A DNA stretch of 64,000 nucleotides from assembly GCA_030272585.1 (NCBI GenBank), contig BSYQ01000011.1, positions 2,790,001-2,854,000 of the forward strand, in the 5' to 3' direction. The position numbers and the translations under genes were made by a program. Source of the DNA: Bryopsis sp. KO-2023. Taxonomy: Eukaryota > Chlorophyta > Ulvophyceae > Bryopsidales > Bryopsidaceae. This document shows, piece by piece, positions 1-64,000 of this stretch. Numbering within the stretch: the stretch's first letter is position 1; each line of letters starts with the position of its first letter. The notes under the pieces are model-generated. The model saw only the letters and a program-made list of their open reading frames with translations, had not been told where the DNA came from and ran no database searches.

Positions 1-45
1 AAACCCCATAGCTGGGTTCGATTTACTCTTAGACTAGCTCTTTTG

Positions 46-3000
46 ATGTCGAAAGGGAAGAAAAGCTCCAACAAGAGTAAAAATCCGGGTCGTCGCAATG
101 CGCCACCCAGGTGGTAAGGTTTATGGACCTGTTGGCCCGGTCTTCCGCTCCTCTTTCCACGGAAATGGTAAATATTGTCCAGCTTCCAAGATTTTTATCG
201 CCAGCGATTTCGCGCGCGCATTGTCCGATGCATCAAACACGAAGCTTCGACTCGACACGGTCGTCGCGACGGTTGCTGTAATCCAGCCCCTGTCATTTTC
301 TGGTGGCAGACTTGACGGTTTTTTGTTGTGTTGCAGGAGCTATTCTTCCGAGGGCGCTCGGGATGCACGAAGTTCGGAAGCGAGTAAAACTGGCGGGGTT
401 GATCCTGCACCAAAGGTTGAGGAGAGAGACCCGTCCAGGAATGGAAGCGAGCGACAGCGTCAAGACCCGCCACCAAGGCAAGACAGCATTGGTCGTCGAG
501 CGTCGGGTTCCCTCAAGGCAGGCGTGTCGCGCTCTGCCAGTTTTGAAAAAGGATGGCGCTTGCAGCGGGACAACAGCCGCAAGAGCACTCGGGGCCGAGG
601 CGACGACTATGACGTGTTGCACAAGTCGAGCGGGTGCAGGAGATACACAGTGGACTATATGTTGGTAGTTCGGGAGAAGTGCCCGGAGAAACCACTCGGT
701 GTGAATGAGACGAGTATTTGGAGAGACAGCATTGGTTCATTGAAGAGTCGAGGCTCAGAGCGGTCTCGCTGGAGTGGAAAAGGTTCGTTTGATGATAGAG
801 AACGACGAGGGGATAGGCAAGGTGGTCCCTCAGCATGGAGAGATGCAGGTATAAAAGACTGCCTGGTTGGACGCGATTATTGTCTGGGAGTTGTAACTGA
901 TAGAATGTACAATCACTTGCATGGGAAGACAGGGTCTGGTTATCTCTCTCCCCCCCCCTCTTTTTTAGTTGGATCAGGGCTGAGATTTGTTCCGTGATGC
1001 TCATAGGACGCCAGTTCTCTGGAGCTGGGAGGCAGAGTGCGGGTCGCAACCAACCTCGTGGCCGTGATATGGATGAAAGATGGGGCTCAAAAATGTCTCC
1101 ATCTCCATTTGCTGGAAGTGGAGGTGGCGGGCTGCATCATGCAGAAGACAAGTAGGCAAAAGATCCATTAAATCGTGTTCTGATATCAAAACAAGCTTTG
1201 AAAAAAAATGGATTTTGTGGCTCATTTGGAATGTGACTGCTTTTGGGGCTTTTCTAACATCACTACATCCAAAGAGATAATAGTACAATCTACATGTGAG
1301 GAAGCCTTTGTGCTTTTGAGTTTGATGTTTTTATGGCAAGAGAGGATCTAATATCTGGGGCTCGACATGCAGATATGTAATTGGTGAATTGAGAAGCGAC
1401 GATCCGGAGGAAGAAAAGCGACAAAAGAAGTACAAAGCAGTGCTCAACAAGCTTACACCTGAAAATTTCGACAGAATGTTTGAGCAGGTACAGTGACTCT
1501 AATTCCTATGGAAAGGAGCCAAGTAAATCAGAAAAATCTTAATATTTTTTGGGGGGTTGTGCGTTGGTTGTGTTTGTTTTTGGACACCCCATGTTTCTTA
1601 TTATGCAGATCCCCCTGAAATCCCTGACACCGGTGGAAAGGATTGTGTATTTTGTTGTATTTCTGACATTTTTTTTCTTGCTGCAGATTATTGACGTGAA
1701 AGTGGAAGAACACAAGACTCTAGAAGGTCTTATCGACCAAATATTTGACAAAGCATTGACCGAGACCACATTTTGCCCCTTATATGCAAACTTATGCAAA
1801 AAGCTGATGAGCACAATGCCAGAATTTGAAATCGAAGGCGATAAAAGGAAAGTCACCTTCCGGCGCCTTCTGTTGAACAAATGCCAAAATGAATTTGAAA
1901 AGGGAGATGCGGCCCTCAGAGCGGCAGATGCTGTGGAGAAGAGCGGCTCGGTAAGAAAATACGATATATGTACTTTTGTGTACAACTCCAGGCCTATATG
2001 AAGCAGTTTCACGAGTTCTTCATCAGACAAAGCAGCACCGATTTTGGTGCTGCTCTCAAAAGAAGTGATTCTGTGATTCCTGATTTTTCAACGTTGGTTT
2101 GTCTCAGCCAGAGTATGCTGCATGTCTTTGTGCTGATACTTGTGAATGCCACAGGATGCCCCTGAAGAGATTGAAAAACTTCGAGTTGCCAAGAAGGAGC
2201 GTATGCGATCTCTTGGAAATATGCAGTTCATTGGGCATTTGTTCAAGGAAGAGATGCTCACAGAAAAAATCATCCATCAATGTATAGTAGACCTCCTGAG
2301 AGAACAGGTAAGTCAGTTGATGAAACAGATAGTTTTCATGGTATTTTTTAGGGATACAAAATGCCACACAATGATTCTGTCATTACATGACATCTCTTGC
2401 ACTATTTTCCTGCAAAAGACTCCTGAGTAAATGAAACAGATGAGCATAATGTAATGATATTGTGTTTTGTGTTGATAAAATAATTGCATCTACAGGACAC
2501 TCCCAAACCTGAGGACATAGAATGTCTCTGTAAATTGGTTTCAACCGTTGGTCGCCAATTAAAGGAAGGCAAACAACTGGATGCCTATTTCAGCCGAATA
2601 CAGCGACTCACAGAAAATCCCAACTTGGACACCCGGCATCAGTTCATGCTTCAAGACCTCATTGAACTCAAATCACGGAGCTGGATTGCCCGACGAAAGT
2701 CGGAGGGCCCAAAAAAAATCGATGAAATTCGTAGAGATGCTCAAGAGGAGTTGCAGAAGGATACTCGAGGCGGGGGCCGCAACTGGGGAGCCGGGTTGTC
2801 ATCTCGAAGCTCCAACAGGGATCGTGGTGGCGGTGGGGGTTGGTCAAGGGCAGGTCCTCAATCTGGAATGCGGGGGTCGGGGCATGCCCCACTTCCAAAT
2901 CCACCGTACGAGAGAGAGGTGATTGAGCCTCTGCCCAAGAGAACCAGCATTGGAAGGACAAATTCGGAGGAGATTTCGCTGCGACCTGCATCAGCGCAGA

Positions 3001-3923
3001 GACCAGTGAGTACATGTGTTCGCACGCATGCTAAGATGCAATGATGTTGTGAAACAGATAAAGACAATTTGCAGGAGGAGACTTCTTACCTGGTCTGGGA
3101 ATTTTTGTGTTCTTTGCAGAATTTTGGCCGGGCAGCTTCGAGCCGTCCTGAATTCAGTAGAGAAGGATCTGGTCGCGAAAGCCACCGAGTACTGGGCAGA
3201 AGAGTGGCGTCCCCTCCTCGTTCGGAGAGGCAGAGCGGTTCCACCCGGGAGAGAACACAATCGAAACCAATTCCTGAAGAGCCCATGGATCCAGCCGAAC
3301 TTCGGCGGAAAGTGAAGGGCTTCTTGGAAGAATATAACCAAGTGAGGGACATGGGGGAGGTGGAGCACAATGTGAGGGAGCTGGTAGGCAAAGGGGCTTC
3401 CAGGGAAGATATTGTTGCCACTGCGATCATCCAAGCATTGGACATGAGAGGCACCCCTCCGGAAGAACGACTGAAACCACTGTGCGGAATGATGTGCGGA
3501 TTCCTGCAGAGTGGGATTCTGAAGCCGACACACCTCAGGAAAGGATTGGAAGAAGCCCTGGCGACCATACCTGACCTGGCTGAGGATTTCCCGATAGTCC
3601 CTAATTTGTTTGCAGACATGATGGAGGACTTGTCAGTCCGAGAGAACATTCCTGTCGTCACGCTGGCGAAAATAATTCTTGGGGCAGGTCAGGATAAGGT
3701 TGCTCAGGGGGAAGACACTGCACTGATCGATTTGGGCTATGGCATCAAGATATTCTTACGGATCCTTAAGAAACAAAACGAAAGTGGAAAGCTGCCTGCG
3801 GAGACGAAGGACAAGCTTAAGGAACTCAACATTGTGAATCTCTTTCCTTCTCACAAACGAGACACTGTGAAAGTGGAAGAGGTCCTGAGCTTCTTGGATA
3901 CCAGCCCAGAGGCTGCTCCGTAA
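46..3923 (+). CDS. eIFiso4G: eIFiso4G-like translation initiation factor, 8 exons
   Basis: Scaffold subunit of the cap-binding complex eIF(iso)4F; it bridges eIF4E, eIF4A and eIF3 in the cytoplasm. Exons, all phase-consistent: 46-113, 337-848, 1007-1151, 1373-1487, 1687-1950, 2155-2307, 2496-3005, 3120-3923, giving 856 residues, near the size of plant eIFiso4G rather than full-length eIF4G. An Arg/Ser/Gly-rich N-terminus holds an eIF4E-binding motif YTVDYML at residue 126 (codon at 644). A MIF4G domain follows at about 255-490, opening with [16 protein letters not shown]. After an RGG/SR-rich linker comes one MA3 domain (about 645-780, starting [14 protein letters not shown]), then a conserved tail. 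The last exon could instead start at 3075, which is also in phase. The frame stays open to the left window edge, so ATG 46 is only the first visible start and a 5' exon may be missing. Family assignment is strong; iso4G versus 4G rests on length and the single MA3. Confidence 0.92.
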
Positions 3924-6900
3924 GGAGTTGGGTTTTTTTTCTTTTTTCTCGGTCATTCTCTTGCATTTCTTTGTGGGTTTTTTTCTTGCTTTCTTTTGTT
4001 TTTTTATTTTCAAATTTTCCTTCTCTTTCTTTTTTATTTTTCCTTAGTTTCCACCCTCGGTTGCCCATCGATGTGATGAAAATTTTTTTTCATTCCCTTA
4101 TCTTGATGTCGGTGTCCCCTCGAGGATACTTTCGGTTTCATTCCCTCCAGAGGGGTTGGGACCCTCCCAGAAAAAACGAAAGAAAAATAAGGTGGATTGT
4201 GAAAAGCTGGGAACGGGATGGGTTGGATTTGTACAGGTTTTCATTGATCGCTTTGTTTGGGACGTTCACTGGCTCCTTGGGTCTATCAATTTTATTGTGA
4301 TTTGCATTGTTTGTAAGACTATGTGATTCATTCGTTTCGGGACTTTTGTTGGCTGGAGGGGGACACTAGGGGGAAGGGAAGGTTTCCGTCGTAAAAGAAA
4401 GGGTTAGTTGGGAGTTTGGGGTTTCCAGGTTGGGAGTGAATAAGGGCATGGGGTGAAATGAAAGAAGAAAAGCAGGCATATATTGCAGAAAAAAAAGGAA
4501 TCCAGATGTTGAAAAAGTGGCTTATTGGTTCTCGGGACATGCCAAGGATTTTCATTTTGTTTTGTCTGTGGCTTGTGAGTTTAGGGTCTTTTGAAACTAG
4601 GAAGGAAGACTTACGCAAGTTGTAGGGAAGAAAGGAATGCATCTGCTGAGTTGCTTGACATTTGAGGGGAGGAGAGAATATTGACCTTGAATTGTGACAG
4701 CTCAGCATTCTCTTTTTTTTTTCTTTTTTTGAAAATTATGAGGGTTGATTTTATGGGGTTTTTGTGGGGTGTTGGGACTCCAATCAATATAGCCTACACT
4801 TGGGTTTCTTCATTCCTTTCTTTGGGGGGTGAAGCAACTGGGATCACCTATTTTCCTTTTTGTTGAAAGGTTAATTTTGCGACATAGAGAAAGGGAAGGG
4901 AAGCCCAACCAGTTGCAGCATGTTTTGATATCCTTGCCAAAAGGGGAAGGGCTGAGTGTGTGGGTGAACCAAATAGTGAAATTGCTGGCTGGGTTGGATT
5001 GCAACACAAGCATAAAAGCTATTTGGTGGGCGATTCATATTTATGTCTTTTTTTTGTATTCTTTCTGTCCGCATGGCAAGTCTCTTCCTGGGCAAATTAT
5101 GAGGGTCTTTAAAAGAATGCAAAAAAAGGTAGCAATGAAATTGAGGAAACAATGCCTTGTGGGGAGTTTCTGCTAACATTTGGTTTTGGTGTCTTGATTT
5201 TGTCCTGGACACAAATGCAAAGAGCTGTGGAGAAAACAGAGAAGAGGAGGGTTGTCCTGCAAACATGGAACGTTACACAAAGTTGAAAAGACAAGTAGGT
5301 GTTTTGTGGTTTCTCCCGTTTATAAATGGCATAGATGCCTTCGTTGAAGAAAGATAAAAGGAAAAAAAAAATAGCAAGAGGGGATGTCGAACAATATGTG
5401 TAATTCATTGCTTATGGTGGGGGCTTGCAGACATCTATTCTTTGTGTTTTTCTCTGTTTCTCCTCCCGTCCTCAATTTTGGCTAGTGGGCGGCGTCGAAC
5501 AGAGAGGTTGGGACACGCTTTGTCTTTGTGGGATGATCTTAGTTTTTGGAGTGTTCCACTTCTTGCCGTCTTCTGTTGGGTTGGAGAACTGTGCAAAGAT
5601 TTCTTTATTAGGTGTTGGCCAACATAGAGATATGCTTGGTTCCAAAGAGATGAACTTGAACAAATGACTCGATCGCCGTTCCCTGGATCTACCACCCTTG
5701 TTCTGATGAATTTTGATCAGCTTGCACTGAGGGAAAAGTAGAGGGAGGAAATAATAATGTTGAAAAGGAAAAAATGGCGGAAAAGAGAAACCATGCTGGA
5801 TGGATACTTTGCTCAGTCTATTTTGAGAGGGGTGCGCATTGCTTGTGGTACCAAGGGAATTCGGAGTTTTGGGGTGTCGAGGGGTGGGGACAAAACCTTG
5901 AGCTTTCCTGTTGAATTCTGAGGAGGGGGCTATGTCCTAAATTGGGAGGGAAGGGACTGGGAGGGGGGATGTGGGTTTCAGGTTTTGTAAGTTGATGGTG
6001 GATGCCCAACCAGGGAATAATGAACAAGACAAGGGCTGTGGATTGATGCTGGTGTGAGGGAAGATCATGCAGCCTTTGAAGGCAGAGTGAACCAAATTTG
6101 GGAGGGGTGCGGGTGAAGATAATGGACAATGTTGGGAAGAAGATATGTTTTGGGTAGAAAAGACAGGGGGAATGTTTTTCATTGCACAAGGAGAACCATT
6201 TCTGGTTATTTGATTTGAACTTCACCATCGCCCAGTTTTCTTGGAAAAGTTTATACATATATACCCTTTGTTTATTGTTCTAAGAAGTGCGGCGTATTTC
6301 CGTTTTCTTTATTGGCTCCAAAATTCAAAATTTTATTTTGCTTCGACTGGACGGTGTCGCAAAGATTCTCCGAACCCCTTCATTGCCCTTGACGCCTCGT
6401 ATCTCATTGCAAGAAATACGGACAATGGCAGATTCTCCGAACCCCTTCATTGCCCTTGACGCCTCGTATCTCATTGCAAGAAATACGGACAATGGCGATC
6501 CGTTACTCTTTCTTTTTTTGATTTTCTTTGCTGCAATATTTGTGACATTCCAACCCCCATACTGCCTGCCTGTAAAGAGGCAGACAAATTGTCAAGAATA
6601 AAAGTGGTGCAGAGTGTCCAACAACTCCACAAAGTAGCAACCTGCCACAATTTTGATACTACATATCTCTTTCCTGGATGGAAAGATGTCCATGTGATGC
6701 TTCTCTTTTTGTTAATTGATCCCATGGAATCCAATTCTCATTTTTGGGCGAATGTTCCATAAGAATATGTCCGTCCCTTAGGCCAATATCATTTGCACAT
6801 GGAAATTGTCATTCCAAAAAAAAAAGACAGTGTTCAAACCCCCATGTCCCACAAACATATCCACTCACCATGTGAAAAATACCACCCAACCTAATATATT

Positions 6901-7764
6901 TATATCCCTATTTTCTTTTATAACCTCCAATATCTGGTAGTAGTTTCTTCTTCTCCTTCTCCCCCTCAGACAAACCACAGTCTTCACACTTTTCTTTCGA
7001 TCCACCCGCCAAAAAAAGATACAAAGATGCCTTACACAAGAGAAGTTGAAAAAGTAAAAAGAAAACACTCGGAACACAATTTTTTTTGCAATCCCCCCTG
7101 CCAAAAAAATTTTGCACAGCCACCTTCTATTTGTATAATAAGAACAAATAACATACTTCCTCTTCTCCACCCCCTCACTTCTTTTTACACTTATTAATTC
7201 TCTCTCATAATTTTTCTTTCACTTTCGAGGAGGAATCGATCCGGGAAAAAAAAAAAGAAATGAAACCGCCCAAAAAAAAACAAAGAGTGGACATTAGGAA
7301 AGAGCAAAGAGAAAAAAAAAAAAAAAATCGTGCCACAGGCGACATATATCGCAACCTTGCTTAAATAATAGTCACACTTTTTCCTTCCAAGTCTTTTCCA
7401 TACATTCCGAAAAGTAAAATCTTTCTTTTTTTTTCCGCAATCTGAGCATCAGTAGTCCTATCACAATTTTTCTCTGTTTTATTTTTCGATTCCATCTCTT
7501 CGTTGAACTTTCATTTTTTTCCCCCATATTTCATACAAACAAAATGCATATTTCTGTTCCTATAAAAAAACATACAGGTACACACCTTCACCAGTGCATT
7601 TTCTTTCTCCTTCTCAGTACTTTTCACCAGTCTTCTTCATATTTCCAGCCCCAACCAACTTCTTGTTGCTTACACACCACGTCTCAATCGGATCCATACA
7701 TGGAAATATGATTTTTGCCTCTTTTTTTTCTAGCCTTTTGTCTTCTCCCCTTGTTTTTCTCACT
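3924..7764. other. intergenic / 3' flanks of two convergent genes
   Basis: This lies between the stops of the eIFiso4G-like gene and the PP2A B'' gene. It holds T-rich tracts just after 3924 and A-rich tracts near 7240-7330. I see no coding exon with a recognisable domain. It probably includes both 3' UTRs. The only clear structure is the tandem duplication at 6364-6496. Confidence 0.6.
6364..6496. repeat. 67-bp direct tandem duplication, two copies
   Basis: A unit starting gattctccgaacccc and ending aatggc occurs at 6364-6430 and again at 6431-6496. I see no mismatch between the copies apart from the last base of the unit. It is a recent local duplication in non-coding sequence. Confidence 0.95.
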
Positions 7765-10435
7765 TTAAAAGTGATCTCCAAGAGCGCCTGCCAAAGCATC
7801 CGCTCCATCCCTAATGGCCCCATCTTGCTCCTCCTCGGCTGCCAAAATATCATACTCCTGGGCAGCAAATCGATCCCAGTCTGACAGATTGCTCTCTTGC
7901 TCAGCCCTGACCGTGAAAGGGTCGCGATGTTCGTACGCCAGAAACTTGTGGAGATTGAACAGGGTGTTGAAAAGAATTCCTGCACTCGATCTTTGCCTTA
8001 TCAAATCCTTGAGGCAAAAAACGCCTTCTTGCTCCGGCTGGATAAGGTCATGCAGTTGGCAAATGACGTCTTCAAACAAGACGGGCTCGCAAGATGAATT
8101 CTCCATGCGTTGGAGTTGCTCTTCGTAAAAAGGCTTCATATCGTGGGAACTCAGGTATCCATCACAGTCCAAATCGATGCACCTTCAAAGGAACCCAAAC
8201 ACAGTCTCTGATCAGCTTGCAGAAACAAATAAAACAGATGGGATCAATAGAATTTTTTTCCTATTCATATAAATATTGACATCTACCTGAACCAATATTC
8301 GATGCTCGTGTCTGATGCCTTGTCTTCCTCAGAAAGAACAAACCACACAAAATCTTTGTAGCACATCTTGCCTGGGACTCTGCTGAAGAACCTGTGAAAC
8401 GACATGGAATAAATGACACCATAGGTTGATAAAAGGAAAAAAAAAACTCCAAACGAGGAAAAAAAGGTGACATGCACAACAATGTTAACACACTGCCGGG
8501 CAGAAAACACAATATCTAGGTCGATCATCCAGCAGGTGAATTTGAAGGCAGTTTGGAAAAATCTGTTCATTATCATAGAGCACAATTTTTACTCACAAGC
8601 ACAGTGCTAGATGGGAATTTCAGCCTCGAGTGAACAACAATAACAATCCACTCCTGGACGCTTCATTTCTTTTCCCTACAGGTCGACCATTATGTTTTGA
8701 ATGATAAAAGAAAACTAGCTTCCATGGGCTTTCTAGCAACAGGATTGGACCATGTCTAGAACAGATCTGCGTGGTTTTTTCACCAATAGATTTTACAGCA
8801 GTTGTGTGTTCATAGGTTACCTGTGCGGCACTTCTTCAAATACTCTTTCCACAATCTTGTACGTCAGACAATGGCAACCGTATCGAATCAGATCCTCCTT
8901 GTCCAGGTAGAAGTCATGATCCGTGTCCAGTTCCCAGAATTTGCAGTAAATGACATAAAAATGCTCATATGAAAAGTACCGATGTATCCTGTTGATATCG
9001 CTCTCCGCGTCCAATTCAACCAAAACTGAGAGCAAGTCCGACCGTTTCAATTCTCGGCGAGAAATTTTCCCACTCCTGGATCTGTTGAGGGCATACAAGA
9101 TTCGGTAGCCCACCGTTTCAATGTATCGCTCCTGAAATTCTGGGTGGTCGGCCAGAAACTCTAGACTTGGGTGAGTGTCCACGATTGCTCTCAAAAGGGC
9201 ACCAAAATCCTCCTAGACACAGCCCAAATATACATCAGTGCTGATCAAGGTGACGGCTTACAGTTTTTGGATGTTATTTTCGTCTGTGATTGGGAGACCT
9301 TGCATAGGAACCCACACTTCCTGGACCAATCCAAAATGTCCAGTTTGCCTCATACAGCAGAGCTCTTCGAAAATAGGTGGTTTTCGTGGCGGGTGCCCAA
9401 GACCTGAGTTATGACGTTGCTTCCCTCTTTTCTCAAAATTTCGTACAATCGCGTCCCTCGGTCAGCCATGGCCATGTTCTTGGATTCCCACCAATTCACA
9501 AAAGCCTCCTTTCTGACCGTCGCGGGCACTTGATCCGGACCCTTCAGTTTCTCAAACAAAGGGTGGGCCACCATCCTGGGCAGCTCGCATACATCTTTCA
9601 CGACTTTCGTGAACTCTTTCAACATCATTCCCTTGATGTATCCTCTGAATAGCGAGTCGATTTTCTTTTGAATCACCGACCGCATGTCGCTGGGCACCGG
9701 TTTCCCTCGCGGAAAGTAGAATTGAGGGATGACCGGATCTGGTTGGGGTTCGGGTGGGGCAGGGGTGGGTGGGGATTGTTCTGAAGAAATTTCTTTTTCG
9801 GAATTCTCCTCGAAGGGATTCTTGCTGGTGACGGTCGTGAACTTTTTGGGCGAGATCGGGGGTGTGGTTGGCGAGGGACATACACCGCCACCGGTGCTAC
9901 CCCGGATTGCCTCTTCAACCCCTTGTCTCAAGGGTCGGCCTGCGAAACCACACATCAGGGTCTAGGAATCAGTCGCTGAAGAAACAGTTGGCTTTCATAA
10001 AGACTGGATAGACAACACCCATTGCAACGTGCGACCCCAAAGGGATGGAGAAAACCAAGCTGAATTCCCTGGGCAAAAAAAAATAAAAAATAGCTCGGCC
10101 ATGAATTCCTTGAAGTCTAGAGAACTTCTACAGGCAATTAACAAAATGGCTCCTGAAGAATGATAACTTTTATTTTGAAAGTGAGGGCCAAATATCGTAA
10201 GAGTAGTACCGCTGGCAGCGTTTTCGAGAACTGTGGCGATGAGCCTTTCGTATTCTGGCAGGGACAACCACTCCAGAAAGAACTGGTCGAGTTTCATCTT
10301 CGCGCAGGGGTACTGACGCATAGTGAATTCCAGCGAACTCTTGGACCTCGATCGGCTCCCGCTCGATTTTTCCCCAGAAGACCTGTCGCTCCCTCCATTC
10401 GTCCTCAAAGCCGCTAGCCCTGTCGAACCCTCCAT
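7765..10435 (-). CDS. PP2A regulatory subunit B'' (EF-hand type), 5 exons
   Basis: Targeting and Ca2+-responsive B'' subunit of protein phosphatase 2A; it binds the A scaffold and C catalytic subunits. Exons on the minus strand: 10435-10210, 9939-9404, 9212-8821, 8391-8287, 8182-7765, all joined in phase and giving 558 residues from ATG 10435. The N-terminus is Ser/Pro-rich. The conserved core starts near [14 protein letters not shown] and runs through [35 protein letters not shown] and [18 protein letters not shown] to the family's C-terminal block AYEHRDPF. Two EF-hand loops are visible: [12 protein letters not shown] (about 350-361) and [12 protein letters not shown] (about 423-434). Both carry Asp at loop position 12. 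This is the PPP2R3 / plant B''-alpha,beta type, not the TON2/FASS type, which has a different N-terminus. It is convergent with the upstream gene. Confidence 0.94.
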
Positions 10436-11472
10436 CTTTTATTGCTTCCCTCACTGATTCCCTTTTTTTGCTCCCAAGTATGCAGCGTATATGCTTTTTT
10501 TGTTTTCTTCCTCTACTTTTTTCTTCCCTTTCTTTCAATCTATATTTTGCTTTTGGGTTTTCCAAAAGAAACGGGGCGTTCCAGCTTTTTCCTTTCTATA
10601 GAGTTGAATATTTTCCGCTCTCCTTGCCTCTAGTTTCTGTTTTTCTCACTCCAGCGCACACGTGTTCGTTTTCCAATATCCTCGACAGACGTATATTTTT
10701 AGACTTTCACCGTGTTCCCCGTTGGTGCGCGGGACCTCTTAAAACCTCAGCTGACGGCTCCCTGCACTCTTCTCTCACTTCCAGACACCAAAAAAATATC
10801 TATAATATTTTGCGGTATCGAGTCTCGGGATTAATCACGTGCACCCCCTCAGTTTGGGCTCTCTCTCTCTCCCTCCAAACGGTTCAACCAGTTCAAGCCA
10901 GACCAACCTATGCCAACAATTCCGTCGACGCTCCCTCTTTCGCGTGCGTATCTATCGTATCAGTATAAAGTCGTCCAAGAAATAAAAAGACGAAGGAAGG
11001 GGCTGGGCCTTACAGACGATATAAATCCCTTCTCGCCGAGGCCTTCTCAGATCAGCGCGCAAGAAAATTTGAGGCTTGGTTTCGTTCGTGTGGCGATTCC
11101 GAAACCAGGCAAAACTGCACGGTGCAAATGGAATTAAAGCAAAAATGGAAGCGCCATCAAAGGGTGAGGGGGTCTTGAGCGTGGGAGACCAGCAGGTTTA
11201 CATTCCAAAGGTTTTTTTGTTTTTGTTTTTGTCCTTGTTCCAGCATCATAGCATCATGGAGGGTGATGGCTCTCTTTTGTTGTGGGTTGTGATTATTTGG
11301 TATTTTGGTCGTTTTGGGTGGAATTATTGATTGAGTGAGTGAGTGAGTGTGGGAGAATGGAATCATGTAATCATTTTATGTTTGTTTGTTTGTTCAAAAC
11401 AATTAATCCTATTCAACGCAACGCATCTAAAAACACAAGCACACAAACACAGCAAAGCCACCTGGCTTTTCT
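10436..11472. other. upstream flank of the PP2A B'' gene; no gene seen
   Basis: It presumably contains the promoter and 5' UTR of the minus-strand PP2A B'' gene near 10440-10700, with pyrimidine-rich stretches. Further right are GTGA and GTTT simple repeats (11330-11400). I find no supported exon. The LINE relic begins at about 11473. Confidence 0.5.
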
Positions 11473-12030
11473 TTGTCGGTATCCTCTTTGGCTTGGATTC
11501 AGTCAAGTCTCCCGATCCGGGTTGGTGGTTTGGGTCTTTCGTCTGGGAAGTCTTTACATGCAATTGCATATTTTTCTTCTCTCCATTTCTCTCGTCATCT
11601 TTTGTCGGGTCTTTCGGGTGTTTCTTTTTCGGTGGATCATTCTATGTGGAGCATGGCAGCTGTGCAACTTGACGCGTTTTTGCCGCCGGTTGCTGTTTGC
11701 TCCCCACACGAATGGTTCGAGAAGGAGTTGGTTACTCAAAAGGAACTGTCGTTGTTGGCTGGCCAACGGCGCTGGGATGAATTGTTGCCTTCAGGCCGCC
11801 CAAGGGATGAAGCTCGGTTGCGCAGTTTGACGTTACCATATGCAGGAGCGTTCTTGTCGGCTTTGCCTAACCAAGCTTTGGGCACGGAGTTGTCATCTGC
11901 TGTCTTCAATGTGTTACTTCGGTGGAGGTTGGGTGTTCCTATATATGGTGAGGGGGATCATTGCCCTTTGTGCCATGTGGAAATGGATGTTTTTGGAGAC
12001 CATGCGGTTTCGTGCAATGTGGGCGGTGCA
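11473..12030 (+). pseudogene. LINE relic, piece 1: reverse-transcriptase C-terminus and zinc knuckle
   Basis: An open frame holds the C-terminal part of a non-LTR retrotransposon polyprotein. It has the post-RT motif SSLPIRVGGLGLSSG and a zinc knuckle CPLC-x9-H-x3-C (with GDHAVSC) near 11960-12015. Nothing upstream belongs to it, so the copy is 5'-truncated. The frame is interrupted at 12030 by element A, directly after codons for NVGGA, and resumes at 22371 in the same reading frame. LINE origin is clear; the clade is not determined. Confidence 0.85.
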
Positions 12031-12532
12031 CATACTATGGACGTGATCGGAAATGATCGGCCGTCCATTTTCGATGTCAGGACAGGTCGTTTCACTGATC
12101 TGACCTGACACGATCTCGTTCCACATGATTCTAAAAATGATTGGTTTTTTTTTTTTTTTTTTTACCGATCATGATCGATGATCGTGATCGTGATCGGCCG
12201 ATTAAAACCTGATCGATGATCGTGGTCGGCCGATCAAAGCCTGATCGTGATCGGGATCGGGCTTCCGATTATCGATCTGATCGGCAGCTCCGATCACGAC
12301 CACGATCACGATCAAGCGTCGCGACCTGTCGGCACGTGATCGGTCGATCAAGATCGGTGAAACGCCGATTGATCGGCCGTTGATCCGATCAGCTCCGACC
12401 ATGATCGGCCATGGATCAATTGATCGGAATTAAATTTAAGATTCCGATCATGATCGGTCCCATAATCAATTGATCGGTCAATTGATCGGTTTACGAAAAT
12501 GCCCACAAGTCACCACCCGAAGGTGTTTTTGG

Positions 12533-12608
12533 AGGTGTAAGGATTCGAACCTAGGACCTCACAGATTGGCATCAAGCAAATCAACGCTTAGACCACTCTG
12601 AGCTCCGG
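12533..12608 (-). other. tRNA-like sequence of element A, left copy
   Basis: Read on the minus strand it has an A-box-like CAGAGTGGTCTAAGCG (12600-12585) and a perfect B box GGTTCGAATCC (12551-12541) at normal tRNA spacing. The anticodon arm and T stem do not fold well, so it is tRNA-derived rather than a functional tRNA gene. It points outward from the element centre. It is the inverted partner of the copy at 12690-12761. Confidence 0.65.
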
Positions 12609-12689
12609 TTAGAGTGTGCTCCGTGTCATTATATACCTGATCAGTCAGTCCGACAAACTGAGGTATATAATAACACGGAGGACCTAGTG

Positions 12690-12761
12690 ATCGTGGCACA
12701 GAGTGGTCCAAGCGTTGATTTACTTGATTCCAATCAGTGAGGTCCTAGGTTCGAATCCTTA
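12690..12761 (+). other. tRNA-like sequence of element A, right copy
   Basis: The A-box region gtggcacagagtggtccaag lies at 12693-12712 and the perfect B box ggttcgaatcc at 12748-12758. It is the inverted counterpart of the left copy. The LTR retrotransposon is inserted only a few bases past the B box. Confidence 0.65.
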
Positions 12762-12766
12762 CACCT

Positions 12767-13116
12767 TGTAGTGAATCGCCTGATTCAGAGCCTGCTGGGC
12801 CCTGAATCAGGAGATCTGACTGTAGGTTGGCGAGCTGGCAGCTCAGCAGGTGTCCCTGCTGAACTGGCAGCTCAGAACATTCTGTGATCTGACCTGATAC
12901 AGTGATGGGTTCACTGTGTCAGCTCAGTAGTTGTCTGATCAGGGGATCAGGTCTTGTCAGAGGTGCTGCAGCAGGGTATTTGAGCAGCGCCTCTAGGGTA
13001 TTGGTACACTTGGTTTTAACCTAGCTTTAACCTTGTTTGGAGTGCTTTGCACCTTGGTCTCCCTTTGTTTCACCTTCAGCTTGGCTGGCAGACTTGCAGA
13101 GTCGCAAGCCGTTGCA
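12767..13116 (+). repeat. 5' LTR of the chromovirus
   Basis: 350 bp, starting tgtagtgaatcgcc and ending ccgttgca, the same as 21637-21986. The TG...CA ends and the flanking cacct duplication define the boundaries. Confidence 0.96.
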
Positions 13117-13554
13117 TTGGTTTCGGAGCATTCTTGTGGCAAGATCACAAGTGATCTTGGGAGAAGCAGAGAGTTCTGGTGAAGCAGCAGGCGCAGAGTT
13201 TTCAGGCGCAAGGTTTTTACAGAATCGATCAGGGCGCAGGGTAGCGCTGAGTGCAGGCATAGTTGGCGCAGTTTTCGCACAGTTTTGTGTAGGCGCAGTG
13301 CTGCACAGAGGTCGTTTTGTACGCAAGGTTATAGTAGAGTTTGCAGGCGTTGCCTAGCATAGAACGTTGTCAGGCGCAGGTTTTGCGCAGCAGTAAGGGG
13401 CACAGTTCAGTGCGGGCACAGACGCAGATTTGCGCAGCCTTGAGTGGTAGAGTTTTGTAGGCGCAGGTTTCGCGCAGCAGCAAGGGGGCACAGACGCAGA
13501 TTTGCGCGGCCTGAAGTGTTAGAGTTTGCGTAGCGGAACTAGGGTTGACAGTTG
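13117..13554 (+). other. 5' leader with imperfect GC-rich repeats
   Basis: This is the untranslated leader between LTR and first ORF. A block around ggcgcaggtt(t/c)...gcgcagcag...cacagacgcagatttgcgc occurs twice, near 13371-13440 and 13458-13515. No coding potential is visible. It could hold packaging signals. Confidence 0.55.
13118..13129 (+). promoter_or_regulatory. Primer-binding site TGGTTTCGGAGC
   Basis: This lies one base after the 5' LTR. It resembles the common plant initiator-Met site TGGTATCAGAGC (10 of 12 bases) but would pair with a tRNA ending GCTCCGAAACCA. The same 12-mer follows the LTR at 52453-52659, so the deviation is shared by two elements. Confidence 0.75.
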
Positions 13555-13875
13555 ATGAGCAGTGCGGGCTCAGGTTTTACAGTTGTTAGTTCTGACGAAG
13601 AGGAAGTGTCCTCTGACGGGTTTCCTAGTGAGAATCAGCCAGATCAGACTCGGACTGTACCTGCCTTTGTTTTTAGAGCAGGGCCTATCAGGGAAAACAG
13701 GGTGCAGGAACCACTGAGTCAGGTGGAGGAGAGTTCAGTTTTGGCTCCCTCGCACGATCATTATTGGGTGTTTCGTCAGGGTACTTGGATATATTCTGTT
13801 ACTTGTAGGAATCCGAACTGCCTTCTTTTGTTAGAGTGGCTTGAGAAGGAAAGGATCAGAACTAGCAACCTGTAA
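13555..13875 (+). CDS. Chromovirus accessory ORF a, 106 residues, HxH-x14-CxxPxC motif
   Basis: A small protein of unknown function starting at ATG 13555. The N-terminus is acidic and Ser-rich (SSDEEEVSSDG). The C-terminal third has HDH, 14 residues, then CRNPNC, followed by a hydrophobic/charged helix-like segment LLLLEWLEKER. The next ORF has the same His/Cys spacing, so a small zinc-binding fold is likely. It lies between the leader and gag, in sense orientation. It could be the first part of a Gag precursor made by reinitiation or readthrough; nothing in the sequence decides this. Confidence 0.55.
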   Translation: MSSAGSGFTVVSSDEEEVSSDGFPSENQPDQTRTVPAFVFRAGPIRENRVQEPLSQVEESSVLAPSHDHYWVFRQGTWIYSVTCRNPNCLLLLEWLEKERIRTSNL

Positions 13876-13902
13876 AAGAGATCTTCTGACTCTGGTTGTT
13901 GT

Positions 13903-14385
13903 ATGAGTTTTGGTAGACCTGTAGCAGTGAGAAGTAGTGAAAGTGAGGCAGAAACAGACGAGGAAACTGTGATTCAGGGTGAGGCAGAGTTTCAGGGAAA
14001 CCTGCCACCTGATCTGTTTACTTTCGCAGGGGACTGGGTTCCAGCTCCTTACAGGTTACCCAGACCGGTGCAGGTTCTGGGTCCAGTGAGACACCCGTTG
14101 GCAGTGGTGCCACCACCTCCTCTCAGAGCGCCTCCTCACGGCCACAGAAAGGCAGAACGCAGTGGTAACGTCATCAGATACTACGACTGTTCTGATCCTC
14201 AGTGTCCTATCTACAGATTGCAGAGGGCAACGCAGGAGAGGCGTGAGCAGAACGAGCAGAGGCGTGAGCAGAACGAGCTGAGGCGCAGAAGGAATGTCAG
14301 GCGGGGAGGAGCAGATGGGGGTACCAGCCCCAGATCCTTTCGATCTGCAGGCAATGAGGCAGATGATAACAGATCTGCAGAATGA
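13903..14385 (+). CDS. Chromovirus accessory ORF b, 160 residues, HxH-x14-CxxPxC motif
   Basis: It starts at ATG 13903 and overlaps the gag start by 92 bases. Its N-terminus is acidic and Ser/Glu-rich (SSESEAETDEE), followed by a Pro-rich segment. HGH, 14 residues, then CSDPQC reproduces the spacing of ORF a. The C-terminus is Arg/Glu/Gln-rich with a repeated EQNEQRREQNE pattern. The two proteins look like diverged duplicates. Function is unknown; the domain is predicted to bind zinc, on spacing alone. Confidence 0.55.
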   Translation: MSFGRPVAVRSSESEAETDEETVIQGEAEFQGNLPPDLFTFAGDWVPAPYRLPRPVQVLGPVRHPLAVVPPPPLRAPPHGHRKAERSGNVIRYYDCSDPQCPIYRLQRATQERREQNEQRREQNELRRRRNVRRGGADGGTSPRSFRSAGNEADDNRSAE

Positions 14386-15487
14386 AGTCCTTCACCTGAG
14401 GAATGTTGCTGCAAATGTCAACCATCAGATGAATGATGTTGTGCAGCAGGCTGTGGCAGAAAGGTTGCCTCAGCCACAGGCTCCAGCAGCACTGGGCAAG
14501 GCCAGAGCAAAGACACCTGATGCTTGGTATGGTGACCCTGGTGATATCCCACTGAATGAGTGGCAGGTGCAGTTGCAGACATATTTTGATGTGACAGGCA
14601 CAAGGGATTTAGAGCAGCAGGTTTTAGTGGCTGCAGGATCACTCAGGGGAGCTGCAGGTACTTGGTGGAGAGGCAGATATGAGGCTGCTCTTGCAGGCCA
14701 CCAGGAACTGCCTCAGTCACTTGTTGCTTTGGTTGAACAGCTGAGACAAGAGTTTGGCAAGGTGAACGAGAACCGTGACTTCAGAAGAGAGTGGTCTCGG
14801 TTGCGTCAGGGGCGACTTTCGGTTGCTGAGTATGTACACAAGTTTCGCAGGCTCACACTGCAGATTCATGACAGCAATCCTGGGGAAAAGCTCTTCAGGT
14901 TCATGGAGGGTCTGCACGAGCGTCTGCGGACGAAGGTTGAGATGGAAGATCCCAACACCCTCGAAAGAGCGATCGCGCTGGCGGCGACCTGGGAAGGTCC
15001 TCTTGAAAACTACCACAGAGATCGCAGTCCCAGCAGCAGACGCGCAAGGTCGCGCAGGGACAGATCGAAGAGTCGTGGCAGGTCGTTCAGCAGAGGCAGA
15101 TCCCAGAGCAGAGGTCGCAGTAGCAGTCGAGGAAGGTATAACACCGAACGCGACAGGTACCACCCGCAGCGTCAGGCACCACACTTAGGTGATCGTATGG
15201 AGGTTGATGGCCTCCAGCGTAACCGCGTGGGGTTTGATGTCAGGGAAGGTCGCAGCGGCAGTAGAGGTCGCAGCGGCAGTCGCGGTGGTGATCGCAGTTA
15301 CAGTCGCAGTAAAAGCAGAGGACGCAGTGGCAGTCCTCGCAGACACCAGAGGCAGAGACGAGCAGGAACTGGAGAGGGTTCCTCAGACAGGAGGAGCAGA
15401 ATGGATATGGGCAGATCAGCAGCCCATGTTGATTGTTACAGGTGTGGCAAGAAAGGCCACTTCGCCGCTGACTGCTCGGAAAACTAA
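14294..15487 (+). CDS. gag: Gag protein with SR-rich tail and zinc knuckle
   Basis: 397 residues from ATG 14294. The capsid/retrotransposon-gag domain lies at about 70-235, with the typical WWRGRYEA and LRQEFGKVNENRDFRREWSR segments. Then comes a long Arg/Ser/Gly region (about 243-365) made of SRGRS-type dipeptide repeats. At the end is a CCHC knuckle CYRCGKKGHFAADC. Gag packages element RNA into virus-like particles. An RS domain of this size is unusual in Gag and resembles SR splicing factors. The stop TAA (15485-15487) directly follows GGAAAAC (15478-15484), in the region where pol is open in the -1 frame. Confidence 0.92.
   Translation: MSGGEEQMGVPAPDPFDLQAMRQMITDLQNEVLHLRNVAANVNHQMNDVVQQAVAERLPQPQAPAALGKARAKTPDAWYGDPGDIPLNEWQVQLQTYFDVTGTRDLEQQVLVAAGSLRGAAGTWWRGRYEAALAGHQELPQSLVALVEQLRQEFGKVNENRDFRREWSRLRQGRLSVAEYVHKFRRLTLQIHDSNPGEKLFRFMEGLHERLRTKVEMEDPNTLERAIALAATWEGPLENYHRDRSPSSRRARSRRDRSKSRGRSFSRGRSQSRGRSSSRGRYNTERDRYHPQRQAPHLGDRMEVDGLQRNRVGFDVREGRSGSRGRSGSRGGDRSYSRSKSRGRSGSPRRHQRQRRAGTGEGSSDRRSRMDMGRSAAHVDCYRCGKKGHFAADCSEN
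15472..15487 (+). promoter_or_regulatory. Putative -1 frameshift site at the gag stop
   Basis: The pol frame is open from 15472, the gag frame ends at 15487, and pol lies in the -1 frame. GGAAAAC at 15478-15484 immediately precedes the gag TAA. It is one base away from the canonical GGGAAAC heptamer, which occupies the identical place in the second chromovirus (63647-63653). After slippage both would encode Gly-Lys-Leu-Lys. Confidence 0.55.
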
Positions 15488-18400
15488 AGAGGTCAAGGGC
15501 TGGAGAGTCCCTTGGCCGGAATGAAAAGGTGAAGGAGGACAGAAGAGGAGTGTGGGAGGGCCGGCGTAGCCACCCACACAAGGAGGCTACCATGGGGAGG
15601 GTAGCATCTGTTTCAGGGAAGCAGAACCCGGCAGGTGGTGTGCCTTGTGAAGCCACACCGAAAGGGAAGGTCGGGCGTTTGGAAAACGTTGAATTGGCGG
15701 GTACTCTGCTGGAGGCAGAGTCTCCTGCAAGTAGGTCAGTGGATGAATTGGCGGGTACTCTGCTGGAGGCAGAGTCTCCTGCGAGTAGGTCAGTGGATGA
15801 ATTAGTGGGTGCTGCTGCAGGGGCAGTAGCATCTGCAGGAATTTTGAAGGAGGTTTCCGGGAATGAGGAGGCTGGTCGGTCGAGTGGAACCACCACCTCT
15901 CAGGTCCCTGAGGCAGGAGGTGCAGGGCCAGGCGGGGCCACACCTGACCTGCATGAGTTTTCTGTGCATGTGAGTGCTGACAGTGATCTGAGGGCAGACA
16001 CTGCAGACTCGTTTTCAGTGAGAGAGGAATCTGAGCTGGGCAGACCTAATGAAGTTTGCTTTCAAGGACATAGCTTAGATGAACCCCCACTTTTGAAGTT
16101 GAGAGGAGTCCATGGGGGGACTCAAGGGATGTTGAAGACCACAGGAACTGTGGCAGGTTGTTTTTCTCGAATATTGATAGATAGTGGGGCAACTGACAAT
16201 TTTGTTTCAAAAGATTGGTTGCTTGAAAATGGCATTCAGACAGAAGCTGCTGAGGTACTGACTGAGGTGCAGTTAGCAGATGGTAAAACCTCAGAAAAGG
16301 TAGAAAAAGAGCTGCAGGCCAGTGTCGAAATGGGCAGGTTTGTATCAGAGGAAAAGATGTATGCCATAACACTAGGGAGGTACGACCTGGTGTTAGGAAT
16401 GTCTTGGTTAAGCAAACACAACCCTGTTATAGATTGGCAAAAGAAGTTGTTGGTCTTGCAGACACCTCAGGGAGCAGTCAATCTCAGAATGCAGACTGGT
16501 AGAGTAGAGGATTGCAGTACAGCAGAGTTGGATCTGATGTCTGCAGCAGAGTTCGCACAGGCTGCTCGCAAGGGCAGACCTATGTATTTACTTCATTTGA
16601 GAGAAGTGGATGTTGAGCATGCAATAAATGGATTAGAAAGTACTGAAGCAGTAAAAGGAAGTTTTGCAGATACAGACTCAGAGGAAGAAAGAGAAGCTTT
16701 GCAGTTGGAAAAAGAAATCAGAAAAGAGTTTCAGGATTTGTTCAAAGAAGAACTGCCTCAGGAGTTACCTCCTGACAGAGGTGTTAACCACAAGATAGAA
16801 CTTGTGGAAGGGGCAGAACCAGTAAAGAAGGGACTTTACAGGGCTAGTTTTGCAGAAAGAGAAGAACTGAAAAAGCAGTTGGCAGAGTTGCTGAAACAGG
16901 GTTTTATCAGACCTAGCAAGTCACCCTGGGGATCACCAGTTTTATTCGTTCCAAAGAAAAATGGGAAGTTGAGAATGTGTGTCGATTTCAGGGCACTGAA
17001 TAAACTGACAGTGAAAAACAGGTATCCTATTCCAAGGATTGAGGAGTTGCTAGATCAGATTCAGGGAGCTCGTTGTTTCAGTAAAATAGATCTCTGCTCA
17101 GGTTATCATCAAGTGCGGTTGGACCCTGCAGATTCAGAAAAGACGGCCTTCCGCACTAGATATGGGCTTTTTGAATATGTGGTTCTTCCTTTTGGGCTGA
17201 CAAATGCCCCTGCCACCTTTATGAACACCATGAACCATGTTCTTCATGATTTCTTGGATATTTTCTGCATAGTTTATTTGGATGACATTTTGGTTTACAG
17301 CAGGAATTGGGCTGAACACAAGGTTCACTTGCAGAAAGTGTTGCAGAGACTGAGGGAACAGAAACTGTATGCTTCAGCTACTAAGTGTGATATCTGCAAG
17401 ATGCAGGTGGAGTTTTTGGGGCATGAAGTGAGTGCTGCAGGTATACAGGTGTTGCAGAGCAAAGTGCAGATCATCAGGGACTGGCCTCCCTTAACGTCAG
17501 TGAAGGACCTCAGATCCTTCCTTGGCCTGGCAAATTACTACAGAAGGTTCATCAAGGACTTCTCTGCCAGGGCTAAGCCATTGACTGCCTTGCTGAAGAA
17601 GGAAGCAAGCTGGCAATGGACAGAAAGGGAAGCTGCGTCAATGCAGGATATTAAGGAGGCATTGATGTCTGCACCAGTGTTGTTGGTGCCTGACCCAGGA
17701 TTGAAGTTTGAAGTCACCACTGATGCTTCAGACTACGCTATTGGAGCAGTCCTTACGCAGGACCATGGGCAGGGTCAGCAGCCTGTGGCTTATGAAAGCA
17801 GGAAACTGCAACCTGCAGAACTGAATTATGCTACCCATGAGAAGGAGCTCTTGGCCATTGTACATGCACTCAAGGTGTGGAGGCACTATCTGGATGCTCA
17901 GGAATTTGTGGTGCACACTGATCATGCACCACTGAAGTATCTGCAGACTCAGCCTCAGTTGTCCAAGAGGCAGGCAAGGTGGATGGAGACCTTGCAATCC
18001 TTCAAGTTTGAGATTAAGTACAGACCTGGAAGAGATAATGTGGTGGCAGATGCACTAAGCAGGGCCACACATCAGACTGCAAAGGAGCAGCCTGAAGTTA
18101 ATGCACAAGCAAGATTGGACCTGACCCAGGGATTTCAGGAGGAGGTCAAGGAGGCCTATCAAAAGGATCCTTTATGCAAGCAATTGATTGAGGCAAACTA
18201 CAGACCAGCTCATGTAAAGTGGGATGGTCAGAGGCTTTGGAGAAGGGTTTGCAATGCCTGGAAATGGTGGATACCTGATGCAGACGGGCTCAGGGAGAAG
18301 TTGCTCCATGACTGCCATGAATCAGCATTGGCAGGACATCTGGGCAGACGAAAAACGCTGGTCAGAGTGCAGGCGCATTACTTCTGGCCACGCATTTCAG

Positions 18401-19572
18401 GCACAGTGCAGAAGTATGTCAAGAATTGCATCCCCTGTCAGAGAAATAAGGCTTCTAATCAGAGGCCTTTGGGTAAGCTGCAGCCTCTGCCTATTCCTGA
18501 TGGCAGGTGGTCCAGTGTTTCAATGGATTTTGTAGGCCCTTTGCCTAAAACCAGGAAGGGGTCAGATTATTTGCTTGTGGTAGTGGACAGATTCAGTAAG
18601 ATGTTGCGCTTGATTCCAACCAAACAAACGGTCACTGCAGCAGGTGTTGCAGATTTATTCTTTCAGAATGTAGTTCGTTTCTTTGGGTTGCCTCAAGAGA
18701 TTGTTTCGGATAGAGACAGTCGGTTCACTAGTAATTTTTGGAGAGCTCTGTGGAAGAGAGCAAATACTAGATTGGCAATGTCTAGTAGTTACCCCCCTGA
18801 GACAGACGGGCAGACAGAAAGGGCTAACAGAACTGTGCAGGAGATTCTGCGAAGTTATGTTGAGCCTGCAGGTGCAGATTGGGAAGAGCATTTGGCTGCT
18901 GCAGAGTTTGCTTACAACTCCAGCATCAATGCCACTACAGGGTTCTCTCCCTTTTTCCTCATGTACGGGCAGAATCCCCGAACTCCTGCAAGTGCTGTAG
19001 CAACTACAGCCTGCCCTGCGGTGGATGATTGGTGGACTACTTGGCAGCAAGCTCTGCTTGCTGGCAGAGACAACATTGCTCAAGCTCAGGATCGACAACG
19101 CCAGGTGGCGGATCAAACCAGGCGGGGAGGGGGCTTTGAGCCAGGCGAAAAAGTTTTTCTGGCAACCAAGGACTTACCCCTACCTGATGTGCTGAGCAGG
19201 AAACTAACTGCAAAGTTCTGTGGGCCATTTGAGGTGGTAGAAAGGCTGTCAGAGGTGGCAGTCAGGTTGAGGCTGCCAGGGCATTGGCGAATCCATGATG
19301 TGTTTCATGTGTCCAAGCTGAAGCCTGCCTTTATTGATCAGGAGGGCAGTTTTCCAGCCAGGAGGACACATGCACTGCAGCCTGAACCAGAGCTGGTTGA
19401 GGGGCAAGAGGAATACCTGGTGGACAGGATTCTTGCAGAAAGGACTGTCAGAGGCAGGAAGCAGTACCTTGTCAGGTGGCAGGGCTATGACCAATCAGAG
19501 GATACGTGGGAGCCTGCCAGAAACTTGCGAAACGCACCGGACAAGTTACGTGAGTTTGAGATGAGGAGCTGA
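15488..19572 (+). CDS. pol: Pol polyprotein: protease, RT, RNase H, integrase, chromodomain
   Basis: The continuous frame ends at 19572; the first in-frame ATG is 15592, but expression is more likely by -1 frameshift from gag. Counting residues from 15529, the aspartic protease has DSGATDNF at 218. The RT has LPFGLTNAP and YLDDILVYS near 580. RNase H has VTTDASDYAIGAVL near 730. Integrase has an HHCC finger near 937-973 and a D,D-x-E core: SMDFVGPLP, SDRDSRFTSNFW, TDGQTERANRTVQ. A chromodomain (EEYLVDRILAERTVRGRKQY..WQGYDQSEDTWEP) closes the protein. The chromodomain places it in the chromovirus branch, whose members favour heterochromatin. No stops or frameshifts are seen. An 18-residue tandem duplication lies N-terminal to the protease. 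Confidence 0.96.
15691..15798 (+). repeat. 54-bp in-frame tandem duplication in pol
   Basis: Two copies start at gaattggcgggtactctg (15691 and 15745) and encode ELAGTLLEAESPASRSVD twice, with one silent difference (caa/cga region). A diverged start of a third copy follows (ELVG). Confidence 0.9.
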
Positions 19573-19764
19573 AAGGACTTGGCCAAGCAGAGGTGACAGG
19601 TTGATACCTCTGACAGACTGAATCAACCCCGACAGAAACGGAAATAGGAGTGCAGTATACTGCAGCAGGAAACTGTCTAGCAAGTTACGTGCGCAGAGCA
19701 GGAAGAGAGAAAGAGGAGCCTATCGTTCGAAAAAAAAAAAAAAAAAAAAAAGGAAGGAGTCAAC

Positions 19765-20625
19765 ATGGAACCAGCAAACCAGGCCGCCCTTATCGTCTCA
19801 ACCCCCGCTAGCAGCAGTGAACCAGCAGAGACTGCCCCTGTGGTTATCCCTGCGGCAGCGGTGGAGAAAGCCGACGTGATCGAGGGGGCAGATGAGGTTG
19901 TGGCGTTTGAGGAGGCGGTGCAGGTCCTGCGGAAGAGGGCAGTCGACGTTGCGGAGTTGGAAAGGCTGAGGAGCAAGTGTCAAAAGGTGGAGCAGGAGAA
20001 GTGGAAGCTGCAAGGGTCTCTGAGTGCTGCCGAGAGTGAGCTGAAAGCGTGGCGAGAGTGGGCGAAGAAAATGCCGGTAACGCGGTTGGAGTCCGAAGAG
20101 GAGTTGTCCTTCGGCTTCCTGGACACAGGGCTCCCTGAACCAGAAAAACCTGCAGCAGACCAAAAGAGTGAGATGGAGACGGCGCTGAAAGAAACGGGAC
20201 GTGGCTGTTCGCTTTGCTTCAAGACGGCGAGGTCTCTTGGGGCACCAGTGCGGGAGCTTCCATGTGGGAAGCACCGGGTATGCTGCAGGGACCTCTGTGT
20301 CCAGAGACTCTGGTACGCGCCAGACGTAACGGTGGAGAGGACGAACCCAGACGGGAGCTTGGAGGTGGTTGGACGACTCAGCGGAACGCGAAAGGGGGTC
20401 TCGGTGGATGCGACGAAAGAGTGCGGGCTGTGCAAGCTGCGGGAGCACACGGTCATGGCGCCGAGGGTGCTGACGTCTTTGCGGATTGCGGTCATCAGTC
20501 CACCCCTGCCAACGCAGCCAGCCTCCCCGGGACGAACCAATCGTGACTGCGTGCCGCTTCGAGAGATCCGCTGGAGTGTGCCCGCGCTTGCGCCAAAGAG
20601 GGGCTTGAAACGTCCGGCGACCTGA
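19765..20625 (+). CDS. Extra 3' ORF of the chromovirus: coiled coil plus RING-like Cys/His cluster
   Basis: 286 residues from ATG 19765, in sense, between pol and the 3' LTR, where retroviruses carry env. No signal peptide or membrane segment is visible, so it is not an envelope. Residues 45-100 form a heptad-like coiled coil. Residues 148-178 read C-x2-C-x15-C-x2-H-x2-C-C-x3-C, and ELPCGKHRVCCRDLC looks like a RING core. Another CGLC pair follows at 220-223. RING domains act as ubiquitin E3 ligases, but here the inner spacing is irregular, so activity is inference. It could be a captured host gene. A poly-A run at 19731-19751 just upstream may mark an old retroposed junction. Confidence 0.6.
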   Translation: MEPANQAALIVSTPASSSEPAETAPVVIPAAAVEKADVIEGADEVVAFEEAVQVLRKRAVDVAELERLRSKCQKVEQEKWKLQGSLSAAESELKAWREWAKKMPVTRLESEEELSFGFLDTGLPEPEKPAADQKSEMETALKETGRGCSLCFKTARSLGAPVRELPCGKHRVCCRDLCVQRLWYAPDVTVERTNPDGSLEVVGRLSGTRKGVSVDATKECGLCKLREHTVMAPRVLTSLRIAVISPPLPTQPASPGRTNRDCVPLREIRWSVPALAPKRGLKRPAT

Positions 20626-20685
20626 GGCAGGAATCGACAGGAGGTGTGATCATGGGAGTTGTGACAGGATTTGAATGTGGTTTGC

Positions 20686-20840
20686 TCAGTGTGTTGGAAG
20701 TGGAATTTTTCAGGCAGGGTTAAACCCTTAGGGCTGTCCAGTTTCTGGTGATCAGTGTGTTGGAAGTGGAATTTTTCAGGCAGGGTTAAACCCTTAGGGC
20801 TGTCCAGTTTCTGGTGATCAGTGTGTTGGAGGTGGACAAG
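20686..20840 (+). repeat. 66-bp tandem repeat, two full copies and a partial third
   Basis: The unit tcagtgtgttggaagtgg... starts at 20686 and 20752; a third, diverging copy starts at 20818. It lies in the non-coding stretch between the 3' ORF and the 3' LTR. Confidence 0.92.
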
Positions 20841-21636
20841 GATTTCTTTTGCAGTTTCTGATCAGGTTGAGATGAAAACTCTGAAGTTTGCAACCTGTTT
20901 TTGGTTATAAAAATGGTTCACCTGTTGATACATTGCAAGTCCAGCAGGGGTAAGATGTTATTGCTAGAGAATTCCATGTTTGCAATCTGAAATAAGAGTG
21001 ACTGAATTAGCAAAAGGGGGAGTAAAGAATTGCATGGTGACCTTTGAAGGAAGTCCAGTCAAATGGATTTTTATCTTTGTGAGGTTGGTATTTGTTGCCA
21101 CTGGAGTATGGCTGATTAAAAGGGCAGATACAACAACCTGCATAGGAGTTTTTATTTTAGTTTTGAATGTGGAAATTGGTTGGCAAATCAGTGGCAGAAT
21201 TACAACACTTGAGGGGTTGAAGAATGAGAAATTTGGGTTCTATGTTAGACTGCAGATGGAGTGCAGTGTTTGCTTGAAAGGAGGACTCTGATTTCTATAT
21301 TACAGGTCCATGGATAGTTTGTTGTGCTGAAACATTTTTGTGGGGAATTTGGTCCCTGTGAAAGTTATGGTTGTGTCAGAGTTAGCAATTTCCAGTGGCA
21401 GGACTTGGGATGATTACATTCATTTTTGGACTTGATTATCAGTGACTGAAATCTGAAAGATGTTTTATTTTAATTCAATACATTGGGTTTGGTCTGAGTT
21501 GCAGATATGAGTTTTCATTGGCAGAAGTGTGGACTGGAAGTTATTCACTGATATGGGTTTTCCTTAGCACTTACAGTCTTGGGGTTTTTCCTTTCTAAGT
21601 TGCAGTAGGGGCTACTGCAGTTCAGGTGGGGAGGAA
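20841..21636 (+). other. 3' non-coding region and polypurine tract of the chromovirus
   Basis: No convincing ORF. It ends in the purine tract aggtggggaggaa (21624-21636), which would prime plus-strand synthesis directly before the 3' LTR. Confidence 0.7.
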
Positions 21637-21986
21637 TGTAGTGAATCGCCTGATTCAGAGCCTGCTGGGCCCTGAATCAGGAGATCTGACTGTAGGTTGG
21701 CGAGCTGGCAGCTCAGCAGGTGTCCCTGCTGAACTGGCAGCTCAGAACATTCTGTGATCTGACCTGATACAGTGATGGGTTCACTGTGTCAGCTCAGTAG
21801 TTGTCTGATCAGGGGATCAGGTCTTGTCAGAGGTGCTGCAGCAGGGTATTTGAGCAGCGCCTCTAGGGTATTGGTACACTTGGTTTTAACCTAGCTTTAA
21901 CCTTGTTTGGAGTGCTTTGCACCTTGGTCTCCCTTTGTTTCACCTTCAGCTTGGCTGGCAGACTTGCAGAGTCGCAAGCCGTTGCA
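21637..21986 (+). repeat. 3' LTR of the chromovirus
   Basis: 350 bp, the same as 12767-13116 on reading, followed by the target duplication cacct (21987-21991). Confidence 0.96.
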
Positions 21987-22370
21987 CACCTCCAGAAACA
22001 CCTTCGGGTGGTGACTTGTGGGCATTTTCGTAAACCGATCAATTGACCAATCAATTGATTATGGGACCGATCATGATCGGAATCAATTGATCATGATACC
22101 GATCTGATCGGATAATACGATCCCGATCACGATCTCGATCAAGCGTCGGACCCCGTCGGCACCTGATCGGCAGTTTTTGATCGGCCGACCACGATCAGGC
22201 CGATCAAAAACTGCCGATCAGGTGGGGCGACCGATCTGATCGATGATCAGCCCTGGCAGGTCTGATCGACGACCGATCAGATCGGTGATCGGCCGATCAC
22301 GATCATGATCGGTCTCCCGGTTGATCGGAGACCGATCTGATCGTGATCGGATCCATAGTATGGCGGTGCA

Positions 22371-22844
22371 AGATTGATTCGTCACGACGCTGTTCGTGAC
22401 ACTTTGTTTCAAATTGCTCGATCGGCTGGGGCGCATCCACGCTTGGAGATGCATGTGGATTCTTCGTTTGCGCGCCCGGCGAAGGTTTTCATTCCATTAT
22501 GGCACCATGGTAAAGCATGCGTTGTGGATGTTACGGTTGCTCACCCTTTGCAACAAGCAACGTTGGCGGGTGCTACTCGCGAAGCAGGTGCTGGTTTGCG
22601 TCGTTGTTTGCAGCGGAAGGCAGAGGTGTCGTCACGTTGTCATGAGTTGGGTTTGGACTTTGTTTGCTTTGCGGCCGAGACCTTTGGGGGGTTTTCTTCT
22701 GATTGTCAGCTTTTGGTTCGTTCTTTCTCTCGGTCGTTAGCAATTATTCAACATCTCCCGTTTTCAGTGGTGGTAGAACGGGCATGGCAGCAGCTTTCTC
22801 TTTCTTTGCATCGATCGCAAGGGTTTGCTTTTTTGGAGCGCTGG
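22371..22844 (+). pseudogene. LINE relic, piece 2: C-terminal endonuclease-like region
   Basis: It continues the polyprotein from 12030 in the same frame: after VGGA comes RLIRHDAVRDTLFQIARSAG. The segment RPAKVFIPLWHHGKACVVDVTVAHPL recalls the restriction-like endonuclease region found C-terminal to RT in some LINE groups; this assignment is inference. The frame has no stop up to 22844, where element B interrupts it after LERW. The reading frame was therefore intact when both insertions occurred. Confidence 0.8.
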
Positions 22845-23249
22845 CAGAGCTGGGCAGTAACCCGTTTGTAACGCACCGTACCGTAACGTACAGGGTCGGT
22901 ACAGTAACGTGTCCGGTCGGTGCACGCACCGACCGGACGTTACAACACGTTGCACACGTTACAACAACGACCCAGTCGGTACAACAACGTCCAAGTCCGG
23001 TACAACAACGATCTGACGTTACTGTAACGCCAAAGCGTTGTTGTAATGCAATACGTTATCAGTAACGTCTACATCGGCTGCTGTAACGTCCGCACCGAGG
23101 CAAGACGTTACAACAACGATCGGTTGCGTTACGTGTAACGATAACACGTTACAACAACGGCCAGGTCGGTACAACAACGTAATGACGTTGCAGTAACGTC
23201 ATGTGGATGACGTACAAAGTAACCCCCGTAGGGTCCCCAGAACCCAAGG

Positions 23250-23325
23250 GAACCGAGTGGGATTCGAACACCGTACCGCACGATGCCGAATCATCTACAC
23301 TGAGCGCTAAGCCAAGTAGACCACG
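23250..23325 (-). other. tRNA-like sequence of element B, left copy
   Basis: On the minus strand the A-box-like TGGCTTAGCGC (complement of 23304-23314) and B-box-like GTGTTCGAATCCC (complement of 23259-23271) are correctly spaced. It is the inverted partner of the copy at 23415-23490 and points away from the centre. The stems are degenerate. Confidence 0.65.
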
Positions 23326-23414
23326 ATGATTTTGTGGCTGTTGCGATCATATACCTTAATCTGTTTGTAATTCTGTGAAATTAGGGTATATCATTGCAAC
23401 AACCACAAAATCAT

Positions 23415-23490
23415 CGTGGTCCACTTGGCTTAGCGCTCAGTGTAGATGATTCGGCATCGTGCGGTACGGTGTTCGAATCCCACTCGGTTC
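23415..23490 (+). other. tRNA-like sequence of element B, right copy
   Basis: tggcttagcgc at 23426-23436 (A box) and gtgttcgaatccc at 23469-23481 (B box). It is followed by the hairpin block ggggaccctgcgggggtcac (23502-23521), which is shared with element C. Confidence 0.65.
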
Positions 23491-23815
23491 CCTTGGGTTC
23501 TGGGGACCCTGCGGGGGTCACTTTGTACGTCATCCACATGACGTTACTGCAACGTCCTTACGTTGTTGTACCGAACGTCGTACTGTCTGTGTCGGTACAA
23601 CAACGTCAGTGACACGTTGCAACAACGACCGTTATACGGGTGCCGCCCGTTGGCGACAACGTATTGTACCGACCGGGTACCGATGTTGTACCGTAACGTG
23701 AAAATATCCGGTACCGTACCGTACCGTAACGACCCCTTACGGTACGGTACGGTATGTAACGTGTCGTACCGTACCGTAGGGGGTCGTTACGGTACAGCCC
23801 AGCTCTGAGCGCTAC

Positions 23816-23930
23816 CCCATTCTTGTTGATTCATTTTCTTTTGATAGGGGCTAGACAGTTGTATGTACCTGGGATTTATATTTGTGAATAAAAACGGACA
23901 TGTGTAATCAGCTTCGATCACACCCAGAAC
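23816..23930 (+). pseudogene. LINE relic, piece 3: end of the ORF and start of the 3' UTR
   Basis: After element B the LINE frame resumes (PILVDSFSFDRG...) and ends at a TAA near 23889. A second stretch of the same 3' UTR appears to follow element C, at about 24403-24470, with GTT-rich sequence at its end. Confidence 0.6.
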
Positions 23931-24393
23931 AGTGATAGGACTTTACGGTTACGGTCACCGTAACCGTACCGTAACGCCGTAACCGGACCGTAACCGGAGT
24001 ACAATTTTTGTCGGAAAATCGTACTTTTACGGCCGTAACCGTAGCTCCGTACCGCTCCGTACCGCTCCGTACCGGATCGTAATGACCGTAACGGCCGTAC
24101 CAACCGTAAACCGTAGAAAGTGACCCCCGCAGGGTCCCGCGATTCCAAAAGAACCCAGGGGGATTCGAACCTGCGACCCTACAGACTGCAACCTATCGCT
24201 TTAACACTGAACCACACTACTTCACGATGATTTAGGGCCTGCCGTAGCTATACCGTACCTGTTCCGTACCGTAAAAACAGCATATTACTCCGGTTACGGT
24301 ACGGAGTTACGGCCGTAGTACGGTGACCGTAACCCGACCGTAACCGGACCGGACCGGAGCCGGACCAAAAAATCGGCCCAAGTCCTATCTCTG
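23931..24393. mobile_element. Element C: CCGTAACC-armed element with one tRNA-like core, 463 bp
   Basis: Exact 9-bp target duplications acccagaac (23922-23930 and 24394-24402). Terminal inverted repeats: agtgataggactt at the left against the complement of aagtcctatctctg at the right (one mismatch). Both arms consist of CCGTAACCG, CCGTACC and GGACCGG motifs. The core has one tRNA-like sequence on the minus strand. This is the most compact and best-bounded member of the family. Confidence 0.88.
24120..24222 (-). other. tRNA-like sequence and hairpin block of element C
   Basis: On the minus strand TGTGGTTCAGTGTTAAAGCG (complement of 24197-24216) is close to a canonical A box and GGTTCGAATCC (24171-24161) is a perfect B box. 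CTTTTGG, a possible Pol III terminator, follows at once. Then comes the block whose complement is gtgacccccgcagggtcccg (24120-24139), shared with element B. Confidence 0.7.
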
Positions 24394-24402
24394 ACCCAGA
24401 AC

Positions 24403-25699
24403 AACGACCAAAATACCAAATACAAATTTGTGCTGTGTGTTTGTGATGTAAATGTTGTTGTTGCACATAAAGACAAGATTCCACCGCCGTATTAACAATG
24501 TTTGGTGCAAACTCATCTATAGAAAAAAGTCTTTAAAAAAGGACACTCATTCACATTCACCCCTCACGGAGCAAAACACGTTTCAACGATCAGCGAGAAT
24601 AGCCACACTGATATCGAATACGTCCACACCACCAATTAGATGCTAGCGGCTATTACCGTGCACGAAAAACTCCAAACCGCTGATCTCACCAACATATTAA
24701 ACTATGGCCTTACTAAAGATTGTACAAATAACCACTGTGAATCGCAAGACTGGATCCAAACTGAGTGAACATGCACAGTTGAAAACACTTCAATATTTGC
24801 CACCTAGTCGAGCAAATCTGTGTTGATTGTGTTCTCCCATCACCCCCTCTATTCCTAATCCGCTGGTAAACCCCTATCAGCCAAGCCACGAACATTATTC
24901 CGAGACAAGTGTAACCGACCATTGCCCCTCCATAGACTGACCGAAAGCCTTTGGAACAAATACACAAATCCCACGATGGCAGCTCAGAATAAAACGCGGA
25001 ACTCTGATAAGCGATCTTGAACAAGGTGAAACAATTGATCAATATCTGGCTTGCTTTTTTTGTTTTACTTCGTATAACAGTACTGAGAAAGAGAAACCAA
25101 TAACAGAGCCTCAATCATAAACCAATAATTTAGAGAACAAAGAGGTGCTCCAAAAGCAACAAAGTTCCAACAAAAAGAAAAAAGAAATGGAACTCGCAAA
25201 GAATCATTGTGGAAAGTGGTTTGTTAGGGCTGACTTAGGGTTGAGTTCAGTTTGTTATGTTTGGCTCGCGCTTGGAGAGTGACAGGGGATGAATATATTG
25301 CAAAAGTGGTTGGAAACAGTTTCGGCGTACTAAACCTAAAAGAATGTGGCACAACTGCTTCAGTTTCTTTTCGCCTTGTCTCTTGATCAGTTAAATTCTT
25401 TGATCTGGAATCATATCTACAATACTTGAGAAGGTTCGAAGGAGATGTTTCAGACCGAAGCGATTCGACAGCCATTCCGATTGTGGTAGTTCATGTGTGG
25501 CCAAAATATTTTGGCCTTTAACAACGCTAAGATCATTGCTATACCTTTGTCTCTCAACAGCATTTCAAACACCTATCCATGGTCCCAGAACTGCACATGA
25601 AAGCACACCTATCTGCTGTTCAAACAATCAACAGTGGGAATCCAGTTTTCTTCCTCGTCTAAATGTGTATCTGTACAAATGAACTCTTCCCTCTCCCCC
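24403..25699. other. intergenic; LINE tail and 3' flank of the FBF1-like gene
   Basis: LINE 3' sequence to about 24470, then no recognised gene. A minus-strand frame at 24713-25114 encodes a short hydrophobic stretch (GGAMVGYTCLGIMFVAWLIG) but has no other support. The remainder is probably the 3' UTR of the minus-strand gene. Confidence 0.4.
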
Positions 25700-28600
25700 T
25701 CATAGCCCCTCAGGCTCAACCTCCTCGAAAGAATCTGTAGTGCTGCCAGGATTTAGCAGAGGAATGAAACAAGGTGGGGTCAAAGTGTCAGCCCCTGCTT
25801 TGGAGGACACCCTTGGAGGTGGTCCAGGCTGATCTCCTCCTGGGTTCAGGATTGAGTTCACTGTGTTGGCCACACCAGACGGCAAGATGGAGTTCATTGG
25901 CTGGATGGGTGGCGGTTGAGTTGATGTCAAGTATTTTTGGTGGCGAAGAAGGTCAATTTCTCTCAGTTGCACTGAAAGATTGGAGGCCATGGCACATGCG
26001 CTCTTGTTGACACTTGAAAAATGGTGAAATCCATCGGCTGATTGAGCTTGCTGCAAAAAGGCGATCTGCATCATGATAAAACCAATGCATTTCATAGTAA
26101 GTCCAATTTTTCAACACAGTAAGTTTATAGCTTTTCTTTCTGGAAATCTTTTCACTCTGTTGGATGGGGCATCGTCAGCAAAATTTGCCTAAGTTTTCGA
26201 TGGAAGTCTCATTTTTGCACACCTGTGATGACAAATGCACGTTTGATTTCTTTGCTTCTTGTTCCAATTGTTTCAAATCCACCCCAGCATGGCCCAGCAT
26301 CTTCCTGAGACTGTTTTGACTGTTCCTGTTTCTCCCCCCGCTTCTTCTTGTTCGTTTGGCTTGATTGCTGCTGCCATATTTCCGAGGGCCACCACCATGA
26401 CTGCTCAAGATCTGATCAAAACCTTCTTCCACCCCATCACATCCATGCTGTGCTGGGACTGCATTATTCCTTCGTGGGCTTTTGGCTTGATTTCCTTGGA
26501 TGCTTAGCTTGCATTCGGTGCTGTCCCAAAGCACTTGTGTTGTCAGACCTTCGCTGGACATCAATTGGACGGTTTCCGAGAGCTTTTGTTTTGCCAGTCG
26601 GGCTTCTGCCGCAGCTGAATTCAGGGCTTCTCTCTCCAGACATATCTGTTGGTGTCGAAGCTCCAGCTCATCACGCTGCCGTGCGACACTCTGCAGGAAA
26701 TTAAAAGCACTCACCAAACCATTTATCTCACAACTGGTATGCTAAGAAATGAAACAAGTGTTTCCAATCTTTATCGATAGTTGGAGGATGTGGGGGTGGG
26801 TCTACGCCAAAAGTTGTCTCAGTGGCCAACCCACTTCTTTTTCCATTGCTAGAGCCCTTCTTTCATTTTCAAGAGATTCTTGCTGGGCAGCACATTGCAT
26901 CCATTCTTCTTGGAGTTTTTTTTGGCCTTCGTTCAGCTCCAGCATCATGTTGGGCACATCCTGAGTCAAATCCCTGAGCTCTTGCATTTTCACATCCACA
27001 AATCCCAGCGCTTCAGAAACACGCTCCGACTCTTCTGACAGCGTTTGAGCCTCTTTCTGAAAGAGAATTTGATCCATAAAAAAAAAAATCACGGGCACAA
27101 TCGGATCATCTTCAAAACCCAGCAGGAAAAACAAACAAAAGTAAAATTAATGGAATGAAAAAAGTGCAAAATGAAACAAAGTCGTGAAGCGTGACCAACA
27201 GTCAATCGTAATGAACTGGAATCCATCTGAATTTTTGTACTGTTGGATTTTCTTTTAGTGAAGCGAAGCACGATAACACTATGCATGCTGTTGTTAGGAA
27301 TTTAACTGTTGCAACCTGCATTTCTTCTCTGCTGCTTTCTATCGACTGCTTGCGGCTTTCCAAATCGTCCTTGATAGAGTTCAATCTGCCCTCCTCTTCA
27401 TTCGCAGCCCTTTGTGCCATGGTCGCCATAGCATCCAGCTCAGATATCCTCCTCCTGGTGTCCATTTCTTCCTGCTGCAGGGCCCTCAACGCATTCACAG
27501 CTTTTCCTTGCTCCTCTGCCAGTCGCCGCCTTTCTGCATCCATCTCACCCAGCATCGTTCTCCTCTCCTGGGTTTTCGGTGCCAGATACACATTCCCCAT
27601 CAAATTTTTGGGTGCAGAATGGTTCTCTCTCCTCTCCCCAAAGTGAAAAAAAAAAATAGAAACAGGACAACAAAAGGAAGATTAACAGCATTGTGAGGGT
27701 GGCGTTACCTGTCTCCTCTCTTCTCTTGCATTCTCAACCAGTTTCCTTTCCAGTTCGAGCTGCTGTCGAACATCAGCTCGATCATCTTCCAAAGTCTTGT
27801 AGAATGCATCCAGTCGTGAATGCTCTCTCGCCAACCTTGCCCTCTCGCCTTGCACCTCATCCCTATATTCAAAATTAAAAATAAGCAGGGGAGGAAGGGT
27901 GAAGTTCGAATATGGTTACAGAGAGCTTGGTTTGTTATACATTTGCACAGTTTAGCCTCAATATGATGGATATATTTAAAAACAATAACCTCAGAAACCA
28001 CCAAATTTGTTTTAAAATCTTGTCAACAAACACTACCCATGATATATAACCATCCTCACACAGACATCTTGAGTCTGAAATTTTCGGAGTTTTCTCTACC
28101 CACCGATCTTGACTTGCAGTTTTTTCAATCTTTTCCAAGAGCTCAATGATTTGAGTTTTCAAAGCATCCAAGCCTCGTTCCCTTTTCTCCAGAGCTCTTT
28201 CACGGTCCATGACCAGTTTTTCACGCAAGTCCAGTTTCTTGCCTCTTTCGGGTAATTCTCCTTTCAGAAAAATGGAAACCTCTTTTTCTCTTGCCACTGC
28301 AGACGAAGCCAAAGCTTCTATCTATCCCCACAAAACAGGAAAAAAACTGTTATTTTTGAAAAAGCTGGATTTCATCACCACACCAAGGGTTAAATCCATC
28401 CAGTAGCAGAAAGACATTGGGTTCAAATTTTTGACTGTTCGTGAGCTCACCTCTTTCCAGGTATTTTGTGCCGTGGCCAACAAACTAGCTTCCACCACAT
28501 TGAAATCTCTTTGGCTGCAGAGTTGCACTCCCGTCACTGGAGGAACGCTTTTTCCAGGAATAGGCCCCGCATCTTTTCCTGGCACATCCTCATCCCTGCC

Positions 28601-31600
28601 AATAATACAAAATCAGAACCAGAGGCTGCTGCGATGACTCTTTTAGGGTGTCACTTAACATTCATTATGTTGTTTCAGGACAAACTCCACAGAGGAAATC
28701 TGGATCTTTGCTTTTCTATTGCACTAAACTCCTCATTCATGTGATAAGGTTCAAGGCTGGAAATATTCCGTGTAACCCTGAATTTAAGACAACCCTTACA
28801 TTCCGACAGCACCAGTGGTAGCATGGACCTCTCTGAATGGACATGTTCCCTCCTTTCTGACTTTGGGTCCAAGTTCCTGGCTTGGCAGAGGCTCATGAGC
28901 AAATCCGATGGTGGATGACCTCTTACTGCATTGCAAGTCTAATTCTGGAATCTCACTCGATCCGGCAAATTGGTTTTCCCCAACAACATCCACCGCTTCA
29001 CCAGTGATTTTCTCTGCTGATTTCTGGGGAGGTAATGTAGGGCCGCCGTTGGGAGACACGGATGTGTTGATAACATGCGTCGGTTTGGCCGTTGCTTGGC
29101 TCTCTTGAGAGGAGGATGGCAACCTTGGTATGGATGTTGAGATTTCTCCTGCAAAAATTTCCACCCCATCCTAAATCGCATCCATCCAGTAAACCCAAAA
29201 AAAGGGAGTGAGGAAAGATTCCGACACGCAGTGAAACTAACCCCCAAAACCCAACTGTGATAGGTCAACTGGCCTTGGAGGACTGACAGCTACCAAATCG
29301 ATTGATCAATCTTATTCTTTAATTTGAGAGCATCAGTTGCCCAACTGGATATTGACCACCTCCACCCAATTGGAGAAACCTGATGTGTGTTTGCAAATTG
29401 AATTGTTCACTATCAATGTGAAACTGTGCATAGAGATGCACTCTGTATCCACCTCTGGGGTTAGATTCTGAGCTTTGCTGCTCTTTCTCTCCAAAATTCT
29501 TGTTGTGAATCAAAGGCGATGTCAGCATCTGCCCTTTGGAAACAGTTGATTCCCCTTCTGCAGTGGAGGCCTGACCAAAAACCACAAAGCTGACAGACTC
29601 TCAAATCTAATTCATTCAAAACTCCACAAGAATTTTGAATGTTAGTGAGTTGTGTATCACCTTTTCCACAATTTTTGGTGGTGGTACGTTTTTCAGTGAC
29701 GCTGTGGATTTTGATGGATGTTGCTTGTTTGATTGAAATCCTTCCTTTTCCTCCATCTGTTTCCAGAGTGCCTCTCTCCTTGCTTTCGCAGCAAGAATTA
29801 CACTTTGAACCTGTCCGTGCATCGTAGACTTACGACCATGTGTCCGAAAATTTCGTAAAACCTTTGGATTTTTTACCCTGTGTATCGATACTCTTTTTGG
29901 CTCTGCAAGAGCCTTTTTTCGTTTCCATGAAAGTCTTGTATTTTTCTTTATAAGAAATCTGGTTCAATGGTATCGAATTCATGATGCACCCCAATCCTCA
30001 ACTTTGTTTATCTCGTACATGCTCAAGATCTGCCATCAGTTCATTGGAATGCCTATGGTTTTCGTTTTGTATACGTGTTTGCTTGAAGGGGTTGACAAGG
30101 TTTTTATTATCTGAGGAGTCTAGACAGAGTTTGGTACGAACACTCCTCCACTCGGTTTGAGGTGGTCTTGAGCCCTTTTCCAGTCGGAAGGCTGCCCTTG
30201 ATCGGGATTAGAGTTTGGGTAGAAAACATGTGCAAAATCCAGTTCCCATCTACTCTTGGTCAGGATATTCACACAGGGGAAAAAAGAATCATTGTGAATT
30301 CGTCCACACCTACTCACCTCAGAAATTTCAGGAGCTTTGTCCTCCATCAACGGAAGTTTCGAAACTCGATTGCTTCGATCCATTTTGAAGCCTGTCTCTG
30401 GTTTTGTTGATTTGGGGCCGTCTTTTACGCTGATTTTGTTTTCCTCTTTTCCCAGAGTTTCCTTGGAATTGATCACGGCGTTTCTTTTTCGTGGGGCTCC
30501 AGGCATCAAGATTTGAGAGCCGCCAGCCCCTCCAGAATTTTTCAGCATGGATTTTGCCTCTGTGCAATTGCCCATTGAATTGGGAAGTGATGGTTTGAAA
30601 AAAAGGGTGACGACAAGGTTGCACTTCAATAGGCCACAGCAAATAATTTGAAAAAAAGGGACATAATATTTCAATTCCAAATGGAGATCGCTTCAAATAC
30701 TTTGGTCTGGTGGTAAGGAGAAAAAAAATGATATTTGCGAATTTATTGTCTCCTGGGAGATCATCCCAGTCTGAAGATGTTCCATATATTTTATACATAT
30801 ATTGAATTGAATTGAAAGATTTTACACAAAGTCAAAAGGTCGAGTGCAGCCTGTTAGCAGCCCGTTCATAGAAATGTGTTATAGGCTGACTCAGAAAGAA
30901 ACCACCGTATCATCACAATGTCCACATTTAGCTCTCAACCCCATCGGTAAATTGAGAAGAAAGTGATTTGAGAACCTCCAGAAAAAACGCTGACCAGAAT
31001 TGCCAGAAAAGATCGCTTGTCCGATATATACTGATCATCAAGTATTTTTCTTGCCACCAGAAATATTGCTTAGGATTGTTTAATACATTGAATGGAAGAA
31101 ATGGCCTTCTTCCTTAAGGATGAAGGACTGGATGGTCCAGCCAAAAATTGGAATAAGAGCAGAACATTTGGCAAGAGGGATATTTCAGATGGATCGTGAG
31201 CTACTGGCACCAGTGGAGTTTTGTGTGGAAGTGCAGGGCATTTATTTATCCATTTATTTATTCATTTAATTTTCTTCGGAGAGGGAGAAGACACCACTGC
31301 TTCAACAATAGAAAACCGTGGCCATAATCGTAGATTGGAACCATTTGACTCATTGGGCTTTCATCCTCGATTAATACATTTTTGGAAAGAAATTGAATTT
31401 GGAAAAAAAAACTACATCACGTCAGGGATCAATTCATTTTCTTTATTATGCATAATTCCGTACCTTTTGTTTGGGGTTGAGGAGAAAGAGCTGTGGATGG
31501 TGGCGATAAGAAGGACGGAACATAACCCCCTGCTTCATTGCCCCCATCATCGCTCTGTGAGTCTGACATGCTCGACATCTCCAGATCATCATCCACTACC

Positions 31601-34600
31601 ACAAAATCCTTTGCCATTCCAGTGGGTTTTTCATTTCTTGACGTTCTTTTGGGGGCCTCTTTTGTTGGAGAGGGTCGACTCGGGCCCTCAGGCAACAATC
31701 CTAAATCCAGTTCCCAATCAAAGTCGAAATCGTCCGGTTTCTTAATACCCAGATTATCAACCTTTCGATCAAGTGGTTTTTGCGCCTGGCCTTCATGCCC
31801 TTTCGAATTCAGATGGGTGTTGGGTGACTCTGCGTTGTTGCCTGCAGGCAATCCAAAGAGTGAAAAAGAGCTGAAATATCGATAAATTTTCTATTTCCGC
31901 TCCAATTTCTACTTCGTTTTTTTTTTTACACCGTGCCAACCATGGTGCAGCAACAGAAGAAAGTCCCACACAATTAGCCATTTCAAAGAATTCTTTCTCA
32001 ACCATACCCACATCCCTATGTATGAAAAACATACATCCCTGTGTTTTCGATTTTCCCCTCTTCTCCACCTCTTACTAAACCCACCTCTTGCAAGCATCAG
32101 AGGGTCTGGAGTGTTTGGCCTTGCTGCCCTCCTCCCTGCAATGTTGTTATCCGATGGCTTCGTCAAGCCTTTGTCACGAAGGGGATCCGAACCAACGCTG
32201 AATTCATTCCCTTCAATGTCCTCAGCCTCTAAAGCATCTACGCTCCAATTCAACTTTTCTGATGGTGGTCCTCCCCTTTGTTCTCCTTGAAGTTCTGAGA
32301 AAACGATAAAGCATAAAATGAAATTACACAAAGTGGAATGCTTATGAGCAGCTATTTTATTTTTCTATTTTTCTACTTATTTTCACCAGCTCAGCTCATC
32401 ATTTTGTTGCGTTGGTATTAAAAAATTCTTTGCCAGGACAAATGAAAGAAAACCTCAACCAAAATACGGTATTTTCTGGACTTTCCCTGAACAAAACCAC
32501 CACCGTCACTCGTCTTGCCCCCACGTAACACAGTCAGAAGCAGTGGAAATGAATACGGAATACGGAGTCCAAAATTTGAATACGAATACGGAAATATACG
32601 GTAAACTACGGTAAAAATTACGTTGGTTCAAGAAATAATTTTATGATCTACCAGATGCCAATTTACGATCTCTTGAGCTCGATACATCATATAAGCCACA
32701 TTAACAACATAAGATACTTCGGGAAAAAATTGACTTTGATTTTGATCGCATTTTACTCTATTTTTCCTAATTTTTCGGATTTTCTTTCGGTTTTCAACGA
32801 ATTCGGAACGTATTCATTTACCCTGGTCAGAAGAAGGAAAAACGTTTGAAAAAAATAAAATAAAAAAAATCTATATATAGAACGATACGACTCACACCTG
32901 AATCTGACTGTGCTGTTGTTTGGTCACTTCGTCCAGCTCTCCTCCCCATGCCACCTGAAGATGGCCTCGAAGTCCCGGGCCCAAATAACTGCAAATTCAA
33001 ACCTTGTCCAGGGCTGGTGGATTTTGCATTGCCTGCAGTTTTTGAATCTTCATCACCATCTTGGAAATAAGTCAGAAGTCTGCTGACCGAGGGGTCCTCC
33101 TCATCCTCCAGATTCTGTGCTTCAGATTCTCTTTCCCTAATGGCAGCAACAATGATATCAATGAGCCACAATCAGGTAGTTTCATTGGAATTCGTGTCGG
33201 AGCATATGGTGCGCACACTTGATTCTAAAAAGGTGCTTAAATGCTGACACACTTGGTTAACACCAGTGAGTTCATCGCTTTTTTTCTCCCTGAAACCCTT
33301 TCTGGGTGGTCTAAATTTGATGTCAACATCACCACAGCTCACTCAGACAAGATTGCCATATTTTGCGCCGTTTCCGTGAACCCACTGTCACCTCTGTTGC
33401 ACATCTTTTTTTTCTCGGAATGGGGTTGTCGGATCTTGCTGTGTGGGGGCTCCTCGGGTGGGGCTGGGATGGGCTGGTGCGACTGCCACAATCTCACTCC
33501 CAAAGCTCTCGTTATCATAGGAGTCATTATCAGATTCCTCGATATCAAGCTCAGGCGCTTTTTTCGCTGGAATCTTTGAAGCAACTTCTGACGTCCAAGC
33601 AAAATTACATCAGTGGATTTGGACCAGAAACGGATTTGTCCAGTCCCCCACTAAGAAAATTGAACATCGGAAGAAAAAGCATTGATATTGAGAAAATCAC
33701 ACTGACTCGTGCGGCTAACAGTGTTGTGGATACCTGGATCTTTCTTAGGGATTGTTCTGGGTTTTCCCCTTCCTAGGGGGTTCTTAAGCAACCCTCGAGA
33801 TACTGGAAAATCACCAAATCCAGCTTGCCGCGGTTCCGGATTTTGCACAGGGGGCCTTTGTTCCCTTGGACTGGGTTTCGATTTTCCGACCTGGGTCCAA
33901 GCAAATATCAACGTCACACTAATTACAAAAAATCCATATTTCTGAATTTTGAGAATGATTTCATTGAAATAGTGCTTGTTGGTTGATGGGGTCGAATGGT
34001 ATAATTCAGAACATTTCAGTTCGCTGCACACAACTATAAATGAAACGAAAAGAGCTTCGAAACCTAAAATAGAATTCCCTTCCCTCACGCGGGGCCGGGA
34101 AACTCGATCGATAGCTGCTGGGTTGGCAACCTTTTATTTTCTTGAATTGTATATTTTTTCATACAAACAAACGTATGTACCCAATATGGCGGGGAAAAAC
34201 AATCGCATCCAGAAAGTGAAATGCTTCGAGAGTGGTGCTCACCTTTTTCTTCACAGATGGACCATCGAACAGGGAATCAATGGCTCCGAAATCGCTTGAT
34301 GCAACAGTGGGCTTTGCCCCAGGCTTTGGAAGCAGGGAAGGCTGCAAAATGAAACATGTGCTGCATATTGGTTTCCATTGTTGGCATGCTGGATGAAACA
34401 TACATATTTACACCAGAAAAAATGAGTTTGCAAGGTCAAATAGTGGATTTGCAGAAAGTCATTTGTGTTCCTTTTATCGCCGGTCCAAGCACACCATACC
34501 CCTGTTGATGGCAGACCCCCCAAAGATGGTATTGAGGACCCTGCATCTAAAGAAGAAACAAAAGCAAAGCATCAGTTTTGTTAGCTGCATCAGATTTTCT

Positions 34601-34799
34601 CAGGGCGAGTATCTAACTTGGGAGCTCTAGTCGGTGAAGGAATCCTCTCTCCCAAAGGCGTGGTGATGTGAACGTGAGGCAAGCAACGGCGATTGATGAG
34701 TGTGTTTGGCGTTACGGGCACCGTGATATCGCCCACGGGTTCTTTTTTGTCACGACTAACCTCCACTTTTACGACGGGGACCTCCTGTAAGGGGAGCCC
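25700..34799 (-). CDS. FBF1: Long coiled-coil protein, probably Fas-binding factor 1-like; about 19 exons, 5' end unresolved
   Basis: FBF1 is a transition-fibre protein that anchors basal bodies and cilia. The exons I can support on the minus strand are: about 34799-34618, 34546-34500, 34341-34243, 33890-33734, 33587-33392, 33136-32898, about 32295-32088, 31841-31464, 30559-30318, 29810-29661, about 29570-29457, 29151-28810, 28598-28450, 28321-28107, 27861-27713, 27631-27315, 27060-26822, 26695-26221, 26066-25700. The N-terminal half is disordered, Ser/Pro/acidic, with a DFGAIDSLFDGPSVKKK segment like the short acidic motifs of FBF1. The C-terminal half (exons from 28321 down to about 26221) is a long coiled coil with EKRERGL, REHSRLDAFYKTLEDDRAD and ERRRLAEEQGKA. 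The end reads LREIDLLRHQKYLTS...EEVEPEGL. Assignment rests on architecture and partial resemblance; another ciliary or centrosomal coiled-coil protein remains possible. The first two exons do not join in phase, so the start is open. Confidence 0.5.
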
Positions 34800-35127
34800 C
34801 TGAAAGAGACGTCAATCTCGACATGCTCTCCAAACCCTTTTGCTTTGCTTCCAAACCACCTCTCTTTGTGCTCCGACAGTTACAGTTTTATTACGTCATT
34901 TCTGGCACAAACTAAGCGTACGATAATGGAACGTAACGCAACAAATGTACTGTCACGGCTCCGACAGTACATAACCCAACGACGCCTTCCGTTCAGAGGG
35001 CCCCAGGTCCAGAAGGCCGAACGCAACTGTCGATTTTTGCTTTTCTCTTCGCCCCCATCGCTTATCTTTTTCTCCCCGTAAAACCTCGTATTGTTTGAGT
35101 TGTTCCGCTGGAGGTGCGCGTCGAAAG
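34800..35127. promoter_or_regulatory. Short divergent intergenic region, candidate bidirectional promoter
   Basis: About 330 bp separate the first supported coding exon of the minus-strand FBF1-like gene from the ATG of NAP1 at 35128. It contains an ACGT-core site attacgtcat near 34891. No clear TATA box. An undetected 5' exon of the minus gene may also lie here. Confidence 0.45.
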
Positions 35128-38100
35128 ATGGTGGACCTCTGTGAACAGATGAAGCAACTGCGGCTGGATTCCCAGAGGCTTTTACCAAGGTTTTACGAGT
35201 TGGTTCCAGGCCTATCGCCAACGAAGCACAAGGCAGCGGTCACTTTTATGAACGACCACTCCGAGGTGTGATCATCTCTCACTCTTTTTCTCCTCGATCC
35301 AGCAGATCACCTGAAACAGGCTATTGATTGAATCACAATCCATGTGTCATGCTATCCCAAATACACCCCCCATGGCACGAGCACTCAATAATCCCCCAAC
35401 TCTACAAAAACAACTTACTCTTTCATTTTCTTTCTTATGCGTGTGTGTGTTGACAGCTTGTCAGCAAACTTGCAAGGAAATTTCCAGATCATCCAAATTC
35501 ATTTCCATGGGACAAGGTGCGACAGACCCCCCCTTCGAGTCTGGCCAAATTCTCTTTTCGATTGTGAGGCTAAACCAATTGATGACTTTTTTTTGCTTTC
35601 CCTTGTAACGTATCAGTACGAAAAGAAAGGAAGCATTTGGGGAAAACAAAAAATGAGAGTATCTTTTTCTGTAAGGTATTAGTCATCACAGGTGCTGTGA
35701 TGTTTTTGGATATAACAAATTGCTGTGGGTGTTATGAAGAAATCCGGTTTTCTTAAGGAGCAGTGATATGACAGGTGGCGAAACATGCCAGGGATAAACT
35801 TAACCGAAGCGCTGAAAGCATTGTGGAATGTTTGAATCCAGAGTATTATCTTTTTGAGGTGATTGTTTGATGAAAAAAGAAAATGGAAACAATCCACTTT
35901 GGTGAACATAATTCGTTTGTGTTTTTTCAGCAAACTGTCATGATATTTAGTACGAACAATAGCAAACTCCGTTCGATTATGATGCATCCTGTTGTATTTT
36001 GTCTTTTGTATTTTATAATAATATATAACCAACCACTCATTCATTGCATTGCCCCTCTTCCCACCACCATTCTTTCTGGTTCAAATCAAAGAGTGTTTTC
36101 TTTTTCAAAATGCCACATGCAATTCCCAAGGAGGACTTGCAGTCAGCTGAGGTTGCTTCCCTTTCAAATGCCATAGTTGGATTGTTTGTTTGATGCAGGA
36201 CATGGTGATATTTCAAGATCAGGCTCTGCGATTGTTGGGGGACTTGAATCAAAGGGTCCTTCATGCAACGGTGTGATCTCCAGTACAATTCCAGTACAGT
36301 ATATTCCAGGTTTAGCACATTTGTCCAAGTGACCGTTGTCTTAATTTCCAACTTTGCTGCACAGATGACATCAACTTTATAGACATGTAAAACAAACGAC
36401 CTGTACTGGACTTCCAATAACCAATTGGTTGGGTTTCCCATGTCCTTCTCACAGAATGCATGCCCTTATTGATTTCCTTCAATCAGGGTATTTTCTGCTT
36501 TGTACGTTGAGCCGAATGCTGATGTGGGCTGTCCAAGGATGCATGTTTTGAGTCGATGTTTTTTTTCTCTTCTACCGATAGGCAGACGATGGCCCAAACG
36601 AGGTGGTCTGCGAATGGATGGCACTGTTTTGCGAATTGGTTTGTTTGCACCTGCTGTCGTCCAGGGTATCTAGAAAAGCTACCATGCAGGTAAGGAAACT
36701 ATGTCCATGCTGTCATTTCAAAAACTGCGTTGATTCCTCCTGACTGGCTGTTCCCCTAAAGAAGCTCCAACACTGTTGAGAGAATTTGAAAGAAAAGGAA
36801 GGTTTCTTTTAGTATATATATTTTTTGCGTGCGTTGTGTATTTTTGCAGGTGTACATTGCAGCTCACTGGACTTGCCATGGACGTGACCCCCCAAACAGC
36901 TCCAGAATTGTTAATTTTATTCTGACTTTCACAGCGAATCCCATTGGGAGGCTGCAATCTGAATTTTCACACTACGGTCCCAGAGTCAGGCAGGTGAACA
37001 AAATCTCCACTCTGCAATGTATTTTTTTGTAAGAATACTTGTGACCTCATTCAAACATGCATCAAATTTATATCTAGTCAGACTCCCACGCGGATTCTGA
37101 ACAGAAAACTGCTTTGAATGGGTTTTTCTTGCTGCGCTCCTGTGGGTAAAAAAAACGTCTTATTTGTTACTGGGAGAAATCGATGGTTTGTGAAATCAAC
37201 CGATGGACATCACAGGGTGTGGAATATTTCTTGCTTTATGTCTCAGATTCTAGAGAATGTGGTATGGCCGGTTCTGTCTCGATTTCCATCGGCACTGGAA
37301 GCCTGCTCCAACGGGTTTTTCTCATTCGAAAAGAATCTTGAACGGAGAAATTCCGAGACAGACAGCACCGATGGGAACACAGTGGAGGAGCTGCGTCAAT
37401 GTTTGTCTTATGTTCCGCAATTTGAAAATTGGGTTTTATGCGGCTCCCTCGTTTGTCCAGGTGGAGTGGCTTGAAAAAGTAATGGTAAAAAGACAAAAAT
37501 TGGAAGAGTTTATCCCGGATGCTTCCTTTCATTCCATGCTTTTGTGCTTCTGCAAGACTCTGACGAAAGTCTGACTGGGTTGGAGAAATGTATCGTTCCC
37601 CAGATGTTGTGCTGCTCCAAATTCTGTCATTTTTTTCTTCTTCTTCTTCTCAAGGTGTATTAAGGCAAGCTGCGATTCGGTCCGCTGTAAAAACCATGCT
37701 GTCCTCGAATTGGAAAATGCAACTCTTTCACGAACAATGCGAGAGAATCCATCCGCTTTTCGAACAGCTGGTCAAACCCGTGCTGCGAGACATATACAAG
37801 GCCGAAGCCAAGGGCATAAAGGAAAAGGAAAAGAGAGGGGAACTGAAAGCCTCCATCAGGGAGCTGGTGGAGGGCTGCAGAATCTCTTGGGAAAAGAGTG
37901 GCTGGGTGAGGAGGAAGGCCGACAGAGTGGCTTTGCTGAGAGTGTGCCGAAGGGTGGTGGCGTGGGCAAAGGTGAAACAGTTGTGAAGATGGCAATCCTG
38001 AGCACCTCAGTGGGGCCGTCTCTCTTGGGCAATGAATTTCCACCCTGACCGTTGTACCTTGAATAACGATCATGATCGGTGGGGTGCTGTTCTGTGAGAC

Positions 38101-41100
38101 CATGAAAGTTGATTGTGAAAGAGAGGTTTTTGCATTGGCTGTGCAGTCGAATCCTGGTCAACTTCACACCCACCTTTCCACATTCCTTGGAGTTCTCTCG
38201 ATCACTCGGCACGAAATTCTTTGGTATTTCCGTGAGGTAGGTCCACCGTGTCGCAGGATATTCCTATTGCTGCTGCTCTGTTTGGCCGCCGTGTTTATAT
38301 CTAGCATTTTTTTCCCCTTGATGTCACTCGTTTCACTTGTGCATTTTTCTTGATATTCGGTCGCATTGGCCAAACCAATTTTTCTTTTCAGATTGTGGGG
38401 ATTTGCCCTTATCCTGAGTTTGTTCAGCCAGGTTGGCGGAACAGCAAGCTCCATACAAAACACGCACCCATTGGCGAACATGAACGGAAGAGAGATCGAT
38501 CCTGTTTCCCTGGCTTTGATAGATGCCCATGTTCAATTGCAGACCGCTCTACTCTCACACAGAACCGCAATCTGCAAAGCTGGAGTTGCAGTTATACAGG
38601 TATTCACTGGAACAAGCTGGAAATTCAATGACCTCCACCTAGGTTTCAACAGTTGGCAGAGGTTGAGCTTGGCTGCTTCTTGACAATTGTGGGGGATGGG
38701 GGAGTGGTGTGGATATTGGGATATTTCCATGCACTCCTCTGCTATGCAAACGCATAGTGTGGACGAATTGAAAAATAGTTTTGACATGATGTTCCGTCGC
38801 ATACAGACCAAACTGAGGGAGGAGCTTCTGCCAGACATGGAAACCCACCTGTCTGCAGTGGAATCCAAAGGAGATGCCGTCGGCTTTTTGCTGGTACAAA
38901 TTCGCCACCTGCTGGCCCTAGCGAAAAGCATCCCCGAGCCGATAGCAAAACCAGGATGCGCATTTTGGGTGTGGGATGAACATGCAGAATTCGCTGACAC
39001 CTGGAGGTTGATTTTGATGTCCGTTTTGGACAGACATGGACCTTTCGCTGGGGGATGTTTGGTCGAGGGAGAAGGAGCGATCTGGTTCAAGAAACTGGAC
39101 AGTGTAAGAATGGTGAATTTATGTTGAGGGGTTTGGGTTGAATTATGTTTTCGAATGCATGAGCATACAGGCAGGGTGCCCTATGTGTCACATAGCTGAT
39201 ATCTGCCGACAGTGATTGACGACATCCCTCTGACTCCATTTGTTTGTTAACAAGCAATATCCACCACGTTTTCCAATTGGTGTTTCTCAAGGGTTTTTGA
39301 TTTCTCAACGTTTGTCTTTGTTTCTTGTCCTGACGCAGCCAAAACAAGTTTCAATGTTGGTGATTATGTAGATGGTGGTGCAATGCAAGCAAATCGGGCA
39401 TTTTGTTAATGCTGTTTCGAGTCACAGCAGTCTGCAGGAATTGTGCTACTATCAAACCCAGGTTAGTGAGTGGGCATGGACACTCATTCTGCTGATCGCT
39501 CTTAGTCAGACAAAATAATCAACGAGCGAGCCCAGTGACCAGTTCTCTATTTCTTATCAACATCAATTTCCTCTGGAAGATCCTCAGAAAAGGAGTATGT
39601 GATGATTTTCAACCAAAGGGTAAAAATATTGTTGCCGCTCTGGCACCTGCCTTCTCACAATACACGCTTCTCGTTTGGTAAAAATCCTTCTGCAAAATTG
39701 ACAGATTCAAAAATTGTTGAGGTATACCATCGATGTCCCTTCAATAGACCACGCCAACCCCATGATGCTGCTCCATGTGTACTCTCAATTCCTGAAAAAC
39801 GACCAGGGCACAACTGATCCTTTTCGGCCTCCCTCCACAAGCAAATTTGTTGGGTATGCAGATTCTGTTTGTGTGGAATCTCTCGTTCCAGTGTGTTCTT
39901 CAAGCAGTTTACGCTGCTGCTGGCGTCCCCAGTCTCCATATCAAAGTTTGGCTCGCTGCTAAGCGAGAGTTTCAAAAATGTCAAAAGTGATATGGAGTGC
40001 AATGAATGCCGTTCTGGGTGTTTGTGCCATGCTGTTGTGTTTTTATGTTTGTTTTGACAATAAATATCTATTTCAATTTGCGACTCTGTTTTCAATGAAT
40101 CTGACAGGGAGGGCAGGTGAGAATCTGGTCAGCTCGTTGACAAAAATTATCTTTTTTTGTATTGGGCGCAGGATGACAAAGGGAACCTGAAATATACATG
40201 TACGTACATGGAAACGGGTGGAATTTGTTTAAAGAGAATAGTGGACTTCTTAGTCCTTTGGGGTATTTTCGTTTCAGGATTGCTGAAGCTTGTTCCAAGG
40301 AACTGACACAAACAGTCACAGAGAAAATCAAGAAACTGATCGTAAGCTGTTTGCGAGCTATGGAATACGAAATGCTGTCGACCCATTGTGACATGCTAGC
40401 TTCCACGAGTAAGACGCAATGTATTTTTAATTGTTCGTAAGTTGGTCTTTATCAATTCATCTCACTTAATTTTTATTGCAGTTTGTACATTATTTTATAA
40501 AGAAAAGATATTCAGGGGGTAAAGGCTCAAATCACTTATTTGCATTGTGGGTGAACACATCCACACTCCAAATACCTGTGTTTTTGCATAAGTACAAAGT
40601 TGTTTTCACTGTGTCGATTTTTTTTTTTATATCCAGGTTCTGATGTGTTTCAGCCGTTGATGGAAGCGGGGAGCTTTGACATGCATTGGAGAAAATTATC
40701 GAGTCTGGTGGCTGCATTTTCGGATGCCGGTCAAGTCCAAGTCACCAGCAGACTCAGGTTCTCCCCAGAGCTGTATTTAGTGGATGCTATTTCAGGGACG
40801 TTCAGGGGCGCATTGACACGACAAGTGTTCAAAGGTGCATTTCCTTTTTTCTTGTTTCTTTCTCGCATGCATGGCTTCTCGACAGTTAAAAGCCTAATGT
40901 GACCTGCCTGGAAGGGATATGTGTCTGCCGCTTTGATATTTGTTTGAAAATAACGCCCCACTCTGAACTGAACCCCTCAAAAACATGTCATTATGGTGCA
41001 TCTTCATATTGCTCTATTTTCTTCCATGTCCCTCGCGTTGGATTCTCTATTTGTTCTATGTCGCTGCTTGAGGCTTCCTCCTCCCCACCCCCCTCCTTTC

Positions 41101-43659
41101 AAGATAGGTCACATGCTGCAACTTCCTTCAAGTTTGGAAAGGGAGCATCGGAATTTCCTGACCATAGCAAACGCACTTCAACCCTACACACCTTTCGACA
41201 TAGTCAATCCTTTGCAGGATGTTCGGTCAGCTCTTATCGGTGCTCCAAATGCTGCTGGCCAGGGAGGCCCTCCTCTCGTTTCGTCCATAGCTGAGTGGTA
41301 TATCAGCAACATCATCAGGGATTTAAGAAGTTTGAGCATAACGTTTTCTCCAGGTTGGTAGACAGGTCCTCCTTGACTTGCTCAATGAAAAAAAAAATGA
41401 TTCGGAACTGGCACCCAAATTCCATTGATTATTCTACTTCAGTAGCATATATATTTGTATAGTATCAAGGCTTCAAAAACGAGTGGTTTAGGGTTCGTAA
41501 CAATAAAGTGAGTTCTCCATAGCCAACTCAAAAGAAGAAGTTATAATCGGAGTTTTCTGTAAAAAATAAATAAAAATGAAATGAGATTTGTCTGATGCAA
41601 TTATGTAGCTATGCATTCTACTTGTTTTTTTTGTATTTTTTTTAGAAAACCTCCTCCATGACATTCCTGCCTTGGGGTTTCGTTTTTTGTCACGCAGGGA
41701 GACGCAGGTTCGAATCTTTGGTTGGGGAAAAAGAAGCATCCCTTGTGGCTGCATGCGGTGAACTATCTGAGCTGAGGGCATTGATTTGTGTGTTTGGCAC
41801 GGGAGGTGTCAAACAATTGGAAACGCATTGGGGGGCTGAAGTCAAGTCCAGTCTCAGCCAGCTGGAGAAAGGACTCAAAATCAACGATGAAGTTCTTGCG
41901 GAACTGTCGAGGTGGGGAGAAATCATAGCATCCCTGCTGTCTATCAGTCAGCTTAAATCCTGTCGACTGTTTTTTTTTTGTCACAGATCGTTTGCTTCCC
42001 TTTTGCTTTCATGTTGCAGTCCTTGCGAGTGCGAAGACAATTGGCTGGACTTCAACGAGGCTCATTCCTTGTGTGGACGTCTCAAAAATATGAAAGCCAC
42101 AGTGGAAATTGTCCAGAAGCTTTCCAGGGCGCTGGCACTCAGACAGCTCCTATCTGAAGCCTACTGCAGTGTTCTGCACGACCGAACCGAAGGCACCTTT
42201 AAGTATGATGCAGACTGTGGGAATTTTGATCTGGTGGATTTGCCTGGTCCAGGATATGGCAGCGATGCTTCGCCTTCTTCAGCAGACCCAGCCTTGGTGG
42301 CATGTCTGACAGGTGTCCAACTGAAGATGTCTCAAAAAATTGCAAAGACATTTATTTTTTGTCCGATGTTTTGCCACACGGTGCAAAGAAGCGATACTGT
42401 AATGATGATCCATCTCCATTCCAAGTTGTATTTTTTTATTTTTTTCTCGGGTGCATTTCGTCTAGGCCGCAAGTCTCCTTTTCACTATGCGAATGAGTGA
42501 TCTCTGGCGTTTTTTTAATCAATTTCCTTACTAACCGCGAGGCAAGGATCGACAAGAAAAGAAATGAAGGTGTTGTGACCCCTGTTTCATGTTGTGTTTT
42601 TTTGCAAGTGTGTATGTATGTCTTGGCTGTTTTTTCTTTTTTTCTAGAAATGGTCGAAGATGGCTCTGTCGAGAGATTCTTGTTGCTGCCTGCCCTGTTG
42701 GCTGGGACTCTTTCCACATTGACTTGGACAGTTTCTTCTTTCGACCCCGACGGCCGAATGTTTCAAAATGGAATGCACCAATTGACGTTCTGTATCAAAG
42801 CCCTTGCACTTGCCCTGCAAGAAGGTGTGGAAAAAGGGTGAGTTTTTGAAGGAATTGCTTTCCGAATTTTCTCAGCCTTGATGTGATACATTGTGGAAAA
42901 GACAGTATTTGAATCATTGAATAACACTGATCAAAGCCTTATTCTATTTTATAATCGAATTTCCACCCCCTTTGTGAAGACAGGGGTGTAGTTGTGTAGC
43001 TACCTGCATGTCTGTCATGCATCCTATGGTTACTTTTTTCTTGCTTTTGTAGATTTGGAATGGGTCAGAGCCGAAGGTGTGCAGGACTAGCGGAAAAGCC
43101 TGCTTCCGCCTTCATGCAATGTTTCGCAAGAATTGCTGCTTCCCTGGTTCTGGGAAGATCTGAGCCTTCTTCTGTCATGAATGCCAGGTGCTGTATGTTT
43201 TTTTCCCTCATGCAACATAATTTGCTTCTTGTAGTGCCATTGGAGAGGCCTATTTCAACAATGATAAGCAAATCCCACATCAAGTGAGACCTGCCTCGAC
43301 TGTTGGAAGTGAAAAAGTCCGTTCCACAGAGGGCTGCATTATCTGAATCCACAAACGCGAATTTCTCATCCTTAGGATTTCTGTGATACGTAAAAGCTGA
43401 TTACATAATCTAATTGTAGTCGTCATGGAAAACATGTTTCTTCCAAAAAAAAGGAATGGAAAAGCATGATTCTTGATCTTACAAAAGGATTTTTATTTGA
43501 GCTTGTGTAAGTTTCGCTGTGTGTTGTAGGTTTCTGTTGATGGACACCTTGTGTTGTCGTGAAATGAGCCGAGAGCAATTAGAAAAGTTGGGCTTTCCCA
43601 TGTCCAGACTTCGCTCGGCTTACGAACAATCTGTTTTGACGTCGCTCTTGGGTGGTTGA
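35128..43659 (+). CDS. NAP1: NAP1 (NCKAP1/GNARLED), SCAR/WAVE complex subunit, 20 exons
   Basis: Core subunit of the SCAR/WAVE complex, which activates ARP2/3 for branched-actin assembly at the cortex. Exons: 35128-35265, 35457-35516, 36199-36270, 36582-36689, 36850-36993, 37247-37460, 37655-37971, 38147-38236, 38432-38599, about 38705-39103, 39372-39461, 39705-39853, 40278-40408, 40637-40824, 41104-41353, 41698-41911, 42020-42312, 42648-42837, 43053-43187, 43530-43659. The phases close to 1159 residues. The family is recognised along the length: FENWVLCGSLVCPG, LGVLSITRHEILWYFREVGGTASS, IAEWYISNIIRDLRS, and the C-terminal block FARIAASLVLGRSEPS..LLMDTLCCREMSREQLEKLGFP. It is shorter than land-plant NAP1 because it lacks the long Ser-rich tail. 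The acceptor of exon 10 and the donor of exon 14 are the weakest calls. Confidence 0.9.
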
Positions 43660-45218
43660 TGTAGAAAAGAAAAGAAAAGAAAAGAAAAAACTAATGACAC
43701 ATAGCAAATAAGAAAATCGTACATGTACATTTGGACAAGACATTCGATTGAAACTCGGAAAGTATTTTGGAATGCTTCTCTGACTTTCGTGATTTAAGAA
43801 CAAAAAAAAAAAAAAACAGTTTTAGGTTTTGTCCATAGATTTTACCTATCTTGGTTTTCACCTCGGATGATGAAACTGCATCAGTGCTTTTATCTTGTGT
43901 TTCATAATGTTTACTAATTTTGCTTACAAAGAGGATCGGGTGTAGCCGCAGCCTTATGTCTTTTAAGATCTGTATGATGAGTGTAACAAGGGCTGGTTTG
44001 AAGTCCATGTGTGAAAGTTACCTGGGGAAATGTGCGAAAGAGGTCTGGGATCTTGTCATTGGAAGTGGGCAGTAATTGGGCTGCTTCGAAACCATCACAT
44101 CTTTTTTGCAGTCAACCTCAAGGCCTAATAAGATAATAAGTGTCTCAAGCTAGAAATCAAGGAAAAGGGGTGTAATGGGTTCTGTATCTTGTTCGAGGTT
44201 CCATACGAGGAAGTTGTGGGTTTCTCGTTGATTATACTTAGGTACATGAAATATTTCGAATTGGTTCTTGTGCAGAATATTGATTTTAGCTGGATGTTTG
44301 TATGTCTTTCTTCCTTGTAATTCCAGTCTATTTCAACACGGAACTTCGTGGCAAGAATCAGGTTTGTGTGTTCTGTTCGAAATGACAATGCGTTTATGCT
44401 CCACTGGATTGCAACCGCTTGCGCTACGAGGCAACAATTCAACGCGAGGATGTTTTGGGACTTGGACAAATTGGCATGAGCTCTGAAGAGAGATTTTTCC
44501 TGGAGGTCCAGATGTCGATATTTTCGGGGTTTCTGTGATTGATCAGGACTTTTATCTTAATGTGCCGGGCGCACCACAAAACAATCAAAAGAACAAAATC
44601 ACACCCACAATCCAAAATAACCACACAGCACCAGATTTCTTGAACAAACACCGTCTCAGTTCTCTTTCACATATTTTTCTGCCAACTCAATATACCCGTC
44701 TGCAATTCACACGTCGTACCCCCCCCCCCGCCTCCCGCAATAGAATGCTGAAGATGCGTTGTTTTTTTGTGACCTGTGTTTTCGATTTTCGAGGCTGAAA
44801 GTAGACAATTTCGAAGTGAGTGCTTTTTTCCTTAAATTTTTCGTGCCCCTGGCCCCCACCCGTCGCAAATTTTCGATCGCTGGTGGTGCCACGAAATGGA
44901 AAGAAATCGAAGGAGCTGGTTTCCTTTCAAAAACGTTTTTCCAGTGGGGTCCCTTTGGATCCTTGCATTGATTTTTCCATCGTTTCTCAGGATTTTTTTT
45001 TTTTTCGGAGGGGGAGGGGAGTTCAGAAAATGGGTCCGACTCTTGGATAGTAATTGCGATTTCGGGAACGAACATAGGTTGGGTCAAAATTGTTTCAAGC
45101 ATCAACCCCCCCCCATGAATAGGATCGATGGGCGTTCACGGTAATAGTTAGTTAGGCTACACTAAATACGATTGAGAGTGTAGCTTAATTCCCTCCCGAT
45201 TGCTTGTGCTAGGGGAAT
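43660..45218. other. intergenic; no gene seen
   Basis: NAP1 3' flank with an AAAAG microsatellite (43668-43690) and homopolymer runs (43801, 44710). Short frames carry no recognisable domain. Confidence 0.5.
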
Positions 45219-45495
45219 AGCAAATGGGGCCAGCTTGCTTGGGACTTGTTGGAAACCGTATTTGAGGTTTGGACAGGGGAGGGGCACTTTTCATGTCGCT
45301 TCACCACGCTTCGACTGGTGAACCAACACTGGAAATGTGTGGCGGACAAGCTGGTCAAAAAGATCAGGCCAGCCAGCACAAGCTCTATGGAAAACGTGGG
45401 ACTGCTGCTGGATATGATGCCTAAGATTCGCAAAGTGGATTTGAGCTGGAGACGGTTCGACGATGATCAAGCGATGGGACTGGTAGACTTGTGTC

Positions 45496-45588
45496 GGTTT
45501 CGGGGACACCACCGTCGGACTTGGGGACAGGCGGGGGACAGGATTCGTGAATGGGACGGCTCGGCGGACAAAATCTGTCCCCCAAACC
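45496..45588. mobile_element. Short inverted-repeat insert (MITE-like) in the LRR locus
   Basis: ggtttcggggaca at the left end and tgtcccccaaacc at the right end are inverted copies (12 of 13). The reading through this segment has no LRR pattern, unlike both sides. No clear target duplication. Confidence 0.35.
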
Positions 45589-46130
45589 TCGTCAAGCAGC
45601 GCGATGGGAAATTGACTTCGCCCATGTCGGTCATCCATGGAGCCCTGGATCCGACGCGACCAGCGAACATCAGCTCCTTTGCGGGTGTTGAAACTGAGAC
45701 GAGTGGATTTGACTTGGGATGCGGGGAAGGCCTGGGGTCCTGTATGGAACAGCTCGAGGTCGTCGATATTTCACATTAAGAAATATCGGAGGAGATGAGT
45801 CCATCAAAATGCTGGCGAATTTGATTTCCGAATTTCCGAATTTGAAGGAGCTCAAAATGGCGCACAACAGAATTACGACTCATGGAGCTCACCACATAGG
45901 CCGTATTATCGAGACCCCAACGAATTTAACCCTACTGGACATCAGTGCCAATCCTTTAGGGAAAACTGGGTTCGAAAGCTTGCCGGAAAGCTTGGGCAAA
46001 AACAATGGGTCTCTGAAAACTCTGATTTATCGACATTGTTCTGGCATGGAACAGGCGACGAAATGGAACATCGGATTGGGGATGTCTGCCCTGGAAGCCT
46101 TGGTTGATACGAACATCTGTCGTATGACAC

Positions 46131-46505
46131 GTGGTTCGTCCCACTCACCCAACACGTGGTTCGGCCTGACAGTAGTCGGACCGAACCAGCTCACCATCAT
46201 CATAGCCACACATTAAGGGAGAGGGCCAGGCCGCCTCTGAGGTGGCAACCCTCAGTTCGGCCTGGAGCCTCACATTCAGCTTAGGGTCCATTAGGACACG
46301 GCCAAGGGGCCATTAGGACGCTGGGTTGGATGAAAGGGTTGGACAGGCTGTCGGCCCGGCCGAATACTTATTCGGCCCGGACCACAGCCTTATTGTAACT
46401 TGGACACATTGTAAAGATCCTTGTTTGAGAAAGTGTTTCCGTGCTCTAGACGTAAGTCCACTCGACTAGTCTATCTGTTCCCACGTTTGTATCATTGGTT
46501 GTGGG
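46131..46505. mobile_element. 375-bp insertion of unknown type in the LRR locus
   Basis: It is flanked by exact 9-bp direct repeats gtatgacac (46122-46130 and 46506-46514). The interior is GC-rich with an inverted motif ccggccgaata / ttattcggcccgg. Its ends are not convincing inverted repeats. LRR coding sequence lies on both sides. Confidence 0.5.
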
Positions 46506-47611
46506 GTATGACACAGAGATGTCCAGTGGGCGTTCTTGGGTGGCATCACTGGGGGCAGGACTGGCGGCATCAGGAATGCTGAAATCGCTCAAACTCAGCA
46601 TTCGAACGCAAGATTTTACAGTTCCTGACCTGCTCTCTGGTGTTCTTAGCTTGAAGAAGTTGGATTTAGAGGTTGTGTGGTGGATCAGTTGTCAGTTTCT
46701 GGTGGCTCTGCTGGAAGCGAAAAACCTCGAAGAGCTGAGTTTTAAGGCCAACACGATTACTGATGTATTGATGCTCTCCGAGCAGGAATTGGCATGTTTT
46801 GGGGAGGGTGTAACAGTAGTTCAGTGGTGGTAGAGGATTAGTGGGATTAGAGGAAAGCATTTGTGGGAGTTGATTGATTCGTTTCGATCGGCTTTGGGCC
46901 TACCATGGGGTGGTTTAGTCCAAGAGTGGCTAGATTTATAATTGGGACAATCTGATCCAGGGGTGGTTAGATAGAGTTAATCGATCTTGATGTTTGTATG
47001 GGCGAAGGTTAGGGTAGGTTGACTCAGCAGGACTCTTTGGGCTATTTATTCTAGTGAAAGGGTCTTGTGATTATCTTGTCGAAGATCGTAATTTTGTGCG
47101 AGACAAGGTCCGCTCCCATCCCCAAGGAAACCGTCACAGAGGGGCTTTCCATCCGAAGCTTCAGTTTGCTGCTGAAATATATCGCAGAAGAAAGTCAAGT
47201 AACCATGTTGACGAAGGCCATCGATTGAGAGTTCCCATCGTGGATTTGTCGATCGTTCCGTGGCTGGGTCGACCAGGTTGCAAGGTTCGAGTACTGTATT
47301 GCCAATGGGCATGTGTTCCCTTGCAAAGTTTGTGGGTGGAGCTGAAGCATAACACTTCTTGCCTCGAAGAATTGCGCGTGTTTCGATTTCGTGGTGAGGG
47401 GTGCCATGCATTCGATGTGGGGGATTTTGATGGGCTTGAATTGCTGTTTCGCAGGGAAGCAGGGTTTCCTTTGAAAAAAATGAGGTTTTATGGGAAAGGA
47501 AGTGTAACCGAATCGGCCCAGATTCTGTTGAAAGAGCTGTTGGTGTTGGGGTTTTTGGAAGAACTTTGCTTTGGTGGGAGGAAGGAAAAGTTTTGGGAGG
47601 ATTTCTGGTAG

Positions 47612-49061
47612 AAAATTGCACCTCAAAATATATGTGGTCTGGGGAAGACTCTGGATGCCCTTTGATAGTGATATTACTGGAGGGAATGGCAAATTCTTAA
47701 TGTTGACCGACTGTGTAAAAAGGGCTGTCATATGTGGTAGTTTTTTCGACTTTGAGGAAGCGCGTGCAAAAAAACAATGTTCTTGAATTCGAATTCACAT
47801 GCACTTCCAAAACGATCGCATTCACACAAGACTTGGGTGGAGTTCAAGCTTTGGGTTTGCCACAGGGAGGAAGATGAGCTTCGTATTCGAGACTTTTCTA
47901 TTCAGAACTTTCAAATTGAAAGGCAGTTAACCGCTCTTTTCAATCCATCCGAAGAAAAAAAGACTCAACCTCCACCTTTGCACCAACTGTGACGCTTCGA
48001 AAACGCATTCGGCCGACATACAAGCGCTGATGCGCAGTACACAGTTGGAAGCGTGGTGGTGTAAGAACAGTCATTGGATGATCAGCGCTTGAACGCATCG
48101 ACAGAAAATCATTCGTAGAGGAAAACGTGATGAAGTCGAACAAGTTACGGAGACTCTTGCAAGTTGACAACTCAGAAAACACACACACACACACAAGAGA
48201 AAAGAGAAAGAAAAGAGTTTACAAAGAGCCTTTGTAAAAGAACTTCTCTGGGAGGGGTCTCCCACAATGCAAAAGATACCGTCTCCCACCGGAGTTTCAC
48301 ATCCCTGGCCTGAGATTACCTATCCACAAAGAGCTATATCCCGTGTATCGAAGAGAATTCTTCCCCAATACTCCAGCTCCCAGAGATAAGTGTCTCGAAA
48401 ACGTGAGTTCCAACTTCGGACGGCTAAGTGTAACAGTCGGAGATCCAGAAAGAAACTAATGTCCAAAGAGCTAGAAAACTCGTCCTTGAACTTGTTGTTT
48501 TCACAGAGAAAGCTCCCTTTTAAATACTCCAATGCCAGGTCTACGATAAAACGTATGGGTTGGCAGGAGGGGCGACCCCCAACGTCGAGTATCTCTCTCG
48601 CAACGCGACAGAGACTCAGTTCTTCGCTGGATTGGTCTGGACAGGTTGATTCACTGGGAGCGGAGTGTACTTCCTCTTGTGGTGTGCTCGTCGTGTTTCG
48701 CTGGCGTAATAGTCTGCCTTGACTGCGTTTTCGCTGGCAGACTAGACCGAGCGAAGTTTGGTTCGCTGGAGAGTCTAGTCGGCCAGGTACTCTGCGCTGT
48801 CCTTAGGTGACCGGCCAGTTGTCGACAACACCTCCAAAAGAAGATACAAGCCACGGGAGCTAGTGCGTCAACCTTGTTCGAGAGTCGAACTCGAATACTC
48901 AAAGAGAGTGCCACCATCAAGGTTTCAACCGGCAATTACTGGAATTGCGGTTCATGATTGATCTTGAGGTGTAATATCCCAGAGATGTTCTGGAAATGTA
49001 ATTTTGGTGGTGTTGTACTTTGACTGGATTGCATCTTGCACCGTCACACCAACCACTCGAT
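47612..49061. other. intergenic; no gene seen
   Basis: Contains an (AC)n microsatellite near 48180. A repeated ttcgctgg motif cluster lies at 48620-48770. No frame with a recognised domain. Confidence 0.45.
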
Positions 49062-49073
49062 TTGGAGGGAGAC

Positions 49074-49793
49074 AAACAAACAAACAACATTTACATTGTG
49101 TAGGAGATGCCGCTCTCCTATTACAACTAATATATAATGATCCAATCTATTCCCATAGAATCAATTGTCTAATCTGAATTGCCTTTCGTAAATAAAAAGC
49201 CACCCGATAAATGTTTTGTTGATTAAAAAACCCTTTGATATTTCGAAAAACAAACAAATCCGAAAATGATCTTCTTAAACCATTATATAACGGGCAAATA
49301 AAAATAAAATGCGATTCATCTTCAATCCAAGGTGAACCACAATAAGGACAATATCTTCGTTGTCTGTCCACATTTTCGTATCGACCAGTTTCTATTGCCA
49401 AAACAGAACATCCCAATCTAAACCTCATATATAAAGAGCGAAGACTTCGATCTCCAATTGACTCTAAACGTTTTAAACCATCTCGCCCACAATAAAAAGA
49501 ATTTAAAGAGGACTCAACTTTAGGATATCGACTAGCCGAATCAAACGTTTGAGAAACCCAATAAACCTTGTACGCTCTTTGCCAAGCCTGAATGTCAATA
49601 GAACCATCCTCTAATAATAAAGGAGATGGTGAACTGGAAGTGAAGAATCTAACAATTGTCTCATTTTTTGAAACCACATAACCGTCCCAGAATCTTTGCC
49701 TTTAGCAAACAATCGAGCTGCCATATTTTGTACCGAAGGATTGACCAAATGATTCCAAAAACGAAAAGCTTGTCGAAAAGCTTGTCGAAAAGC
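49074..49793 (-). mobile_element. 5'-truncated LINE copy, 720 bp, with 12-bp target duplications
   Basis: Direct repeats ttggagggagac flank it (49062-49073 and 49794-49805). The minus-strand frame 49677-49147 encodes the C-terminal RT zinc-binding region: LYMRFRLGCSVLAIETGRYENVD, then CPYCGSPWIEDESHFIFICPLYNGLR. The 3' end is a short GTTT repeat tail (plus strand aaacaaacaaac at 49074). It belongs to a LINE type different from the relic at 11473-24470. A 15-bp unit (gtcgaaaagctt) repeated about three times lies at its truncated 5' end. Confidence 0.85.
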
Positions 49794-49901
49794 TTGGAGG
49801 GAGACACTGAACCACCGAAAGACAAATGATGGGATGCCTTGAAACAGACTTCTCTCGGTCGTGTGGTGCGGTCAAACTCAGGGTGTCACACAGAGCACCT
49901 C

Positions 49902-50482
49902 TCAATCAAGCCACGGCTGTAGGTTTGCACCATCAAAAAACCACGCGTTCCCACTGGCATTCCCAGCCAACATGATTCCACATTCTCCTTCGAAGGAAAA
50001 ATTCTCGATCTCGAAAAGCTGTGCACCCACAAGATGAAGTGCCACTCTTGTGCATTGGCTTTGTTTCTTTTCGCGGTCTGTCTTGCACACTGCGATGGAG
50101 CGAATTCGATTACAGGTGGGAGGTTTACGATCATGTATGGCGTATTGAAACTCGAATGAGCTTTCAGTTTTATTTGGCCTTTAACCTTTTTTCTAAGGGG
50201 AAAAAAACAAACAAAAACAGAAGCTGAGAAAGGGGTTCTGGCTGTCACTTTCCGCCATCCGTTCTTTGTTTTTTTTTCAATTGATAGTGGAATGATCCGT
50301 AGGATGGCGGCTTGAGCGCGGACGGGCGGTGCTTCAGGTGGGGCCTGGTGGTGGTGGGGGGAGGGGTATACACTTCCATCCTTATGTATTTTTTGGCCTA
50401 AGTGCCAAAAGTCTGACCAATCCTCACGGGGATCTGAATGCGGTACGATGACCTGACCCAAAATTTTTGTTCGGCGCGTCAC
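49902..50482 (-). CDS. Unrecognised possible gene fragment, two exons
   Basis: Minus-strand segments VIVPHSDPREDWSDFWHLGQ (about 50457-50280) and, after a plausible acceptor ccatcgcag, VCKTDREKKQSQCTRVALHL with FEIENFSFEGECGIMLAGN (about 50091-49902, ending in a stop) read like exons in composition. I do not recognise the family. No start or complete model can be given, and it could be a relic. Confidence 0.25.
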
Positions 50483-51229
50483 ATCTGTATAGTGGTTTTG
50501 TCCAAGCGACCATAACTTTTTGCAATAAAAAAAAAGATTGAAATTGGACTGTATGTGCTCTATACTGTTTTCTGTTTTTTATTTTGAAATGGCAGGAAGA
50601 GGACTGTGCAATGGGCATTCAGAAGGGTTACAGTGATTTGCGTTGTGCACTCTTGGTGAGGGTTTTTTTTTGTTTTTTTTTTTCTGGGTAAAAATACGTT
50701 GTTTGCGAAGCAACATGGAGGGGGAAAGAATAGCAGACCTTCTCATTTTATTGGTTGGAAATACATACTTCATTTTGATTTGATACTTGGTGCCTCTCTC
50801 TTGGAATTCAAACAGATCCTTGGAAGAAGAAGAAAAGAGAAAAAAAAAGACTTTCTGTAAAACAACATCCGAAAAAACCAACCGCGATAAAATGATGATA
50901 AAGTAGCGTCACTGATTCTTTCACGGGGTGTCAGCGTCACTTTATGGGCGGTATTTGACGCTTGTGCAGCGCTTGCGTCAAACAACACCAAGTTATCGCC
51001 AAATCACGGACGCGAACTTGACGCAAAAACACGCTGAAAGCTCGCGCGTCTGTTTGACGCAAAAATATCGATCATGTGACGTGCATTAAATTGACGGTGG
51101 AATCACGTGCGTGAAATCGACACACAAATACCGCGAAAACCACACTCAGTACACCCCACACTCACTTCTCCTTGTTTCCGTGAACTTTTTGTTCAAGTTT
51201 TCACGGACCCACAAACACGTGACCATCGC
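50483..51229. other. non-coding; TGACGC-rich stretch
   Basis: From about 50905 to 51110 the motif TGACGC/GCGTCA and its relatives recur, including gcgtcactg, tttgacgc and gacgcaaaa. It leads into the CACTTGC array. No gene seen. Confidence 0.4.
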
Positions 51230-51585
51230 AAAAAATTCGCTCACTTGCAATCCACTTGCAACCCACTTGTCGCTGTCACTTGCACGCAAATAATACAGCA
51301 ATTGACACTTGCGGGCAAGTGGATTGCAAGTGACACGGCCACTTGCAGAGTCATTTGCGGGCAAGTGGTTGGTAACGCCCACAAGCACTTGCTGTATCAC
51401 TTGCGTGCAAATGGGCGCTCATTTGTTGTATCACTTGCGTGCAAATGGGCGCTCATTTGTTGTCTCACTTGCTTGCAAGTGGACGTTCACTTGCACTATC
51501 ATTTGCGTGCAAGTGGCGCTCATTTGCTGTATCACTTGCGTGCAAGTGGGCGCTCACTTGCGGACCCACTTGCCTGCAATTGATT
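51230..51585. repeat. Array of CACTTGC/GCAAGTG motifs with 34-35-bp sub-repeats
   Basis: The near-palindrome cacttgc..gcaagtg recurs many times. A unit tatcacttgcgtgcaaatgg plus gcgctcatttgttg is tandemly repeated from about 51397. The composition resembles the motif-saturated arms of elements A-C. A B-box-like ggagtcgaaccc (complement GGGTTCGACTCC) lies 150 bp further at 51736. Confidence 0.75.
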
Positions 51586-52452
51586 TGAGAAATGTGTGGA
51601 GGATGAATCACCTAATTATTATCGCGATCAAAACACTGCAACATCATTTTAAAACAAATGGATTTATTAATTGTATTGACAAGCATTCCTATCCATCAAT
51701 TGCAAGTTCATTACAAATGAATCTGACATCTCCAGGCTTCTAGGAGTCGAACCCAGCTCTTTGCCACACGCCTCTTCCGATTCCCCCCCTTCTTATCCCC
51801 ACAAACCATCTATCTACACCAATGCAAAACATCACGGAGATAGCCCCAAAGATGCTCCGCGATCCTTTTCATACCCTGCACTTTTAGCAAATATCGGCAA
51901 TCTATTTTTTTTCAAATGCCATTTGGAGTTTTTGGGTTGCTCGAGGACCTGAGTGGAACAAATTGCTTGATTGCTTGCAAGCAGTTGAGAAGTAATACGA
52001 TACTGATTGAGCTGGCATCTGCCTCCTTCTAGCACCTGATCAAAACGAACACCAAGAAATTATAAAAAGCACAGTCTTGGGGTTGGAATGTATATTCTTG
52101 CGGATATGAGCCAACCCTGGCATCCAGCCTGATGGCATGCGCTTGAAATGCAGAATTAAAGAAATAACATCAGGATTGTTGTTTTGTGGCAAATAGAGGA
52201 GAGTAAACTCACAAAATCATACACACACTCTCCACAGGAAAACTATGGTTCTCAGTTTGTTATTTGCTTCACAATCCCAGCCTGATGCTTCCACATTTGA
52301 ACATTCACCTTCCCTTTCCAGGTCTCTTGTTTGGTTTGGTTTTCACAGTCAAATCCCTTTATGTAGGCCCAGGGCAGGGAAAGATGAAGCCAATAAATTG
52401 ACAAACAAGAAATACCTGAGTTTCTGGTAGGAAGGTGGTTTCGCGAGCTCCA
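51586..52452. other. non-coding; isolated B-box-like site
   Basis: No gene recognised. The site at 51736-51747 has a B-box match on the minus strand but no A box at normal spacing. The region could be a half copy of a tRNA-cored element. Confidence 0.35.
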
Positions 52453-52659
52453 TGTTACGACTGTCAGGGTTAACAGCAGTGTCCTAGACACGGGTCTTGT
52501 CAGTACCGGTCGGACTGGGAAGGGTCATTTCAAGGTGGCCGTTAAAAGCCTACGAACGTTTGTTTGTGTAATCAATATTCTGAGTTCTCCAACGCCCTCC
52601 TCCTGTACCCTGTACACCAAGTGTGTGTGCTCCACCCCCTTTCCCTCGGTGCTGTGACA
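52453..52659 (+). repeat. 5' LTR of a third LTR element
   Basis: 207 bp, starting tgttacgactgtc and ending gctgtgaca (TGT...ACA), followed after one base by the primer site tggtttcggagc. I find no second copy in the window, so this is a 5' LTR whose 3' partner is missing, diverged or outside. Confidence 0.65.
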
Positions 52660-52660
52660 A

Positions 52661-52672
52661 TGGTTTCGGAGC
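52661..52672 (+). promoter_or_regulatory. Primer-binding site TGGTTTCGGAGC
   Basis: The same 12-mer, with the same one-base spacing after the LTR, as in the chromovirus at 12767. This supports both calls. Confidence 0.7.
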
Positions 52673-54164
52673 CGTGGTCGAACCTAGCGCAAAGGTTCGA
52701 GGTCTTGGGGCAGCTCGCGAGGAAAGGAACCCTTTAGGGACGAAACGAAAGAGGTCCCAAGGAGAGAGTAGCCAGGAAGGATCGCTCTTATCCTGGCTAG
52801 GGTAAAAGGAGTTGAGAGGAGGACGCGCCAACTTTGGGCTTAAAAACGACGCTTCAAGGAGCGACACGGCGCGGGTATGTGAGCAAAGTCGAAGAGGAAG
52901 CTTGGAGTTGCGTTTGGTGGCGCCTGGAAAAACAAGGTGCTGGAGATCTATAGATCTGCATTTTCCAAGACTAATACCCAAGCAGTTTTGGGGTTTCTCG
53001 ACTTAACCTGACGTAAAAGAGAGCTGCAAGTTGTAGTGGAGGTCCAGGAGTCTCGACCAGGGAGGCGAAGTTCGAAGTTCAACTGCCAGGTCGAAGATCT
53101 GCAGTAAAAGGTGCAGAATTCCTAGAACCACAGGAGAAGGGTCGAACCTAGGTTAAAAGGTCGATCCTAGACGACAGCAGGGCCGACGGAAGGAGTCGAC
53201 CCAGGTCGCAGCATTAGTTGACCCAGAGCGTCTGCGGACGACCGTGGCGGCCAAAGCTACAGGAGCGTTTGGAAGTTCCGTGGCAGAAGTACTGTATGTC
53301 GGGCATGCAGTTGGCGAAGGTGTGAGAAGTGTGACAGACGAAGAAGCCAAGCGAACAACGTGCAGTAAGTCTAAAGACTGCGAGCGGGCGTTCACTGTGC
53401 CGCTGGTCACTTCGACCATTGGATGACGCAGTGCTGCCGACAACAGAGGCTGTAAAAAAGGCCAGGTCGTCGAAGTATGGTTGTGCAACGTGATAGAAGG
53501 CTGGTACAGGCAGATCGAAATTATACTGGAGTCGACAGGAATCAGCAGTGCGAATAGGAGTGGCTGTGACGAGAAGGTTGTATACGACAGAGAGCATAAG
53601 TGACCTCTGAGTTGACGAGAGTATAAAAGAGGTGGTCGATGGTTTACAGAAAGTGAGCGATCACTAATGGAGCCAACTCTGAAGGGAGAAAAAGTCGAAG
53701 TCTAAGATACTGGTGGGACTGAGCGACTGTTGTGGTCGTCAACCGACAAAGGAGCAGCCAAGGAGCCGACAAGGAGCCGATGGATGTAAATGGATTGTTG
53801 GAGGCGGTGGACCTGCAGTGGACTGCCAGTGGATTCTTGAAGGCTGTGAACCTATAAGCAAATAAAATACAGAAGGAGCCTGAGGGGCTGATTTTTATAC
53901 TGCTGGTGATTCTTTGCTGGAGATCTATCAAGACCAATATTCCTGAAGTCAAGCAAATGATGGAAAGAAAAAGAAAATAGATTGATGGATGTTGGGAGCT
54001 GTTGTGGACTACATAAAGATCGATGTCTGATTTGGAAGGAAGACTCTTTTGTGCCAAAGGGAATTGTCTGGGTTGAAAAGGATCTGTAGCTCAATAAACT
54101 CATGAGCAGAAGTTGCTGGAGAAGGAGTCAGAGCTGAGCCAGGAAGATCCACAGGCAGAAAACA

Positions 54165-54305
54165 CTGGCCTTGGTTTTCGTAACCGGCAGTGGAGTCAGG
54201 AGCATCAAGAGCAAAACACCGAGTATGGTTTCTGTAACCAGCGGTAGTGCCTGGAGCATCTGAAGACAAACACTGACCTTGGTTTCTGTAACCGGCAGTG
54301 GGGCC
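54165..54305. repeat. 54-bp diverged tandem repeat, three copies
   Basis: Copies start near 54171, 54225 and 54279, each with (t/a)tggttt(t)c(t)gtaacc(g/a)gc followed by ggagcat. The period is a multiple of 3 and reads on the minus strand as a TAGY(R/E)N repeat, but no larger ORF supports coding. Confidence 0.8.
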
Positions 54306-57300
54306 TGAAAATACAAATGATAACCGGGACAATGGCCAAAAGTGCAGTCAAGAAGAAGAGGAGAAACTGGGGGAATACATACATTGGAGAGAGATAATCG
54401 AGAGTAGTGGGAGCCAGTGGTGATGGAGTCGAAGAACATATTCCAGTCAAGGCAGCGATGGAGTAACCTGAGGTGCTATTTGATGGTGGACAAATGACAT
54501 ATACCCAGACCAGCTCATATGGCGGTGGTGGAAGAAGTATGGACATTATGTGGCAGCTCATCAAAAGCGATTATATATTGTGGAGGTACTCAGTGACTGA
54601 CCTATCAAGGAGTCGCGAGATTGTGAAATCCGAAGAGTACATTGGAGGAGTATCTCAAGGCCAGGCCGGGGATATATGCTCAGCCTCGAATGTGTCTATT
54701 ACATGTCTATGTTGGGAATGCCCAACAAGGGAAAAAAGCGAGATATCAAGACCGGATCACAATGTATGGAAGGAGCAATGAAGATTGCAGCGACACTTTA
54801 ATGTGATTTTTCGAAACCAGAAGGAGTTTGTGGAAACCGCGAGAAGAGTGGAAGATGGAATAAGAGAAGGTATCACGCGGGATACATATGCATCAGAATG
54901 AAGACGATAATATTGTTGATCAGAAGAATGGTTGAAGAAGCCAAAGGAGAATTAACAAGTGAAGGAAGAATCATGGAAAGACGAGTGGAAAGCGTAATAC
55001 GGACATGGATTCTTCAACTGCCGCTGGAGAGAAGTAAAGAAAAAGATTTATGTGGAAACCTACCGCAATATGATTGGAGGAAGAGGATATACCTTCAAGG
55101 AAAAAAAACAGGTGGAGGTATCTATGGAAATACCCGATCGGAAGGAAGATTCTACATGGACGCGGACACTTGTTTGTGGGACTGTTGATACTATAACACC
55201 GCATACTATGAAGGAGTGCAATGTGTCGGGAAGAATGTTGTCTTGGTGAAGCTGGTGGCCGAGAAGGATTGCTGGACTGAACCAAGCGGTAGTGGCTGGA
55301 CTACCGAGAAGCAAAAATTGGTGGTGCAATAAAAAGGCCGGAAACCTTGAGCGAGGATGGCATTTTCGGGCAGCAACTGTTTATTGTACGAAGGAGGGAG
55401 CTGGAACCTCGTCCAGCAAAGGGGAGGAGGATGTATCATGGAGGGAATGGTGTGATTATTTTACGCAGCGCAGTTTTTCCCAACTTTGACGCGCGAAAGA
55501 TAACCTGTGAAACCGCAGCGATGCATCCATGGGAAGATGGGTGTTATAAGCGCGAACATGGAACCATTCAAGCAGAAGGAAGGAGTAGATGATTGGCGAA
55601 GCGCGCTACTTGAAGAAATACTGTGAAGTGTGGTGGTAGAGTGACCAACTACTGCTGGACTGAACCAGTAAAGCCATATCTACTGCTGCAACCTCTAACA
55701 CCAAGTGAGATCTCAATGGAAATTGCCGGGCGATGTGGCTGAGTGCTAGTGACCCCTTTGCAAAGAAGATCACTTGGGTAACCGTGATTAAAACTGGTGG
55801 TGGTGGAGGACAATTGGATGGGGGTGCCAACCTTACAATTGTGCCAACATCGGTGGTGATCAACACTTGACTGGAGCTCTGTATGATGAGGATTGAACAT
55901 GTTTTTATGGACAGAGTGGACTTTTGGAAGGAATGATTAACGACCCTCAAGCATGTGTTTAAACCTTCGCTGGAGCGAAGTATATCTTGACCTTGCAGTC
56001 TTGACGATGGGTGAATGTAAATTTGGTGACCATAGTCAGTGGGACTGAAGGGTAAAGGGAGTAATCACACGGAGATGGTACGACCCGACCATCCCGACAA
56101 TTCCTTGGGAGAATTTCGAGCAACTGCTGAAAGCCTACCCGCTATGTGTTCCAACCGTGATTGGCACTTGATTTATATCATTGCTATCACATGTTCCAGC
56201 ATGGTGTGCGGTGATAAAAGGCTTTGGCTGATGACCAAAAGAAGGTGCTGAAGTGGAGAAATGCTGGAAATAATGTGATTCTGGAGGAAGTGCCTTGTTC
56301 ATCAAGCGTTAGCGAAAAGTACTACTCAGAAGGAGTGGTTCCGGCGGAAGATAAGGTACTCACTACCGACGGAAATACTTTTGGCGAGCAGGTAGCGATT
56401 ACATCATGTTTGCATCAGAACTGGAAATATTCTCAGGAGGAACACGCAAATTCTGATGAATGGAGTTTGGAGTATATATACCCAACGCGTTGTTGTATTT
56501 CCCGGAGATTTTCAGTTGGATACATGGATGAACTTCAAGCAAAATGATGGTAAAGAAATTCTGGAGCAGAAGTCATCTACATGGAGTTGGTTACGCTCTT
56601 ATAATCAGTTCGGACACCATTGCCTAGCCGCTGTTTAGCGATGTCACAATGGCAGGTGTGCATTTCGGTAGCCTCAAGTCGAACTGAGTGTAGATACGTC
56701 AAGTATAAAATGGAGAGAAGGAAATCGCATGAGGGCTGAAGAAAATACATTGTCGAAAAGAAGCACGACCGGGTGACGACCGGTGGTGGCACCATATGTT
56801 TGGCACAAACCAATCGCTGGTGGACTATTGCCGACGGGATGCTTTGGAGGATGGCAAACTATTGTGGAACGGTTGTCTTAAGAAGCAGCTGGTCCATCGG
56901 TATCTTCAGGATTGGTGGAGACGGCGAACGTGGTGGTCAGTGCGACTTGTACATGCATATTTGTGCCGTGGAGGTGCAAATGGAGTGCTATTCGACGATG
57001 AGGTTATCAAAGGGAGTCCCGATATGAGTAGGAGTATTTGTGTTATAAATAAAATGGAATACTCAGGGTTGAACGTCAATTCCCTCCGCAACTCGACAAC
57101 TCTGATGGCGTGCTGGCCAGGAGTATGTTTGGCGAGAGTTTGCGGCCGAGTCATTTATCATGACGATGGTGGATGGATTACCTCAGATGTGGGATACATT
57201 TGGAGGCTACTGGATGGGAGGAAGCTATTATGCCTACCGGGCCCGGTCCGCGTGTAGCTGATGGACGGTATTGATGCGCTGTAAAGCGACCTACCTGTTC

Positions 57301-57881
57301 TCTACTACAAGGGACGCGTGTTCACTCCCGGTGACCGGTATTGACGATCGTAAAAACCTTTGGTGATATTGTGTTTTTGCAAGTTTTAAAACATCTGGTC
57401 AAGATGCCATGCGAAGAAATCACGACAGGTGGAGTCCGGACGCTGTCATCCGGAGTTGATATGTTGTGTGCATCCGACAACAGTGCAACGTTTCCCTTGG
57501 TCAAGGGTTGGACAGAATTGCGCACTGGAGCTGTCGAGGCAAACAAAGACTCCTCTTTTTGGGAGCTAGATGGTAATGTGTTTTTTGCAGAAAAATACTC
57601 TGATGTTTTCACCACATGCGGATAACCAAACACCCGACTGTGGATTATCTCGTGAATTTGGGGTGGTGATGGAAGCCGCATGGTGGTGTGGTTGGTGATG
57701 CTTTTGTGTGAAAGTAAAATGGGTTTTGGTACCATAAATCTGTTGGTTTCTTTCAGCAGTTGGATCTATAACTATTTCGAATATCTATTGTTTCTGGACA
57801 TTAATAGATGCCTGTTCTTACTTGTGTTGTATCTCAGTGGATAAAGAAAGAGTTGGAAAACTGGAAACTGGGAAACTGGAA

Positions 57882-57981
57882 AACTGGGTTTATGAGATTC
57901 ATTGGGCTACTATGAATTAGGACCTGTGGATAAACTGGTTTTATGAGGTTCATTGGGTGTATATGAATTAGGACCTGTGGA
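57882..57981. repeat. About 51-bp imperfect tandem duplication
   Basis: aactgggtttatgagattca and aactggttttatgaggttca both lead into ...tatgaattaggacctgtgga. The two copies are adjacent. Confidence 0.8.
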
Positions 57982-58599
57982 TTGAGCTACAACTGAAACA
58001 AGTGAGAAGTATTGCTTTGGGGATAGTGGAACATCCTGAACTTGGACGGATGGTATGTTTTTATTGTTCGCCGGATGGAAAAAAGAGGTGTTTTTCCCGT
58101 TTATCGGATGTGAACAGTGGTTGTTCTACGGCTGACGATAGTGGTCAGTTGCAGGTTTTTCTAAGTTTTGTTGAGTGGAAATAGCCTGATCTTCAACAGT
58201 AACATTAGTAGTAGAAAAAGGGCAGAAACAAGAAAGGAAGTGAAAAGGATTTTGAGGATGTTAGAAACACCGGTGCTTGTGAAGAAATATAGAACAAGTG
58301 GAAATTCTGATAGAAATAGAAAGTATCTATCAAATTGAAAAATGAGACGCGCTGCAGAAAAATCGAATTGAACATAGTGATGGGGTGTTAACTATGTGTC
58401 GAAAAGCGATAGAGAGGAACAATAGCAGAGGTTCTTGGGATTGCGCAGAAGTAGAATTTCTGATCAAAAGAGAAAGCAAGACCTGTGTGTGATAGAGGAA
58501 GTGCTGGAAATGATTTTGTGGAAACATTGCAGCCAGATTTCTTGTTCGAAACTCAGATTAGCTCGTGTTTAGCAGTGAGTTCGAGACATTTCAGTTGAA

Positions 58600-59084
58600 T
58601 TGACAGAAGTGCTTGGTGGATGTTCTGTTTGGTGGCACTTGAAGCTGAAAATGAAAATGGAGTGGGGTCTTGGCAGAAATGGTGAAATTCCGGAAGCGAA
58701 AGGTGTCGCAAAGGTCATATTTCAGTGCAAATGTTCCTCGCAGTGGCGGAAGTTAACCGGAGATATGTCGAAAGGAGCAATCAAGGAGTATGTGCGGATT
58801 AAGCTAAAAATCCAGGCATACCGAGAAAGAAAGAAAAAAAACAACTGTGGCGTCAGTAACACATTGGCCATATGCTGGAAGCTAGTGGCAAGGACATATC
58901 ATGACCTGGAGAACGTATTAAGCAAGGAGTTCAACGGCAGCGGATTGACCACGGAACGTGGTATGGGACGCGATTCATGGAAGTGGTTCCGATATGTCGA
59001 GCGTGTGATCTTCCATGGACCAAGATTAGCATGCGTTTGAACTGGAAGCACTCGTCACAGGTGGATATGATTTCCTATGATCCA
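58600..59084. other. no gene recognised; one short open frame
   Basis: A plus-strand frame to 59040 contains a basic stretch (YRERKKKNNC) but no recognisable domain. It may be flanking sequence of the next retrotransposon. Confidence 0.3.
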
Positions 59085-59605
59085 TGTTACGTGAGGCGCT
59101 CCGTACGCCGACGCACTTCCGTGTAAAGAGTGAGAGAGGGTGGCGGCTGAGTTCCACAGGGTCACACAAAATCGAATCGAGTCGCACACGGGGTCCACAG
59201 TTGCACTCACAGAATTACTGACAAGCAAGGTTACATCAAGCGTCCCATTCTTTTAACTCCCGTTCGACTTTCCCGAGGGTGACTAACCACCCGTAACACT
59301 CCCACTACCCTGACTCACAGCCGCCAGTTCTACTCCTGACTCACTCACACACTCACACACAAGCCCAGACTAAAGCACGTTCCCACTCAGATTCAAACCC
59401 GAGACCTCCGACTCGCGAGTCTCACTTTAGTTGATCGAACCACTGTCTTGACCAGGTGCTCTTGCGGTGGTTTCCTCGCTGTAGTTCAGTAGTATCTCCT
59501 CAGGGGAATGCTGTCATCTACCGGGGATGCATCTGACGCTTCACAGACGTCAGATGCATGACGCCTTTGACGTCTGACGTCCCTGGACGTCAGCAGCTGG
59601 TATCA
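59085..59605 (-). repeat. 3' LTR of the second chromovirus (left end approximate)
   Basis: It starts on the minus strand with TGATACCAGC directly after the polypurine tract. A plausible CA end is at 59085 (plus strand tgttac). It contains a repeated GACGTC/CAGACGTC cluster (59530-59595) and a tRNA-like stretch. Confidence 0.55.
59381..59458 (-). other. tRNA-like stretch inside the LTR
   Basis: On the minus strand GGTCAAGACAGTGGTTCGAT (A-box-like) is followed about 45 bases later by CGGGTTTGAATCTGAG (B-box-like GGTTTGAATC). Stems are weak. It is either chance or a tRNA-derived insertion in the LTR. Confidence 0.35.
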
Positions 59606-59861
59606 ATTGCCTCCCCCCTGGGGGCAGTTGGTGCCCTCACCAAGTATCCATCACATGCATCCTTTTGATTCTGTAAAAGTAACTCTGAACTAGGGTGCTG
59701 CAAATCCCAAGCTTGCTGCACTTCTGATGGGATAATTAGATCCCCATAAAATCCTTAACCCACAGAAGTTCAGAAAACACTTCACTGCCCTTATGCAACC
59801 CATCCCCTAGCCTCTGGGATTCCTGATCCATCAGCCACAGAATAAAAAGTGCATCTAACTT

Positions 59862-62800
59862 CTACCTGATCCCAGCTCTCCTCTTATAATCAGCCAGGAT
59901 CTCTGATGCATTCAATAAATTGTCTTGGGGTTCCCATGTTGCTTCACTAAGTGGATACCCCTTCCAGACTACTAAAAATCTTCTTTTCCTTCCTGAAAAT
60001 TTATGTCTTACTACAGCCTCAACTTCAAATTCCTCTTCTCCCTCAGAATCTAATTCTGCTGGAGGTGCCATTACCTCCCTAGGAAACTTAGCACTTTCTT
60101 GAAGTTTCCTTAATTTTGATACATGAAATACAGGATGCATTTTCCATCCATCTGGTAATACCAATCTATATGCAACAGATCCCACTGCAGCAGCAATAAC
60201 AAAAGGCCCTATATATCTTCTTCTGATTTTTGCTGGGATGTGTTTCAAGACTGCTAAATTCAATGTCTTGGTGGAGAGTAATACCTTTTCTCCCACTTGA
60301 AATTGTACATCTCTTCTCCTTTTATTTGCTTGCTGCCTCATCTTCTCTTGGGCTGTTTTATATCTGTTCTTGGCATCATTGATGACTTCCTGCATATGAG
60401 ATATCATCTCTTGTACTGACTCTGCTTCTGCTTGAGCTTTTCCAGCCAGTAGATCCCCTGGTAACTGGGGATGCACTCCATACATCAAGTAAAAGGGACT
60501 GTACCCTGTAGCAGTGTGTACAGCATTGTTGGCTGCAAATTCAGCCATCCCCAAGCCTTGCATCCATGTCTCTGGATGATCCTCAACATAGGGTCTGAGG
60601 AAATTCTCTAAGGTTCTGATACTGACTTCACTCTGTCCATCAGTTTGAGGATGGAAGGCTGTGGACATCCTCACTTTAGTGCCCACACACTTCATTAACT
60701 CCTGCCAAAATTTGCTTGTAAATCTAGTGTCCCTATCACTGATTATCACACTGGGAATCCCATGATTCCTAAAGATGTGATCAAAGAATATTCTTGCATA
60801 CCCTGGTGCATCTATTGTTTTGCTGCAGGGTATGAACTTCACCATCTTAGTCAATCTATCAACAAATACTGCAATGGAATCAAATCCATCAACAGGGGGT
60901 AAATCAGTCACTAAATCAGTAGTGATCTGACTCCATTTCTTATCAGCTACTGGAATAGGTTGCAGCAATCCCTTCTGAGCTCTCAACTCAGGTTTCATTT
61001 GCTGGCAAACCTCACATGTCCTAACATATTCCTGGACATCCTTTTTCATATCATTCCAGTAGTATTTCCTGGACATCAGCTCCAGAGTTCTCTCTATCCC
61101 CAGATGTCCAGAGATCTGATTATCATGTCCTTCAGTAAGGACTTTCATTCTCAGTTCCTGAGGAACCCATAATTTCATAAGTCCATCCTGAGTTTGATAA
61201 ATCAACAACCCTGATTCATTGATTCCATATCCTGGAATTCTTTCCCCATCCAGTATTTGATTGTAGATGTCTTTGATTTCAACATCTGCCAGTGTTGCTT
61301 GCTCCCAGAGTGTAATCTCCTCCACACTAGGTTGTAAGGAGCTCACTACATTCACTTGATTCTCTGCTGGTAAACTTCTTGATAGTGCATCAGCAACCAG
61401 ATTCAGTTTCCCTTGGATGTACTGAATTTTTGGTTTGATGCTGAGGAAATGTCCTGCTCTCAGCCACCTGGCCTGAGGCCTTGACATCATCTTTTGATCC
61501 ATAAAGTTTGTTAGTGGCTGGTGGTCTGTAAAGACTGTGACTTCTCCTGGGCAGCCTTCTAAGTAGTGCCTCCACTGCATCAAACAGTAGGCTATTCCCA
61601 GGAGTTCCCTTTCATACACTGAGTAATTTTGTTCTGATTTTGATAATCTTCTACTGCAAAAGGCTATGGGCTGTAATCCAGAGCCATGATCCTGACAGAG
61701 AACTCCTCCAGTTGCTTCCCCAGATGCATCACTAATCACAGTGTAATCCTTTACTGGATTAGGATGGATCAGCACTGGTTTCCCCATCAATGCAGTTTTC
61801 AGTGTTTGGAAGGCTATTTCCTGAGCAGATCCCCACTCCCACATGACATCCTTCTTAGTTAAGTCATGCAGGGGGCCTGCTATCTTTGCAAAATCAGGAA
61901 TAAATCTTCTATAGAAGGATACCATCCCCAGAAAACTCCTGACATCAGTAACTGTTTTTAAGGGCTTCCAATCCCTGATTGCCTTAACCTTCACATCCAT
62001 TGCTGAGATCCCTTTTTCACTCAACCAAAATCCACAGAAATCTGTTTCCCTCACACAGATTTCACTTTTAGTGGCCTTTGCAAATAGACTATACTTCTGT
62101 AGCCTGGCTAAGACTGCTGCTAAATGCTCTACATGCTCAGAGATGCTCTTAGAATAGATTAAGAGATCATCAATGAAGATCAGCACAAAGATATCCAGCA
62201 TATCCTTGAAGATATCATTAACCATGTTCATGTATTGTGCTGGAGCATTAGTAAGTCCAAAGGAGAGTACTTTGAACTGGTAATGTCCAAATCTGCTCCT
62301 GAAGGCAGTCTTAGGCCTGTCCTCTTCCCTTAGAGGCATCTGCCAGTAGCCTGATCTCAAGTCTATCTTTGTGAAGTATTTTGCCCCATGCACCCTGTCA
62401 ATCATCTCCTCTGGTAAGGGCAGAGGGTATCTGTTTTTAATTGTTTTTTTATTCAGCCATCTGTAATCCAAGCACATTCTGAGCCCTCCATCTTTCTTAG
62501 GGACAAACAGAATAGGTGCCCCAAATGGTGATTGTGATGGTTCAATGAAATCCATCTCCAAAAGGTAATCTAACTGTCTTTTAACCTCATCTAACTCAAG
62601 AGGAGACAGTTTATACAGTGGCCTGTACATGGGTTCAGTACCCTCCTCCAGATCAATCCTGAATTCATGACCCAGCCTGGTAGGAGGTACACCTTTAGGC
62701 AAATCTTTTGCAAACACTTTTCTGTACTGAGTCAGTACTTCCTTAATCCTGGGATCCATATCCTCCTGCAGGATTTTCTGTAGATCATCCCCTTCCCTTT

Positions 62801-63652
62801 GTTCTGGGATTGTTTCTACTCCAGTCTTTGATTCATCCTCTGGCCTAATCACCACCATGATGATGTGTTTGATTTCCCCTTTTTCTATCTGTCTTTTGAT
62901 TCTGCCACTAGAACAAAAGGAAAGTTCTGTAGCTCCAGTGGGCTTGAGATGATATTCAGGCATCACTGAGAGTGGTAATTTTACACTCTTTCTGCCCTTG
63001 TTTATTGTGATTATTCCTGACTTAAAATCCACTTTGGGATTGTAGTGTATGAGCCAGGGCAATCCCAGCAGGATTGGGTGATTACTGTCTGGGAAGACAT
63101 CAGCATCAAATGAGAGCTGGATCTTTCCACAGACAAAAGGGATGCCAAAACATCTCCCCACTGATTTCCTTTCTGTACCATCTAGAAACTTAACAGGAGT
63201 TTCTTGTGGTTTGTATTGCAGTCCTAGTTCCTTGACTGCATCCATGCTAATATAATTAGCAGTGGATCCTGTGTCAATGTATGCTGTAGCTTTCTTTGCA
63301 CCAATAAATCCTGCCAGTTCATATCCTCTATATGCTGCTGTAGCCTGAGCTACTGCAGTCTGAACTGGTTCCTTTCCCTCAACATTTCCTTCCACTCTAG
63401 TGGGTAAACTCACAGTGGCCTCTGTTTGTTCATCCACTCTCTTTTGAGACTGCTTTTTCTTTTGAATTAACACTCCTGGAGTGACCCCATCCAGTGTGTT
63501 TGCTTCCTGTTCTGTTGCAATAGGGGCTGCAACCACAGGTGTCTCTTGAACACCATCATTTAGTGAGGCTGGTGTTTTTGTAGTGGGTTCTTTAATTTCA
63601 ATATCATCTGGAGGCTTAGCTGACCCAACACTAGCCTCCTCTTTTAGTTTCC
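59862..63652 (-). CDS. pol: Pol polyprotein of the second chromovirus
   Basis: One frame, open from about 63731 to the stop at 59862, translated after a -1 shift at 63647-63653. Numbering from 63731, the protease has YIDTGSTANY near 152. The RT has FIDDLLIYS near 515. RNase H has SDASGEATGGVL and the YERELLGI segment. Integrase has an HHCC finger (HLGIERTLELM...CEVCQQMK) and a D,D-x-E core with VIISDRDTRFTSKFW and HPQTDGQSEVSIRTLENF. A C-terminal chromodomain (FEVEAVVRHKFSGRKRRFLV..WKGYPLSEATWEP) ends the protein. No internal stops, so the copy may be recent. It differs clearly in sequence from the pol at 15488. Confidence 0.95.
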
Positions 63653-63653
63653 C
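63644..63653 (-). promoter_or_regulatory. Canonical -1 slippery heptamer GGGAAAC at the gag stop
   Basis: On the minus strand the gag frame reads AAG GGA AAC TAA. G GGA AAC fits the X XXY YYZ rule and is followed immediately by the gag stop. Pol continues in the -1 frame with CTA AAA GAG. Confidence 0.75.
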
Positions 63654-64000
63654 TTCTTCAGGGCTTTCTGAGCTTGGGACAGTTTGGGACACTGTCTCAC
63701 CCCATGCTCTGTGCTTCCACATAGAAAACACTTAAAGGATCCTCCCCTTGAGGGTCTAGATCCCATCTGACCTCTCTGTTGCACAGCTTTAACTGAGTTT
63801 GCTGCAAGAGGTAGTTGTGGTGTTGCAGCAGCTATCACTGCCGACATCTGTGTATTCCTTTGTCCAAATCTTCCCCTCCCTCTACCTCTGCCTCTAAAGC
63901 TGCTAGTAGTGCCACCTCTACTGCCTATAGTTGCAGAGAGTCTTTGAACTGTGAGGATGGCCTTATCCAGATCCCCATCACACAGGGTCATAACCTGTGC
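63644..64000 (-). CDS. gag: Gag C-terminus of the second chromovirus (partial)
   Basis: An Arg/Gly-rich segment (RGRGRGRGRFGQRN) is followed by a CCHC zinc knuckle CFLCGSTEHGVRQC. It ends KKGN at TAA 63646-63644. The N-terminal part lies beyond the window. It lacks the SR repeats of the Gag at 14294. Confidence 0.85.
   Translation of the reverse strand, partial: AQVMTLCDGDLDKAILTVQRLSATIGSRGGTTSSFRGRGRGRGRFGQRNTQMSAVIAAATPQLPLAANSVKAVQQRGQMGSRPSRGGSFKCFLCGSTEHGVRQCPKLSQAQKALKKGN

What the first reader, a model, noticed from the sequence alone, without database searches (positions are those of the whole stretch)
12031..24393. A family of non-coding inverted-repeat elements with tRNA-like cores and 9-bp target duplications
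Three elements (A, B, C) share one design and differ in sequence. Outermost are short terminal inverted repeats and 9-bp flanking duplications (A ggcggtgca exact, C acccagaac exact, B 7 of 9). Then come arms saturated with an element-specific short motif. At the core are tRNA-like sequences with A and B boxes, two divergent in A and B and one in C, always pointing outward. The 9-bp duplication suggests mobilisation by a Mutator-type transposase. The tRNA-like core suggests Pol III transcription through the arms, giving structured RNAs. I know no named element class with this combination.
Basis: partly seen in the sequence, partly recalled or inferred. Interest (0 to 1): 0.88.

Follow-up and report, generated by a model that had tools for sequence, protein, structure and literature searches.

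The report
Jumping genes with tRNA-like promoter cores
Three short 'jumping genes' in what looks like a green-alga genome appear to borrow the enzymes of different hAT transposons and carry, where the enzyme gene should be, one or two outward-facing tRNA-style promoters; related designs in further hAT families suggest the promoters may do something for the transposon.

Summary
The elements are real and mobile, but they are hAT elements, not Mutator. TSDs are 8 bp, not 9: exact in 23 of 30 A, 20 of 30 B and 15 of 16 C copies; a ninth base matches at chance rate, 29 of 116. The A target site exists empty in six other copies of the host repeat. hAT elements with the same ends lie in the genome: A matches a 6.2-kb element, C a 5.0-kb one, and B's end lies near a hAT exon. 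The motif-rich arms are therefore probably transposase-binding repeats (inference). The core replaces the transposase gene with outward tRNA-like modules that keep a TATA-like site, A box and B box but no recognisable tRNA. The genome holds 247 divergent box pairs, reversed control 0. Families A2, D and, weakly, E share the design and have hAT partners. Cores form two classes, weakly related if at all. The hAT identity is near certain; whether the promoters help or are passengers is open (about 45:40). Nearest precedent seen: MER6, a mariner MITE with an inserted SINE. New variant of a known kind.

The parts
12023..12030 (.). left 8-bp TSD of A (gcggtgca)
   Evidence: repeated at 22363-22370; empty site in six other copies of the target repeat
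12031..22362 (.). element A, TIR CATACTATGGA...TCCATAGTATG, interrupted at 12767-21986
   Evidence: left 438 bp 88% to the 3' end, right 245 bp 84% to the 5' end of the hAT element g1
12541..12551 (-). A core, B box of the left module (A box 12585-12595, TATA-like 12628-12637)
12748..12758 (+). A core, B box of the right module (A box 12704-12714, TATA-like 12664-12671)
12767..21986 (+). nested Ty3-type LTR retrotransposon inside A, identical 350-bp LTRs, TSD cacct
   Evidence: not part of the original element
22363..22370 (.). right 8-bp TSD of A (gcggtgca)
22837..22844 (.). left flanking 8-mer of B (agcgctgg)
   Evidence: 6 of 8 matches to 23808-23815
22845..23807 (.). element B, TIR CAGAGCTGGGC, 963 bp
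   Evidence: left arm 299 bp 94% to a terminus 821 bp from a hAT exon (g5)
23260..23269 (-). B core, B box of the left module (A box 23305-23314, TATA-like 23348-23355)
23471..23480 (+). B core, B box of the right module (A box 23426-23435, TATA-like 23387-23394)
23808..23815 (.). right flanking 8-mer of B (agcgctac)
23922..23929 (.). left 8-bp TSD of C (acccagaa)
23930..24393 (.). element C, TIR CAGTGATAGGAC/CAGAGATAGGAC, 464 bp
   Evidence: right 108 bp 99% to the end of the hAT element g2
24161..24171 (-). C core, single B box (A box 24205-24214, TATA-like 24248-24254)
24394..24401 (.). right 8-bp TSD of C (acccagaa)

Best explanation
A, B and C are non-autonomous hAT transposons, each the partner of a different hAT family of the same genome (g1, g5, g2), whose transposase most likely moves it in trans. 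The transposase recognises the short CA...TG terminal repeats and the arrays of short motifs in the arms, excises the element and inserts it with an 8-bp duplication. In place of the transposase gene each carries one or two tRNA-derived, outward-facing type-2 Pol III promoters (TATA-like site, A box, B box) that no longer read as a tRNA. Shown by sequence: ends, TSDs, an empty site for A, matching hAT partners, promoter geometry, recurrence in further families (A2, D, weakly E). Inferred: mobilisation in trans, transposase binding to the arms, Pol III or TFIIIC occupancy, any benefit. My choice for the role (about 45%): the module is kept because TFIIIC/Pol III occupancy keeps the small element accessible or unsilenced for the transposase. 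The confidence given is for the identity, not for the role.
For: 8-bp TSDs: A 23 of 30, B 20 of 30, C 15 of 16 exact, with pyrimidine at position 2 (16/20, 17/20, 14/14 distinct TSDs) and purine at position 7 (18/20, 18/20, 12/14). Empty site of A in 6 other copies at 96%. PF05699 hAT domain: 150 matches scored of 185 candidates, many in long open frames. g1: C1:1604186-1610393, same TIRs, TSD CCTGTACT exact, 788-codon open frame with the hAT domain, shares both ends with A, core not matched. g2: C5:208340-213329, TSD TCCAGGAC exact, right end shared with C, hAT domain. g5: B's TIR and following bases 821-878 bp from the hAT exon at 4 of 5 copies checked. A2 with g3, D with g8, weakly E with g9. 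247 divergent pairs, control 0. Between the A-type and B/C-type cores the boxes and tail are 68% identical against 34% for the rest; 1 of 182 shifts reaches that. TATA-like site to A box 38-40 nt in seven modules of A, A2, B and C, 40 nt in a real tRNA-Ile gene.
Against: A's TIR (CATAC) departs from the hAT start I recall (YARNG). 7 of 30 A, 10 of 30 B and 1 of 16 C copies had no exact TSD, and the copies were picked as best matches, not at random. The g3 copy's own flanks do not match; the far ends of g5, g8 and g9 were not found. No transposition, binding or RNA data. Box constraint within families is weak: shifts as low, inside the core 251 of 427 (A), 15 of 430 (B), 8 of 219 (C); over the whole element 832 of 1130, 138 of 962, 51 of 463. 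The core does not track the transposase tree. The motif boundaries were chosen after seeing the alignment.
Confidence: 0.88

Rival explanations
1. Passenger model: tRNA-derived SINE-like sequences dropped into internally deleted hAT elements and spread with them, without any use for the element.
For: Precedent MER6, in which a SINE inserted into a mariner MITE (passages of PMC6887750). Cores lost the tRNA fold. No box constraint within A, weak in B and C.
Against: The design recurs in A, A2, B, C, D and weakly E, each with a hAT partner, with two core classes weakly related if at all. Orientation: among the 100 B boxes listed I count 14 divergent, 0 convergent and 1 tandem pair under 300 bp; the 247 pairs come from a pattern that seeks divergent pairs only, and no convergent pattern was run. 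Boxes and TATA distance persist while the rest diverges.
Confidence: 0.4
2. Outward Pol III transcription through the arms makes structured or double-stranded RNA that feeds or decoys small-RNA silencing.
For: B has no TTTT between either B box and the element ends; A2 and D have none on one side.
Against: TTTT runs are not significantly depleted on the 9 arms tested: lowest P 0.05 for one B arm, and both A arms and one A2 arm have more than the shuffles. Only 2 of 10 real tRNA genes here have a TTTT within 40 nt, so termination rules are unknown.
Confidence: 0.12
3. Mutator-type elements with 9-bp TSDs.
For: Nine bases match at A and C in the window.
Against: Across copies the ninth base matches at chance rate (29 of 116); the partners found are hAT. 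Mutator transposases were not searched for.
Confidence: 0.02
4. Genuine tRNA genes carried as cargo.
For: Perfect B boxes, A boxes and TATA distance as in a real tRNA gene of this genome.
Against: No tRNA by ARAGORN, or by Rfam at E up to 5 and 10 where given, with 10 of 10 positive controls for ARAGORN.
Confidence: 0.02

Closest known systems
Non-autonomous hAT elements / hAT MITEs (e.g. Mar of Drosophila, PMC3517528, passages seen)
   Same: 8-bp TSD, 11-bp TIRs beginning CAG, no coding capacity; that paper also says MITE interiors are often unrelated to the parent
   Different: The interior here is a Pol III promoter module, paired and outward in A, A2, B, D and E, with long motif-array arms; the word tRNA does not occur in the Mar text
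MER6/MER6A (mariner MITE with an inserted V-SINE, PMC6887750, passages seen)
   Same: SINE-type sequence inside a DNA-transposon MITE that then spread
   Different: One Tc1/mariner family with TA TSD; the text has 'pol III' 0 and 'palindrom' 0 times and centres on the V domain, not on promoters
tRNA-derived SINEs (recalled)
   Same: tRNA-like head with A and B boxes
   Different: Fixed 8-bp TSD, TIRs and DNA-transposon ends; the promoters sit in the middle
Mutator (MULE) (recalled)
   Same: TIR element with a TSD of similar length
   Different: TSD 8, partners found are hAT

Membership tests
hAT superfamily (non-autonomous member) | 8-bp TSD | tested here: met
   23/30 A, 20/30 B, 15/16 C exact; one D copy CACACTAC exact; one A2 copy gtatcaag; E not determined
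hAT superfamily (non-autonomous member) | short TIRs shared with an element that encodes a hAT transposase | tested here: met
   A-g1 and A2-g3 both ends matched; C-g2 right end 108 bp and both TIRs; B-g5 and D-g8 one end; E-g9 weak
hAT superfamily (non-autonomous member) | TIR start YARNG (recalled) | tested here: inconclusive
   B CAGAG and C CAGTG/CAGAG fit; D CAGAC, E CAGTC and A CATAC do not fit fully
hAT superfamily (non-autonomous member) | mobilised by the hAT transposase | not testable with these tools
   needs a transposition assay
MITE | short, non-coding, many near-identical copies with TIR and TSD | tested here: met
   consensus 1131, 963 and 464 bp, 1.9-3.1% mean divergence from consensus in 20 A, 15 B and 15 C copies; first-look candidates 170, 491, 491, of which 40 each were scored
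tRNA gene | cloverleaf recognised by tRNA models | tested here: not met
   positive control
SINE | Pol III promoter with A and B boxes | tested here: met
   sequence match only, in A, A2, B and C; D and E have no good A box by eye; transcription not tested
SINE | retrotransposition hallmarks (variable TSD, 3' tail at the element end; recalled) | tested here: not met
   fixed 8-bp TSD and TIRs
Mutator | 9-bp TSD (typical, recalled) | tested here: not met

The most novel reading that the evidence does not exclude
Outward Pol III promoters are a selected working part of hAT non-autonomous elements: up to six hAT families of one genome each gained such a core, possibly at least twice from separate tRNA-derived sources, because TFIIIC/Pol III occupancy makes the element a better transposase substrate or shields it from silencing.
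Probability: 0.3. Interest if true: 0.82.

Novelty: new variant of a known kind. Interest (0 to 1): 0.6.

Why it matters
MITE interiors are usually treated as meaningless filler. Here several hAT families of one genome have small partners whose interior is a Pol III promoter module, often a divergent pair. If useful, it would show that non-autonomous elements can carry a chromatin or transcription device that decides which of them spread, and it makes that testable by mutating two ten-base boxes. If not, it is still a case of one promoter module riding on several transposon families.

Tried and rejected
Mutator and a 9-bp TSD: rejected. Real tRNA cargo: rejected. miRNA-family hits of Rfam in the arms and cores: below the gathering score and explained by hairpins. 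Depletion of TTTT in the arms as a sign of read-through: not significant, and 8 of 10 real tRNA genes here lack a TTTT within 40 nt. The B-box-pair pattern in viral contigs gave 2 records; the sequence around them looks like ordinary tRNA gene pairs and no convincing element ends were found. Co-divergence of cores with transposases: not supported; g5 (B) and g9 (E) are the closest of four transposase domains (37 of 61) but their cores are 46% identical, while B-C is 57% and D-E 84%. g3 and g8 domains were not fetched, so this rests on four domains. Solitary B boxes: 5 of 20 sampled on C1 lie in these families, 15 do not, 0 are called tRNA; of the first eight B boxes on C1, five are C copies. 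Stronger constraint on boxes within families: weak in B and C, none in A. Protein searches: g1's transposase has 2 relatives at 39% identity among the candidates scored, unnamed; a window ORF had 1, unnamed. The search for B box plus tail hairpin did not complete. The target repeat of A was recognised as a retroelement by eye only; its Pfam scan failed and was not repeated.
Full report
What is there. Element A runs 12031-22362, B 22845-23807, C 23930-24393 (checked). A is split by a Ty3-type LTR retrotransposon (12767-21986; LTRs identical over 350 of 350 bases, TSD cacct), so A proper is about 1.1 kb. A sits in an open frame of a repeat that I take by eye for a non-LTR retroelement; no family scan of it succeeded. 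Joining A's two flanks with one copy of gcggtgca gives a 160-base query that matches six other places of the genome at 96% across the junction (four over all 160 bases, two over 1-158), besides the two halves in the window. That is a clean empty site. B seems to lie further on in the same repeat (the frame stays open up to it); its empty site was not searched.

Target duplications. I examined 30 A, 30 B and 16 C copies: for A and B the 30 best of the matches listed, for C ten from the top plus six met elsewhere. Exact 8-bp duplications: 23, 20 and 15; A has one more with one mismatch. Three A pairs share a TSD, probably segmental copies (20 distinct). Rest: A six (three with no TIR pair in the fetched stretch, among them the window's own copy, whose TSD is exact when read in the window, and three without TSD), B ten (the window's copy 6 of 8), C one (nested in A). 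Cross-copy control: 0 of 696, 0 of 812, 0 of 238. A ninth base matches in 29 of 116 cases, the chance rate.

Partners. The hAT dimerisation domain has 150 scored matches of 185 candidates here, many in long open frames. g1 (C1:1604186-1610393) has A's TIRs at both ends, TSD CCTGTACT exact, a 788-codon open frame with the hAT domain and a second, convergent open frame of 517 codons without Pfam match. A's left 438 bp match one end of g1 at 88%, its right 245 bp the other at 84%; the core between finds no match in g1. g2 (C5:208340-213329) has C's TIRs at both ends and TSD TCCAGGAC exact; C's right 108 bp match at 99%. B's left arm matches at 94% over 299 bp a terminus 821 bp from a hAT exon, g5; at 4 of 5 g5 copies checked, of 6 listed, that TIR lies 821-878 bp from the domain. 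The other end of g5 was not found. Two other hAT families, g4 and g6, have A-like TIRs at one end (g4 with one mismatch).

More families. A second A-like element, A2 (L079, TSD gtatcaag), matches both ends of hAT g3 (265 bp 95%, 380 bp 87%); the g3 copy's own flanks do not match each other. D (one copy in L098, TIR CAGACCTGGGC, TSD CACACTAC) matches one end of hAT g8 over 188 bp at 82%, TIR exact. E (L099) has only a right end in hand (CAGTCATGGGC), like the end of hAT g9 by TIR (one mismatch) and short motif matches; its left end and TSD are unknown. C is found nested in A and in E (TSD attgggaa). The genome has 247 divergent pairs of ten-base boxes 180-210 bp apart, reversed pattern 0; of the 50 pairs listed I class, by reading the printed text and counting a few variants with their nearest type, 20 as A2, 15 B, 7 D, 5 A, 2 E and 1 other.

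The core. In A, A2, B and C a TATA-like site lies 38-40 nt before the A box (A 40, A2 40, B 39 on both strands, C 38), and 40 nt in a real tRNA-Ile gene of this genome (L107). Then follow A box, B box and a short hairpin tail. D and E have a TTAAA site at the like place, no good A box by the consensus I recall, and another tail. Similarity without the B box, against shuffles: A-A2 z 28, D-E z 27, B-C z 11, A or A2 with B or C z 3.9-5.5; the first class with D or E z -0.6 to 3.7, where A-D and A2-D are reached by 1 and 2 of 300 shuffles and four of the eight pairs by 85 or more. So there are two core classes, weakly related if at all. ARAGORN and Rfam find no tRNA in them although ARAGORN finds 10 of 10 real ones (six Ile, four Lys). 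Between A-type and B/C-type cores the boxes are better kept than the rest. Constraint within families is weak.

How it works. Shown: hAT ends, TSD, empty site of A, partners. Inferred from hAT biology: transposase binds TIR and subterminal repeats; the abstract of PMC4763223 says subterminal repeats matter for Kat1, and that of PMC10368747 that the Hermes octamer contacts its left end through several BED domains (listing). Inferred: Pol III or TFIIIC occupancy. TATA-like boxes at -31/-24 with A and B boxes are known in Pol III genes (start of the abstract of PMC10137851). I put a helping role at about 45% and a passenger role at 40%.

Host. 91.1 Mb in 28 contigs, a 356,152-bp contig with 56% GC in a 201-base sample and a 91,672-bp contig with 28 and 35% in two short samples suggest a Bryopsis green alga; Bryopsis hypnoides has a 408,555-bp mitochondrial genome of 57.9% GC and a chloroplast genome of 30.66% GC (passages of PMC11852573). 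That Bryopsis sp. KO-2023 fits in size is recalled.

Novelty. Seven paper searches listed no description of hAT elements with paired Pol III cores; the library lacks most subscription journals, and I saw passages of five papers only, otherwise listings. Closest: MER6 (PMC6887750).

Noticed in passing
G000:C5:2779182-3768604: Runs of high-scoring tRNA genes spaced about 3 kb apart on C5, like tandem arrays; the two read in this stretch are tRNA-Ile (TAT).
   Followed up: partly
G000:C1, 20 solitary GGTTCGAATCC sites (L127-L146): 15 of 20 solitary B boxes lie outside the families and are not called tRNA, though the reversed 11-mer occurs only 8 times in the genome against 1726 for the B box; three (L128, L129, L140) look like another tRNA-like family.
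   Followed up: partly
G000:C1:1604186-1610393: The hAT element g1 has a second, convergent open frame of 517 codons with tandem PPNMFRAAEAGGRG-like repeats and no Pfam match.
   Followed up: partly
window 19765-20625: An extra 286-aa ORF with Cys motifs lies downstream of pol inside the LTR retrotransposon.
   Followed up: no
window 59862-63731: A second Ty3-type pol ORF of 1289 aa on the minus strand (type judged by eye).
   Followed up: no
L007, L008: A repeated short tRNA-like sequence with GGCA/TGCC ends, followed by a T run in L008.
   Followed up: no
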